Of a stretch of DNA of 44,001 nt, positions 1 through 44,001 are shown piece after piece (within the stretch, counting starts at the first letter, position 1; every line of letters begins with the position of its first letter). The notes under the pieces are model-generated. The model made no database searches. It saw only the letters and a program-made list of their open reading frames with translations, and was not told the origin of the DNA. Source of the stretch: Nitrospirota bacterium (GTDB lineage: Bacteria > Nitrospirota > Thermodesulfovibrionia > Thermodesulfovibrionales > Magnetobacteriaceae); NCBI GenBank assembly GCA_015233895.1, contig JADFXG010000026.1:1-44001 (forward strand), written 5' to 3'. Both the position numbers and the translations under genes were made by a program.

Positions 1-160
1 GTATAGTGTACTAATTTATCCATTATATATTCCGTTATCTACTCATATTTTATTATTTTTCACTGTAATGCTATATTATACCTTACTCTATCCGCTTTGT
101 CAAGTCTTTTTTCGGGTAATGTCCGCCTTGCTACTCCCCCTTATTATATTCACTAATATA
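1..160. other. Intergenic, AT-rich; no gene seen
   Basis: This is an AT-rich stretch downstream of the M24 peptidase gene, which ends at 161 on the minus strand. I see no open frame of note, no RNA gene and no convincing hairpin-plus-T-tract terminator. Confidence 0.5.
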
Positions 161-1249
161 TTACAATATTTCCAGATTTCTTGGTAGTGATGTTAGTGTT
201 TTACAGTTATTTTTATTTTCAACCACGACCATATCTTCAATTCTGACGCCGCCAAGGCCGCTTATATAAATGCCTGGCTCTATTGTAAAGACCATTCCCT
301 GCTGAATTGTTGTCTGCGTATTGTAGCTTCTGATATATGGGAGCTCATGGACATCAAGCCCAACGCCATGTCCGGTTGAATGCCCAAAATATTGGCCATA
401 TCCAGCCTTTGTTATTATATCTCTGGTGACAGTGTCAATTTCGGCGGCACTTTTGCCGGCAGTGACGGAGGTACGTCCAAGCTCGTTTGCTATCTGAACA
501 AACTCGTAGATTTCACGTTTTTTTGCCAAATTATCGCCTTTTAATAAAAAAGTCCTTGTCATGTCAGAAAAATAACCCTCACACTCTCCGCCCCAGTCTA
601 TCAGCACGAAATCACCGGGCTCTAATAGTTTCTCTGTAGGCTTTGCGTGAACTATGGCCGTGTTGACCCCTGAGGCTATAATTGTGTCAAAGGGGAGTTT
701 TCGCACGCCGGTGGTTTTCAAACTCTCATCAAGTCGAAGCGCTATTTCACGCTCTGTGACTCCCGGACGTATGTATGGCTTCACCTCAATTAATGCCCGC
801 TCGGCACGTTCCACAGCTTTGCTTATCATCTGTAGCTCATAGGCATCCTTCAGTTCCCGCAACACTTCTACCACATCTTGTGTGGCGCTCACTTTGAGCT
901 TTTTACCAAATTCCTGAAACTGCCTCAAGGGAATGGTGTCTTCAATGTAAAATTCCTCAAACCCAAGTTTTTCTATCATAAAGTTGGTGATGAAACTAAC
1001 ACTGTCGTTTTCTGTTATTACAATCTCTGCACCAGAGACCTCTGTCTCGCTTTGTTCTTTGTATCTGAAGTCGGTAAAAAAGAAATCCCCATGTTCGCTT
1101 ATCAGCAAAAACCCGCTTGAGCCGCTAAACCCAGTAAGATACCGGATGTTTGCAAGATTTATAACCAAAAGAGCGCCAACTGTCCGCTCTCTCAGGATTT
1201 CCTTTAGCCTTTCGATACGTCCGGCATTAATTGTACGCTGGTCCTGCAT
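161..1249 (-). CDS. pepP: Xaa-Pro aminopeptidase (M24 family metallopeptidase)
   Basis: Cytoplasmic metalloaminopeptidase of 362 aa, predicted to cleave the N-terminal residue from X-Pro peptides with two divalent metals. An N-terminal creatinase-like domain (about 1-130) precedes the pita-bread catalytic domain (about 140-350). Metal ligands of the family are visible: Asp in LIDWGGE, Asp in SDMTRTF, His in GHSTGHGVGL, Glu in FTIEPGIY and Glu in VRIEDMV. The length is typical of short PepP/PepQ forms. The ATG overlaps the upstream TPR gene by 23 nt, so it is the last gene of the divIVA-hisS operon and probably translationally coupled. Family assignment is firm. Whether PepP or PepQ is the better name cannot be decided by eye. 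Confidence 0.93.
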   Translation of the reverse strand: MQDQRTINAGRIERLKEILRERTVGALLVINLANIRYLTGFSGSSGFLLISEHGDFFFTDFRYKEQSETEVSGAEIVITENDSVSFITNFMIEKLGFEEFYIEDTIPLRQFQEFGKKLKVSATQDVVEVLRELKDAYELQMISKAVERAERALIEVKPYIRPGVTEREIALRLDESLKTTGVRKLPFDTIIASGVNTAIVHAKPTEKLLEPGDFVLIDWGGECEGYFSDMTRTFLLKGDNLAKKREIYEFVQIANELGRTSVTAGKSAAEIDTVTRDIITKAGYGQYFGHSTGHGVGLDVHELPYIRSYNTQTTIQQGMVFTIEPGIYISGLGGVRIEDMVVVENKNNCKTLTSLPRNLEIL

Positions 1250-2960
1250 AAAGCTCCTGACTTTTTTCCTTAAGGCGATTTTTTAAAAAATCCAGTTTTC
1301 TGATTAAAGCGTTTTCATCCTTATCCATGAGTCTTGCCGATTGCCGCAAGTTATCGAGGTTTATCTTAATTACCTGATTTGCCGGAAACCGTTCCTGAAG
1401 CCGGGTGTATGCCTTTATCGCCGATAGAAATCTCTCAGTAAGAATATAGTTTTCTATCATTTCAATTTCCTCTTTAACCACAAGCTCCTCATCCTGAAAC
1501 TTATCATCTGTTGTGGAACTACCCTCAGAGCTGACCTCTTCAATCCCGTTTTCCTCATCAGTATCAGAGATGGTTTCTATAGTATCCGAAATGATTTCTA
1601 TCTCATCGGTAATAGAGATGCTTTCCATAAGTTCATTCACTTCCAGGTCTAAATTAGCAGCGCCAACTACCTCCTCATCTCCCTCATCATCAATATCAGA
1701 TGTTTCTAACACAAGAGCATTCATCTCCGAATCCGTGATGATGTCTATGTCTGAAATTTCCTCGGATGGTAGTTTAGTCCCTGTGTCAAGCTCAGTGCCA
1801 TAAGTTATTAACTCGTTGTCTGGAGTTGAAGCATAATCTTCAAGGGTTAACTCTATAATTTCATCGTTTTCATCGTCAGAATGCAGGAGTGATTTCAAAT
1901 CGTACCCATTAACGCTACCGGAAAGAGGTGCCGGCGGCTCTGCAAACGGATCCCATGATACATTTTCCCCATCATTCTGTAACTGAAGAGAGTCCAGCCC
2001 TGCTTTGGTAATTATAGTTTCAGTGTCCTCATCATCCTCTAAGGTTACTGGCTCATTTGGGCTTATAATAAAACCACCATCGTCTGTATGAGGCGACTGT
2101 TCTAAATCCCCTGCATTAAACACTATCGTATCGTCTATGTAGAAAAGATTTTCTGTTTTTCCACCTTCACTACCAGACTCACTTAAAACCTCTGCCATAA
2201 TATCATCTAAAAAAGTATCCGGCTCCGTTTCAATGGTGTCTGTGTAGTCATCATCGGCAAGGGATGCTGCTATTATGTCCTCTATATCATCGGTTTTTTT
2301 TATTTCCGCTCCGGAATCACTTAAAATCTCCTCAGTAATATCATCTGAGATGATAATCTCCTCTGGTGATATATCCGGTTCTGTTGCAATAGTGTCTGCG
2401 TAGTCATTATCGGCAAGAGATGCTGCTATTAAGTCTTCTATATCATTGGTTTTTTCTGTCTTTTCTATTTCATCTGTTAAATCAAACTGGTTTTCTTCAG
2501 CAGGGACAGGAGGCATTTCATCATTGCCAAATAACGGCTCAAGCTCGGTCTCCGTAGTATTTTCAGAGAGTGACCTTATAGCCTCAAGAGCTTCTCTGTC
2601 TCCTGTGTTAAGGGCAAGAATCCTGTTATTAGCCATGATGGCCTTTTCCGCCTGTCCGGTTTGAGCATACAGAACGGCAAGTTTACGATGCGACAGAATA
2701 TTGCCTGGTATAACTCCGACAACTTGTTCAAACTCCTCAATGGCACTTTCCACGTATCCACTTTCCATGTATATTTTACCAAGGCTTACATGAGCACTCA
2801 TATAGTTGGGATGCTTCTTTAAACAGTACTTTAAAATCGTTACCGCTTCAGCCATATCGTATTGTTTGAATTCCTCGGCCAGGGGGACAAGGAGTTTGTA
2901 ATCATCCCCCATGAAGATTTTTTCCTTCTTTTTAAGGAGTTTTTTGTCTATCTTGCCCAT
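1227..2960 (-). CDS. TPR-repeat protein with long acidic, internally duplicated region
   Basis: 577-aa protein of unknown function. Residues about 17-140 form TPR helices with typical alanine, glycine and tyrosine spacing (for example SLGKIYMESGYVESAIEEFE). A long Asp/Glu/Ser/Thr-rich, probably disordered region follows (about 140-500), containing a 52-residue tandem duplication whose core is DIEDLIAASLAD. A short helical C-terminus (about 505-577) may be another TPR-like segment. No signal peptide is seen. The organisation recalls FimV-like or zinc-ribbon/TPR scaffolds, but no LysM or membrane segment is present, so I do not assign it there. An in-frame ATG at 2912 with an AAGGA element upstream would avoid the 29-nt overlap with coaBC and may be the true start. 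Confidence 0.85.
   Translation of the reverse strand: MGKIDKKLLKKKEKIFMGDDYKLLVPLAEEFKQYDMAEAVTILKYCLKKHPNYMSAHVSLGKIYMESGYVESAIEEFEQVVGVIPGNILSHRKLAVLYAQTGQAEKAIMANNRILALNTGDREALEAIRSLSENTTETELEPLFGNDEMPPVPAEENQFDLTDEIEKTEKTNDIEDLIAASLADNDYADTIATEPDISPEEIIISDDITEEILSDSGAEIKKTDDIEDIIAASLADDDYTDTIETEPDTFLDDIMAEVLSESGSEGGKTENLFYIDDTIVFNAGDLEQSPHTDDGGFIISPNEPVTLEDDEDTETIITKAGLDSLQLQNDGENVSWDPFAEPPAPLSGSVNGYDLKSLLHSDDENDEIIELTLEDYASTPDNELITYGTELDTGTKLPSEEISDIDIITDSEMNALVLETSDIDDEGDEEVVGAANLDLEVNELMESISITDEIEIISDTIETISDTDEENGIEEVSSEGSSTTDDKFQDEELVVKEEIEMIENYILTERFLSAIKAYTRLQERFPANQVIKINLDNLRQSARLMDKDENALIRKLDFLKNRLKEKSQELYAGPAYN
2221..2460. repeat. 156-bp-period tandem duplication inside the TPR gene
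   Basis: Two near-identical segments lie about 156 bp apart (landmark gatgctgct at 2263 and 2419). They encode DIEDIIAASLADDDYTDTIE and its upstream sister DIEDLIAASLADNDYADTIA. The period is a whole number of codons (52), so the frame is preserved. Confidence 0.8.
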
Positions 2961-4197
2961 TTTCTATGCGTCCGGTTGTAAGTTTATTTAAAACGGCATC
3001 GAGGATTTTTTCGGCACAGAGGCTTTTTTTCATCTCAGGATAGTCTATAATCTGATCCTCTGTCACTATGGAGATAATGTTGGTATCAACGTCAAATCCG
3101 GCACCATCTGCTGTAACATCGTTAAATACGATTAGGTCTGCACCTTTTTTAATAAGTTTCTCACGTGCCCTTTGCACATTTGCTCCGGTCTCTGCAGCAA
3201 AACCAGCTATAAACGGAGTTTTTGTGCCATTATCAGAGACTTTACGCTCTTTAGCAATCTTTGCCAGTATGTCGTCAGTTTTAGAAAGGTTTAAACTAAA
3301 ACCGTCTTGTCTTGTGATTTTTACAGAGGCATATTTCTCAGGCTTAAAATCAGAAACAGCGGCGGCTTTAACTACAATGTGCGCATCCTTATATTCACTG
3401 AGCACGGCTTGTTCCATCTCAGAGGATGTTTCAACATTAATGACTCTGCCAGCGTTAAAAGCAGGCAGTGATACGGGGCCACTTATTAAAGTGACAAGAG
3501 CGCCGCGCCTTGCCGCTTCATACGCTATTGCATAGCCCATTTTGCCCGATGACCGGTTAGTCAGAAACCTTACCGGATCAATGTACTCTCGTGTGGGGCC
3601 AGCCGTAACAAGCACCCTCATCCCCACCATGTCTTTTTTACCGTTTATATGACTCATAACGGTTGAGACTATCGTTTCAACAGCTGCCATTTTGCCAACA
3701 CCAACGTCTCCGCAGGCAAGTGAGCCGCACTCCGGAGGTATCTCTATAACTCCCATGCTCTTTAGAAAATCGAGCCGCCGTTTAAATATTGGGTTTTCAT
3801 ACATCTTTGAATTCATAGCCGGAGCTATGGCAGAAGCTCCGCTATAAGCCGTAAACATGGTTGTCAGGAGATTATCGGCAAGCGGCAGAGCGTACTTTGT
3901 GATGGTGTTTAAAGAGGCCGGAGCTGTCAAAAAAAAAGCGGCATCCCGAGCTAACTCAATGTGTGATAATGGGTCAGAAAATGAGTCCGTTACAACCGGA
4001 TTTTCTGAGACAACCTCAAGACTGAGCGGAGATACAAAACGCGTTGCCGCATCGGTCATCACAACACGCACTCCGCAAGAGGCAGCTTTAAAGGCACGCA
4101 CAAGCTCCGGCGCCTTATATGCCGCAATGCTGCCCGTTACCCCTAAGATAATGTAGAGGCTGTTGCTACACCTCTTCGTCGTATGACTTATCCCCAT
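2932..4197 (-). CDS. coaBC: Bifunctional phosphopantothenoylcysteine decarboxylase / phosphopantothenate-cysteine ligase
   Basis: Catalyses two successive steps of coenzyme A synthesis: ligation of cysteine to 4'-phosphopantothenate (CoaB), then FMN-dependent decarboxylation to 4'-phosphopantetheine (CoaC). The 421 aa fit the fused bacterial enzyme. The CoaC half (about 13-185) shows GVTGSIAAYK, the PAMNSKMYENP substrate motif and the flexible-flap cysteine in CGSLACGDVG. The CoaB half (about 195-400) begins VLVTAGPTREYIDPVRF and carries NRSSGKMGYA and a FAAETG segment. The ATG start overlaps rpoZ by 32 nt. No better in-frame start precedes the GVTGSIAAYK strand. Confidence 0.96.
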   Translation of the reverse strand: MGISHTTKRCSNSLYIILGVTGSIAAYKAPELVRAFKAASCGVRVVMTDAATRFVSPLSLEVVSENPVVTDSFSDPLSHIELARDAAFFLTAPASLNTITKYALPLADNLLTTMFTAYSGASAIAPAMNSKMYENPIFKRRLDFLKSMGVIEIPPECGSLACGDVGVGKMAAVETIVSTVMSHINGKKDMVGMRVLVTAGPTREYIDPVRFLTNRSSGKMGYAIAYEAARRGALVTLISGPVSLPAFNAGRVINVETSSEMEQAVLSEYKDAHIVVKAAAVSDFKPEKYASVKITRQDGFSLNLSKTDDILAKIAKERKVSDNGTKTPFIAGFAAETGANVQRAREKLIKKGADLIVFNDVTADGAGFDVDTNIISIVTEDQIIDYPEMKKSLCAEKILDAVLNKLTTGRIENGQDRQKTP

Positions 4198-4576
4198 CTG
4201 AAAACAGGCTCTCTATGTCTATAGTGGGAGTCTTGTCTATCTCCTCTTTTTCCGTAAGGTAGAATTTGAGATCTTTTTCCAGTTCCGACAGATCCTCTTG
4301 CTCGGTTTCCCTGCGCTTTTCCTCAAGGAACCGTTTGTAATCAAGACGCTTTGCCTCCTCGTTTGCTTGTTTAGCCTCATCTCCGGTTATAAACTCAAGT
4401 ATGTACTGGAGGGTTTCCTCAAGAGCAATGGTAGTCACGCGCTTAGCCTTAGTTGCTATCTTTGGCTTCCCTCTGTGGGATAATTCTTTTGCCCTTTGAG
4501 CCACAATATTAACAAGTCTGAAGCGGCCGTCTATCTTCTCTTCATCAAGCTCAATCGGCAGCGATATTAAATCCAT
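4166..4576 (-). CDS. rpoZ: DNA-directed RNA polymerase omega subunit, C-terminally extended
   Basis: Small RNA polymerase subunit that assists beta-prime folding and assembly and is a ppGpp-binding component in many bacteria. The omega core is at residues about 10-75 (FRLVNIVAQRAKEL, KPKIATKAKRVTTIALEE). At 136 aa it is longer than the usual 70-100. The extra C-terminus is highly charged (EEKRRETEQEDLSELEKDL) and probably helical. The gene lies between gmk and coaBC, the same gmk-rpoZ-coaBC order found in many bacteria, which strongly supports the call. Confidence 0.93.
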   Translation of the reverse strand: MDLISLPIELDEEKIDGRFRLVNIVAQRAKELSHRGKPKIATKAKRVTTIALEETLQYILEFITGDEAKQANEEAKRLDYKRFLEEKRRETEQEDLSELEKDLKFYLTEKEEIDKTPTIDIESLFSDGDKSYDEEV

Positions 4577-4599
4577 ATAAATGTTTCCTCCTCAAAATT

Positions 4600-5223
4600 T
4601 TAATGTATATCAAAATGATTTTCAAGCCATTGATAATCAATGCCATCAGTTCTCAGGCGGTTTGATACGATTATCGACTGTAACTGATTAAGAGCATGGT
4701 CTAAGACATCGTTTACGATAATATAATCATAAAAGACACACTCCATCATCTCCTTTTTTGCAACAAGGAGTCTTTTTATAATATCCTCCTCAGAGTCCTT
4801 ACCTCGTCCCCTTAGGCGCTGCTCAAGGGTTTCCATAGAAGGCGGAAGGATAAATATAAAGACGGCATCAGTGTGTTTGGCCTTAATCTGTCTTACCCCC
4901 TGAATGTCTATATCAAGCAGCACATCACCTCCGGATGAAAGTATCTCTTCTATCCTTTTTAAAGATGTGCCGTAGTAGTTACCAAAAACCTCTGCCCACT
5001 CTATAAACTGTCCGCCGTTAAGCATGAGTTTAAATTCCTCAACGCTTATAAACGTGTAATCCACGTCCTGTATTTCGCCGACTCTTGGCTTACGTGTTGT
5101 GAAAGAGACGGATTCCTTTAAGTTTGGCACCAGATCAAGCAAAGATGTGCACAGTGTGGTTTTGCCGGTTCCTGACGGTGCTGACAATATATAAAGCCTG
5201 CCTTTATTATTTCTCTGTAACAT
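4600..5223 (-). CDS. gmk: Guanylate kinase
   Basis: Phosphorylates GMP to GDP with ATP. The P-loop SAPSGTGKTTL lies near the N-terminus, followed by the GMP-binding SFTTRKPRVGEIQDVDYTF region and LDIDIQGVRQIK. I use the ATG at 5223 (207 aa), 7 nt after the yicC stop. An in-frame GTG at 5256 would add 11 residues and overlap yicC, but it is not needed for the fold. The length matches the family. It sits in the yicC-gmk-rpoZ cluster common to many bacteria. Confidence 0.96.
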   Translation of the reverse strand: MLQRNNKGRLYILSAPSGTGKTTLCTSLLDLVPNLKESVSFTTRKPRVGEIQDVDYTFISVEEFKLMLNGGQFIEWAEVFGNYYGTSLKRIEEILSSGGDVLLDIDIQGVRQIKAKHTDAVFIFILPPSMETLEQRLRGRGKDSEEDIIKRLLVAKKEMMECVFYDYIIVNDVLDHALNQLQSIIVSNRLRTDGIDYQWLENHFDIH

Positions 5224-5230
5224 GCAACTT

Positions 5231-6082
5231 TCATTCAATGTTTTGTACCTGCTCACGAAGTTTCTCTATTTCAAGCTTCAGGTTAACCGCCTCAGCCCCT
5301 ATGTCGTAATGCCCTGCTTTTGAGGAAATCGTGTTAGCCTCCCGATTTAATTCCTGCAATAAGAAATCAAGTCCCTTACCTATATTATCATTATTTTGAA
5401 GGATTTTGTTAAATTGTTTGAGATGGCTTCCAACCCGTTCGATTTCCTCTGATATGTCCATCTTATCTGAAAGAATTGCCGCCTCCTGAATCAGACGGTT
5501 TTCATCTATTACAAAGTCTTTGAAAAGCTCATTCAGTCTCTCTCGTAATTTTTCAGAGACCACAGACATAGCCGCCTTTTGCCGATGTTCAATTTCTGTG
5601 ATTATCTCTGAAAGTGTGCGAAGACGGTTTTGCACTATGTCATAGAGATTTTTGCCCTCTTGTTGCCTCATATCTATAAGGCCTCGGAGCGCATCCCTAA
5701 AAATCCCCTCAAGAATTTCCTCTGCCGGATTCTCATCCTCCTTTATTACTGCCTCTTTAAAGGACAACACAGTGGCGATGTCCACACTGCCGCTGAGTTT
5801 AAACTCCTCCTTAAGAGCATTTAAAGAGTCAACCATAGGGCCCACAAAATCCCTGTTTATCATCACCCGTGTGCCCGGCACCTCTGATGTAGTGCTGATA
5901 TAAACGTCAACACGCCCGCGGTTTAAGTGTTCCTTAATGATTGCTCTTAACATCGGTTCATGTTTAAGCATAAACACAGGAGCTTTTATAGAAATATCAA
6001 GGTATCTGTGGTTAACCGAGCGGATCTCTACTTTCAGAGCATCCTTCTGAGCACAGCCGTAACCTGTCATACTGAAAATCAA
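5231..6082 (-). CDS. yicC: YicC family endoribonuclease
   Basis: 283-aa member of the YicC/YloC family, whose members act as endoribonucleases in RNA turnover. Hallmarks are the N-terminal MTGYGCAQ, the EIRSVNHRYLDISIK segment and the C-terminal region containing DFLLQELNREANTI and SKAGHYDI with adjacent LKLEIEKLREQVQN. Its ATG overlaps the hisS stop by 4 nt (ATGA), implying coupling. The function comes from the family, not from this sequence. Confidence 0.93.
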   Translation of the reverse strand: MIFSMTGYGCAQKDALKVEIRSVNHRYLDISIKAPVFMLKHEPMLRAIIKEHLNRGRVDVYISTTSEVPGTRVMINRDFVGPMVDSLNALKEEFKLSGSVDIATVLSFKEAVIKEDENPAEEILEGIFRDALRGLIDMRQQEGKNLYDIVQNRLRTLSEIITEIEHRQKAAMSVVSEKLRERLNELFKDFVIDENRLIQEAAILSDKMDISEEIERVGSHLKQFNKILQNNDNIGKGLDFLLQELNREANTISSKAGHYDIGAEAVNLKLEIEKLREQVQNIE

Positions 6083-7347
6083 GCTGTGCCTCCGGGTTTT
6101 TCGGCGGTAAAGGCAATGAGAGCATCTATATCATTGATTCCAATTTCCTTTTGAAACGCATCCGAGAGCCTTTTACATAGAGCACGGGATGTTTTTAGTT
6201 CATTTTCTCCAATTATAACAACAAAAGATGCGTTTAATTTATCAGCACTCTTAAGATGGCTTTTAAGTGAATGTCTGCCGTCTCCAAGCTCTGTGACAAA
6301 ACCCCTTTGGCGCAAGGATTGGCTTAACACAAATGCTTTGTTTTCAGCGGCACTGCCTAGTGGCGCAAGATAAAACACAGGGATGCTCTGATTTTTCGTT
6401 TCTCCAACAAGAGCGACAAGCCTCTCCATGCCGATAGCAAACCCAACGGCAGGAGTTGCGGGGCCGTTAAAATCAGAAACAAGATTATCATACCGCCCGC
6501 CTGCGGCCACAGCTTTTTGAGCTCCCAGGTGTTCAGTAGTAATCTCAAAAGCCGTCCGGTTGTAGTAATCCAGCCCACGCACAATATAGGGGTTTTCTTT
6601 ATAATCTATTTCTAAAGCTGTGAGCAGCTCTTTAAGTCTTTCGTGGTGAGTTTTACAATCGTCACAGATGTAATCAAGAATGACCGGTGCGCCTGCTCTT
6701 TGCTCAACACAGCGCTCTACTTTACAGTCGAGCATCCGAAGAGGGTTTTTAGCAATACGTACCTGGCAATCGTTACAGAGCACTCCTTTTTTAGAAAAGA
6801 ACCCAACAATAGCGTCCCTGTAGCTACCCCTGCACTTATTGCACCCAATTGAGTTCAGCTCTATAGTAAGGTTGGTTAAATCTAACCTCTGAAAAAGCGT
6901 GTGAGCCATAGTAATTACCTCGGCATCTACAAGCGGACTGGCACTGCCCAAAGCCTCAACGCCAATTTGGTAAAACTGCCTGAGCCGTCCCTTTTGGGGC
7001 CGCTCGTACCGGAACATCGGGCCGTAGTAGTAGAATTTCTGAGGAGATGGCAGAAGGTGCAGGTTGTTTTCAACATAGCAGCGCACCATGCCTGCTGTAC
7101 CCTCAGGACGAAGGGTTATGCTCCTGTCACCTTTGTCCGTAAAGGTGTACATTTCCTTTCCGACAATATCCGTAGTCTCTCCGATGGAGCGGATAAAAAG
7201 CTCGCTGTGCTCAATGACGGGAATCTTTATCTCATTGAAACCAAATGAGCTGAAAACCTCCTTTGAGGTTTCCTCTATCCGGTTCCATGTATAAATCTCT
7301 GGCGGCAGGACATCACATACGCCCTTAAGGGTACTAAGTTTCGTCAC
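6079..7347 (-). CDS. hisS: Histidyl-tRNA synthetase
   Basis: Class II aminoacyl-tRNA synthetase charging tRNA-His. Seen are motif 2 (GPMFRYERPQKGRLRQFYQI), the histidine-specific VRGLDYYNRTAFE, AAGGRYDNL and the motif 3 region AVGFAIGMERL, with a C-terminal anticodon-binding domain (about 330-420). I chose the GTG at 7347 (422 aa): GGAA lies upstream and the protein then begins like other HisS enzymes (TKLSTLKGVCDVLP). A longer TTG-started reading to 7416 would run deep into divIVA and is unlikely. The start overlaps the divIVA stop by 14 nt. Confidence 0.96.
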   Translation of the reverse strand: MTKLSTLKGVCDVLPPEIYTWNRIEETSKEVFSSFGFNEIKIPVIEHSELFIRSIGETTDIVGKEMYTFTDKGDRSITLRPEGTAGMVRCYVENNLHLLPSPQKFYYYGPMFRYERPQKGRLRQFYQIGVEALGSASPLVDAEVITMAHTLFQRLDLTNLTIELNSIGCNKCRGSYRDAIVGFFSKKGVLCNDCQVRIAKNPLRMLDCKVERCVEQRAGAPVILDYICDDCKTHHERLKELLTALEIDYKENPYIVRGLDYYNRTAFEITTEHLGAQKAVAAGGRYDNLVSDFNGPATPAVGFAIGMERLVALVGETKNQSIPVFYLAPLGSAAENKAFVLSQSLRQRGFVTELGDGRHSLKSHLKSADKLNASFVVIIGENELKTSRALCKRLSDAFQKEIGINDIDALIAFTAEKPGGTA

Positions 7348-7849
7348 TGTCGTTTCCAAAACTTTGCCGACGGTTTTCGTCCCACTCCTCGCCCTCTCCC
7401 TCACGCTCTTTATCAAACTCGATTTCTCTTGTTATTTTTTCCGTCAGCCTGCGGATTTCCTCTTTAAAATGTCTTCTGATTCCTTTTAAGTCAACTATGT
7501 CCTCGTGTATTTTAACGACACGCTCCTGGGCGCGTTTTATTATTTCATCGGCTTTAAGCTCAGCCTCACGGGTTATCAACTCTGCCTCTTTCCGTGCATT
7601 GCTCTTGTAGGCTTCTATCATCTGTTGAGCCGTTATGAGAGTTTCCCTGAGCGTTGACTCCATATTTTTATGCTCTTTCAGTTGGCTCTCTATTATGTGG
7701 AGCTGCTCTTTTAAAGATGTGTTTTCCCTTAACAGCTCCTCCATCTCCTCACGTAGCACCTCTAAAAAAGCATACACCTCCTCCACGTCAAAACCCCTGA
7801 ATTTGACCGGAAACTGCTTCTGCTGAATATCAAGCGGTGTTATTCTCAT
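7334..7849 (-). CDS. divIVA: DivIVA domain protein
   Basis: 171-aa coiled-coil protein. The N-terminal DivIVA lipid-binding region (ITPLDIQQKQFPVKFRGFD, then VEEVYAFLE) is followed by a long heptad coiled coil (about 25-145) and an acidic tail (about 150-171). Family members sense negative membrane curvature and recruit polar or division proteins, and many organise wall synthesis. It is the first gene of the eight-gene operon, with AAGGAG 7 nt before the ATG. Its partners in this species cannot be read from the sequence. Confidence 0.92.
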   Translation of the reverse strand: MRITPLDIQQKQFPVKFRGFDVEEVYAFLEVLREEMEELLRENTSLKEQLHIIESQLKEHKNMESTLRETLITAQQMIEAYKSNARKEAELITREAELKADEIIKRAQERVVKIHEDIVDLKGIRRHFKEEIRRLTEKITREIEFDKEREGEGEEWDENRRQSFGNDSDET

Positions 7850-7926
7850 CCGTTTCTCCTTATATTTAAGGCTTTACTTTTAAACAATTCTTCTTAATTG
7901 CAATAAACAACTATTAAGGCATTGAC

Positions 7927-7935
7927 ATTATAGCA
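7927..7935 (-). promoter_or_regulatory. Extended -10 promoter of the divIVA operon
   Basis: On the minus strand this reads TGCTATAAT, a perfect -10 hexamer with the TGn extension, about 78 nt upstream of the divIVA ATG. No good -35 hexamer is at 17 nt, which extended -10 promoters tolerate. Confidence 0.55.
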
Positions 7936-8076
7936 TTTTATCGGAATGTTTCACCAATTATGTAAAGTATTGCAAAAAATTTTTATCTACATATACGCAC
8001 AGACAAATTAAATGACCCTAAAACGTGGGGATACAGATGGACGGATGTACTTCAATATCATACCAGGTTGCAGTAG

Positions 8077-9408
8077 TTATTCCTTAACAATTTTCCATAG
8101 ACTCGTGCGTGATATGCCAAGCACTTCGGCTGCCTTAGTTTTGTTTCCGCCAAGGCGGTTTAACACGTCAATAGCATAGTCTTTTGTAAAATCATCTATG
8201 GATTTTATGGCCTCATCGTGTTTGGTTTCCTCTTTAGCTACACTTAGTGCCTTCCACGGCATATAATCAAGGGTTATCAGGCTGGTCTTTTCAAGAATAA
8301 TAGCCCGCTCTATGATGTTTTCAAGCTCGCGGACATTGCCAGGATAATCGTATTTAAGAAGTATTGCATCTGCTTTTTCTGTAAAACCTTCAACTGTTTT
8401 CCCGTATTTAGGCAGGTTTTTATACAAAAAATAATTTGCAAGCGGCAGGATATCGTCTGCACGTACTCTAAGAGGCGGTATCTGAATTTCCATTACGTTA
8501 AGCCTGTAGTAGAGGTCTTTTCGGAATTTGCCGGCCTCGACAAATGCTGTTATATCACGGTTTGTGGCCGCTATAAACCGGACGTCAACCCGTATTGGTT
8601 TTAACCCGCCAACTCTATAAAATTCCCCATCCTCGATCACCTTTAATATTTTAGCTTGCACCCCGGGTGAGAGCTCTCCAATCTCATCTAAAAACAAGGT
8701 GCCTGTGTCTGCTATTTCCACAAGTCCCTTTTTAACCTTCGTTGCTCCCGTAAAGGCCCCTGCCTCATGGCCAAACAGCTCGCTGTTTAACAGCTCATCC
8801 GTAAGGGTCGCACAATTTAGCGAAATAAACGGCATGTTTTGGCGTTTGCTTGAAAAATGCGCTAACCGTGCCACCAAACTCTTTCCCACGCCGCTTTCTC
8901 CGGTAATCAGAAACCGGCAGTCAGAGTCCTTAATGCTTTCTACCAAGTCCAGAACATCTTTCATTTTCTGGCTCTCCGCAAGTATAAAAACATCCTTGCC
9001 ATGGTCAACGATAGCTTTAAGGGCTGTGTTTTCTTTTTTAAGAGATTTTATATGTTCAATTTTTTTAAGCTTTAGAGTCAACTCATCCAAATCAAACGGC
9101 TTTACGATGTAATCGTAGGCGCCGTTTCTCATAGCGCTCACTGCCGAGTCGACGCTCCCAAAGGCGGTTATTATTATAACTTCTATATCAATACTATTTT
9201 CTTTAATTTTGTGCAAAAGCTCAATACCTGTCATACCCGGCATTTTAATGTCTGTTATCAAAACGTCAAAGTCATGCTCAGCAAGTTTTGCCCATGCCTC
9301 AGTGCCGTTTGACACACCGGTAGCCGTATAACCCTCTTTGCCCAGTATGTACAGAAGATGCTCAAGAGTAATCTGTTCATCCTCGGCCACCAAAACTCTA
9401 AGCGGCAT
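8077..9408 (-). CDS. Sigma-54-dependent two-component response regulator (NtrC/AtoC type)
   Basis: 443-aa transcription activator. The receiver domain (1-120) has phospho-acceptor Asp53 (DVLITDIKMPG), switch Thr81 and Lys103 (IVKPFD). The central AAA+ domain has Walker A GESGVGKS (about 170-177), the sigma-54 contact loop GAFTGA (about 217-222) and Walker B TLFLDEIGEL. A C-terminal Fis-type helix-turn-helix (NKTKAAEVLGISRTSLWKIV) completes it. The ATG at 9408 is preceded by GGGGAG and overlaps the kinase stop by 11 nt. An upstream in-frame ATG at 9441 lacks such a site. It is presumably activated by the adjacent kinase; its target genes are unknown. Confidence 0.95.
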   Translation of the reverse strand: MPLRVLVAEDEQITLEHLLYILGKEGYTATGVSNGTEAWAKLAEHDFDVLITDIKMPGMTGIELLHKIKENSIDIEVIIITAFGSVDSAVSAMRNGAYDYIVKPFDLDELTLKLKKIEHIKSLKKENTALKAIVDHGKDVFILAESQKMKDVLDLVESIKDSDCRFLITGESGVGKSLVARLAHFSSKRQNMPFISLNCATLTDELLNSELFGHEAGAFTGATKVKKGLVEIADTGTLFLDEIGELSPGVQAKILKVIEDGEFYRVGGLKPIRVDVRFIAATNRDITAFVEAGKFRKDLYYRLNVMEIQIPPLRVRADDILPLANYFLYKNLPKYGKTVEGFTEKADAILLKYDYPGNVRELENIIERAIILEKTSLITLDYMPWKALSVAKEETKHDEAIKSIDDFTKDYAIDVLNRLGGNKTKAAEVLGISRTSLWKIVKE

Positions 9409-10987
9409 GATAATCTCCCCGGCTTTCCACAGGCAGCACAATCTTAAAACATGTCCCCCGCCCGGCCTTTGATTCTAATTTAATGTCCCCTCCGTGTTTC
9501 TTTATTATGCCATATACTATTGAAAGGCCAAGCCCGGTTCCCCGGTCCTTTGTAGTGAAAAAGGGCTCAAAAATCTTTTCAGCGTTTTCGGCACTTATCC
9601 CAGGCCCTGTATCTGATAATTCTATATTTACCATTTCCCCGACTAATTTTACCATAATCTTCAATTGTCCGCCACCTTTAATTACATCAAAGGCATTATT
9701 GAAGAGATTTATAAACACACGCTCCATCTGTTCCATATCTAATCTCATGAAAATCTCCTCAGGAACACTCTCGTGAATAAACTCTATTTCCTGAGGAGGC
9801 CGGATGTGTACAGTGTGTTGGTAGGCTGAGGTGATAAGGCGGTTGATTTCCACCTCAGCAAGTTGTTTATCTTTACCGCGGGCAAACTCAAGCAAATCGG
9901 ACACTATCCCCCTCACACGCTTGGTCTGTCCTGATATATCACCGATTATTTTTGTTATAAATTTATTCTCATTGTCTTTCATCTCCCGCAAAAGCACCTG
10001 TGCAGACAGATAGATATTATTGAGAGGATTATTTAACTCATGTGCCACACCTGAGGCTAAAGTCCCGATAGCTGCTAATTTCCGGCTCTGAAGAAGTTCT
10101 GCGTTTTTTTCCTTTATTTCGATATCACGCTCAAAAAGCTGCTTTTGCATCTCATTAAATTTACTCTTTATAATCCCTAACTCATCCCCGGCTTTAACAT
10201 CTGTGGTTTCGTTGTAAACAATTCTGAAATTGCCTTTTGCCATGTTTTCCACCTGAGATTTGAAATCATTAAGTTGTCTTACTATGTTTGTGCTTAAAAG
10301 AAGCAGGCTGCCTATTCCGATTATCAAAGAAAGAGGAAGAAACAGGGCTATAGCAGTCTGTGACTTATTTATTTCACGGTCAACCTTTTCCCTTCCTTTT
10401 TTGTCCAGCTCGTTAGATAAACTTAAAATACTCTCCCCCTCTTTTCTCAAACTGAGAATTTCAGAGTCCAGTCTGTTTAGACGCACCATTAGCTCTGAGT
10501 CTGCGGCGAGTTTGTGTCTTTCCAACAGATATGTCTTTACCTTATCAGGGTGGTCTGTGTAAATCAGTTTTAAAAGTTCATAATCGTTCTCGTTCTGATT
10601 TTTTATCTTTTCCATACTTACCTTTACAGCATCCACTGTGCTTACTATTGCTTCAAATCTTTTCCCATAAACACCGAGAAGTTTGTCAAGGTCACTGAGT
10701 TTCTCTGTTTTAGAAAATTCCGGTGTGTTTTTGATAATATTTCTGAGTTCATTAAAAATTTTAAACAGGAGTTCGGATTCTTTTTGGGTAGCAACAGTTT
10801 CGTAGAGGAAATAGTTCTTTTCGTGGCGCCTGAGATCGAAGCACTTGCTCCTGATAGTGTTAGCAACTTCTAAAAATGCGATTTCCTTTTTCATACTAAA
10901 GAAATTAGCAAAAATCAACCCGCACATGGCAATCACTAAAAAAGCCGTCACGGAAAAACTCATCATCATTTTCTTTCTGAGTGACAT
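9398..10987 (-). CDS. Membrane sensor histidine kinase (HAMP-HisKA-HATPase)
   Basis: 529-aa kinase partnered with the NtrC-type regulator downstream. Transmembrane segment 1 is about 9-30. A helical periplasmic sensor (about 31-210) bears the RRHEKNYFLY signature seen in helical bimodular or four-helix sensor domains. Segment 2 is about 212-235, followed by HAMP (about 236-290). The H-box is AHELNNPLNN with His316, and the ATP-binding domain shows NLFNNAFD, DTGPGIS and TKDRGTGLGLSIV. The stimulus is unknown. Kinase and regulator are co-transcribed and overlap. Confidence 0.94.
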   Translation of the reverse strand: MSLRKKMMMSFSVTAFLVIAMCGLIFANFFSMKKEIAFLEVANTIRSKCFDLRRHEKNYFLYETVATQKESELLFKIFNELRNIIKNTPEFSKTEKLSDLDKLLGVYGKRFEAIVSTVDAVKVSMEKIKNQNENDYELLKLIYTDHPDKVKTYLLERHKLAADSELMVRLNRLDSEILSLRKEGESILSLSNELDKKGREKVDREINKSQTAIALFLPLSLIIGIGSLLLLSTNIVRQLNDFKSQVENMAKGNFRIVYNETTDVKAGDELGIIKSKFNEMQKQLFERDIEIKEKNAELLQSRKLAAIGTLASGVAHELNNPLNNIYLSAQVLLREMKDNENKFITKIIGDISGQTKRVRGIVSDLLEFARGKDKQLAEVEINRLITSAYQHTVHIRPPQEIEFIHESVPEEIFMRLDMEQMERVFINLFNNAFDVIKGGGQLKIMVKLVGEMVNIELSDTGPGISAENAEKIFEPFFTTKDRGTGLGLSIVYGIIKKHGGDIKLESKAGRGTCFKIVLPVESRGDYHAA

Positions 10988-11045
10988 TATCTTGCTGTCG
11001 CAAACACGATTAGAATTTAGTTGTTACGGGAGCGCTTTTAAAACT

Positions 11046-11456
11046 TTAGTTACCGATTAGTTTTTTAATAAACCGCTCTGTGACCTTTAAATAATCCTTA
11101 ACGGAGTTTGTTTCAGTGATTAACCCTCTGTAGTAGCCAGCAATATGGAGGGCTCCGTAAAGACGCTCAAAGTCTTTTAACAGTTTGCCGTTGTGAACGG
11201 ATATGTGTTTTTGTAAGGCGGCTCTGTAGCTATCCACAGATTGTGGCAGCTCCTTTACCGACAGGCCATTTTCATGTATCAACACCTCATCTATGGCCTC
11301 AAGTATAGCCAGATAAGCAGTACCAAAGGCCTCACGCACAGGTTTAACATCGGCATAAAAGTCACCGTCTATCTCAATTGTTTCCAATATCTCCCGTGCA
11401 TTGGCTAAATACCTGAGGGCCTCACCTTGCGGGTGTTTTTTAGAACGGCGTATCAT
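11046..11456 (-). CDS. Hypothetical protein, DUF5618/HEPN-like
   Basis: 136-aa, all-helical, cytoplasmic protein with no signal peptide. The N-terminal pattern (ALRYLANAREIL, then FGTAYLAILEAIDEVL) resembles DUF5618, a small helical family of unknown role with a HEPN-like look. I could not see the HEPN catalytic RxxxxH motif, so I do not propose ribonuclease activity. A terminator separates it from the Usp operon upstream, and 58 nt separate it from the kinase downstream. Confidence 0.72.
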   Translation of the reverse strand: MIRRSKKHPQGEALRYLANAREILETIEIDGDFYADVKPVREAFGTAYLAILEAIDEVLIHENGLSVKELPQSVDSYRAALQKHISVHNGKLLKDFERLYGALHIAGYYRGLITETNSVKDYLKVTERFIKKLIGN

Positions 11457-11543
11457 TTTTTTGTCCTCGTCATACCTTTATACTAACGGTAAGTGAACAC
11501 TTCAGTCAATAATAGTTTTTATAAATAAAATTTAAAAGCGGCA

Positions 11544-11572
11544 AGGCACGCCCACCGAAATGGGCAGTGCCT
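11544..11572 (-). terminator. Rho-independent terminator after the Usp/TauE operon
   Basis: GGCACGCCCA (11545-11554) pairs with TGGGCAGTGCC (11561-11571) with one bulged base, plus an outer A-T pair. Read on the minus strand, the stem is followed by a T-rich stretch (TTTTAAATTTTATTT). It lies 36 nt past the usp stop. Confidence 0.65.
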
Positions 11573-11607
11573 CTCCCTTAAATTTATAAACATGTGTATC
11601 AGATTAG

Positions 11608-12480
11608 CTACATATAACCGTTTTTAACCACAAGAACAGAACACGGGGCCAGTGCCACAACGCGTTCAGCGACACTTCCCATTAGAAGTTTCTCAATCCC
11701 AGTTCTTCCGTGAGAACCCATTATTACCAAATCGGCGCCTGACTCCATCGAGGCGTTAACCACTGCCTTATACGGCTCACCGACAAGAGAAAGTGTTTCA
11801 ACAGCCACTCCGCGCTTTGCAGCTTTCGTTTTAACTCTTTCCAGATTTCTCAGAGCCTCCGGTGTCTTCTCTTTAGTGGATGCAACGGAAACAGCATGAA
11901 AACTCCTGACGAAAGGACATCTGGCAGCCATATTGACGGCTTCATTTTCTGCCGCCTCGCTGTACTTTGAGCCGTCAGTAGCAAGCATGATATGTTCACC
12001 CCGTATCTCTGTCTCTTTTGGCACAACCAATACCTTGCACGGAGAATAGGCTAACACTTTTGCTGTAACACTTCCCATAATCATACGCTTAAGGCCTGTC
12101 ATTCCGCGCCGCCCCATGATTATTATATCACTTGACTTTTCCAAAGCCTCATCCACAATTCCCCTGTATGCGTCCGATGTGCGACGGATGATTATTTCCA
12201 ACTCTACGTTTTCCTCGGCTGCCCTTTCTCTGACAGTATCAAAGTAATCATCCAAACGTCTGTCCATAGTTTCGACAAATGTCATGCCGCCAGTTTCAAA
12301 TCCATCGTTCAGCCCCTGGACAAAAAGCATGGTCAATTTTATACTACAGGATTTGGCTAAGAGAATCGCCTCCTCCACCGCTCCCTTACTGTAGTCTGAG
12401 CCGTCAACCGCAAGAAGTATTGATTTCAACTCCCCCATTAGCTCTTGTCTGTACATGACCTCCATCTTTGTTGCATCCAT
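11608..12480 (-). CDS. Universal stress protein, tandem UspA domains
   Basis: 290 aa with two UspA domains. Domain 1 (about 18-150) begins SILLAVDGSDYSKGA and ends with the ATP-binding G-2x-G-9x-G-S pattern in GRRGMTGLKRMIMGSV. Domain 2 (about 160-290) begins IMLATDGSKYSEAA and ends GSHGRTGIEKLLMGSV. Both nucleotide-binding motifs are intact, so ATP binding is expected. GGAGG lies 11 nt before the ATG. It is the last gene of a four-gene operon with a TauE/SafE permease, which suggests a stress or redox role without fixing one. Confidence 0.93.
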   Translation of the reverse strand: MDATKMEVMYRQELMGELKSILLAVDGSDYSKGAVEEAILLAKSCSIKLTMLFVQGLNDGFETGGMTFVETMDRRLDDYFDTVRERAAEENVELEIIIRRTSDAYRGIVDEALEKSSDIIIMGRRGMTGLKRMIMGSVTAKVLAYSPCKVLVVPKETEIRGEHIMLATDGSKYSEAAENEAVNMAARCPFVRSFHAVSVASTKEKTPEALRNLERVKTKAAKRGVAVETLSLVGEPYKAVVNASMESGADLVIMGSHGRTGIEKLLMGSVAERVVALAPCSVLVVKNGYM

Positions 12481-12503
12481 ATCTTATATATCCTCCATAC
12501 CAG

Positions 12504-13604
12504 TTATTCAGCTTTATAAGCCTTTTTCAATTCCTTTCTCACAGAAGAGAGTGTTCTTTCCTCCCGTAACCCACTCCAAAGAGCCTTTAATATAATGAAT
12601 GCACCTATCAGAAGAGCTAATATCATGATAGCAAAACTTGTATTGCTCATTATTTTAAGAGCACTGTCGCTAAGGCTGTTAATCACCTTTAGTTTTGTCA
12701 GATATACAGGAATCATAATAGCCCGGCTTACTAAAACTATCAACATAATGGAGGCCATGACAACCTTTATCATGAAGGGCTTGACGTAGGTGGTACCGAT
12801 AGCTCCCAGTTGAATACCAAACAGCGAGCCACCTAAAATTATCATGGCAAGCCTTATGTCAACAAGTCCGTGAAGCGCATATTTAAACGACCCGCCCATC
12901 CCCATAACAAACGCTATGACCAGTTCCGTTGCCGAGGCTAAAAGGCCGGGAACTCCTAAAACGTACATCATTGCAGGAACCCCTACAAAACCGCCCACTG
13001 CTATAGTTGCGGCAAGCATTCCGGTTGCAAATCCAAGAGGAATTGTAAACAGGACAGATACTTTAGCATCCATGCTCTTAAAATACATCATTGTGCCAGG
13101 AATATTGACTGTACGTAACCACAGTGCTAATTTAGTTGGTTTTTCCTCTGCGTCCTGAGTGCCGCTTTTCATAGACTTTAGTACGTCTTTTAAAATTATC
13201 CCGCCGACAATTCCAAGTACCAGCACAAAAGCAACACTAACGTAGAGGTTTGAGCCGGCATCACCAAAGGAGTCTTTTATCCGTTGCTGAATCGAGGCGC
13301 CATAGAGTACCCCGGCTTCTGCGGACACTCCGATAATAACTCCCAGTTTCACATCCACTTGCCCGTATCTGTATCGTTTTATTGCACCCACCAGGGCTTT
13401 GGGAAATTTATGGCACATGTTGCTGGCCACAGCCACAAGGGCAGGCACCCCAATACTCATCATACCGGGAGTCAGCACAAACGCCCCTCCTGAGCCTATA
13501 AAGCCGCTAACAAGACCACCTATAAATCCCACTACAAACAGATATACTATCTGCATAGTTCCCAGATCAATGAAATTTGCAGATTCATTTATGACTTCAT
13601 GCAT
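12504..13604 (-). CDS. TauE/SafE family anion permease (putative sulfite or organosulfur exporter)
   Basis: 366-aa polytopic inner-membrane protein with about 8 hydrophobic segments. The first (about 19-45) contains the characteristic GFIGGLVSGFIGSGGAFVLT half-motif, and a second copy-like GGFVGVPAMMYVLGVP appears near 205. A hydrophilic loop lies at about 140-170. Members of this superfamily move sulfite, sulfoacetate or other small anions; the substrate here is unknown. The ribosome-binding site AGGAGGTAA lies inside the last codons of the upstream small membrane protein gene, so the two are probably translationally coupled. Confidence 0.92.
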   Translation of the reverse strand: MHEVINESANFIDLGTMQIVYLFVVGFIGGLVSGFIGSGGAFVLTPGMMSIGVPALVAVASNMCHKFPKALVGAIKRYRYGQVDVKLGVIIGVSAEAGVLYGASIQQRIKDSFGDAGSNLYVSVAFVLVLGIVGGIILKDVLKSMKSGTQDAEEKPTKLALWLRTVNIPGTMMYFKSMDAKVSVLFTIPLGFATGMLAATIAVGGFVGVPAMMYVLGVPGLLASATELVIAFVMGMGGSFKYALHGLVDIRLAMIILGGSLFGIQLGAIGTTYVKPFMIKVVMASIMLIVLVSRAIMIPVYLTKLKVINSLSDSALKIMSNTSFAIMILALLIGAFIILKALWSGLREERTLSSVRKELKKAYKAE

Positions 13605-13611
13605 TTAATGT

Positions 13612-13857
13612 TTACCTCCTTACCTTTTTAGCTTCTATACCGATTACTGTCCAAAACTCGCCTGTAAAGCCACCATGAACAATTGAAAACAAAAACGCTG
13701 CCGCCACGGGAAGTAATGCATAAAACCCGCCTTTTGCAAAAAATCCTGTTATTGCCTTTTGTTGAAGAAGTAAAGCAGCATACAACGTACATGAAAGAAG
13801 CCCTAATACCATGAACTTCATAAAACTGCCCTTCTTGTGCTCTCCAGATTCACCCAT
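13612..13857 (-). CDS. Small membrane protein next to TauE/SafE permease
   Basis: 81-aa protein with two predicted transmembrane segments (about 14-33 and 43-64) and a short basic C-terminus. I do not recognise a named family. AAGGAG precedes the ATG, and its last codons (GTAAGGAGGTAA) supply the ribosome-binding site of the permease gene. It may be an accessory subunit of the permease; that is inference from coupling only. Confidence 0.8.
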   Translation of the reverse strand: MGESGEHKKGSFMKFMVLGLLSCTLYAALLLQQKAITGFFAKGGFYALLPVAAAFLFSIVHGGFTGEFWTVIGIEAKKVRR

Positions 13858-13932
13858 TGTTTTTTCTCCTTTGTTTTTTTAGTTTTTTTTCAAACGTATA
13901 TTTCAATGCCAATTCCTCGATGATACCTGCTG

Positions 13933-14397
13933 TCAGATTACAACCAAAGGACAACTAAGGTTTCTAAGCAGTCCTGGAAATTCTTTGGCCGGAGCTTTAA
14001 AGTTGTTGGATGAGGCCACTATAACATAAAGAATTTCCCTGTTAGTCTCGGTGTAGTTGATTATTTCTTGTTTAAGCTGGCCGGTTTTGGCTAATAAACG
14101 ATAGAATACGTTCTCCTCCACAAGTTGAAACAGAAAATCGTCAAGTGAATTTTTCGGTTCACCGGTTGTCTTTACGTATAAAACATCAAGTTCCGCTCCT
14201 ATCCTTTTACACATGGTTACAGTGTTTGACAGTGTTTTACTGCTTATGCCCTCATCGGTAATTGCAAGGAGCACCCGTCTGTTTTCATTTAACGATTCAT
14301 TTGACATGCCAGAGCCGATATCTTCAGTTTGTGGAATCTCTGAGAGCAGCTCCGCCACTTTCTTTTTGTTTATCTTTGGTGAATGTTTCTTAGTCAC
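13933..14397 (-). CDS. UspA-like protein lacking the ATP-binding motif
   Basis: 154 aa with a basic N-terminal extension (1-40) before a Usp-type fold: strand VLLAITDEGISSKTLSNTV, then AELDVLYVK, then YVIVASSNN. It ends at NLSCPLVVI, like the last strand of Usp proteins. The glycine-rich G-2x-G-9x-G motif is replaced by SSNNFKAPAKEFPG, so it probably does not bind ATP. It is first in the operon, 30 nt downstream of the likely start of transcription from the -24/-12 promoter. Confidence 0.8.
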   Translation of the reverse strand: MTKKHSPKINKKKVAELLSEIPQTEDIGSGMSNESLNENRRVLLAITDEGISSKTLSNTVTMCKRIGAELDVLYVKTTGEPKNSLDDFLFQLVEENVFYRLLAKTGQLKQEIINYTETNREILYVIVASSNNFKAPAKEFPGLLRNLSCPLVVI

Positions 14398-14801
14398 CTT
14401 GCCTCCGGATATTTAGTTTTCAAACTAACTTTGTATATCAAAATCTGTGCCAGGTATAAATTATCATTTTAATTCAGTCACTTACTATTAATACACCGAC
14501 CTAAAATCATAGTTAGTGTTGCAAAATGTAACAGTTGTCACAATTTACCATAAAACAGGAGACAATAGATGATGTTGCATTTTTTAAATCACTATTGCAT
14601 AATGCAACAATTAAGATTACTGTGATAACCAGATCCGGTTTCACTTGTGCAAAAGCTAAGTTGCAAAAAAACTTTCAGATTAATTATAATTGTCTCATTG
14701 TTCGAGATGTACTATACTTTGGAGGGCAGCTTAAAAAAACACAGGTGAATTCCTGAATGGAGTTTAGCCTGTATATTAATTAGTAAGGGAGGGGGTTATA
14801 A
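14398..14801. other. 404-nt intergenic region with repeated GTTGCA dyads
   Basis: Divergent control region between the Usp operon and the chemoreceptor gene. It holds GTTGCA elements at 14518 (as GTTGCAAAATGTAAC), 14574, 14608 (reverse) and 14660, and a perfect 13-nt palindrome TTGCATAATGCAA at 14595-14607. The element at 14574-14580 is an exact inverted partner of 14602-14608. A 73-codon frame at 14535-14756 looks spurious. Confidence 0.5.
14437..14452 (-). promoter_or_regulatory. Candidate sigma-54 (-24/-12) promoter of the Usp-TauE operon
   Basis: The minus strand reads TGGCACAGATTTTGAT. Against the TGGCAC-N5-TTGC consensus only the final C differs (A here), and the spacing is exact. It lies 40 nt before the first gene. 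A sigma-54 activator is encoded 5 kb away. The match was made by eye. Confidence 0.45.
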
Positions 14802-16730
14802 GTGAAAATCAGTGCTTCAGTAAATGTAATGGTGGTAGTTTTAATCCTATCTGCGCTTATGGGCGGATTTCTTGTGCGCCGTTCTGTGATGGACTTGACT
14901 AATGATGGCAGAATCGTAAATTTTGCCGGTAAAATAAGGGGCGGTACCCAAAGACTCATAAAACTTGAACTTGTAAAAAACCATGCAGAATCAGACAAAT
15001 TAATCAGCTCGACCGAAAAAATCATAGCAGGTATCATAAACGGAGATTCATCATTAGGGATACCTAAGGTAGATAACGAGTTGTTTATCACAGGGATGAA
15101 AAAGGTTGAGTCGGAGTGGAAAAAACTGAGGCAAACCATAACAGAATCAAGAGCCAATCCAGCTCTTGTTGACCAATTAGTCAACGAGAGTGAGGTTATC
15201 TTCAAATTAGCTGACGATACCACAGCTGTTGCTGAAACTCTCTCCACTCATCATGTAAATCAGGTTCGTGACGTCATGGTATTAACACTTATCTTCAATA
15301 TGCTTGTATTTGCCACCGTGTGGTTTCTTTCCAGAAGAAAAGTTCTGCATCCGATTAAACAACTCGCAGAACAGGTCAAAAACATTACCGACAAAGACCT
15401 CCGGGTTATAATAGGACATAAGAGCAACGACGAAATAGGACATTTGGCAGATGCTATGAACAATCTGATAGACTTTTTCAATGTGATAATAAATAACACC
15501 ATAACATCTATAAACAACGTTGTAAACACGATGGATATAGTAAGAACAAAAACCGACAAAACAAGTGAGGGAGCAAAGGATCAACTATCACAAACTATGC
15601 AGATAGCAACAGCTTCAACTGAGATGAGTCAAACCATAACGGACATAGCAACGAATGCCGCAATGGCAGCGGGGACATCTTCAAACTCAATGACAATAGC
15701 AGAAAAGGGTAAAGACATAGCCTTTGGAGCAATAAACACTGTAAGTGTTGTACATGCTACGACCTCAGAGCTGGCTTCTCTCATAGGCACATTAAACAGC
15801 CGCGTAAATGAAATAGGCGACATCCTTGGCGTCATAAACGATATAGCTGATCAGACTAACCTTCTGGCCTTAAACGCAGCCATAGAAGCAGCCAGGGCCG
15901 GTGAACAGGGCAGAGGGTTTGCTGTGGTGGCAGATGAGGTAAGAAAACTTGCTGAAAGAACCAAGGTGGCAACAACGGAGATTTCCAGCAAAATAAATGC
16001 TGTTCAGTCGGAGTCTGACCGTACAACAAAATCCATGGAAAACGCCTCAATAGAAGTCGGCAAAACAACAGCGCTGATGAATCAGGTAGGGGATGTGTTA
16101 AACGACATAGTAAATTCTACCAGCGAGGTGCGTGACCAGATTACCACAATAGCTACCGCAATTGACGAGCAGGCGTGCACAACGGATGATGTTGTTCAAA
16201 ATGTTGAAAAAACCTCTAATATAGCTCAGGAAATGGAAAGGGAATCAGTAGAGGTCATGAAAGAAGTCAATAAAATGATAGCCTCTGCAGAAGATCTCCG
16301 TAAAACTACTACCGGTTTTAAAACCAGAGGAGCTGAGCTCTTAGTGCTTGATTTGGCAATGACTGACCATCGTTTATGGGTAAACCGGATATTGTTTTGT
16401 CTAAAGGGAGGGGAACACATAGACCCAAACACACTCTTGGACCATACGATGTGCCGTCTTGGAAAGTGGTACTATTCTGATGGTAAGGATCTCTGCGGCC
16501 AGATGCAATGCTTTTGCTCTATGGAGCACCCTCATAAAAAATTACATGCCCTGGGCAAAGAGATAGTGACTGTTTATAACTCCGGAAACTCGCAAAAGTC
16601 ACATGAAATGTTTGTAGAGCTTGAGAATCTTTCAAAAGCGATTATAGCTTCATTAAAAGAAACAAAACAAAACCTTTCAGGGCATTTAGTTGCTGGCGGA
16701 CACTCAATGGTAAAAGCGATAGCAAACTAA
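14802..16730 (+). CDS. Methyl-accepting chemotaxis protein with C-terminal CZB domain
   Basis: 642-aa chemoreceptor. Transmembrane segment 1 is about 8-26. A helical PilJ/nitrate-sensor-like domain (about 35-150, [17 protein letters not shown]) precedes segment 2 (about 157-177) and HAMP (about 178-232). The signalling hairpin tip near 341-385 is well conserved ([20 protein letters not shown]). At the C-terminus a chemoreceptor zinc-binding (CZB) domain (about 515-620) has His523, Cys551 in CRLGKWYY, and His578/His582. CZB domains bind zinc and can sense oxidants. Three additional cysteines (565, 570, 572) lie next to the zinc site. The GTG start follows a GGGAGGGGG element. A role in pilus or flagellar taxis is possible; pilB follows. 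Confidence 0.94.
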
Positions 16731-16750
16731 AATTGAGGCAATACGGTTAC

Positions 16751-16780
16751 TTGACTATTCATTCGTGTTGTTGCTACACT
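16751..16780 (+). promoter_or_regulatory. Candidate sigma-70 promoter upstream of pilB (distal)
   Basis: TTGACT and TACACT with an 18-nt spacer, about 140 nt before pilB. Confidence 0.35.
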
Positions 16781-16839
16781 TATCATGTGTGTTTGCTCTT
16801 AAATGACAAAGGGGTGTTTTGAGAGTAAAGCAGTATGAT

Positions 16840-16868
16840 TTGTTATTTACACTAATTTTAGCTATATA
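16840..16868 (+). promoter_or_regulatory. Candidate sigma-70 promoter of pilB (proximal)
   Basis: TTGTTA and TATATA with a 17-nt spacer. Predicted start near 16875, giving a leader of about 45 nt that contains AGGAGAGAG just before the ATG. Confidence 0.4.
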
Positions 16869-16920
16869 AACGAAATATTGAATTTGCCGGTAACCTTTTA
16901 ATTTAGGAGAGAGTAAGACT

Positions 16921-18678
16921 ATGGCAGTATCAACTATCCCAATACAAGGACAGCTCCTGGTGCAGGCCGGATTGGTCACAGAAAAGCAGGTGATGGAGGC
17001 CTTCGAACTTCAAAAATCAGAGGGCAAACGTCTCGGTTCCATGCTGACAAAATTAGGACATATAAAAGAAGAGGATCTTGCCGGATTTTACAGCAAACAG
17101 TACAAAGTGCCTTTGATAGATATAGGTAAATATCAGATAGATATAGCTCTCCTTAAAAAAGTTCCCTTTGAAAAGGCAAAAAAGCATGTAATGATACCAA
17201 TTACCATGGAGGGAGAGGCCCTTAGACTTGTCATTGCCGACCCTTCAAACAACCCGGCAATTGAAGACGTTAAATTCATAACAAGGATGAAAGTGGCAAT
17301 CCATGTGGCAACTGAGTCGTCAATCATTCATGCTATTGAACAGAACTATCCTAAGACAGACCAGCAGAAGTTAGTGCCGGAGGGGGTCAGGCCTGGCGCC
17401 AAGACAACTCTGGACATGTCGGAAATTAATAAGCTTCTGGGCAAGGTCACTCAGAACATTACCATTGTAGATCAGAAAGAGGATAAGATTTCCCTCACTG
17501 AGGCCGGTACAGCGCCTATAATACAACTGGTAAATGGAATTCTGATGAATGCCATAAGCGACAGAGCAAGTGATATCCACATAGAGCCATGGGAGAAGGA
17601 ATTACGAGTAAGATATCGGATAGATGGAGTGCTAAAGCAGGCGTTTCCTCCATTTCCGGACTCCATAAAGAATCCTCTTATTTCCAGAATAAAAATAATG
17701 TCCCGTCTTGATATATCAGAGAGGCGCATTCCACAGGATGGACGTATAAAGCTCAAATACGAGGGGGGTGAGGTTGACTTCAGAGTTTCAACCCTACCGC
17801 TACAGTTTGGCGAAAAGGTTGTTATGAGACTTTTGGATAAATCCAATTTGAACCTTGATTTATCTGTTTTGGGCTTTGATGAAACGCAGCTTAATGATTT
17901 CATAGAAGCTATTGAGAAACCGTTTGGGATGGTTCTGGTAACAGGACCTACCGGAAGCGGTAAAACAACTTCTCTGTACTCAGGGCTTTCCCATCTTAAT
18001 AAACCCGGCGTGAACATTATGACGGCCGAGGACCCGGTTGAGTACAATCTTGCCGGCATTAACCAGGTACAAGTCAAGCCCGATATTGGGCTAACCTTTG
18101 CAAACGCCCTGAGGGCCTTTTTGCGGCAGGACCCTGACATAATTCTGGTTGGTGAGATAAGAGACCAGGAGACTGCAGAAATTGGAGTTAAGGCAGCTCT
18201 TACCGGACATTTAGTGCTAAGCACCCTGCATACAAACGATGCGCCATCCACAGTCACAAGACTTTTAAACATTGGGATAGAGCCTTTTTTGATATCATCG
18301 TCTGTGGTTCTCATAGTTGCCCAGAGATTAGCAAGAAGGATTTGTAAAAGCTGTAAGATAGAAGATAAAAACGTCTCTGAAACTCTGCTTTTGAAAGCTG
18401 GTGTACCAAAGGCTGAAATCCCTGATTTTAAGTGTTTTGTCGGCAGCGGTTGTCCCGAGTGCGGTGATACCGGTTATAAGGGCAGGCTGGCCTTGCATGA
18501 GGTAATGCCGATGCGTGGTGAGCTGAAAGAGGTAATTCTTTCAGGGGGCACCTCTGAGGCCATAAAAAGAGAGGCGATAAAGCAGGGGATGTTGACACTC
18601 AGGCAGAGCGGTTTAAAAAAAGTTAAATTAGGGCTTACCACTATTGAAGAGGTCTTTAGAAACACCATTGGTGATTAA
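16921..18678 (+). CDS. pilB: Type IV pilus assembly / type II secretion ATPase PilB (GspE family)
   Basis: 585-aa hexameric ATPase that powers pilus extension or pseudopilus assembly from the cytoplasmic side. An N-terminal MshEN-like domain (about 8-145) precedes the N2D domain (about 195-310), Walker A GPTGSGKTT (342-350), the Asp box TAEDPVEY, Walker B ILVGEIRDQET (408-418) and the His box HLVLSTLHTNDA. The zinc tetracysteine (Cys475, 478, 511, 514) is complete, as in extension ATPases and unlike PilT. No pilC, pilT or pilin genes are in the window. AGGAGAGAG supports the ATG. Confidence 0.95.
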   Translation: MAVSTIPIQGQLLVQAGLVTEKQVMEAFELQKSEGKRLGSMLTKLGHIKEEDLAGFYSKQYKVPLIDIGKYQIDIALLKKVPFEKAKKHVMIPITMEGEALRLVIADPSNNPAIEDVKFITRMKVAIHVATESSIIHAIEQNYPKTDQQKLVPEGVRPGAKTTLDMSEINKLLGKVTQNITIVDQKEDKISLTEAGTAPIIQLVNGILMNAISDRASDIHIEPWEKELRVRYRIDGVLKQAFPPFPDSIKNPLISRIKIMSRLDISERRIPQDGRIKLKYEGGEVDFRVSTLPLQFGEKVVMRLLDKSNLNLDLSVLGFDETQLNDFIEAIEKPFGMVLVTGPTGSGKTTSLYSGLSHLNKPGVNIMTAEDPVEYNLAGINQVQVKPDIGLTFANALRAFLRQDPDIILVGEIRDQETAEIGVKAALTGHLVLSTLHTNDAPSTVTRLLNIGIEPFLISSSVVLIVAQRLARRICKSCKIEDKNVSETLLLKAGVPKAEIPDFKCFVGSGCPECGDTGYKGRLALHEVMPMRGELKEVILSGGTSEAIKREAIKQGMLTLRQSGLKKVKLGLTTIEEVFRNTIGD

Positions 18679-18704
18679 AATGATGTTAAAAACGAGGGTT
18701 TATA

Positions 18705-19160
18705 ATGGCAAAACTTGTTACACTGCTTGAGGTACTATCCGATGAGGACATACAGTGGCTCTTGTCAACAGGGATTGAGGAAACAATTGGCCCCGATACT
18801 GTGGTCATACAAGCAGGTGAATACATCGAATACATATACATAGTTATGGAGGGCTCATTAGGTGTGTTTCTTGCTCAGGGGAACAAGCAGATAAACACAG
18901 TTGGACCTGGAGAGATTCTTGGGGAGATGTCCTACATTGAGGACACGCAAACATCCGCCACAGTTATGTCACTTGAGACTACGGTGCTTCTTAAAATATC
19001 AAGAGAATTCCTTGACAACAGGATAAGTGATGAGCCTGATTTTGGACGGAGGTTGTACAAAGGAGTCAGCATCGCGGTGTCACAAAGACTTCGGCAAGCC
19101 ATGTTACGGGTGGACTACATGCTTGATATGATAGAAAAGGCAAAAATATGGCATATATGA
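18705..19160 (+). CDS. Stand-alone cyclic-nucleotide-binding-fold protein
   Basis: 151 aa consisting of one CRP-type beta-barrel (about 20-125) and a C-terminal helix, with no DNA-binding domain. The phosphate-binding cassette is GEILGEMSY followed by DTQTSATV. The glutamate that contacts ribose is kept, but the arginine that normally neutralises the cyclic phosphate (R-S-A) is a threonine (T-S-A). It may bind an altered ligand or act only as a protein module. It lies 26 nt after pilB and 10 nt before ubiX, so a role in controlling PilB is plausible but inferred from position. Confidence 0.85.
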   Translation: MAKLVTLLEVLSDEDIQWLLSTGIEETIGPDTVVIQAGEYIEYIYIVMEGSLGVFLAQGNKQINTVGPGEILGEMSYIEDTQTSATVMSLETTVLLKISREFLDNRISDEPDFGRRLYKGVSIAVSQRLRQAMLRVDYMLDMIEKAKIWHI

Positions 19161-19170
19161 TTACACGTAT

Positions 19171-19758
19171 ATGGAAAGAAAAAAATATATAGTAGCAATT
19201 ACCGGAGCAAGCGGCTCATTGCTTGCGATAAGGTTTATAGAGGAGCTTTTAAAAACCGCCGAGGTACATTTAGTAATTTCGTTTTCAGCGTTCAGAGTGA
19301 TTAAAGATGAAACCGGAAATGACTGGGAGCCGGCAACCCACTCAAAGTTAAAAGACTATTTTAAAAGTGAATATTTGCATTATAATGAAGAGGGGGATAT
19401 GTATGCTCCGCTTCTTAGCGGCACGTTTTTAAATGACGGGATGGTAGTGGTTCCCTGCTCTATGAAGACTCTTTCTGGCATATCAAACGGCTATGGAGAA
19501 AGTATAGTTCTAAGGGCGGCAGATGTAACATTAAAGGAGCGCAGACGGTTAATAATAGTCCCCAGAGAGATGCCTTTCAGTGCTATACATCTTGAAAACA
19601 TGCTGAAACTTTCCCGCCTTGGTGTTACCATAGCACCTCCTGTGATGGCGTTTTATACAAAGCCTCAATCTGTGGATGATATGATAAATTTTATAATAGG
19701 AAAACTCCTCGATAATCTCTCTGTGCCTCATAATTTGTTTAAAAGATGGGGAAATTAG
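19171..19758 (+). CDS. ubiX: UbiX family flavin prenyltransferase
   Basis: 195-aa enzyme that attaches a dimethylallyl group to FMN to make prenylated FMN, the cofactor of UbiD-type decarboxylases. The N-terminal IVAITGASGSLLAIRF FMN-binding loop, VVVPCSMKTLSGISNGYGE and RRLIIVPREMPFSAIHLENM are diagnostic. No ubiD partner is in the window. Third gene of the pilB operon and convergent with the PBP gene, which starts its coding end 13 nt away. Confidence 0.93.
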   Translation: MERKKYIVAITGASGSLLAIRFIEELLKTAEVHLVISFSAFRVIKDETGNDWEPATHSKLKDYFKSEYLHYNEEGDMYAPLLSGTFLNDGMVVVPCSMKTLSGISNGYGESIVLRAADVTLKERRRLIIVPREMPFSAIHLENMLKLSRLGVTIAPPVMAFYTKPQSVDDMINFIIGKLLDNLSVPHNLFKRWGN

Positions 19759-19771
19759 CGAAAAGGCCTTT

Positions 19772-21988
19772 TCATCTTACCACACTTTTCATAAAATCTA
19801 TCCAAATTGGTAAAGCTGCTTTGCTGCCGGCCTCTCCCTCGCCTATGCTTGTGTGGTCATCTCTGCCTACCCAGACACCTACTGCATACTTGTCATCAAA
19901 TCCGATAAACCACGCATCAACGTAATCATCCGTAGTGCCGGTTTTACCGTAAACGACTCTGTTTAGTGACTTTGCAGATTGCGCCGTACCCTCTGTCACA
20001 ACAGCACTCAACACCTCGTGCATCTTTTCAAGCGTAGAGTTATCCAGCACAGGTTTTATAACTGGCGTTATGTTCTCAACAGCTAAACCATATCTGTTCA
20101 CTATCTGCGTGTAAGATATAGGTTCATGTAAGTTTCCGTCTGAAAAGGCACAGTATGCTGAGACTAGTTCCAGCAGATTGACCTCCGATGCGCCAAGAGC
20201 TGAGGGCAACCGCGGGCGTATCACACTCTTTATCCCTACAAGGCGTGCCGATTCCACCACTCGTTCCATGCCGACCTTGTTTGCCAAAGACACTGTGGCC
20301 ACATTCAGAGACCGTGCAATGGCAGATTTAAGCGTAACAGTGCCATAGTACCTTCTTGTGTAGTTATGCGGAGTCCATGGCTCTCCTTTTTTTTGAAAAT
20401 ACGTCACCTCTCTGTCTTCTACCGTATCTGAGGGTTTATAACCATATCTGAAAGCTGCAAGATATACAAAGGGTTTAAATGATGACCCAGGCTGCCTCAT
20501 AGCCTGCGTTGCACGGTTAAACTGAGTCTCCCAAAAATCCGTACCACCAACCATGGCTTTTATCTCACCGGTTTTTATCTCAACTGCCAAAAGAGCTGCC
20601 TGCACGCCTTTGATATCACGTTTAGCAAATGCTTCAATAGCATTTTCAATAGCCTTTTCCGCCGTATTTTGCATATTCATATCAAGTGTAGTGTAGATTT
20701 TAAGCCCTGAGGTATAAAGGCTGTCACCGTACTTTTGCTCAAGAACCCCCTTTATATATTCCACAAAATACGGGGCCTTGTAGCTGGGGGATTCCAGATG
20801 TTTGGGAATTGGTTCGGCTAACGACTCCTTGTATTTGTTATCAGAGATGAAGCCGTTTTCGTACATCAGCCGGATAACGGTGTTTCGCCTTGAAAGGGAC
20901 CTCTGCGGCTCTTTAAAAGGAGAGTACGTTGAGGGAGCTTTGGGAATGGCAGCAAGCAGTGCTGCCTCGGCAATAGTTAACTCCTCTGTCTTTTTACCAA
21001 AATAGGTAGAGGATGCCGCCTCTATTCCGTATGTTCTGCTGCCAAAGTATGCCTGATTAAGGTACAGTGACAGGATTTCGTCTTTTGTATAGCGTCCCTC
21101 GATTTGAAACGCTATTGCAATCTCTTTAATTTTTCGAGAGAGGCTTTTTTCTGGTTTCAAAAACAGCATTTTAGCTAACTGCTGAGTTATCGTGCTCCCG
21201 CCCTGCACAATAGTGCCAGCCCTCATGTTTTCTATAAATGCCTTTACAACCCTCTGAAAATCCACTCCGAAGTGTTTATAAAAACGAACATCCTCAACGG
21301 CAATAAATGCTTTTTTCACATGCTCAGGAATCTTATAAGACGGTACAAAACGTCTTCTTTCTATAAACACCTCAGCCAGAAACTCACCGTTTGTGGAAAA
21401 TATCCTTGAGGACTCAAGCGGAGTGTACTCCTCAAGTAGTTTCACCTTAGGTAAATCCGAAATGCTCCACAGGATAAAACCCCCGGCTCCCCCTATTGTC
21501 AGAGAGGCTACAAGCGCAAAAATCAAGAGCACTTTTTTAACAAAACTCAGATATGGATTTTTAGTATCACCTGAAAATAAATTGTATAGAATGCTTAAAA
21601 AAGTGGTAAATCTGAGATACAACTTATTTTTAATAAAATAGACCTCGCGTACTTTGGCTAATATCAACTCAGGATCAAGGGGATCAGCCATGCACATATC
21701 GGCGCGTATTCCCATATCTGTGAAAATGTGCTCCGTGTATGGTTCACAAAGGACTATTATTGCAGATTTCGGGAGCTTACTTCTGAGAGAGCCAACTATT
21801 GTGTAGTTTTTGGAAAAGTGGTACTTTGAATCAAATATAATAATAGAGGGAGCATGCTTTGATACTGTCCTTTCAAGGTCAAACACTGTTTTGATAAGCT
21901 TAGCCTTAAGAGCACCGCTTTCAAGTATTTTAAGGAGCAGGTTGCCCCTTGTTTTATCTATGGAAAAGACAACAACAGCAACAGCCAT
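19772..21988 (-). CDS. Class A penicillin-binding protein (PBP1A type) with N-terminal degenerate receiver-like domain
   Basis: 738-aa bifunctional peptidoglycan synthase. Residues 1-115 form a CheY-like alternating alpha/beta domain (VAVVVFSIDKTRG; SIIIFDSKY with Asp53 at the phospho-acceptor place; SAIIVLCEP; ADPLDPELILAKV) in which the switch Thr/Ser and the conserved Lys are missing. Then come a transmembrane segment (about 153-175), the glycosyltransferase 51 domain (Glu232 in AVEDVRFYKHFGVD; GGSTITQQLAKML at 263-275) and the transpeptidase domain (Ser502 and Lys505 in GSSFKPF, SLN at 560-562, KTG at 682-684). All catalytic motifs are intact. The extra domain would be cytoplasmic. The ATG is 6 nt after the actin-like gene, so the two are co-translated. 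Confidence 0.94.
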   Translation of the reverse strand: MAVAVVVFSIDKTRGNLLLKILESGALKAKLIKTVFDLERTVSKHAPSIIIFDSKYHFSKNYTIVGSLRSKLPKSAIIVLCEPYTEHIFTDMGIRADMCMADPLDPELILAKVREVYFIKNKLYLRFTTFLSILYNLFSGDTKNPYLSFVKKVLLIFALVASLTIGGAGGFILWSISDLPKVKLLEEYTPLESSRIFSTNGEFLAEVFIERRRFVPSYKIPEHVKKAFIAVEDVRFYKHFGVDFQRVVKAFIENMRAGTIVQGGSTITQQLAKMLFLKPEKSLSRKIKEIAIAFQIEGRYTKDEILSLYLNQAYFGSRTYGIEAASSTYFGKKTEELTIAEAALLAAIPKAPSTYSPFKEPQRSLSRRNTVIRLMYENGFISDNKYKESLAEPIPKHLESPSYKAPYFVEYIKGVLEQKYGDSLYTSGLKIYTTLDMNMQNTAEKAIENAIEAFAKRDIKGVQAALLAVEIKTGEIKAMVGGTDFWETQFNRATQAMRQPGSSFKPFVYLAAFRYGYKPSDTVEDREVTYFQKKGEPWTPHNYTRRYYGTVTLKSAIARSLNVATVSLANKVGMERVVESARLVGIKSVIRPRLPSALGASEVNLLELVSAYCAFSDGNLHEPISYTQIVNRYGLAVENITPVIKPVLDNSTLEKMHEVLSAVVTEGTAQSAKSLNRVVYGKTGTTDDYVDAWFIGFDDKYAVGVWVGRDDHTSIGEGEAGSKAALPIWIDFMKSVVR

Positions 21989-21994
21989 TAAATA

Positions 21995-23071
21995 TCAGGA
22001 TTCCTCTGAAAGGGCCATGTACAGCGCGCCCTTGGCAGTGGAATTAAGAGGGTCCTCGGCAATTCTTACTGATGATATCTGAACAGGCAGACTGACGTTC
22101 TTAAGCGCTCTTTCAAACCGTTCCTTTAAGCCATTAGCCAAAGCGCCGCCTCCACTTATGACAAGAGGCACGGGTTTTGCAAATCTCGGCACTTTATCCG
22201 AGGAGGCTAACACCTGCTCCAGACTCTGTGTAAGATGTAATAAGAGATCGTCATAGAATATTTGAAGGGCTGTTTCCACCCTGTTTCTGGGTTCACGCGT
22301 AAGACTCAGTTCTTTTTCCTTTATCAATTTTATTTTTGTCTGGGACTCTCCCAACGTTCTGCCAACCATCGAGTCAATGTAATCCCCGCCCTTTTGAATG
22401 CTGTAGGAAAGAATCGGCACAGCCATATAAGCAAGACAGACGTTACACATGCCGCCCCCCATGCTGATTCCAATACCGGTGTAGTTGTCGTTTGACAATT
22501 CAGCAGTTATGACGGCTAAACCCTCGTTTACAGAAATAGGTAAATATCCCATACCTTCAAGGGTGCGCTTCATGACGGTTTCATGATAGAGCACCGATAT
22601 TCGTGTATCAACCGGTTCACCGGGCACACTGAACGCTATGACCTCACCGGGTTTTTTAGGCGGCGGGAGCATAGTTTTCATAATAGCTGCTATAACATTT
22701 ATTCCCTCATCTTCTTTAGGGCTTAAAAGTCCTCCCTCAATGGGACGGCGCGTGCTTGAGTTAAAAGTTGCGGCAAACATATCGGAGGAATTCCCGATTA
22801 TATAAAACTGTCCGTTCCTTGCAAAATACATGATTTCATTTTTTGCAAACACCTTACCGGTAAACTTAGATCTCGGCACTGCAAAGAAGGCATTAAGTTG
22901 TTTAACTGTTTGAACAGCGCCGCTTCTCATCTTTGCAAGCACTATGTTGGATGTTCCTATGTCTAACCCTGCAGGTCCCACCAACTGAGAGTTTTCCGTT
23001 TGCCGATCCCGTTCTGAGGCATTCCTTTTACCCGTATCCATTAACTTAACGCTATCGCTTATTTCAGCCAT
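21995..23071 (-). CDS. Actin/MreB-superfamily ATPase, divergent
   Basis: 358-aa cytoplasmic protein of the actin-Hsp70 ATPase superfamily. A hydrophilic 34-residue extension precedes phosphate-1 GLDIGTSNIVLAK (35-47). The catalytic-type glutamate is in VNEGLAV (Glu183), phosphate-2 is GIGISMGGGMCNV (199-211), and the adenosine motif is LVISGGGALANGLKERF (303-319). In phosphate-2 the usual Asp (DxGGG) is Ser203. It is too divergent to call MreB, ParM, FtsA, PilM or MamK. Its pairing with the following receiver-PBP1A gene suggests a filament or scaffold for wall synthesis. GAGG precedes the ATG. Confidence 0.85.
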   Translation of the reverse strand: MAEISDSVKLMDTGKRNASERDRQTENSQLVGPAGLDIGTSNIVLAKMRSGAVQTVKQLNAFFAVPRSKFTGKVFAKNEIMYFARNGQFYIIGNSSDMFAATFNSSTRRPIEGGLLSPKEDEGINVIAAIMKTMLPPPKKPGEVIAFSVPGEPVDTRISVLYHETVMKRTLEGMGYLPISVNEGLAVITAELSNDNYTGIGISMGGGMCNVCLAYMAVPILSYSIQKGGDYIDSMVGRTLGESQTKIKLIKEKELSLTREPRNRVETALQIFYDDLLLHLTQSLEQVLASSDKVPRFAKPVPLVISGGGALANGLKERFERALKNVSLPVQISSVRIAEDPLNSTAKGALYMALSEES

Positions 23072-23197
23072 CTCTTATATCCTCTTTATTTTTAAAGTGA
23101 GTGGTATAACTCTTGAATTAAAACGCCTCTCTGACACTGTTTCTGTCATAGTCACGGCAGTATTATACCAAAACACAAGAAATGAATTCTATATGGC

Positions 23198-23260
23198 AAA
23201 AAAAAAAATGATGTCATGGGAAAGGGATGAGACACCCCCTCTTGTAAAACATCCTTTCCC
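23198..23260 (-). terminator. Rho-independent terminator of the rluB-aspS transcript
   Basis: GGGAAAGGGATG (23218-23229) pairs with CATCCTTTCCC (23250-23260) with one bulged G and a 20-nt loop. On the minus strand an 11-T run (23208-23198) follows 9 nt later. It lies just past the aspS stop. Confidence 0.55.
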
Positions 23261-23265
23261 TTACT

Positions 23266-25050
23266 TTACTTTTCCACAACTTTCTCCGGTATGTTGACCT
23301 TTATATAGAGATCACGTAGCTGCTTTTTATCAACCTCGGATGGAGCGCCGCTTAGCGGGCAGACTGCTTTTTGAGTCTTTGGGAATGCTATCACGTCTCT
23401 GATAGACGTTGCTCCGACCATTATCATTATCAGCCTGTCAAGGCCAAGGGCAAGGCCGCCATGCGGCGGTGCTCCGTGCTTTAGAGCGTCAAGAAGAAAT
23501 CCAAATCTCTCTGTGGCCTCCTCAGAGCCGATTCCTATCATTTCAAATATCTTTTTCTGAAGCTCCGGACTATGAATACGAATGCTGCCGCCTCCAATTT
23601 CCGAACCATTTAACACTATATCGTATGCCTTTGATTTAATGCCTGATAAATCAGTGGCTCCGGTTGTCATTATTGCCTCAATATCGGCATCAGAGGGTGA
23701 TGTAAACGGATGATGGATTGCTACAAAACGGTTTTCGTCCGTGTTGTATTCAAAAAGCGGAAAGTCCGTTACCCATACAAAGCGATTCTTATTTTCTATT
23801 ATGTTGGCGCGCTTTGCTGTTTCAAGCCGCAGCCGGCCTAAAACTTCATTTACCGTTTTTCCATTATCTGCCACAAAGAGCATCATATCCCCTGGGGCGG
23901 CCTGAAGTTTGTCAGCCATAGCGCGCATGGTGTCCTCTTTAAAAAACTTGGCTATCGGGGACTCAAACCCGTCCTTAACTTTTATCCATGCCAGTCCCTT
24001 AGCTCCATAGGACTGCACCTCAGAGGTCAACACATCCACCTCTTTGCGGGAAAGCCCGGCCATTCCTTTTCCCAGTATTGCTTTTACCCTGCCACCTGAG
24101 TTTAATACATCAAGAAAGACCTTAAAGTCGCTCTGTAACGCCTCATTAGCCATATCCACAAGCGGCAGCCCAAATCTCAAATCAGGCTTATCACTGCCAT
24201 ATGTTTCCATTGCATAGCCGTAAGTCATACGCACAATTGGCGTTACTATATCCTCGCCGTTTATTTCCTTAAATAACCTCTTTAGCAGGCCCTCAACAAG
24301 CCCCATCACGTCATCCGCCTCAACAAATGACATCTCAAGGTCAACCTGTGTGAATTCAGGCTGACGGTCGGCTCTTAAGTCCTCATCCCTGAAACACCTG
24401 ACAATCTGAAAATACCTGTCTGCTCCAGCTATCATAAGTATCTGTTTAAACAACTGAGGGGACTGAGGGAGAGCAAAAAACGCTCCGGGATTAGTCCTAC
24501 TTGGCACAAGGTAATCTCGTGCGCCCTCAGGCGTGGATTTTGTTAACACCGGAGTTTCTATCTCAAGAAATCCCTCACCGTCCAGATAATCACGGATTAG
24601 TTTACAGGCCTTGTGGCGCGTTATCAGATTTTGCATCATCTCCGGCCTTCTCAGGTCAAGGTATCTGTACCGAAGCCGTAGCGACTCCGAGGCATCTTTG
24701 GCCTCCTCAATGGTAAAGGGAAGCGGTTCACACCTGTTTAGGATGGTAAGTGTCTTTACGTAAATTTCCACCATTCCGGTTGGAATGTCAGGATTTTCCG
24801 TACCCTCAGGTCTTTTTCTAACCTCGCCGGTTACTGAAATCACATATTCGCCTCTAAGCTGATGCGCCGACTCATGCGTTTCCGCACTTACGTCAGGGCT
24901 AAAGACCAACTGCACTATGCCGCTTCTGTCCCGTAAATCAGCAAATATAAGACCTCCGTGGTCACGGCTCCTAAACACCCATCCGCTTAGGTTTACCTCT
25001 GTCCCAATGTCCTCCGATGTCAGCCTCCCGCATCCCTTAGTCCTAAACAT
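23266..25050 (-). CDS. aspS: Aspartyl-tRNA synthetase
   Basis: 594-aa class IIb synthetase of the long bacterial type. An N-terminal OB-fold anticodon-binding domain (about 1-105, NLSGWVFRSRDHGGLIFADL) is followed by motif 2 (VRCFRDEDLRADRQPEFTQ), a GAD insertion (about 285-410) and motif 3 (HGGLALGLDRLIMIM). The length is standard. The start overlaps the rluB stop by 8 nt. Whether it also charges tRNA-Asn (non-discriminating) cannot be decided from what I see. Confidence 0.97.
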   Translation of the reverse strand: MFRTKGCGRLTSEDIGTEVNLSGWVFRSRDHGGLIFADLRDRSGIVQLVFSPDVSAETHESAHQLRGEYVISVTGEVRKRPEGTENPDIPTGMVEIYVKTLTILNRCEPLPFTIEEAKDASESLRLRYRYLDLRRPEMMQNLITRHKACKLIRDYLDGEGFLEIETPVLTKSTPEGARDYLVPSRTNPGAFFALPQSPQLFKQILMIAGADRYFQIVRCFRDEDLRADRQPEFTQVDLEMSFVEADDVMGLVEGLLKRLFKEINGEDIVTPIVRMTYGYAMETYGSDKPDLRFGLPLVDMANEALQSDFKVFLDVLNSGGRVKAILGKGMAGLSRKEVDVLTSEVQSYGAKGLAWIKVKDGFESPIAKFFKEDTMRAMADKLQAAPGDMMLFVADNGKTVNEVLGRLRLETAKRANIIENKNRFVWVTDFPLFEYNTDENRFVAIHHPFTSPSDADIEAIMTTGATDLSGIKSKAYDIVLNGSEIGGGSIRIHSPELQKKIFEMIGIGSEEATERFGFLLDALKHGAPPHGGLALGLDRLIMIMVGATSIRDVIAFPKTQKAVCPLSGAPSEVDKKQLRDLYIKVNIPEKVVEK

Positions 25051-26134
25051 CTCTGGTTTTCCTCCTAACTCGTCTCTTTCCGGTATCTATGGTGTCTATT
25101 TTTACAAAAGTCATTTTTGGTTTTTTAGGTTTTCTTTCTGTATCCGTCCTATGTTTGGTCTCAGATGGTTTAGCAGTACCTGTTTTGTCAAAAGAGAAAG
25201 GTCTGTCCTTAGAAAATGGTCTCTCTTTAGATTTACCGGTTTTATCAAAAGAAAATGGTTTTTTCTCAGCCGGTTTCTCTGCTTTCTCAAAATGAGATGC
25301 TCTCCTGTCAGTCGGTCTCCATGGCCTTTCAAAGGAAGATGTTTTCTTTTCAGATGGCTTATCTGCTTTCTCAGAAGGCGGCGGCTGTTGTGCTTGTTTG
25401 TCGGGATTTCCGGTTTCATCAAACAGTGATTTTAACTCTTTTGGCGTAAGAAGTGACCATTGACCGGGCTTCAGAGAGCCAAGTTTAATGCCGTTTATAG
25501 CGACACGTTTTAGTTTTGCCACGGGGTGTTTGAGCTGCTGGAGCATTCTCCTTATCTGCCGCTTTCTGCCCTCAAACAGGGTTATCTCTATCCACGTGTT
25601 AGACTCCGTGTCGGTGTCCTTGAGCCTTCTTACCTCAGACGGTGCTGTCATTCCGTCTTCAAGCATAACGCCTTTTCGGAGCTTTTCCATTACAGCATCA
25701 GAAAACTCCCCTTTTACTTTAACATGATATCGTTTAGGGATTTTTTTAGACGGGTGAAGCACCCTGTGCGTAAGCTCTCCGTCATTGGTCAGAAGCAATA
25801 ACCCCTCAGAGTCATAATCAAGCCGCCCTACAGGATACACTCTTGCGCCGATGCCCTCAATAAATTTAAGAATCGTGCGACGGCCTTCAGGGTCCTCAAG
25901 AGTTGTCATCACCTGCCGGGGTTTATAAAATTTAGCGTAAACCTTCTCTGCTGCATTGCCAGCGTGTAAGAGTTTGCCGTCAAGTTTTATGTGGTCAGAA
26001 GATAAGTCCGCCTTATCTCCCAATTTTACAACCTTGCCGTTTAACGTTACACGGCCCTCTTCAATCATTTCCTCCGCTTTTCTCCGTGAGGTTATGCCAA
26101 GCGAGGATATTATTTTTTGAATTCGTTCTTCCAT
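25043..26134 (-). CDS. rluB: RluB-type 23S rRNA pseudouridine synthase with basic low-complexity tail
   Basis: 363 aa. An S4 RNA-binding domain (about 1-60, RIQKIISSLGITSRRKAEEM) is followed by the RsuA/RluB catalytic domain (about 65-235) with catalytic Asp in GRLDYDSEGLLLLTNDGE and RKRQIRRMLQQLKHPV. This family isomerises a uridine in the peptidyl-transferase region of 23S rRNA. The last ~120 residues are Lys/Ser/Pro-rich with repeated SFDKTG and EKxEKP(S/A)EKK-type units and a very basic end (KRRVRRKTR); they probably bind RNA non-specifically. Confidence 0.92.
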   Translation of the reverse strand: MEERIQKIISSLGITSRRKAEEMIEEGRVTLNGKVVKLGDKADLSSDHIKLDGKLLHAGNAAEKVYAKFYKPRQVMTTLEDPEGRRTILKFIEGIGARVYPVGRLDYDSEGLLLLTNDGELTHRVLHPSKKIPKRYHVKVKGEFSDAVMEKLRKGVMLEDGMTAPSEVRRLKDTDTESNTWIEITLFEGRKRQIRRMLQQLKHPVAKLKRVAINGIKLGSLKPGQWSLLTPKELKSLFDETGNPDKQAQQPPPSEKADKPSEKKTSSFERPWRPTDRRASHFEKAEKPAEKKPFSFDKTGKSKERPFSKDRPFSFDKTGTAKPSETKHRTDTERKPKKPKMTFVKIDTIDTGKRRVRRKTRDV

Positions 26135-26207
26135 GCTATAATTTTAACATAAAAACGTTTGTTTTTAATGATTTTTTTTAATTTAGAGGGTTTCTTTATT
26201 TTCATGG

Positions 26208-26213
26208 TATAAT
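26208..26213 (+). promoter_or_regulatory. -10 element of the hicBA operon
   Basis: TATAAT preceded by TGG (extended -10), 27 nt before the antitoxin ATG, which has a strong GAGGAGG ribosome-binding site. Confidence 0.45.
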
Positions 26214-26239
26214 AACGATATTTTGAAGAGGAGGTGTAA

Positions 26240-26452
26240 ATGAGTGAGATTATCTTTATAGTTGAGAAGAGTATAGAAGGCGGCTTTTGTGCTCATGCAC
26301 TCAATTACTCTATAATCACAGAGGCCAATGATCTGGCTGAACTGAAAATAAACATTAAGGATGCTATTCAATGCCATTTTGACAACGAAGGGGAGGTACC
26401 AAAAGTAATCAGGCTTCATATGGTTATAGAGGAAGTATTTTCTTATGCCTAA
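26240..26452 (+). CDS. hicB: HicB-like antitoxin
   Basis: 70-aa protein with the compact HicB fold (strand IIFIVEKSIEGGFCAHALN, then helix ANDLAELKINIKDAIQCHF). It lacks the C-terminal DNA-binding domain found in longer HicB proteins, so autoregulation would need another factor or the complex itself. It is the first gene of an antitoxin-toxin pair and overlaps hicA by 8 nt. Confidence 0.85.
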   Translation: MSEIIFIVEKSIEGGFCAHALNYSIITEANDLAELKINIKDAIQCHFDNEGEVPKVIRLHMVIEEVFSYA

Positions 26453-26699
26453 AATACCAAGAGACTTGTCTGGCAGAGACCTTGCAACGCTTCTGAGTAA
26501 GTACGGATATGAGATAACCAGACAAAGCGGCAGCCACATCCGATTGACCTCAACTTATGGAAATGTAAAACATCATATAACCATTCCTGATCACTCACCA
26601 TTAAAAATCGGCACTCTTGGCAATATCCTTCGAGACCTCGCACAAGGACTTAATCGTGATAGAGAATCGTTGATAGCGGAATTGTTCAAGGACTACTGA
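26445..26699 (+). CDS. hicA: HicA-type mRNA interferase toxin
   Basis: 84 aa with a double-stranded-RNA-binding-like fold. SGRDLATLLSKYGYEITRQ is followed by the catalytic His in GSHIRLT and by HHITIPDHSPLKIGTLGNIL, all typical of the YcfA/HicA family. HicA toxins cleave mRNA and tmRNA. The stop TGA overlaps the ATG of the downstream lipoprotein gene by one base. Confidence 0.9.
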   Translation: MPKIPRDLSGRDLATLLSKYGYEITRQSGSHIRLTSTYGNVKHHITIPDHSPLKIGTLGNILRDLAQGLNRDRESLIAELFKDY

Positions 26700-27394
26700 T
26701 GTCCGAAATGGACAAAGACATGAAGATATCCAAAACAGTGTTTGCTGTGTTAATTCTTTCCTTGCCGTTATTATTAAACTTTGGATGCGGAAAGAAATCG
26801 CGCCTTGAGGGCAAGGTGGTGGATGGCAAAAACAGACCGATTGCCGGCGTGAAGGTAATAGCCAGGCAAAACGAGCCTGTTGAAGGATATGAGCAATTTG
26901 AGTCAACCACAGGCTCAGACGGCAAATTCACTTTTAAGAAGTTATACCCTACCGCATCCTACACACTGTCAATCTGGCATAAGGACTGGAAAACCGATAC
27001 AACTATGACCACAGAGGCCGCACCTGAGGGGGAGACAACCCTCTTACAAGAGCCTCTGAAGGTACTGATGACAGTTGACAACGAGGGCATAATTACTGAC
27101 ACTGCCACAAGACTTCAGTGGTACGTTGGCTCTGATAATGATACAAATTGGGATGAGGCAAACTTGTGGGTAAAGAGCCTCTCAGTTGGTGGAGGGGGTG
27201 GCTGGCGTATGCCTGCCAGAGCAGAACTGAGAGGTTTTTATGATGCTGGCATGGAGTTTGACCATTGGGTATGGTCAGGCGAGATTTATAGCCCGTCTGA
27301 GGCGTGGGCCTTCTTATTTTACAATGGCTATGATGTTTACAATGACCGCAGCGACTCCGCCGGAGGCAGGGCTTTTGCGGTACGTAACCGATGA
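26699..27394 (+). CDS. Lipoprotein with carboxypeptidase-regulatory-like and DUF1566 domains
   Basis: 231 aa. An N-terminal hydrophobic segment ends in a lipobox-like LLNFGC (Cys about 30). Then comes a beta-sandwich of the carboxypeptidase regulatory type (about 35-100, LEGKVVDGKNRPIAGVKVIA) and a DUF1566 domain (about 125-231; TRLQWYVG, NWDEANLWVKSL, GWRMPARAEL, GRAFAVRNR). It is likely anchored on the outer membrane. The annotated ATG overlaps the hicA stop (TGATG); inner ATGs at codons 4 and 8 are possible starts. Function is unknown. Confidence 0.85.
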   Translation: MSEMDKDMKISKTVFAVLILSLPLLLNFGCGKKSRLEGKVVDGKNRPIAGVKVIARQNEPVEGYEQFESTTGSDGKFTFKKLYPTASYTLSIWHKDWKTDTTMTTEAAPEGETTLLQEPLKVLMTVDNEGIITDTATRLQWYVGSDNDTNWDEANLWVKSLSVGGGGGWRMPARAELRGFYDAGMEFDHWVWSGEIYSPSEAWAFLFYNGYDVYNDRSDSAGGRAFAVRNR

Positions 27395-27513
27395 CTGTCA
27401 TGACTATGGCTTTTTTTATATTTTTTGCAACCTATACCACTGGATGATTTGGGAGAGAACCTGTTAAAATAACTTCAGGAATTTTAGATTCGTGTTTTAC
27501 ATACAGGTTTTAT

Positions 27514-28248
27514 GTGAATAAGGCTTCAGAGAATATATATTTTGTTTTGATTGAGCCCAAAGAGCCCGGCAATATAGGGGCATCTGCCCGGGCTATAAAA
27601 AACATGGGATTTTCTAATCTAATTTTGGTAAACCCAGAAGGGCACCTGACTATAGATGCCTACCTGTTTGCCCACGGCGCTGAGGATGTCCTGGAGCAGG
27701 CTGTTGTCTGCACGAGCTTTGAAGAGGCGGTGGGACAGATGCACCTTGTCATAGGATTGTCAAGGCGTTTTGGTAAAACACGCGGTGTTTTTAAGCCTGT
27801 TAACGAGGCCGCTAAGACCATACTCTCCAGTGCTTTAGAGGGCAAGGTAGCATTTCTCTTTGGACGTGAGAACAATGGACTTAACAACAAGGAGGTGGAA
27901 TCCTGCGCCTTTATTGCTTTTATTCCGACCTCCAACGCTCAACCCTCGCTTAACCTGTCTCAGGCAGTCCTTCTTACGGCATATGAGCTTTCAAATATTT
28001 TTGTATTAGATTCCACTTTTAAGGTAAAACCAAAGGCCACCACTTATCAGTTGACTCAACTGTATGGTAGAATCGAGGATACTCTTAATGCGGCAGGGTA
28101 CGGTAACCGCGGCAGCCATGATCTAAAGTCAGAGGTTATGCGAAACATAAAACACCTGCTTGGCCGTTGTGGTATGATGGTGTGGGAGGTTGATATGATT
28201 CACGGAATACTTAGTTATATAAACAATAAAATCTCAGAGGAGGGTTAG
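27514..28248 (+). CDS. trmJ: TrmJ-like RNA 2'-O-methyltransferase (SpoU/TrmH superfamily)
   Basis: 244 aa with the SPOUT knot. Motif 1 is EPGNIGASARAIKNMGF, motif 2 is VAFLFGRENNGLNNKEVE, and motif 3 is SLNLSQAVLLTAYEL. TrmJ methylates the ribose of tRNA position 32 using SAM. The C-terminal helical extension (about 165-244) is as in TrmJ. A GTG start is used, since ATG at 27512 is out of frame and followed at once by a stop. It lies 6 nt before the L,D-transpeptidase gene. Confidence 0.9.
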   Translation: MNKASENIYFVLIEPKEPGNIGASARAIKNMGFSNLILVNPEGHLTIDAYLFAHGAEDVLEQAVVCTSFEEAVGQMHLVIGLSRRFGKTRGVFKPVNEAAKTILSSALEGKVAFLFGRENNGLNNKEVESCAFIAFIPTSNAQPSLNLSQAVLLTAYELSNIFVLDSTFKVKPKATTYQLTQLYGRIEDTLNAAGYGNRGSHDLKSEVMRNIKHLLGRCGMMVWEVDMIHGILSYINNKISEEG

Positions 28249-28254
28249 CTTCAG

Positions 28255-29157
28255 ATGTACAACTTGACAGGTGCTGTATTAAGCATATTTCTTTTGTTAG
28301 CAGGTGGAAATACTTTTGCTGCAGGGACTTTCTCACTTAATGATCCCTCAAGGCAAATCATAGGAGTTGAACAGTCATACAAGGTGACTGATAAAGAAGA
28401 TACACTTCATGATATTGCACTTGCTTATGGAATAGGTTATAACGCCATAGTTTCCGCAAACAGTAGCGTGGATCCGTGGCTTCCTGATGTCGGCTCAACC
28501 ATCAGAATCCCCACACGATGGATTATCCCGGAATTCCTAAACGAGGGAATTCTCATAAATCTGGCAGAGATGAGGCTTTACTTCTTTTTTAAATTCAAAG
28601 ATCACAAGTTTGTCAAGACCTTTCCCATAGGAGTAGGCGATGAGGGATATTCAACCCCAGTTGGTACACTCCATGTAGCGGGCAAGGTAGTTAACCCAGT
28701 GTGGAAAGTGCCTCAGCACATACGCGATGAGTATCCCCATCTGCCAGCCTTAGTACAGCCGGGACCTGACAATCCTCTTGGCAAATACTGGCTACAGCTT
28801 TCAATAAGAGGCTATGGCATTCACGGCAACAACATAGCTTATAGTGTTGGCCACAGGGCAAGCAGCGGCTGCATAAGAATGTACAACGATCAGGTAGAGA
28901 ATTTGTTTGAATATGTTAAGGTTAATGATATAGTGAAAATCATTTATGAGCCGGTAAAAGTAGCAAAACAGGACAATAAAGTATATATTGAAGTTCACAA
29001 CAACTACAACGAGGACAACATAACCAAAGGAGAAGTACTATCTGAGTTAGCCTTTAAGAAACTTAGTGGGAAAGGCCTGCTTAAATACGTTGATACCGGC
29101 TTACTAAACAGTGCAATTAAGGAAGCAACAGGCCTTCCCACCGTAATTTCTAAATAA
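28255..29157 (+). CDS. LysM-containing L,D-transpeptidase (YkuD/ErfK family)
   Basis: 300-aa exported enzyme. The signal peptide (about 1-22) ends in a NTFAAG-like cleavage site. A LysM-like module follows (about 40-87, YKVTDKEDTLHDIALAYGI), then the YkuD domain (about 97-232) with catalytic His190 (GYGIHG) and Cys206 (SSGCIRMY). It makes 3-3 cross-links or attaches lipoproteins to meso-diaminopimelate. The C-terminal 65 residues have no recognised domain. It ends 9 nt from a convergent Lpp-like lipoprotein gene. Confidence 0.93.
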   Translation: MYNLTGAVLSIFLLLAGGNTFAAGTFSLNDPSRQIIGVEQSYKVTDKEDTLHDIALAYGIGYNAIVSANSSVDPWLPDVGSTIRIPTRWIIPEFLNEGILINLAEMRLYFFFKFKDHKFVKTFPIGVGDEGYSTPVGTLHVAGKVVNPVWKVPQHIRDEYPHLPALVQPGPDNPLGKYWLQLSIRGYGIHGNNIAYSVGHRASSGCIRMYNDQVENLFEYVKVNDIVKIIYEPVKVAKQDNKVYIEVHNNYNEDNITKGEVLSELAFKKLSGKGLLKYVDTGLLNSAIKEATGLPTVISK

Positions 29158-29166
29158 AAGAGTTTT

Positions 29167-29442
29167 TTAGTGCTTTTTTAAGCCCTTTTTGAAACCCTTT
29201 TCGCATTTCTCAGCGGCTCTTTCAGCCTTTCTTGCTGACTCTTCAGCGCTTGTAGCTGCTGCTGATGCTTTCTTAGCTGCTGAATCTGCTCTGTCTGCTG
29301 CCATTTTGGCCTCATCGGCTGATTTCTGAGCACTAGCCTTTACGCCATCAAGATAAGCCTTATCATCTTTGCTTAACTCATAGGTACAGCCAAACGTTAC
29401 GAGCGTAAATCCTAACAACAGTAATAACGTGATGTGTTTCAT
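29167..29442 (-). CDS. Lpp-like alanine-zipper outer-membrane lipoprotein
   Basis: 91 aa. The signal peptide has a lipobox TFGC (Cys19), followed by an Ala-rich coiled coil (about 35-80; DEAKMAADRADSAAKKA) with the alternating Ala/acidic/basic heptads of alanine-zipper lipoproteins, and a Lys-rich end (KGLKKH). In enterobacteria the C-terminal Lys of Lpp is joined to peptidoglycan by an L,D-transpeptidase. Here the last residue is His after two lysines, so covalent attachment is possible but not certain. Confidence 0.85.
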   Translation of the reverse strand: MKHITLLLLLGFTLVTFGCTYELSKDDKAYLDGVKASAQKSADEAKMAADRADSAAKKASAAATSAEESARKAERAAEKCEKGFKKGLKKH

Positions 29443-29766
29443 ACGTTACCCTCCCTTTTAAAGGTTTTTTCATGATAACCGCCTGAACGTGCGGTTTTTA
29501 GCAAGCCGTTGTACAGCATAATATGGAGTTATCTTAAAACAACTGATTAAAATAAATCAAGTGTTTTTTTTATAATTTGTGTTAACACCTGCCTTACTGA
29601 GCACTCTTTAACTCAGCGTAAACCTCTTCAACGTCAGTTTGCAGTGCTATAGTCCTTGAAATTGAAGTCAGTAATATAACATTACTAACCATTGCAACTC
29701 AGATACAGCACCTTTTCCTGATGCTTCAAGTGTTCTGATTTTGCCTTCCTCACTCAGGCAAATCCT
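29443..29766. other. 324-nt intergenic stretch; possible coding remnant
   Basis: The left part is AT-rich and may hold the lipoprotein promoter. Read on the minus strand, the frame of the glycosyltransferase continues beyond its stop for about 30 codons (SEEGKIRTLEASGKGAVSEL) before another stop. A neighbouring frame then reads TDVEEVYAELKSAQ and stops. This could be a decayed C-terminus or gene, but no family is recognised. Confidence 0.3.
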
Positions 29767-30891
29767 TTATTGAGTTTCGTTAAGAAATTGAGTTTCGTTA
29801 AGAAATTGGGTTTCGTTAAGAAATCTGGCAAATTTATCAGAAAATGATTGTGCCGAGAAATGTTGTTCAACCGTGGAACGTCCGTTTTTAGCAATATTAG
29901 ATGTAGTTGAGGATGAATTCTCTAACAGTCTGGCAATGGAATCAGCTAAAGCTGCCGGATCATTTTGATTAACTAAAAGCCCATTATGGTTATTCGTAAT
30001 AATCTCGGGAATTCCCCCGACATTAGACGCTATCACAGGAATTTCCATAGCCATCGCTTCTATCAGAGAAAATCCAAATGATTCAAGCCCTGACGTCGGT
30101 AAGACAAAAATATCTATGGCGCTGTATAGAAATGGCATATCGGTTCTGAACCCTGTAATAGTCACCATCTGTGAAATGTCATTGCTTGCCGCCTCACGTT
30201 CAATAACTTCTTTAAGAGGCCCATCGCCTATAAAAAGCAAATGAAGATGTGGAAACTTTTTTAGCAGAATGACAAATGAATTAAACAGAACTAACCCTCC
30301 TTTGTCTGCAGACAACCTGCCGGAGGTCCCTATGACTACCCTGTCGGGAGTTATCGAAAGGGATTTTTTTGTTTCTAAGCTATTGAACTTTGACCTGTCA
30401 AAAACAGACAAATCCACACCGGAATAGATAACCGTTACTTTTTCAGGTTTTACACCGCATTCGGTAAGCGCTGCTTTAACGGCGCCACTGACTGCGATAA
30501 CATGGTCACAAAGCCATGTTATCAACAAATTAGTAACATATTTCAACTTGTTTGCCTGATGCCGGACTATTATAAACTTAGTCCTTAGCAAAATAGAAAC
30601 AAATGCAACATGCCAATACTCTTTACCAAGATTTGAGACTATAACATCTACCCCATGCTTATATACAATGTAAATAAGCCTGAACAGTGCAACAATATCC
30701 ATGAAATTTTTTAATTTAAGATGATACACAGGTACGCCTGCTATAGCGCAATTTTCATAAATCGGGCTTTCCTTTGGGCACCCCACAATTACATTTATTC
30801 CTGAATGAATAAGCGCTCTGGCAAGAACTGTTCCGTGAGAAGCGATGCCGCTCCACTTAGTGTTTGTATATAAAAAAAGGACTTTCTTCAT
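29767..30891 (-). CDS. GT4-type glycosyltransferase
   Basis: 374-aa GT-B enzyme. The N-terminal acceptor domain starts VLFLYTNTKWSGIASHGTVL. The C-terminal donor domain (about 175-340) shows IGTSGRLSADKGGLVLFNSF, LHLLFIGDGPLKEVIE, and the nucleotide-sugar site SGLESFGFSLIEAMAMEIPVI. The product is probably a surface polysaccharide or glycolipid; donor and acceptor are unknown. The protein ends in three copies of FLNETQ encoded by an 18-bp tandem repeat. It lies 18 nt after a polysaccharide deacetylase gene. Confidence 0.92.
   Translation of the reverse strand: MKKVLFLYTNTKWSGIASHGTVLARALIHSGINVIVGCPKESPIYENCAIAGVPVYHLKLKNFMDIVALFRLIYIVYKHGVDVIVSNLGKEYWHVAFVSILLRTKFIIVRHQANKLKYVTNLLITWLCDHVIAVSGAVKAALTECGVKPEKVTVIYSGVDLSVFDRSKFNSLETKKSLSITPDRVVIGTSGRLSADKGGLVLFNSFVILLKKFPHLHLLFIGDGPLKEVIEREAASNDISQMVTITGFRTDMPFLYSAIDIFVLPTSGLESFGFSLIEAMAMEIPVIASNVGGIPEIITNNHNGLLVNQNDPAALADSIARLLENSSSTTSNIAKNGRSTVEQHFSAQSFSDKFARFLNETQFLNETQFLNETQ
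29770..29823. repeat. Three tandem copies of an 18-bp unit
   Basis: TTGAGTTTCGTTAAGAAA occurs at 29770-29787 and 29788-29805. A third copy with one change (TTGGG) is at 29806-29823. The unit is six codons, giving FLNETQ x3 at the glycosyltransferase C-terminus. Confidence 0.95.
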
Positions 30892-30909
30892 CAGTGTTTT
30901 AGCTTTCCA

Positions 30910-31611
30910 TCATAAGAGTAATTTGTATGAAAATGCAATCGGGCCTGTATTAAGTTTAATTGACATACGGTTAAACTCATAAGGGTTGTCGCCTGCTCTG
31001 ATATAACCTTTTTTAGTGGTAAATGAGGCTTTAAAACCCGCCCGTTTCACACTTGCCGTAACCCTGTCATCGTAGCCTCCATACGGATAACAAAAAAAAT
31101 CTATAGGAGTAGCCAATTTTGACTCAATATCGTCTTTTGAACCCCTGATTTCTGCCTCAAGTTCGGAGTCGGATAGTTTAGGCAAGTCCGGATGTGTCCT
31201 TGAGTGGGCGCCAAAGTCAATTGCATTTTCTTTTAAGAAGTTAATATCATTCCAATCCATCAGTTCCCGTCTTTCGTTTACATAGCCGCTGTCCCACGCA
31301 TTATGCTTACCAGCCAGGGATGACACAAGAAAAACGGTAGCCGGAAACTTGTATTTATCTAAAATGGGAAAAGCAAACTCCAAAAAACTCTTAAATCCGT
31401 CATCGAAAGTTATGGCTACTAACTTTGAGTTAGAGGGTTGCCCCAGTGAAAAAGCCAAAATATCGTTCAGTCTTACTACGTTATACCCAAAAGTTTTCAA
31501 GTAATACATTTGAAAAGCAAACATTTTAGGCGTAACGTAAAGACCCGGCAGCCTGACACTCTTTTTGGGCATACCAATACAATGATAAGTTAAAACAATA
31601 GCTCTCTTCAT
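30910..31611 (-). CDS. Polysaccharide deacetylase family protein (NodB homology)
   Basis: 233 aa. The NodB fold shows motif 1 TFDDGF (catalytic and metal Asp), motif 2 HSRTH (metal His pair), and motif 3 FFCYPYGGYDDRV. These enzymes remove N-acetyl groups from polysaccharides such as poly-GlcNAc or peptidoglycan. No signal peptide is evident (MKRAIVLTYHCIG), so it may act in the cytoplasm on a lipid-linked sugar. It forms a unit with the downstream glycosyltransferase. The sequence around its start codon is duplicated just upstream. Confidence 0.92.
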   Translation of the reverse strand: MKRAIVLTYHCIGMPKKSVRLPGLYVTPKMFAFQMYYLKTFGYNVVRLNDILAFSLGQPSNSKLVAITFDDGFKSFLEFAFPILDKYKFPATVFLVSSLAGKHNAWDSGYVNERRELMDWNDINFLKENAIDFGAHSRTHPDLPKLSDSELEAEIRGSKDDIESKLATPIDFFCYPYGGYDDRVTASVKRAGFKASFTTKKGYIRAGDNPYEFNRMSIKLNTGPIAFSYKLLL

Positions 31612-31641
31612 AATTTAAGTTAAAACAACAGCTCTTTACTT
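31587..31641. repeat. 30-bp-period imperfect duplication of the deacetylase start region
   Basis: AAGTTAAAACAATAGCTCTC (31587-31606) recurs as AAGTTAAAACAACAGCTCTT (31617-31636). About 21 of 25 bases agree over the fuller unit. The first copy carries the ATG (minus strand); in the upstream copy the start codon place reads AAGTAA. Confidence 0.8.
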
Positions 31642-31711
31642 AATCCTGTGTATATATATTATAACATTATTAACAAAATAAAATGTTGAAAAAAAAATTT
31701 TTAGGTACAAA

Positions 31712-31741
31712 TTGACAATTGAAATTCTCCGCTGTTATAAT
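31712..31741 (+). promoter_or_regulatory. Strong sigma-70 promoter of tRNA-Asn
   Basis: TTGACA (31712-31717), an 18-nt spacer, then TATAAT (31736-31741). Both hexamers match consensus. The tRNA begins 24 nt later. Confidence 0.8.
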
Positions 31742-31764
31742 CATACAGGCTTTAGGCAAGGAGA

Positions 31765-31841
31765 TCCTGGGTAGCTCAGTTAGGCAGAGCGGGTGGCTGT
31801 TAACCACCTTGTCGGGGGTTCGAATCCCTCCCCAGGAGCCA
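31765..31841 (+). tRNA. tRNA-Asn (GTT)
   Basis: Acceptor stem TCCTGGG pairs with CCCAGGA. The D-loop reads TAGCTCAGTTAGGCAGAGC. The anticodon stem GGTGG/CCACC encloses CTGTTAA with anticodon GTT (31799-31801). The T-arm reads GGGGGTTCGAATCCCTC. The discriminator is G and CCA is encoded. Confidence 0.97.
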
Positions 31842-31894
31842 GATAACCGCTGTTACAACTACATTAGAGACGGCAAGAAGGAGCGGCTTATAAA

Positions 31895-32386
31895 ATGAAA
31901 AATCCACTGATAGAAGGCATGATAATACCGCTTCTGACTTCTGTGCATGTAGTGAGTGTTTTAATATGGATAGGCGGTGTTGTTTTTGTTACGACAATCG
32001 TATTTCCAATGATATTGCGCATGGAGGATTCCATGGAAAAAGTCATGTTTTTTCAGGGGACTGAGCACAGATTTGCAAAAATAGCAAAAGTATGCGTTCT
32101 AATTGTTGGTTTAACGGGCGGGCTTCTTGTATATTTAAAAGGCTTTTTAAACGCTTTTTTTCACAAAGAAGGTTTATATCTGACATTAATGTTGTTTCTA
32201 TGGATAGTGTATTTGATAGTGCTTACCTTTGAGAAAAGGCTTTTTAAAATAATATTTAAAGGGCAGGCTCAGCACGATACAAAAAAAATGTTTGTCCGTC
32301 TTACTTTGTTTCACTGGATAGTTATGTTAGTCAGTCTGTTTGTAGTATTGTTCAGTGTTTATCAGGGTCACGGAGGTAATTTTTAG
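31895..32386 (+). CDS. CopD-like small integral membrane protein
   Basis: 163 aa with four transmembrane helices (about 10-38, 62-82, 93-112, 136-157). HVVSVLIWIGGVVFVTT in helix 1 and the conserved histidines (His18, His58 and His136 in LFHWIVM) resemble the CopD/HemJ-like membrane family, in which such histidines may bind heme or copper. The role here is not established. It follows tRNA-Asn and precedes a phosphodiester glycosidase by 9 nt, so all three may be co-transcribed. Confidence 0.75.
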   Translation: MKNPLIEGMIIPLLTSVHVVSVLIWIGGVVFVTTIVFPMILRMEDSMEKVMFFQGTEHRFAKIAKVCVLIVGLTGGLLVYLKGFLNAFFHKEGLYLTLMLFLWIVYLIVLTFEKRLFKIIFKGQAQHDTKKMFVRLTLFHWIVMLVSLFVVLFSVYQGHGGNF

Positions 32387-32395
32387 CGGGAAAAT

Positions 32396-33226
32396 ATGCC
32401 GATTTTATTATTTAGAATATTTTTCGTTTTTTTTTATTTAGCGATTACTGCTAACATAGCTCATAGCTTTGATAGTAATTGGATTAAGTTAGATGCGGGA
32501 ATGGAATTTGCCGAATTTGAAGCATTGGCAGACTCAACTGGCGATAATGTAAAAATATCTGCTTTAAGAGTAAATCCCACAAATTATGAGTTAAAATTAT
32601 TTACCATCGCTGACTTAGGGGGCATGAGCATGAGTGCCAAAGAATGGGCTAAAAAGTATAAACTTTTAGCGGTAACTAATGCCGGAATGTATCAGGAGGA
32701 TGGTAAGACAAATGTTGGCTTTATGAAAAGTAAGGGACATGTTCTTAACTCTCGTATTTCTAAAGCGTATAAGACAATGCTGGTGCTTGAGCCAAAAGAT
32801 AAAAATGACCGTGAGTTTCAGATTATTGACATGGAATGTGAAAAAGATGACAAAAAAATAGACAGATACATGACTGTGATACAAAACATCAGAATGATAA
32901 ACTGCAATCAGGAAAACGTATGGACGCCGCAAAGTAACTCATGGAGCGTTGCAGCTTTAGGAATGGATAAATCAGGAAACATTCTTTTTTTAATGTCAGT
33001 GACTCCTCTTAGCGTGCATGACTTCATTAAGATATTATTGCAGCTTCCTTTAAAAATTCATGTTGCGATGTATTTGGAGGGAGGCAAGCAGGCGTCATTG
33101 TATATAAACGCCGGTGGCAGAGAAATTGAACGGGCTGGTAACGTGGGCGTAAATCTAAGCAGTAAAAACACCGGCGATCCCTTTTGGCCAATTCCAAACG
33201 TGCTCGGACTGGTTAAAAAGAAATGA
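32396..33226 (+). CDS. Exported phosphodiester glycosidase (NAGPA-like) domain protein
   Basis: 276 aa. An N-terminal signal peptide (about 1-24, ending in AHSFDS) precedes a single NAGPA/phosphodiester glycosidase domain. Signatures are LLAVTNAGMYQEDGKTNVGF, SWSVAALGMDKSGNILFLMS and HVAMYLEGGKQASLYI. Mammalian members remove GlcNAc from phosphodiesters; bacterial ones are poorly characterised and probably act on envelope glycans. The ATG follows the upstream stop by 9 nt. Confidence 0.88.
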   Translation: MPILLFRIFFVFFYLAITANIAHSFDSNWIKLDAGMEFAEFEALADSTGDNVKISALRVNPTNYELKLFTIADLGGMSMSAKEWAKKYKLLAVTNAGMYQEDGKTNVGFMKSKGHVLNSRISKAYKTMLVLEPKDKNDREFQIIDMECEKDDKKIDRYMTVIQNIRMINCNQENVWTPQSNSWSVAALGMDKSGNILFLMSVTPLSVHDFIKILLQLPLKIHVAMYLEGGKQASLYINAGGREIERAGNVGVNLSSKNTGDPFWPIPNVLGLVKKK

Positions 33227-33386
33227 TTGCCAGACAGCTACATTTGGAAAGTATATAAGCTTATATGAGGTTTTTTATTATTTCTGCGATGATTTTCAAC
33301 TGTTTTTTTTATGTTTGCCGAAACTAACCTCCGTTATGAAAAAATAATCTTTGAGGATGCTGTGCAGAGGGGAGGTTTATAATTTA

Positions 33387-33404
33387 ATGGCGGATAATAC
33401 ATGA
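33387..33404 (+). other. Possible 5-codon leader ORF overlapping the kinase start
   Basis: ATG GCG GAT AAT ACA TGA, preceded by GGGGAGG. Its TGA overlaps the kinase ATG (ATGA). The kinase ATG itself has no close ribosome-binding site, so coupled initiation is plausible. Confidence 0.35.
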
Positions 33405-35620
33405 AAAGTTCGACATCAAAAGCTATGGTTTCAAGGCTGCCGAAATCAACTGCATCTTTATCCTCTGTTTTCAAGATGGTAGTGTTGTGTGTTTTGTTTA
33501 TTGACCTCTTTGTTGCCACATCGGGGGTGGTATATTTGCGCTATAGCAAACATCAGGCAGAGCAACGCGCGGCTCCGGCCTCTCAAAACATATCACTGGT
33601 GCTTGAGCGGTACTTAAATGGATTTATTGGCAAAATAGACATTATTTTAATTGATATTTCGGATGAGATAAGTAATATGCTCCGTAACGGCGCCATTGAT
33701 AGCAAAGAGCTAACCTCATTTTTGACTCAATACCAAAGATATCTGCCTGAGATTGAAACTCTGACAATAGCAGATGCACATGGAATTGTAACCGGTAAAC
33801 CACAAGAGGCCAAAATAAACATCTCAGACCGTGATTTTTTCATTGCAGCACAGAGCAGTCCTAAAGGCACACTAATAATATCAAAACCGATGTTTGTACC
33901 CTTCAGCAAGAAATGGATACTCACACTTGCCAGACATATAAATAATCCCGATGGCACCTTTGGCGGTATCGTTTATGCAAACATTGCACTGGAACACTTA
34001 ATTAAAGTTTTCGCCACTATCGATATCGGACCACACAGTGGGATAAGTTTACGTGATAATGAGATGGCAATCATTGCCAGATATCCTCAATCCAAAGTGG
34101 CAGGCAGTGATATTGGAAATAAGATTTTATCTCCTGAATTTAAAAGACTCTTAGAGACAGGTCAAACAAGCGGAACATTTTTTACTCCAACCAGCTTTGA
34201 TAATATATCTAAATATGTTTCTTACAAAAAAATAGCCGGCTATCCACTTTATATCACTATTGGTATTGCATCTGAGGATTACCTTAAAGAGTGGAAACAT
34301 GAATGCATCGTTACACCGGCACTAATTATTATACTTATTCTTGGAACTCTCATATTTTTGTATTTTGTCCACAGATATATCATATACAGTAAAAAAATAG
34401 AGAATGCTCTGACAGAAAGCCATAATCAATTGCAGGAGATAATTGACAATACAATTGCCGTTATTTTCCTTAAAGACGTACAAGGCCGTTATATACTCAT
34501 TAACAGCCGGTATGAGATGCTTTTTCATATAACCAAAGATGCCGTCATCGGTAAAACCGATTACGATATTTTTCCAAAAGAGGCGGCAGATAGTTTCAGG
34601 GCAAACGACAGTGAGGTTATAGAAAAGAACATGCCCTTAAGTTTTGAAGAGATAGTTCCACATGAAGACGGCATACATATTTATATATCCATAAAGTTTC
34701 CCCTGTATGATGTCGGCGGCAAAATATATGCCGTATGCGGCATAGCTACTGATATTACACGGCGAAAACGCATGGAGGATGACCTTAATACAAAGACAGA
34801 ACAACTGCAATCGATGGCTAAAGAGCTGGAAAAAATGGTTGCTGATGAGATAAAGCTAAGACATCAAAAAGAACAACTGCTGGTTCAACAATCTAAGATG
34901 GCAACCATGGGTGAGATGATAAGTATGATAACTCATCAGTGGAAGCAGCCCTTAAACGCTTTATCCATTAATATATTCGACATAAAGGATGCATTTGAAT
35001 TTGGTGAACTCAATAACGAATATATAGATAAAATGGTAAAGACATCAAAAGAACAAATCAACTTTATGGCAAAAACGATTGATGGTTTTAGAAATTTCCT
35101 GTTACCCAATAAAGAGAAGACCACCTTTAACATTTTAGATACAATTAATGATTTGTTATATATGTTCGGGAACTTATACAGGAAGGATAATATAGAAATA
35201 TCAACAGAGGTATTGTGTGCAGAATCTAATCTAATCTTTACGGGTTATTCAAATGAATTAATGCAGGTGGTTCTTAATATTTTAAATAACGCAAAAGATG
35301 CGATACTAAGCAGACGTAAAAAAGACAGCCCTGACTTTAAGGGCCAGATAAAAATAGTTATCTCTGAGTCGGGGGGTAACGGTGTTGTCTCAATAACAGA
35401 CAATGGCGGAGGAATCTCAGAAGAGACTATAAATAAAATCTACGAACCGTATTTCTCTACCAAAAAACAAGAGGGAGGAACAGGGCTTGGGCTTTACATG
35501 TCAAAAACAATAGTTGAGACAAATATGGGAGGTACGCTATCAGTTAGAAATATTAATGGAGGCGCTGAGTTTTTGATAAGTTTGAATATAAAACAGACAC
35601 AAACAGGTGATATGTTATAA
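33401..35620 (+). CDS. Membrane sensor histidine kinase with Cache and PAS domains
   Basis: 739 aa. Transmembrane 1 is about 25-46. The periplasmic double-Cache-like sensor (about 60-300) contains DAHGIVTGK and ISDRDFFIAA. Transmembrane 2 is about 303-325. A PAS domain (about 338-455, VIFLKDVQGRYILINSRYE) and a coiled coil (about 455-495) lead to the H-box MITHQWKQPLNAL (His512) and a HATPase (NILNNAKDAIL, DNGGGIS, GGTGLGLYMS). The HQWKQPLN variant is typical of Cache-PAS kinases. No receiver gene adjoins on the same strand. The convergent neighbour is an HPt protein, and CheV lies beyond it. Confidence 0.93.
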   Translation: MKSSTSKAMVSRLPKSTASLSSVFKMVVLCVLFIDLFVATSGVVYLRYSKHQAEQRAAPASQNISLVLERYLNGFIGKIDIILIDISDEISNMLRNGAIDSKELTSFLTQYQRYLPEIETLTIADAHGIVTGKPQEAKINISDRDFFIAAQSSPKGTLIISKPMFVPFSKKWILTLARHINNPDGTFGGIVYANIALEHLIKVFATIDIGPHSGISLRDNEMAIIARYPQSKVAGSDIGNKILSPEFKRLLETGQTSGTFFTPTSFDNISKYVSYKKIAGYPLYITIGIASEDYLKEWKHECIVTPALIIILILGTLIFLYFVHRYIIYSKKIENALTESHNQLQEIIDNTIAVIFLKDVQGRYILINSRYEMLFHITKDAVIGKTDYDIFPKEAADSFRANDSEVIEKNMPLSFEEIVPHEDGIHIYISIKFPLYDVGGKIYAVCGIATDITRRKRMEDDLNTKTEQLQSMAKELEKMVADEIKLRHQKEQLLVQQSKMATMGEMISMITHQWKQPLNALSINIFDIKDAFEFGELNNEYIDKMVKTSKEQINFMAKTIDGFRNFLLPNKEKTTFNILDTINDLLYMFGNLYRKDNIEISTEVLCAESNLIFTGYSNELMQVVLNILNNAKDAILSRRKKDSPDFKGQIKIVISESGGNGVVSITDNGGGISEETINKIYEPYFSTKKQEGGTGLGLYMSKTIVETNMGGTLSVRNINGGAEFLISLNIKQTQTGDML

Positions 35621-35663
35621 TTTCACATGACTTGAAAATTATTATTGTTTTTTCAGATTTACC

Positions 35664-36071
35664 TCAATTACGCTGGTTTTGGAGTGATACCGCAAGCCCG
35701 TTAAGTCTCTTAACGATTGATTCAATATCAGCGTGATTACTGAGCTTAATCATATAGATGAGTTGTCTGATAAAGTCTGTAGCTTCTATAATTATTTTGA
35801 TTGATTGTTTGTCAGGAATGATTTTTCGTTCCCTCAGGACATGCAAAACATCCTCAACAGCATGTGCAAGCTGCTCTATCTTACTAAGTTTTAAAAGGTT
35901 AGCTCCGGACTTGATAGAATGGGCGTCTCTGAATATTTGGTTAATACTGCTTTCAAAAGAGGTGCTACCTTCTTTAAGCTTAAGAAGTAAAGAATCTACC
36001 TCATGGAGCCGGTTTATCGTTTCCATCCCAAATGTTACTAATAAATCTGCATCATTTTCAACGCTTACCAT
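35664..36071 (-). CDS. HPt (histidine phosphotransfer) domain protein
   Basis: 135-aa, all-helical protein. The phospho-accepting His lies in DAHSIKSGANLLKLSKIEQL, the CheA/HPt signature, followed by a second helix AHAVEDVLHVLRERK. There is no kinase or receiver domain. It can relay phosphate between a kinase or receiver and another receiver. It lies 8 nt after cheV and is therefore likely co-expressed with it. Confidence 0.88.
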   Translation of the reverse strand: MVSVENDADLLVTFGMETINRLHEVDSLLLKLKEGSTSFESSINQIFRDAHSIKSGANLLKLSKIEQLAHAVEDVLHVLRERKIIPDKQSIKIIIEATDFIRQLIYMIKLSNHADIESIVKRLNGLAVSLQNQRN

Positions 36072-36079
36072 AATTTTGC

Positions 36080-37048
36080 CTAAACTAAAGCTAACTTTTC
36101 TTCTATGAGTTTTATAGCCCTTGCCGCCATTTCATCTAAATCCGGCTTTGACACCTGATCATCTGCCCCCACCGATTCCCCCTTGTGGCGCAACTCGGTT
36201 GTGATAAGGGATGAATACAGAATTACAGGGATTTTTTGCAAATAAGGGTCTTGCTTTATGTGTTTAGTCAGGGTATAGCCATCAAGAAGCGGCATCTCTA
36301 TATCGGAGATTACAATGTCTATATATTCAAAAATGCCTTTACCCTCGGCTGCTCCGGTTTTTCCAAGCTCCTTTAGATAGTCAAGGGCCTGCTGGCCGTT
36401 GTCTAACAATTTTGTTTTAAAATTGGCTGCCTCCATGTTTCTTCTGATTATCTCCCGAATTGTTTCTGAGTCATCCACAATAAGTGCCCGGTACTGCGTC
36501 TGTGCCCTGACTGTGGTCCTCCATGTATCCATCGAGGAGTGGGGGTCTAAATCCGAGATGATATGCTCAAGATCAAGGAGTTGTATGAAATGGTCTTTGG
36601 CATACACCATGCCTACGATTGCCTTTGAACCCAGATGCGATATAAACCGCCCTGGTGGCACTACCTCTTTCCACTGGAAACGAGTTATCTCCGTAACCCC
36701 TGAAACCAAAAACCCCTGAACTGATTTGCTGAACTCCGTTATTATGATTATGTCTCCTGCATCAGTCTTTCTCTGGACGCCAAGCCAGATGCTCAGATCT
36801 ATTATAGGCACTATGTGGTCACGAAGCCCAATTGTGCCTAAAAAACACGGGTTTTGGGCATAATCCCTTGGTTTAAGATTTGGGTTTTCTATGACCTGCA
36901 TGACTTTTGCGACATTCATACCAAAATATAAGCGGCTCTCCTGCCCATGTCTGCTCTCTTCATCTATGTAAAACTCAAGTATTTCCAGCTCATTTGTACC
37001 TGTCTCAAGAAGTATCTCTGACTTTATCTGGTCTATTATATTTGTCAT
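36080..37048 (-). CDS. cheV: Chemotaxis coupling protein CheV (CheW-REC)
   Basis: 322 aa. The CheW-like domain (about 20-175; NPCFLGTIGLRDHIVPIIDL, KAIVGMVYAKDHFIQLLDLE) couples receptors to CheA. The C-terminal receiver (about 190-318) has an acidic pocket LIVDDSE, the phospho-acceptor in DIVISDIEMPLLDG, a switch Ser in ILYSSL and Lys in QVSKPD. CheV proteins tune receptor arrays through phosphorylation. No cheA is in the window; the chemoreceptor at 14802 is a possible partner. Confidence 0.93.
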   Translation of the reverse strand: MTNIIDQIKSEILLETGTNELEILEFYIDEESRHGQESRLYFGMNVAKVMQVIENPNLKPRDYAQNPCFLGTIGLRDHIVPIIDLSIWLGVQRKTDAGDIIIITEFSKSVQGFLVSGVTEITRFQWKEVVPPGRFISHLGSKAIVGMVYAKDHFIQLLDLEHIISDLDPHSSMDTWRTTVRAQTQYRALIVDDSETIREIIRRNMEAANFKTKLLDNGQQALDYLKELGKTGAAEGKGIFEYIDIVISDIEMPLLDGYTLTKHIKQDPYLQKIPVILYSSLITTELRHKGESVGADDQVSKPDLDEMAARAIKLIEEKLALV

Positions 37049-37116
37049 TACATCCTCCCCCTATGTTTTCTGCGCCATAGTTTATTATATACCATTATCT
37101 AAATAAATGCGCTAAT

Positions 37117-38172
37117 TTATTCCGGATAAATCTTAGATACAAAGTCATAGACTTCATTTGGTTTCATTATAGCTCCGCCGGGCCGGCCATAAAAAAGCAC
37201 CTCTGACCTGCCGTTTACGGATAGCCTGACATCCTCAACCATCTGGCCAGAGTTTAACTCTACCACAACGAATTTTCTGCCTGCTCCTGTTAAAGCTAAA
37301 ATTGCATCGGATGGGAATGGAAACAGAGTTATAGGCCTGAGTAGCCCCACTTTCCTTCCAGCTTTTCGTAACGCTGCCATGGCTGAATATGATATCCTTG
37401 CCGCTATTCCAAAGGCAACAAGCACAATGTCAGCGTCATCCACATTTATGGCCTCAAAGCGTACCTCTTTCTCTCTTATTGTCTTGTACTTTTCCATAAG
37501 AGTAATGTTTAAGCGCTCGAGCTCTTCATCTCCCATGTACAGGGTTTTTATCACATTAGGCGCCCTGCCCTTACAACCGGTAAGAGCCCACGTCTTTTCC
37601 GGTAATTGAGGCTTAACATAACGCGTTGGTATGAGAGGTTCCATCATCTGGCCTAAAATCCCATCGGTAAGTATCATCACTGGGTTTCTGTAGAGATCGG
37701 CTTTATCAAAGGCAAGCATGGTTAAATCCCACATCTCCTGAACATTGTACGGGGCATAGACCAGAAGTTTATAATCGCCATGTCCGCCGCCCTTTACTGC
37801 CTGAAAATAATCAGCCTGTGAGCCTGATATGTTACCAAGTCCGGGGCCGCCTCTCTGCACATTTATAATTACCGCTGGAAGCTCTGCTCCTGCTAAAAAA
37901 GACAGCCCCTCCTGCTTAAGGCTAATTCCAGGTGAACTTGACGAGGTCATCGCCCGCACTCCGGCTGCCGACGCCCCATAGACCATGTTTATTGCCGCTA
38001 TCTCACTCTCCGCCTGAATAAACACCCCGCCCGATTCCGGCATGGCATAGGACATGTACTCCGGTATCTCATTTTGAGGCGTTATTGGGTAACCAGCGTA
38101 AAACCGGCACCCTGCCTCTATGGCAGCCTTAGCTATTGCCTCGTTGCCTTTTATCAGAGTCTTATCGGCCAA
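37117..38172 (-). CDS. vorB: 2-oxoacid:ferredoxin oxidoreductase alpha subunit (VorB/KorA-like)
   Basis: 351 aa. It holds the pyruvate:ferredoxin oxidoreductase PYR domain (about 5-190, GCRFYAGYPITPQNEI, TSSSSPGISLKQEGLSFLAGAELP) and domain II (about 245-350). These enzymes convert 2-oxoacids to acyl-CoA and reduce ferredoxin, and need a thiamine-diphosphate beta subunit. The neighbours are cheV and glyQ, so partner subunits are not adjacent. A TTG start is used with AAGG upstream. The substrate (branched-chain or 2-oxoglutarate) cannot be fixed. Confidence 0.88.
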   Translation of the reverse strand: MADKTLIKGNEAIAKAAIEAGCRFYAGYPITPQNEIPEYMSYAMPESGGVFIQAESEIAAINMVYGASAAGVRAMTSSSSPGISLKQEGLSFLAGAELPAVIINVQRGGPGLGNISGSQADYFQAVKGGGHGDYKLLVYAPYNVQEMWDLTMLAFDKADLYRNPVMILTDGILGQMMEPLIPTRYVKPQLPEKTWALTGCKGRAPNVIKTLYMGDEELERLNITLMEKYKTIREKEVRFEAINVDDADIVLVAFGIAARISYSAMAALRKAGRKVGLLRPITLFPFPSDAILALTGAGRKFVVVELNSGQMVEDVRLSVNGRSEVLFYGRPGGAIMKPNEVYDFVSKIYPE

Positions 38173-38225
38173 CCGTACTGCCTTTTAATGGCTTGCAATG
38201 ACTTCACGCATAGATTATAACATAT

Positions 38226-38255
38226 TTGACAAAACAAGTTAGTATTCTTTATGCT
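38226..38255 (+). promoter_or_regulatory. Candidate sigma-70 promoter of glyQS
   Basis: TTGACA (38226-38231), an 18-nt spacer, then TATGCT (38250-38255). The predicted leader of about 117 nt contains the palindromic element at 38259-38330. Confidence 0.5.
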
Positions 38256-38258
38256 TTA

Positions 38259-38330
38259 TACCAAGTAGCCTTCAATTGCCTAACTTTGTTGGCATTGTCG
38301 CCTCGTTATGCTTCTGAATGCAACTCGGTA
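38259..38330. repeat. 72-nt imperfect palindrome in the glyQ leader
   Basis: The 5' arm (TACCAAGTAGCCTTCA...) aligns without gaps to the reverse complement of the 3' arm (TACCGAGTTGCATTCA...). Paired blocks TACC, AGT, GC, TTCA, GC and TAAC are separated by mismatches. It would fold as a long, interrupted stem, as REP/MITE-like elements or structured leaders do. Confidence 0.6.
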
Positions 38331-38378
38331 TTAGTCAGCCAGTGTGTTGGTGTTTTGATTTAATAAAAAAGGAAAACG

Positions 38379-39263
38379 GTGTATTTAAAAAGCATGTACT
38401 TTCAGGATATTTATTTAAAATTACAGGAATTTTGGGCTAAAAAAGGATGTGTACTGCTTCAGCCTTATGATCTTGAGGTTGGAGCCGGAACGTTTCATCC
38501 GGCTACTTTTTTCAGAGTGCTGGGACCAAAACCCTGGAGCACAGCTTACGTACAGCCCTCGCGCCGCCCCACTGACGGCAGGTACGGACAAAACCCCAAC
38601 AGGCTTCAACACTACTACCAGTACCAGGTAATCCTTAAGCCCTCACCACAAAACTCTCAGGAGCTTTACCTGCAAAGCCTCACCGCTCTTGGCATAGACC
38701 CCGCAAAGCATGACATACGGTTTGTCGAGGACGATTGGGAATCCCCCACGCTGGGTGCATGGGGACTTGGCTGGGAGGTGTGGCTGGACGGAATGGAGGT
38801 CACTCAGTTTACTTATTTTCAGCAAGTCGGAGGGTTTGACCTAAAGCCCATCAGTGTTGAACTAACTTACGGCCTTGAACGGATTGCAATGTATTTGCAG
38901 GGTGTCAATAACGTCTATGACCTTAGATGGAATGAAACCTTTTCCTACGGAGACATCCACCATGAGGATGAGGTATTGTTTTCAAAGTTTAATTTTGATT
39001 ACGCCTCTGTTGATATGCACAGGCGGCTGTTTGACGATTTTGAGAAGCAATCGCAGGAATTAGCCAATGCTGAACTGGTATATCCGGCCTATGAGTTCTG
39101 CTTAAAATGTTCACATGTGTTTAATATTTTGGACGCACGGGGAGCAATTTCCGTCTCTGAGCGTACCTCATACATTGGGCGTGTCAGAGCACTTGCCAAG
39201 CACTGTGCGCAGCTTTATGTTAATAATTTACCGCAGCAATCTGGTGAGAAGGAAACACCATAA
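38379..39263 (+). CDS. glyQ: Glycyl-tRNA synthetase alpha subunit
   Basis: 294-aa catalytic subunit of the bacterial alpha2-beta2 GlyRS. It shows [20 protein letters not shown], the ATP-binding [36 protein letters not shown] and the glycine-pocket region [19 protein letters not shown]. The GTG at 38379 has AAAGGA 6 nt upstream. An ATG at 38394 gives the usual family N-terminus but lies too far from that site. It is followed 3 nt later by glyS. Confidence 0.97.
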
Positions 39264-39266
39264 TTT

Positions 39267-41363
39267 ATGGAAACATTGGACTTATTGCTTGAGACAGGAG
39301 TAGAGGAGGTTCCGGCAGGTTTTTTGCCTGTTGCACTTAACTTATTAAAAACACTTGCCGAAAAATTTCTGACAGAAGCTGCCGTAGCATTTTCCGATAT
39401 AAATACTTTTGCCACACCAAGACGCCTTGCACTTATTGTAACGGGAGTAAATCCACATCAGGAGGGACGCACACGCGAGCTACTAGGGCCACCCGTAAAG
39501 GTAGCCTATGACGAAACTGGCGCCCCCACTAAGGCTGCCATCGCTTTTGCCGCATCTAATGGCATACCGGTTGAAAAACTTGAAATGCGCACCAAAGGTA
39601 AAGGACAGTATGTGTGTGCCGTTATTGAGGAGCCTGGTGTGGCAGTAAAAGAGATTATCGGCACAATTTTTATAAAAATCATCTCTGCTCTAACATTTCC
39701 TAAAATGATGCGATGGAGTGACCTTGATACCCGCTTTGTAAGGCCAATTCAGTGGCTTACGGCTCTTTACGGTAATGAACCGGTTGTGTTTGATTTTGCA
39801 GGAGTTAGGAGCTCTGATAAGACTTACGGCCACAGGTTTTTATCCCTTGGTGAGATTCCCTGTAACGGTGTATCCGGCTACAAGGAGCTTTTACGGAAAC
39901 ATTACGTGATAGTTGATCAAAATGAACGCAAAGCAATGATAAAAGCGCAGCTTACCGATATAGCCGCTCAAAACAGCGCCTTTTTGCATGAGGATCAATC
40001 CCTGCTTGACACTGTTACGTACCTTGTTGAGTACCCAGTTGCTGTTATTGCTGCGTTTTCGGCTGAGAGATTTTTAACCTTACCCCCTGAGCTTTTGGTG
40101 AGCGTCATGCGGGACCATCAGAAGTACTTTGCGCTTACTGACAAAGCCGGAAAACTTATCAATAAGTTTGTTGTCATAAGTAACACAACTAATGACAATG
40201 CCGCTGTGGTAAGAGCCGGGGCAGAAAGGGTGATAAAGGCACGCCTTGATGACGCTAAGTTTTACTACGAGACAGATTTAAAAACTCCGCTCATTGATCT
40301 GTCAAATAAACTCATCGGTATAGTACATCACGAATCTATCGGCACTATGCTTGACAAGATAAACCGGATGTATCCTTTCGCCACATCACTTGCCGATAAA
40401 TTAGCCAATAATAAACCGCCGGGGGTCGCTGACCCCTTTCCTGACAATGCCGTTATTGAAAGAGCGGTGAAACTTTCCAAGGCCGATCTCCTAACCGGTA
40501 TGGTAAGAGAATTCCCGGAGCTTCAGGGTATAACCGGAACCCGCCTTGCCGCCCTTAACGGAGAGCTCGCTGAGGTAAGCAAAGCGCTTTCAGAACAGTA
40601 TCTACCCCGATTTTACGGTGATGAGATACCACAAACCGTAACTGGCACGATTTTAAGCCTAAGTGATAAAATTGATAACATTGTATCGTTTTTTTCGGCA
40701 AAGCTTATTCCGTCAGGCTCTGAGGACCCGTATGCACTTAGAAGGCAGGGGCTTGGAATTATAGCTATACTGTTAAAAACAGGATACAGAATCAGTCTTA
40801 ATGAGATTTTTGCTGATGCCATCAGGCTTAACAACTTTGATGCTTCTTTGGTTACAGTAATAGAGGGTTTTTTCCGGCAGCGCATAGAAGCCCTGCTTAC
40901 AACAACGATAGGTTACAGTTACGATATAGTTTCTGCGGCTGTAGAGGACTTTTTTTCAATCCCTGTAATCTACCTGATAAACAAACTGGATGCCTTAAAA
41001 GACTTTAGAACCCTGGATGGATACGAGGAGTTTTTACACGCAATAAAACGAGTGTATAACATAATTCCTGTGGGATTTGAGGGTTTGACCGACTCATTAA
41101 GGTTTGGGCTTGATGAGGAGAAGTCATTATATAGCGCTCTTAATGAAACAAAGGACTTAATCGAAGAGTCGGTATCAGCCGGCAACTACAAGAGGGCCGT
41201 AGAGGAGATAAAGAAACTTAAGGGGCCGATAAACCAGTTTTTTGAAAAAGTACTGGTCATGGATAATGATGAAAACAAAAAGAACAACAGGTTGTCACTC
41301 CTAATGGATATAAGGAACTTGTTTCTAAAAATAGCGGATTTTACAAAACTCCAAAACGTGTAG
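39267..41363 (+). CDS. glyS: Glycyl-tRNA synthetase beta subunit
   Basis: 698-aa tRNA-binding subunit. It begins DLLLETGVEEVPAGFLPVAL, carries the HD-like segment SVMRDHQKYFAL, RAERVIKARLDDAKFYYETD and the DALRR-like C-terminal helical region with SGSEDPYALRRQGLGI. It is needed with GlyQ for glycylation. The length is standard. It ends 83 nt before the convergent tRNA-Glu gene. Confidence 0.97.
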   Translation: METLDLLLETGVEEVPAGFLPVALNLLKTLAEKFLTEAAVAFSDINTFATPRRLALIVTGVNPHQEGRTRELLGPPVKVAYDETGAPTKAAIAFAASNGIPVEKLEMRTKGKGQYVCAVIEEPGVAVKEIIGTIFIKIISALTFPKMMRWSDLDTRFVRPIQWLTALYGNEPVVFDFAGVRSSDKTYGHRFLSLGEIPCNGVSGYKELLRKHYVIVDQNERKAMIKAQLTDIAAQNSAFLHEDQSLLDTVTYLVEYPVAVIAAFSAERFLTLPPELLVSVMRDHQKYFALTDKAGKLINKFVVISNTTNDNAAVVRAGAERVIKARLDDAKFYYETDLKTPLIDLSNKLIGIVHHESIGTMLDKINRMYPFATSLADKLANNKPPGVADPFPDNAVIERAVKLSKADLLTGMVREFPELQGITGTRLAALNGELAEVSKALSEQYLPRFYGDEIPQTVTGTILSLSDKIDNIVSFFSAKLIPSGSEDPYALRRQGLGIIAILLKTGYRISLNEIFADAIRLNNFDASLVTVIEGFFRQRIEALLTTTIGYSYDIVSAAVEDFFSIPVIYLINKLDALKDFRTLDGYEEFLHAIKRVYNIIPVGFEGLTDSLRFGLDEEKSLYSALNETKDLIEESVSAGNYKRAVEEIKKLKGPINQFFEKVLVMDNDENKKNNRLSLLMDIRNLFLKIADFTKLQNV

Positions 41364-41446
41364 TTGTTTTTATCAATGATTTTTGCACTTCTTGCTGTAC
41401 AATGTCTAAACCCACGAGTGCCTTAAGATTCTGATTTTGATAATAT

Positions 41447-41524
41447 TGGCGTCCCCAACGGGATTCGAACCCGTGTTACCGACGTGAAAGGCCGATGTCC
41501 TAGGCCGAGCTAGACGATGGGGAC
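41447..41524 (-). tRNA. tRNA-Glu (TTC)
   Basis: Minus strand. Acceptor GTCCCCA pairs with TGGGGAC. The anticodon loop CTTTCAC carries TTC. The T-arm ACGGGTTCGAATCCCGT and encoded CCA are present. The overall sequence matches the conserved bacterial tRNA-Glu pattern. Confidence 0.96.
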
Positions 41525-41533
41525 GTCGTGTTA

Positions 41534-41606
41534 TGAGTCGCCTGGGATTCGAACCCAGGACGCCCGCCTTAAAAGGGCGGTGCTCTACCAACTGAGCTAG
41601 CGACTC
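41534..41606 (-). tRNA. tRNA-Lys (TTT)
   Basis: Minus strand. Acceptor GAGTCGC pairs with GCGACTC, discriminator A. The D-arm TAGCTCAGTTGGTAGAGC, anticodon loop CTTTTAA with TTT and T-arm CCTGGGTTCGAATCCCAGG are clear. CCA is not encoded, unlike the tRNA-Glu 10 nt away. Confidence 0.96.
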
Positions 41607-41616
41607 AAGCAGAGTA

Positions 41617-41645
41617 ATTTAACACTCTTACATTTATTTTGTCAA
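41617..41645 (-). promoter_or_regulatory. Sigma-70 promoter of the tRNA-Lys/tRNA-Glu unit
   Basis: Minus strand TTGACA (41645-41640), a 17-nt spacer, TTAAAT (41622-41617), just before tRNA-Lys. Confidence 0.65.
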
Positions 41646-41749
41646 TCTCAAATAAAAAATTGTCAGGGCAAAGTAGAAATGTCCTGTTTTTAGCAAAATG
41701 AAAGTGTTCCCCCAAAAAACAGTTTGTTGTATTGAATTCCAACGTAAAT

Positions 41750-41778
41750 TTGACAGAGAACCATTTTTTCTGTATTAT
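41750..41778 (+). promoter_or_regulatory. Sigma-70 promoter of the OYE-family gene
   Basis: TTGACA (41750-41755), a 17-nt spacer, TATTAT (41773-41778). Predicted start near 41785. AAGGAGG lies 6 nt before the ATG. Confidence 0.75.
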
Positions 41779-41825
41779 AAAATCGTTTATGTTGCTAACT
41801 TTGTATAACATTAAGGAGGTTTAAT

Positions 41826-42917
41826 ATGCTGTTAGAAAAATATAACCTTAAGACGATAGAATTAAGAAACCGGATGGTTAGATCGGCCTGTTATGAAAGA
41901 ATGGCAGATAATGACGGCTTTGTGACAGACAGAATATTTAAACTTTACGGTGATTTAGCTAAAGGCGGAGTGGGACTCATCATAAGCGGCAATACGTTAG
42001 TGCACCGCACAGGATTTACTGTGGATAAGATTCTGTGTGCTTATGATGATAAATATATAGCCGGACTTTCAGAAATAGCCTCTGTAGTACACAAAGAGGG
42101 GGGTAAAATTGCCCTTCAGTTAACACACGGAGGCAGACAGAGTGTTCCGGCACTTCTGGATAGTAAAGAAACTATTGCCCCATCTGCCGTGTATGAGCCG
42201 TTTATGAGGGCAATGCCCAGGGAGATGACAGAAGAGGAGATATGGGAGATTATAGGGGCTTTTGCACTTACCGCTAAAAGGGCTCAAAAGGCTGGCTTTG
42301 ACGGCGTTCAGATTCACGGCGCACACGGATATCTTGTCAGTCAGTTTCTCTCCGGGTACACAAACAGGCGCGATGACGCATGGGGCGGGGATGAGGAGCG
42401 CAGATTCACTTTTGTCGGGGAAATATTAAAAGCCATACGAAAAGAGGTCGGAGACAGCTACCCTGTGTTTATTAAAATGAACTATGACGATTTTATGCCG
42501 GGAGGAGTTACCCTTCCTGAGGCACTAAGAACAGCCAAACGCCTTCAAAACGCCTCAATAGATGCCATAGAGGTCAGCACCAGCATGTACGAATCTAAAA
42601 TTAAAACGGCAAGGCCTAAAATACTTGATACCGCTGATGAGGCATATAATCGTGTTGCCGCTATGGAGTTCAAAAGAGCGGTCTCAGTACCCATAATGCT
42701 TGTCGGAGGAGTTCGTTCAAAGTCTGTAGCCGATAATATTTTGAAAGAGGGGTATGCCGATCTGATATCATTTGGCAGACCTCTTATCAGACAACCCAAC
42801 CTTCCGAATCTTTTTCAGCAGGGTACAGAACGGGCCGCCTGCATCTCCTGTAACGGCTGCATGAATTTCGGAAAGCTTGATTACGTTATGTGCGTGCAAT
42901 TAAATAAACATCCGTAA
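41826..42917 (+). CDS. Old Yellow Enzyme family NADH:flavin oxidoreductase
   Basis: 363-aa FMN-binding TIM barrel. Signatures: LKTIELRNRMVRSACYE, ALQLTHGGRQ, the catalytic GFDGVQIHGAHGYLVSQFLS, and the phosphate-binding VGGVRSKSVADNIL and DLISFGRPLIRQPNL. The C-terminus holds CISCNGCMNF and a fourth Cys (VMC) ten residues on. This resembles the 4Fe-4S ligand set of 2,4-dienoyl-CoA-reductase-like OYEs, although the FAD/NAD domain of those enzymes is absent. It probably reduces an activated alkene. Monocistronic, with its own promoter. Confidence 0.92.
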   Translation: MLLEKYNLKTIELRNRMVRSACYERMADNDGFVTDRIFKLYGDLAKGGVGLIISGNTLVHRTGFTVDKILCAYDDKYIAGLSEIASVVHKEGGKIALQLTHGGRQSVPALLDSKETIAPSAVYEPFMRAMPREMTEEEIWEIIGAFALTAKRAQKAGFDGVQIHGAHGYLVSQFLSGYTNRRDDAWGGDEERRFTFVGEILKAIRKEVGDSYPVFIKMNYDDFMPGGVTLPEALRTAKRLQNASIDAIEVSTSMYESKIKTARPKILDTADEAYNRVAAMEFKRAVSVPIMLVGGVRSKSVADNILKEGYADLISFGRPLIRQPNLPNLFQQGTERAACISCNGCMNFGKLDYVMCVQLNKHP

Positions 42918-43090
42918 TTGCGTTTGGCATCCAGAGAAGAATAATTGTCTCAAGACATTTTCACGTTGCCACATCCCATATTATTAATGTCATATCATTT
43001 GACCCTAAGATTATGTATTTGCCATTAGTTGAAAAATCACAAATGTTGACTGCTTACTTATGTCCGGTGAAAAAAAAAGCAATTGTCGTA

Positions 43091-43218
43091 GTCGCCTTAA
43101 AAATAGTAGCTTTAAGGTTAACAAAAAATGTTAAAATTTCCTTCAGAAAACAGCCTCATTGCGTTACGCCCTTTCAAGTAACATTTTTAACCTTTCAGCC
43201 GTTGGAAAATTAGGCGAC
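43091..43218. repeat. 128-nt imperfect inverted repeat
   Basis: GTCGCCTTAA at 43091 pairs with TTAGGCGAC ending at 43218. AAGGTTAA..AAAATGTTA (43114-43133) pairs with TAACATTTTTAACCTT (43179-43194). The loop region contains CCTCATTGCG. The layout is that of a MITE-like or structured intergenic element. Confidence 0.55.
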
Positions 43219-43221
43219 GGG

Positions 43222-43315
43222 GGAGTCAGGCACCTCTTCAGCTCTGTGAAAAGCAGGTTTTTAAAAGATTAATGTGGTCCAAATTCATTTAATTCGTGCA
43301 GTGATGCCTGATTCC
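43222..43315. repeat. 11-bp inverted repeat pair (GGAGTCAGGCA)
   Basis: GGAGTCAGGCA (43222-43232) pairs with TGCCTGATTCC (43305-43315) over 11 bp with one G-U. The arms enclose 72 nt without a gene and start 3 nt after the preceding palindrome. Confidence 0.45.
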
Positions 43316-43400
43316 ATGATTTTTTTTAATCATTTTACAAAATATGGCTATTGTGCCATAGTATGTGCTACAATTGTTATATCAAAATTGAAAGAGGGCT

Positions 43401-43490
43401 ATGATGCAACTCGAAAATTTCGAAAGGCGATTTGATAAACTTAAAATTGTTGCTTTAGTTAAACCACAGAATAGGATAGGATGTTTGTAA
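43401..43490 (+). CDS. 29-codon ORF overlapping the next start codon
   Basis: MMQLENFERRFDKLKIVALV and nine further residues. AGAGGG lies 2-3 nt before the first ATG, within useful distance of the second. The stop TAA shares its last base with the ATG of the following secreted-protein gene (TAATG). It may be a coupled leader peptide or the remnant of a longer gene. No family is recognised. Confidence 0.45.
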   Translation: MMQLENFERRFDKLKIVALVKPQNRIGCL

Positions 43491-44001
43491 TGATGGCCAA
43501 AACAAGATTGTTTTTTAATATATTATCAGCTACAATCGGGCTGACCATCTTATATAGTGGAAATTTATATGCTCAATCCACAGGTGATTTATCAAACTAC
43601 ATTAGAATGCTATCAGAAAAAAAATCAACATCTGAAGAGTTGGTTAAACTTTTAAAAGAGTTACCTCCAGAAATTGGTACAAATAATCAAACTTTAATAC
43701 AATACTTAGAAGCAAAATCAGCAGTTGACGGATGTATTGACCAGATAAAATTTGATCTTAGTTTAAAAAACAATATTAATAATTCCAAAAAATATGAAAT
43801 AGCACTTAATGCAGCCCTGGACAATGCTAAGGCATTCTCAGATAATGCTACTATGCTTATTGAAACTAATTCTCACTTGAGACCGTTGCAAAAATATTAT
43901 AACACCAAAGTTGAGTTCAAAAATATAACAAAATGTTATAGAAAAAGGATGAGATTGCCACACCCCCTGCGGGGGTTCGCAATGACGGCGTGGGCTGTGC
44001 G
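43490..44001 (+). CDS. Secreted hypothetical protein, partial (open at window end)
   Basis: At least 170 codons, with no stop before the window ends. The N-terminus is a signal peptide (about 1-28: MMAKTRLFFNILSATIGLTI, ending LYAQS). A helical, Lys/Leu/Asn-rich mature region follows (LSEKKSTSEELVKLLKELPP; YEIALNAALDNAKAF). From about codon 155 the frame reads through a REP-like palindrome (RMRLPHPLRGFAMT), so the natural C-terminus may have been replaced or lost. AGGATAGG lies 9 nt before the ATG; in-frame ATGs at 43481 and 43493 are alternatives. Function is unknown. Confidence 0.7.
   Translation, partial: MMAKTRLFFNILSATIGLTILYSGNLYAQSTGDLSNYIRMLSEKKSTSEELVKLLKELPPEIGTNNQTLIQYLEAKSAVDGCIDQIKFDLSLKNNINNSKKYEIALNAALDNAKAFSDNATMLIETNSHLRPLQKYYNTKVEFKNITKCYRKRMRLPHPLRGFAMTAWAV
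43954..43983. repeat. REP-like palindrome
   Basis: ATTGC (43954-43958) and ACCCCC (43962-43967) pair with GGGGGT (43971-43976) and GCAAT (43979-43983) around a 3-nt loop. The flanks GAGATTGCCA and TTCGCAATGACGG match the general form of dispersed TCATTGCGA...GCAATCTC palindromes known from many bacterial genomes. Confidence 0.75.

Follow-up and report, generated by a model that had tools for sequence, protein, structure and literature searches.

A volactin/Mad28-family actin gene and a receiver-fused PBP1A gene form a conserved pair in magnetotactic Nitrospirota: a candidate filament-linked module for wall synthesis

We have found a two-gene arrangement in which an actin of the volactin/Mad28 family is followed directly by a class A penicillin-binding protein (PBP1A) carrying an extra, degenerate receiver domain at its N-terminus. 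Receiver-PBP1A genes stand directly behind an actin gene of this family, on the same strand, at 22 of 23 loci in two groups of bacteria, and the adjacency is thus far beyond chance. Our overall reading, which we favor with moderate confidence, is that the pseudo-receiver serves as an actin-binding adaptor and that, by way of the fusion, a class A synthase is linked to a curvature-sensing filament. The actin family is known; its coupling to a PBP is new, as the pairing was found in no paper searched. Literature searches on receiver-PBP fusions, on Mad28 together with penicillin-binding proteins, and on Magnetobacterium together with penicillin-binding proteins returned nothing relevant.

The window, meaning the whole stretch of DNA analyzed, comprises 44,001 nucleotides of contig JADFXG010000026.1 (assembly GCA_015233895.1). 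Both genes are on the minus strand, the actin at 21995..23071 (358 aa) and the receiver-PBP1A fusion at 19772..21988 (738 aa). A preliminary description had the actin gene ending 6 nt before the PBP start codon among unrelated neighbors, and the locus is built in just this way: the spacer between the actin stop and the PBP ATG, read from the sequence, is TATTTA (21989..21994, minus strand), and the flanking genes are aspS upstream and a convergent ubiX downstream. A scan for promoters and terminators gave counts that were not above those of shuffled sequences. Elsewhere in the window (14802-19160), genes for a methyl-accepting chemotaxis protein with PilJ-like and zinc-binding CZB domains, an MshE/PilB-type ATPase and a small cNMP-binding protein stand in a row, and are possibly a type IV pilus control cluster.

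The downstream product is a PBP1A by family score (TIGR02074, 618 bits against a cut-off of 509) and matches Pfam Transgly (2.5e-66) and Transpeptidase (9.7e-29). All parts are encoded on the minus strand. A cytoplasmic pseudo-receiver domain (residues 1-118; 21635..21988), recognized by profile, AF2 model and fold match, is followed by a transmembrane helix at about residues 153-176 (21461..21532), placed by a hydropathy maximum at 153-155 and a BLASTP alignment start at 154. Next come a glycosyltransferase 51 (transglycosylase) domain (PF00912, residues 202-375; 20864..21385; EDVRFYKH at 232) and a transpeptidase domain (PF00905, residues 466-718; 19835..20593; SSFK at 502, SLN at 560, KTG at 682). 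The catalytic motifs of both enzymes are intact (EDxxFxxH232, SxxK502, SxN560 and KTG682), and family score, both motif sets and the N-terminal transmembrane helix are all those of a class A PBP1A. The protein had been described as a class A synthase with an extra cytoplasmic domain, and a complete PBP1A with a receiver fold in its first ~118 residues bears this out. The same genome encodes a receiver-less PBP1A paralogue that is 59% identical to the full catalytic part of the fusion and aligns only from residue 154 on; the fusion point would therefore lie just ahead of the transmembrane helix, and the added domain is what sets the protein apart from an ordinary PBP1A. Replacement of the housekeeping PBP1A by the fusion was ruled out, the receiver-less enzyme being kept in this genome and in four checked fusion-carrying relatives of the same bacterial family.

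The upstream product belongs to Pfam Volactin (PF25216; E 5e-80, 269.8 bits against a curated cut-off of 35) and is 35-37% identical to proteins of Haloarcula and Natrinema. The PDB was searched with the single protein, which gave no match, and with a profile, which gave marginal matches only; the structure therefore rests on an AF2 model (mean pLDDT 86.9) whose nearest solved folds are MreB and MamK. MreB itself was rejected as an identity (NCBIfam MreB, 15.6 bits against 365.75; mreC and mreD not adjacent; the true mreB at G000:C9), as was MamK by family scores. The hallmarks of Mad28 are a Ser replacing Asp in the phosphate-2 motif and an xExx sequence in connecting region 1 (PMC10653835). 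Both are present in the window actin, as ISMGGG with an invariant Ser203 and as NEG with an invariant Glu183. Desulfamplus magnetovallimortis BW-1, for which one mad28 has been reported (PMC10653835), has exactly one PF25216 gene. Given the shared Pfam membership, the phosphate-2 Ser and this single gene in BW-1, volactin and Mad28 are most likely one family, and in the literature searched neither side mentions the other. The system had been put forward as a candidate for an undescribed one; this stands for the coupling to a PBP and falls for the actin, which is of a known family. The window gene is on contig C26 and mamK on contig C2, so that it lies neither in nor near the magnetosome gene cluster, and we class its product as a Mad28 paralogue, not demonstrably Mad28 proper. 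Polymerization into filaments has been demonstrated for Mad28 homologues only (PMC10653835), and we infer it for the paralogue in the window.

Besides this genome, all 18 further genomes sampled from the window's bacterial family carry actins of this kind, mostly in several copies each. Some copies stand out in themselves. Genome G007 has a divergent volactin (36% identity; L058:8238-9269, minus strand; MinD-like ATPase upstream) on a long branch beside the haloarchaeal proteins. Locus L128 (6387-9083, plus strand) holds a tandem pair of divergent volactins followed by a 514-aa protein that, judged by eye, resembles a peptidase of caspase type with an extra C-terminal domain. A large Desulfobulbaceae-type clade (L099, L105, L111 and similar loci) has no adjoining receiver and recurrently neighbors genes of about 1250 aa, 600 aa and 850-930 aa. 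In G009, two near-identical copies are broken at contig ends (C4, C32, C51 and C96; L061, L062, L264 and L265), one of them adjoining magnetosome-like genes.

Three contexts of the actin were seen: followed by a receiver-PBP1A; followed by a free receiver (140-220 aa), as a rule with a MinD-like ATPase after it; and beside other neighbors, in some cases mamK and companions. Among 41 analyzed actin-receiver pairs the receiver is downstream, with spacers of -4 to +54 nt; it is free-standing in 22 of them, usually with the MinD-like ATPase next, and fused to PBP1A in 19. This genome itself also has a free receiver directly after a paralogous actin (L042). The neighborhood survey suggested by the preliminary description thus upholds the pairing from the PBP side, and does not from the actin side, where only 14 of 75 tabulated loci, a minority across the whole actin family, are PBP-linked. 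The claim of a two-gene wall-synthesis module accordingly survives as a conserved pair, probably passed between phyla as a whole, with the amendment that the more general partner of the actin is the receiver.

Within the window's bacterial family, 17 receiver-PBP1A genes are spread over 16 of 19 genomes, and 16 of these genes follow an actin; the exception is in G009 (L179). The fusion was not detected in the other three genomes, one of which is only 64% complete. A further pair, in MYbin6 (L098), has a broken PBP reading frame, and in G017 (L079:3101-4258, plus strand) it is the actin before an intact receiver-PBP1A that is split by a stop into two ORFs, possibly through assembly error. Among named relatives, Candidatus Magnetobacterium casense and Candidatus Magnetominusculus xianensis have the same pair. 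Among 396 genomes drawn from the phylum, no fusion turned up beyond this family. Five more fusions are found in Desulfobacterota-type genomes (L118, L149, L158, G123 and G337); in G337 the reading frames of receiver and PBP are shifted against each other where the two meet, and in the phylum of L118 the pair is rare (2 of 395 genomes drawn). Two contig ends of G123 (L207:3-1981, minus strand; L147:2-4900, plus strand) suggest a tandem in which actin, receiver-PBP1A and then directly actin, receiver and MinD succeed one another. That the two genes are merely neighbors, by chance or by hitchhiking in an operon, agrees with the single orphan receiver-PBP1A of G009. We hold this explanation to be extremely improbable, with 22 of 23 loci paired across two bacterial groups, amid differing flanks, at spacers of -4 to 54 nt and with probable joint transfer.

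The phylogenies bear on how the pair arose and spread. In the PBP tree, the receiver-PBPs and the receiver-less PBP1As of the window's bacterial family form one clade (support 97/98), and the Desulfobacterota receiver-PBPs nest inside the Nitrospirota PBP1A clade, with the receiver-less PBP1As of Desulfobacterota-type genomes outside it. In 81% of bootstraps a branch sets the receiver-less proteins apart from the others, which fits one fusion. In the actin tree the actins linked to a PBP group together (2 changes; 16.6 in shuffles), and a single clade for them is not rejected (p-AU 0.35). The simplest reading of these trees is that a single fusion probably took place in the Nitrospirota lineage and that the whole pair was then probably transferred between phyla. 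Distance matrices gave correlations of 0.94 between actin and receiver and 0.98 between actin and the catalytic part. Controlling for the catalytic part lowers the actin-receiver value to 0.19; the correlation is explained by shared history and so speaks for joint inheritance only. Specific co-evolution of actin and receiver was dropped as a line of evidence on this ground.

The receiver domain is degenerate, for which reason a single-sequence Pfam scan of residues 1-118 gave no Response_reg match. A family profile finds Spo0F and many other receivers (best 3e-9), and the AF2 model shows a fold of five alpha/beta units (block pLDDT 82-92), its best solved match being the receiver of HupR (Z 16.8, rmsd 2.3, 133 residues). 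The free receivers are homologous to it (best BLAST E 1e-12 with the window domain as query; E down to 1e-47 by a profile including fused and free members). D53, the Asp in the phosphoacceptor position, is kept in 19 of 19 fused and 21 of 22 free receivers. True receivers have an acidic pair after strand 1; here (F/Y)S stands in its place and no more than one acidic residue, D11, is nearby. In the alignment no Lys precedes P103, the conserved Pro after strand 5. With the acidic pair replaced and the switch Lys missing, the domain is a pseudo-receiver, a receiver fold stripped of the canonical phosphorylation residues apart from D53. Residues common to the fused and free forms (S9, D11, R14, G15, D53, C99, P103, P106 and K112) map, by the secondary structure of the model, to the loops that surround the former phosphorylation site and to the first and last helices. 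Such degeneracy points to binding rather than signaling. A phosphorylation switch, by which a histidine kinase regulates PBP1A via the receiver and the actin is a co-transcribed neighbor, would account for the near-invariance of D53, but it is made quite improbable by the loss of the other canonical residues, by the free receivers that pair with actins without any PBP, and by the finding of no histidine kinase among the identified genes adjoining the pair.

The free receivers also indicate what the domain may bind. The actin is the partner common to both arrangements, the PBP being absent from one and the MinD-like protein from the other, which makes the receiver a likely actin-binding adaptor; and since free-standing homologues of it pair with paralogous actins, a link from filament to synthase through the receiver is the best reading of the fusion. 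A pseudo-receiver gene between or next to a Mad28-type actin and a MinD-like ATPase is seen at L042:8987-10341 (plus strand) and also at L119, L132 and L159. This unit is conserved in magnetotactic Nitrospirota and Desulfobacterota, and no name for its receiver protein was found in the literature searched. The MinD-like ATPase beyond the free receiver is probably Mad29, described as an ATPase close to Mad28 (PMC9840458, PMC7951924). The unit resembles the CpaE/TadZ-type atypical receivers, in which a degenerate receiver works with a MinD-like ATPase, and the CpaE-type structures 4dn6 and 4dad are among the fold matches of the receiver model; it differs from them in that receiver and ATPase are separate genes and the actin is the constant partner.

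The genome has a MamK over the curated cut-off and, together with the named Magnetobacterium and Magnetominusculus relatives that carry the same pair, this places it in a magnetotactic Nitrospirota lineage. MamK also exceeds the cut-off in 14 of 15 searched genomes of the window's bacterial family and in all five sampled genomes outside it with other actin contexts. At three magnetotactic Desulfobacterota loci, the actin-receiver unit is downstream of a run of coiled-coil genes resembling the mad20-26 group, 9-35 kb from mamK. The receiver-PBP1A could be mainly an anchor, fixing the filament to membrane and wall for the positioning of magnetosome chains or other cargo while its synthase activity is housekeeping. 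In keeping with such an anchor are the near-universal MamK of the family, the known role of Mad28 in magnetosome-chain positioning (PMC12748827, PMC12713370), and the N-terminal tails of the actins. These tails measure 28-54 aa in the PBP-linked actins of the window's bacterial family, most paralogues having a long helical one, a shortening that would make sense with the PBP as membrane anchor. Several observations nevertheless make the anchor explanation unlikely. The two catalytic domains of the PBP are intact and match the actin in degree of conservation, and a plain membrane anchor has no need of a whole bifunctional synthase. In addition, none of the five fusion-carrying genomes outside Nitrospirota, whose completeness is unstated, has a MamK match over the cut-off, which suggests that the role of the module probably extends beyond magnetosomes. 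One of them, G123, has both the PBP-linked and the MinD-type arrangement, so the MinD-type unit is not strictly tied to magnetotaxis either.

Among known systems, the Rod complex (MreB-MreCD-RodA-PBP2) would share with the window pair, judging from its genes, an actin that guides a peptidoglycan synthase. The pair differs in the actin family and in the synthase, the Rod complex using a class B PBP plus RodA and coupling via MreC/MreD. A complete mreB-mreC-mreD-mrdA-rodA operon is present on another contig of this genome (L084), with MreB called by Pfam and the others from gene order, size and sequence starts, unscored; the pair is therefore distinct from the MreB-RodA/PBP2 elongasome, as had been proposed. 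With Mad28 of magnetotactic Desulfobacterota and Nitrospirota the pair shares the actin family, the phosphate-2 Ser and, in MinD-linked loci, the adjoining pseudo-receiver. Mad28, however, sits among magnetosome genes, often with a free receiver and a MinD-like ATPase, whereas the window copy lies apart from mamK, and the receiver it pairs with is fused to PBP1A. Volactin of Haloferax volcanii, a cell-shape actin (PMC10869688), is of the same Pfam family, but the two haloarchaeal loci examined, by annotation only, have no recognizable receiver or PBP.

We propose that the two genes act as one functional module. The actin would be a filament-forming ATPase of the volactin/Mad28 family, and the pseudo-receiver at the N-terminus of the PBP would be the adaptor that binds it, a role taken by a separate small protein in the paralogous loci. 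Through its fusion to PBP1A, the adaptor would position on the filament, or activate there, a dedicated class A synthase for peptidoglycan, plausibly where the membrane has a defined curvature; the MreB-RodA-PBP2 system and the housekeeping PBP1A would work alongside. The short tails of the PBP-linked actins agree with this proposal too, the PBP then standing in as membrane anchor. Mad28 binds liposomes and membranes, with a preference for the concave side of bent cells (PMC12713370), and chains are misplaced from positive curvature upon loss of mad28 (PMC12748827), which makes curvature-guided wall insertion a natural hypothesis. Binding of actin to receiver, targeting to curvature and an effect on wall growth are predictions drawn from genes and homologues. 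Counting against the proposal, Mad28 of RS-1 needs its N-terminal amphipathic helix region for filaments (PMC12713370), and that of the window actin is short, a 34-aa tail ahead of the core with a low-confidence helix at residues 20-28 in the AF2 model; the orphan receiver-PBP1A of G009 and the three family genomes with no detected receiver-PBP weigh in the same direction. In its fullest form, to which we give slightly less than an even chance, the proposal is of a second actin-guided wall system independent of MreB, in which a curvature-sensing volactin/Mad28-type filament docks a class A synthase through a pseudo-receiver, with parts shared with the magnetosome-positioning cytoskeleton, and which has spread between phyla as a two-gene cassette.

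Our finding joins to peptidoglycan synthesis a curvature-sensing actin whose study has so far been confined to magnetosomes and, under the name volactin, to the shape of archaea, and it brings the Mad28 and volactin literatures together. The degenerate receiver is proposed as a simple adaptor common to magnetosome-positioning and wall-synthesis modules. If this is true, the small receiver protein beside many Mad28 genes would be a likely adaptor of the magnetosome cytoskeleton, and there would be a testable route by which bacteria sense the curvature of their membrane and position a class A synthase with no need of MreB.
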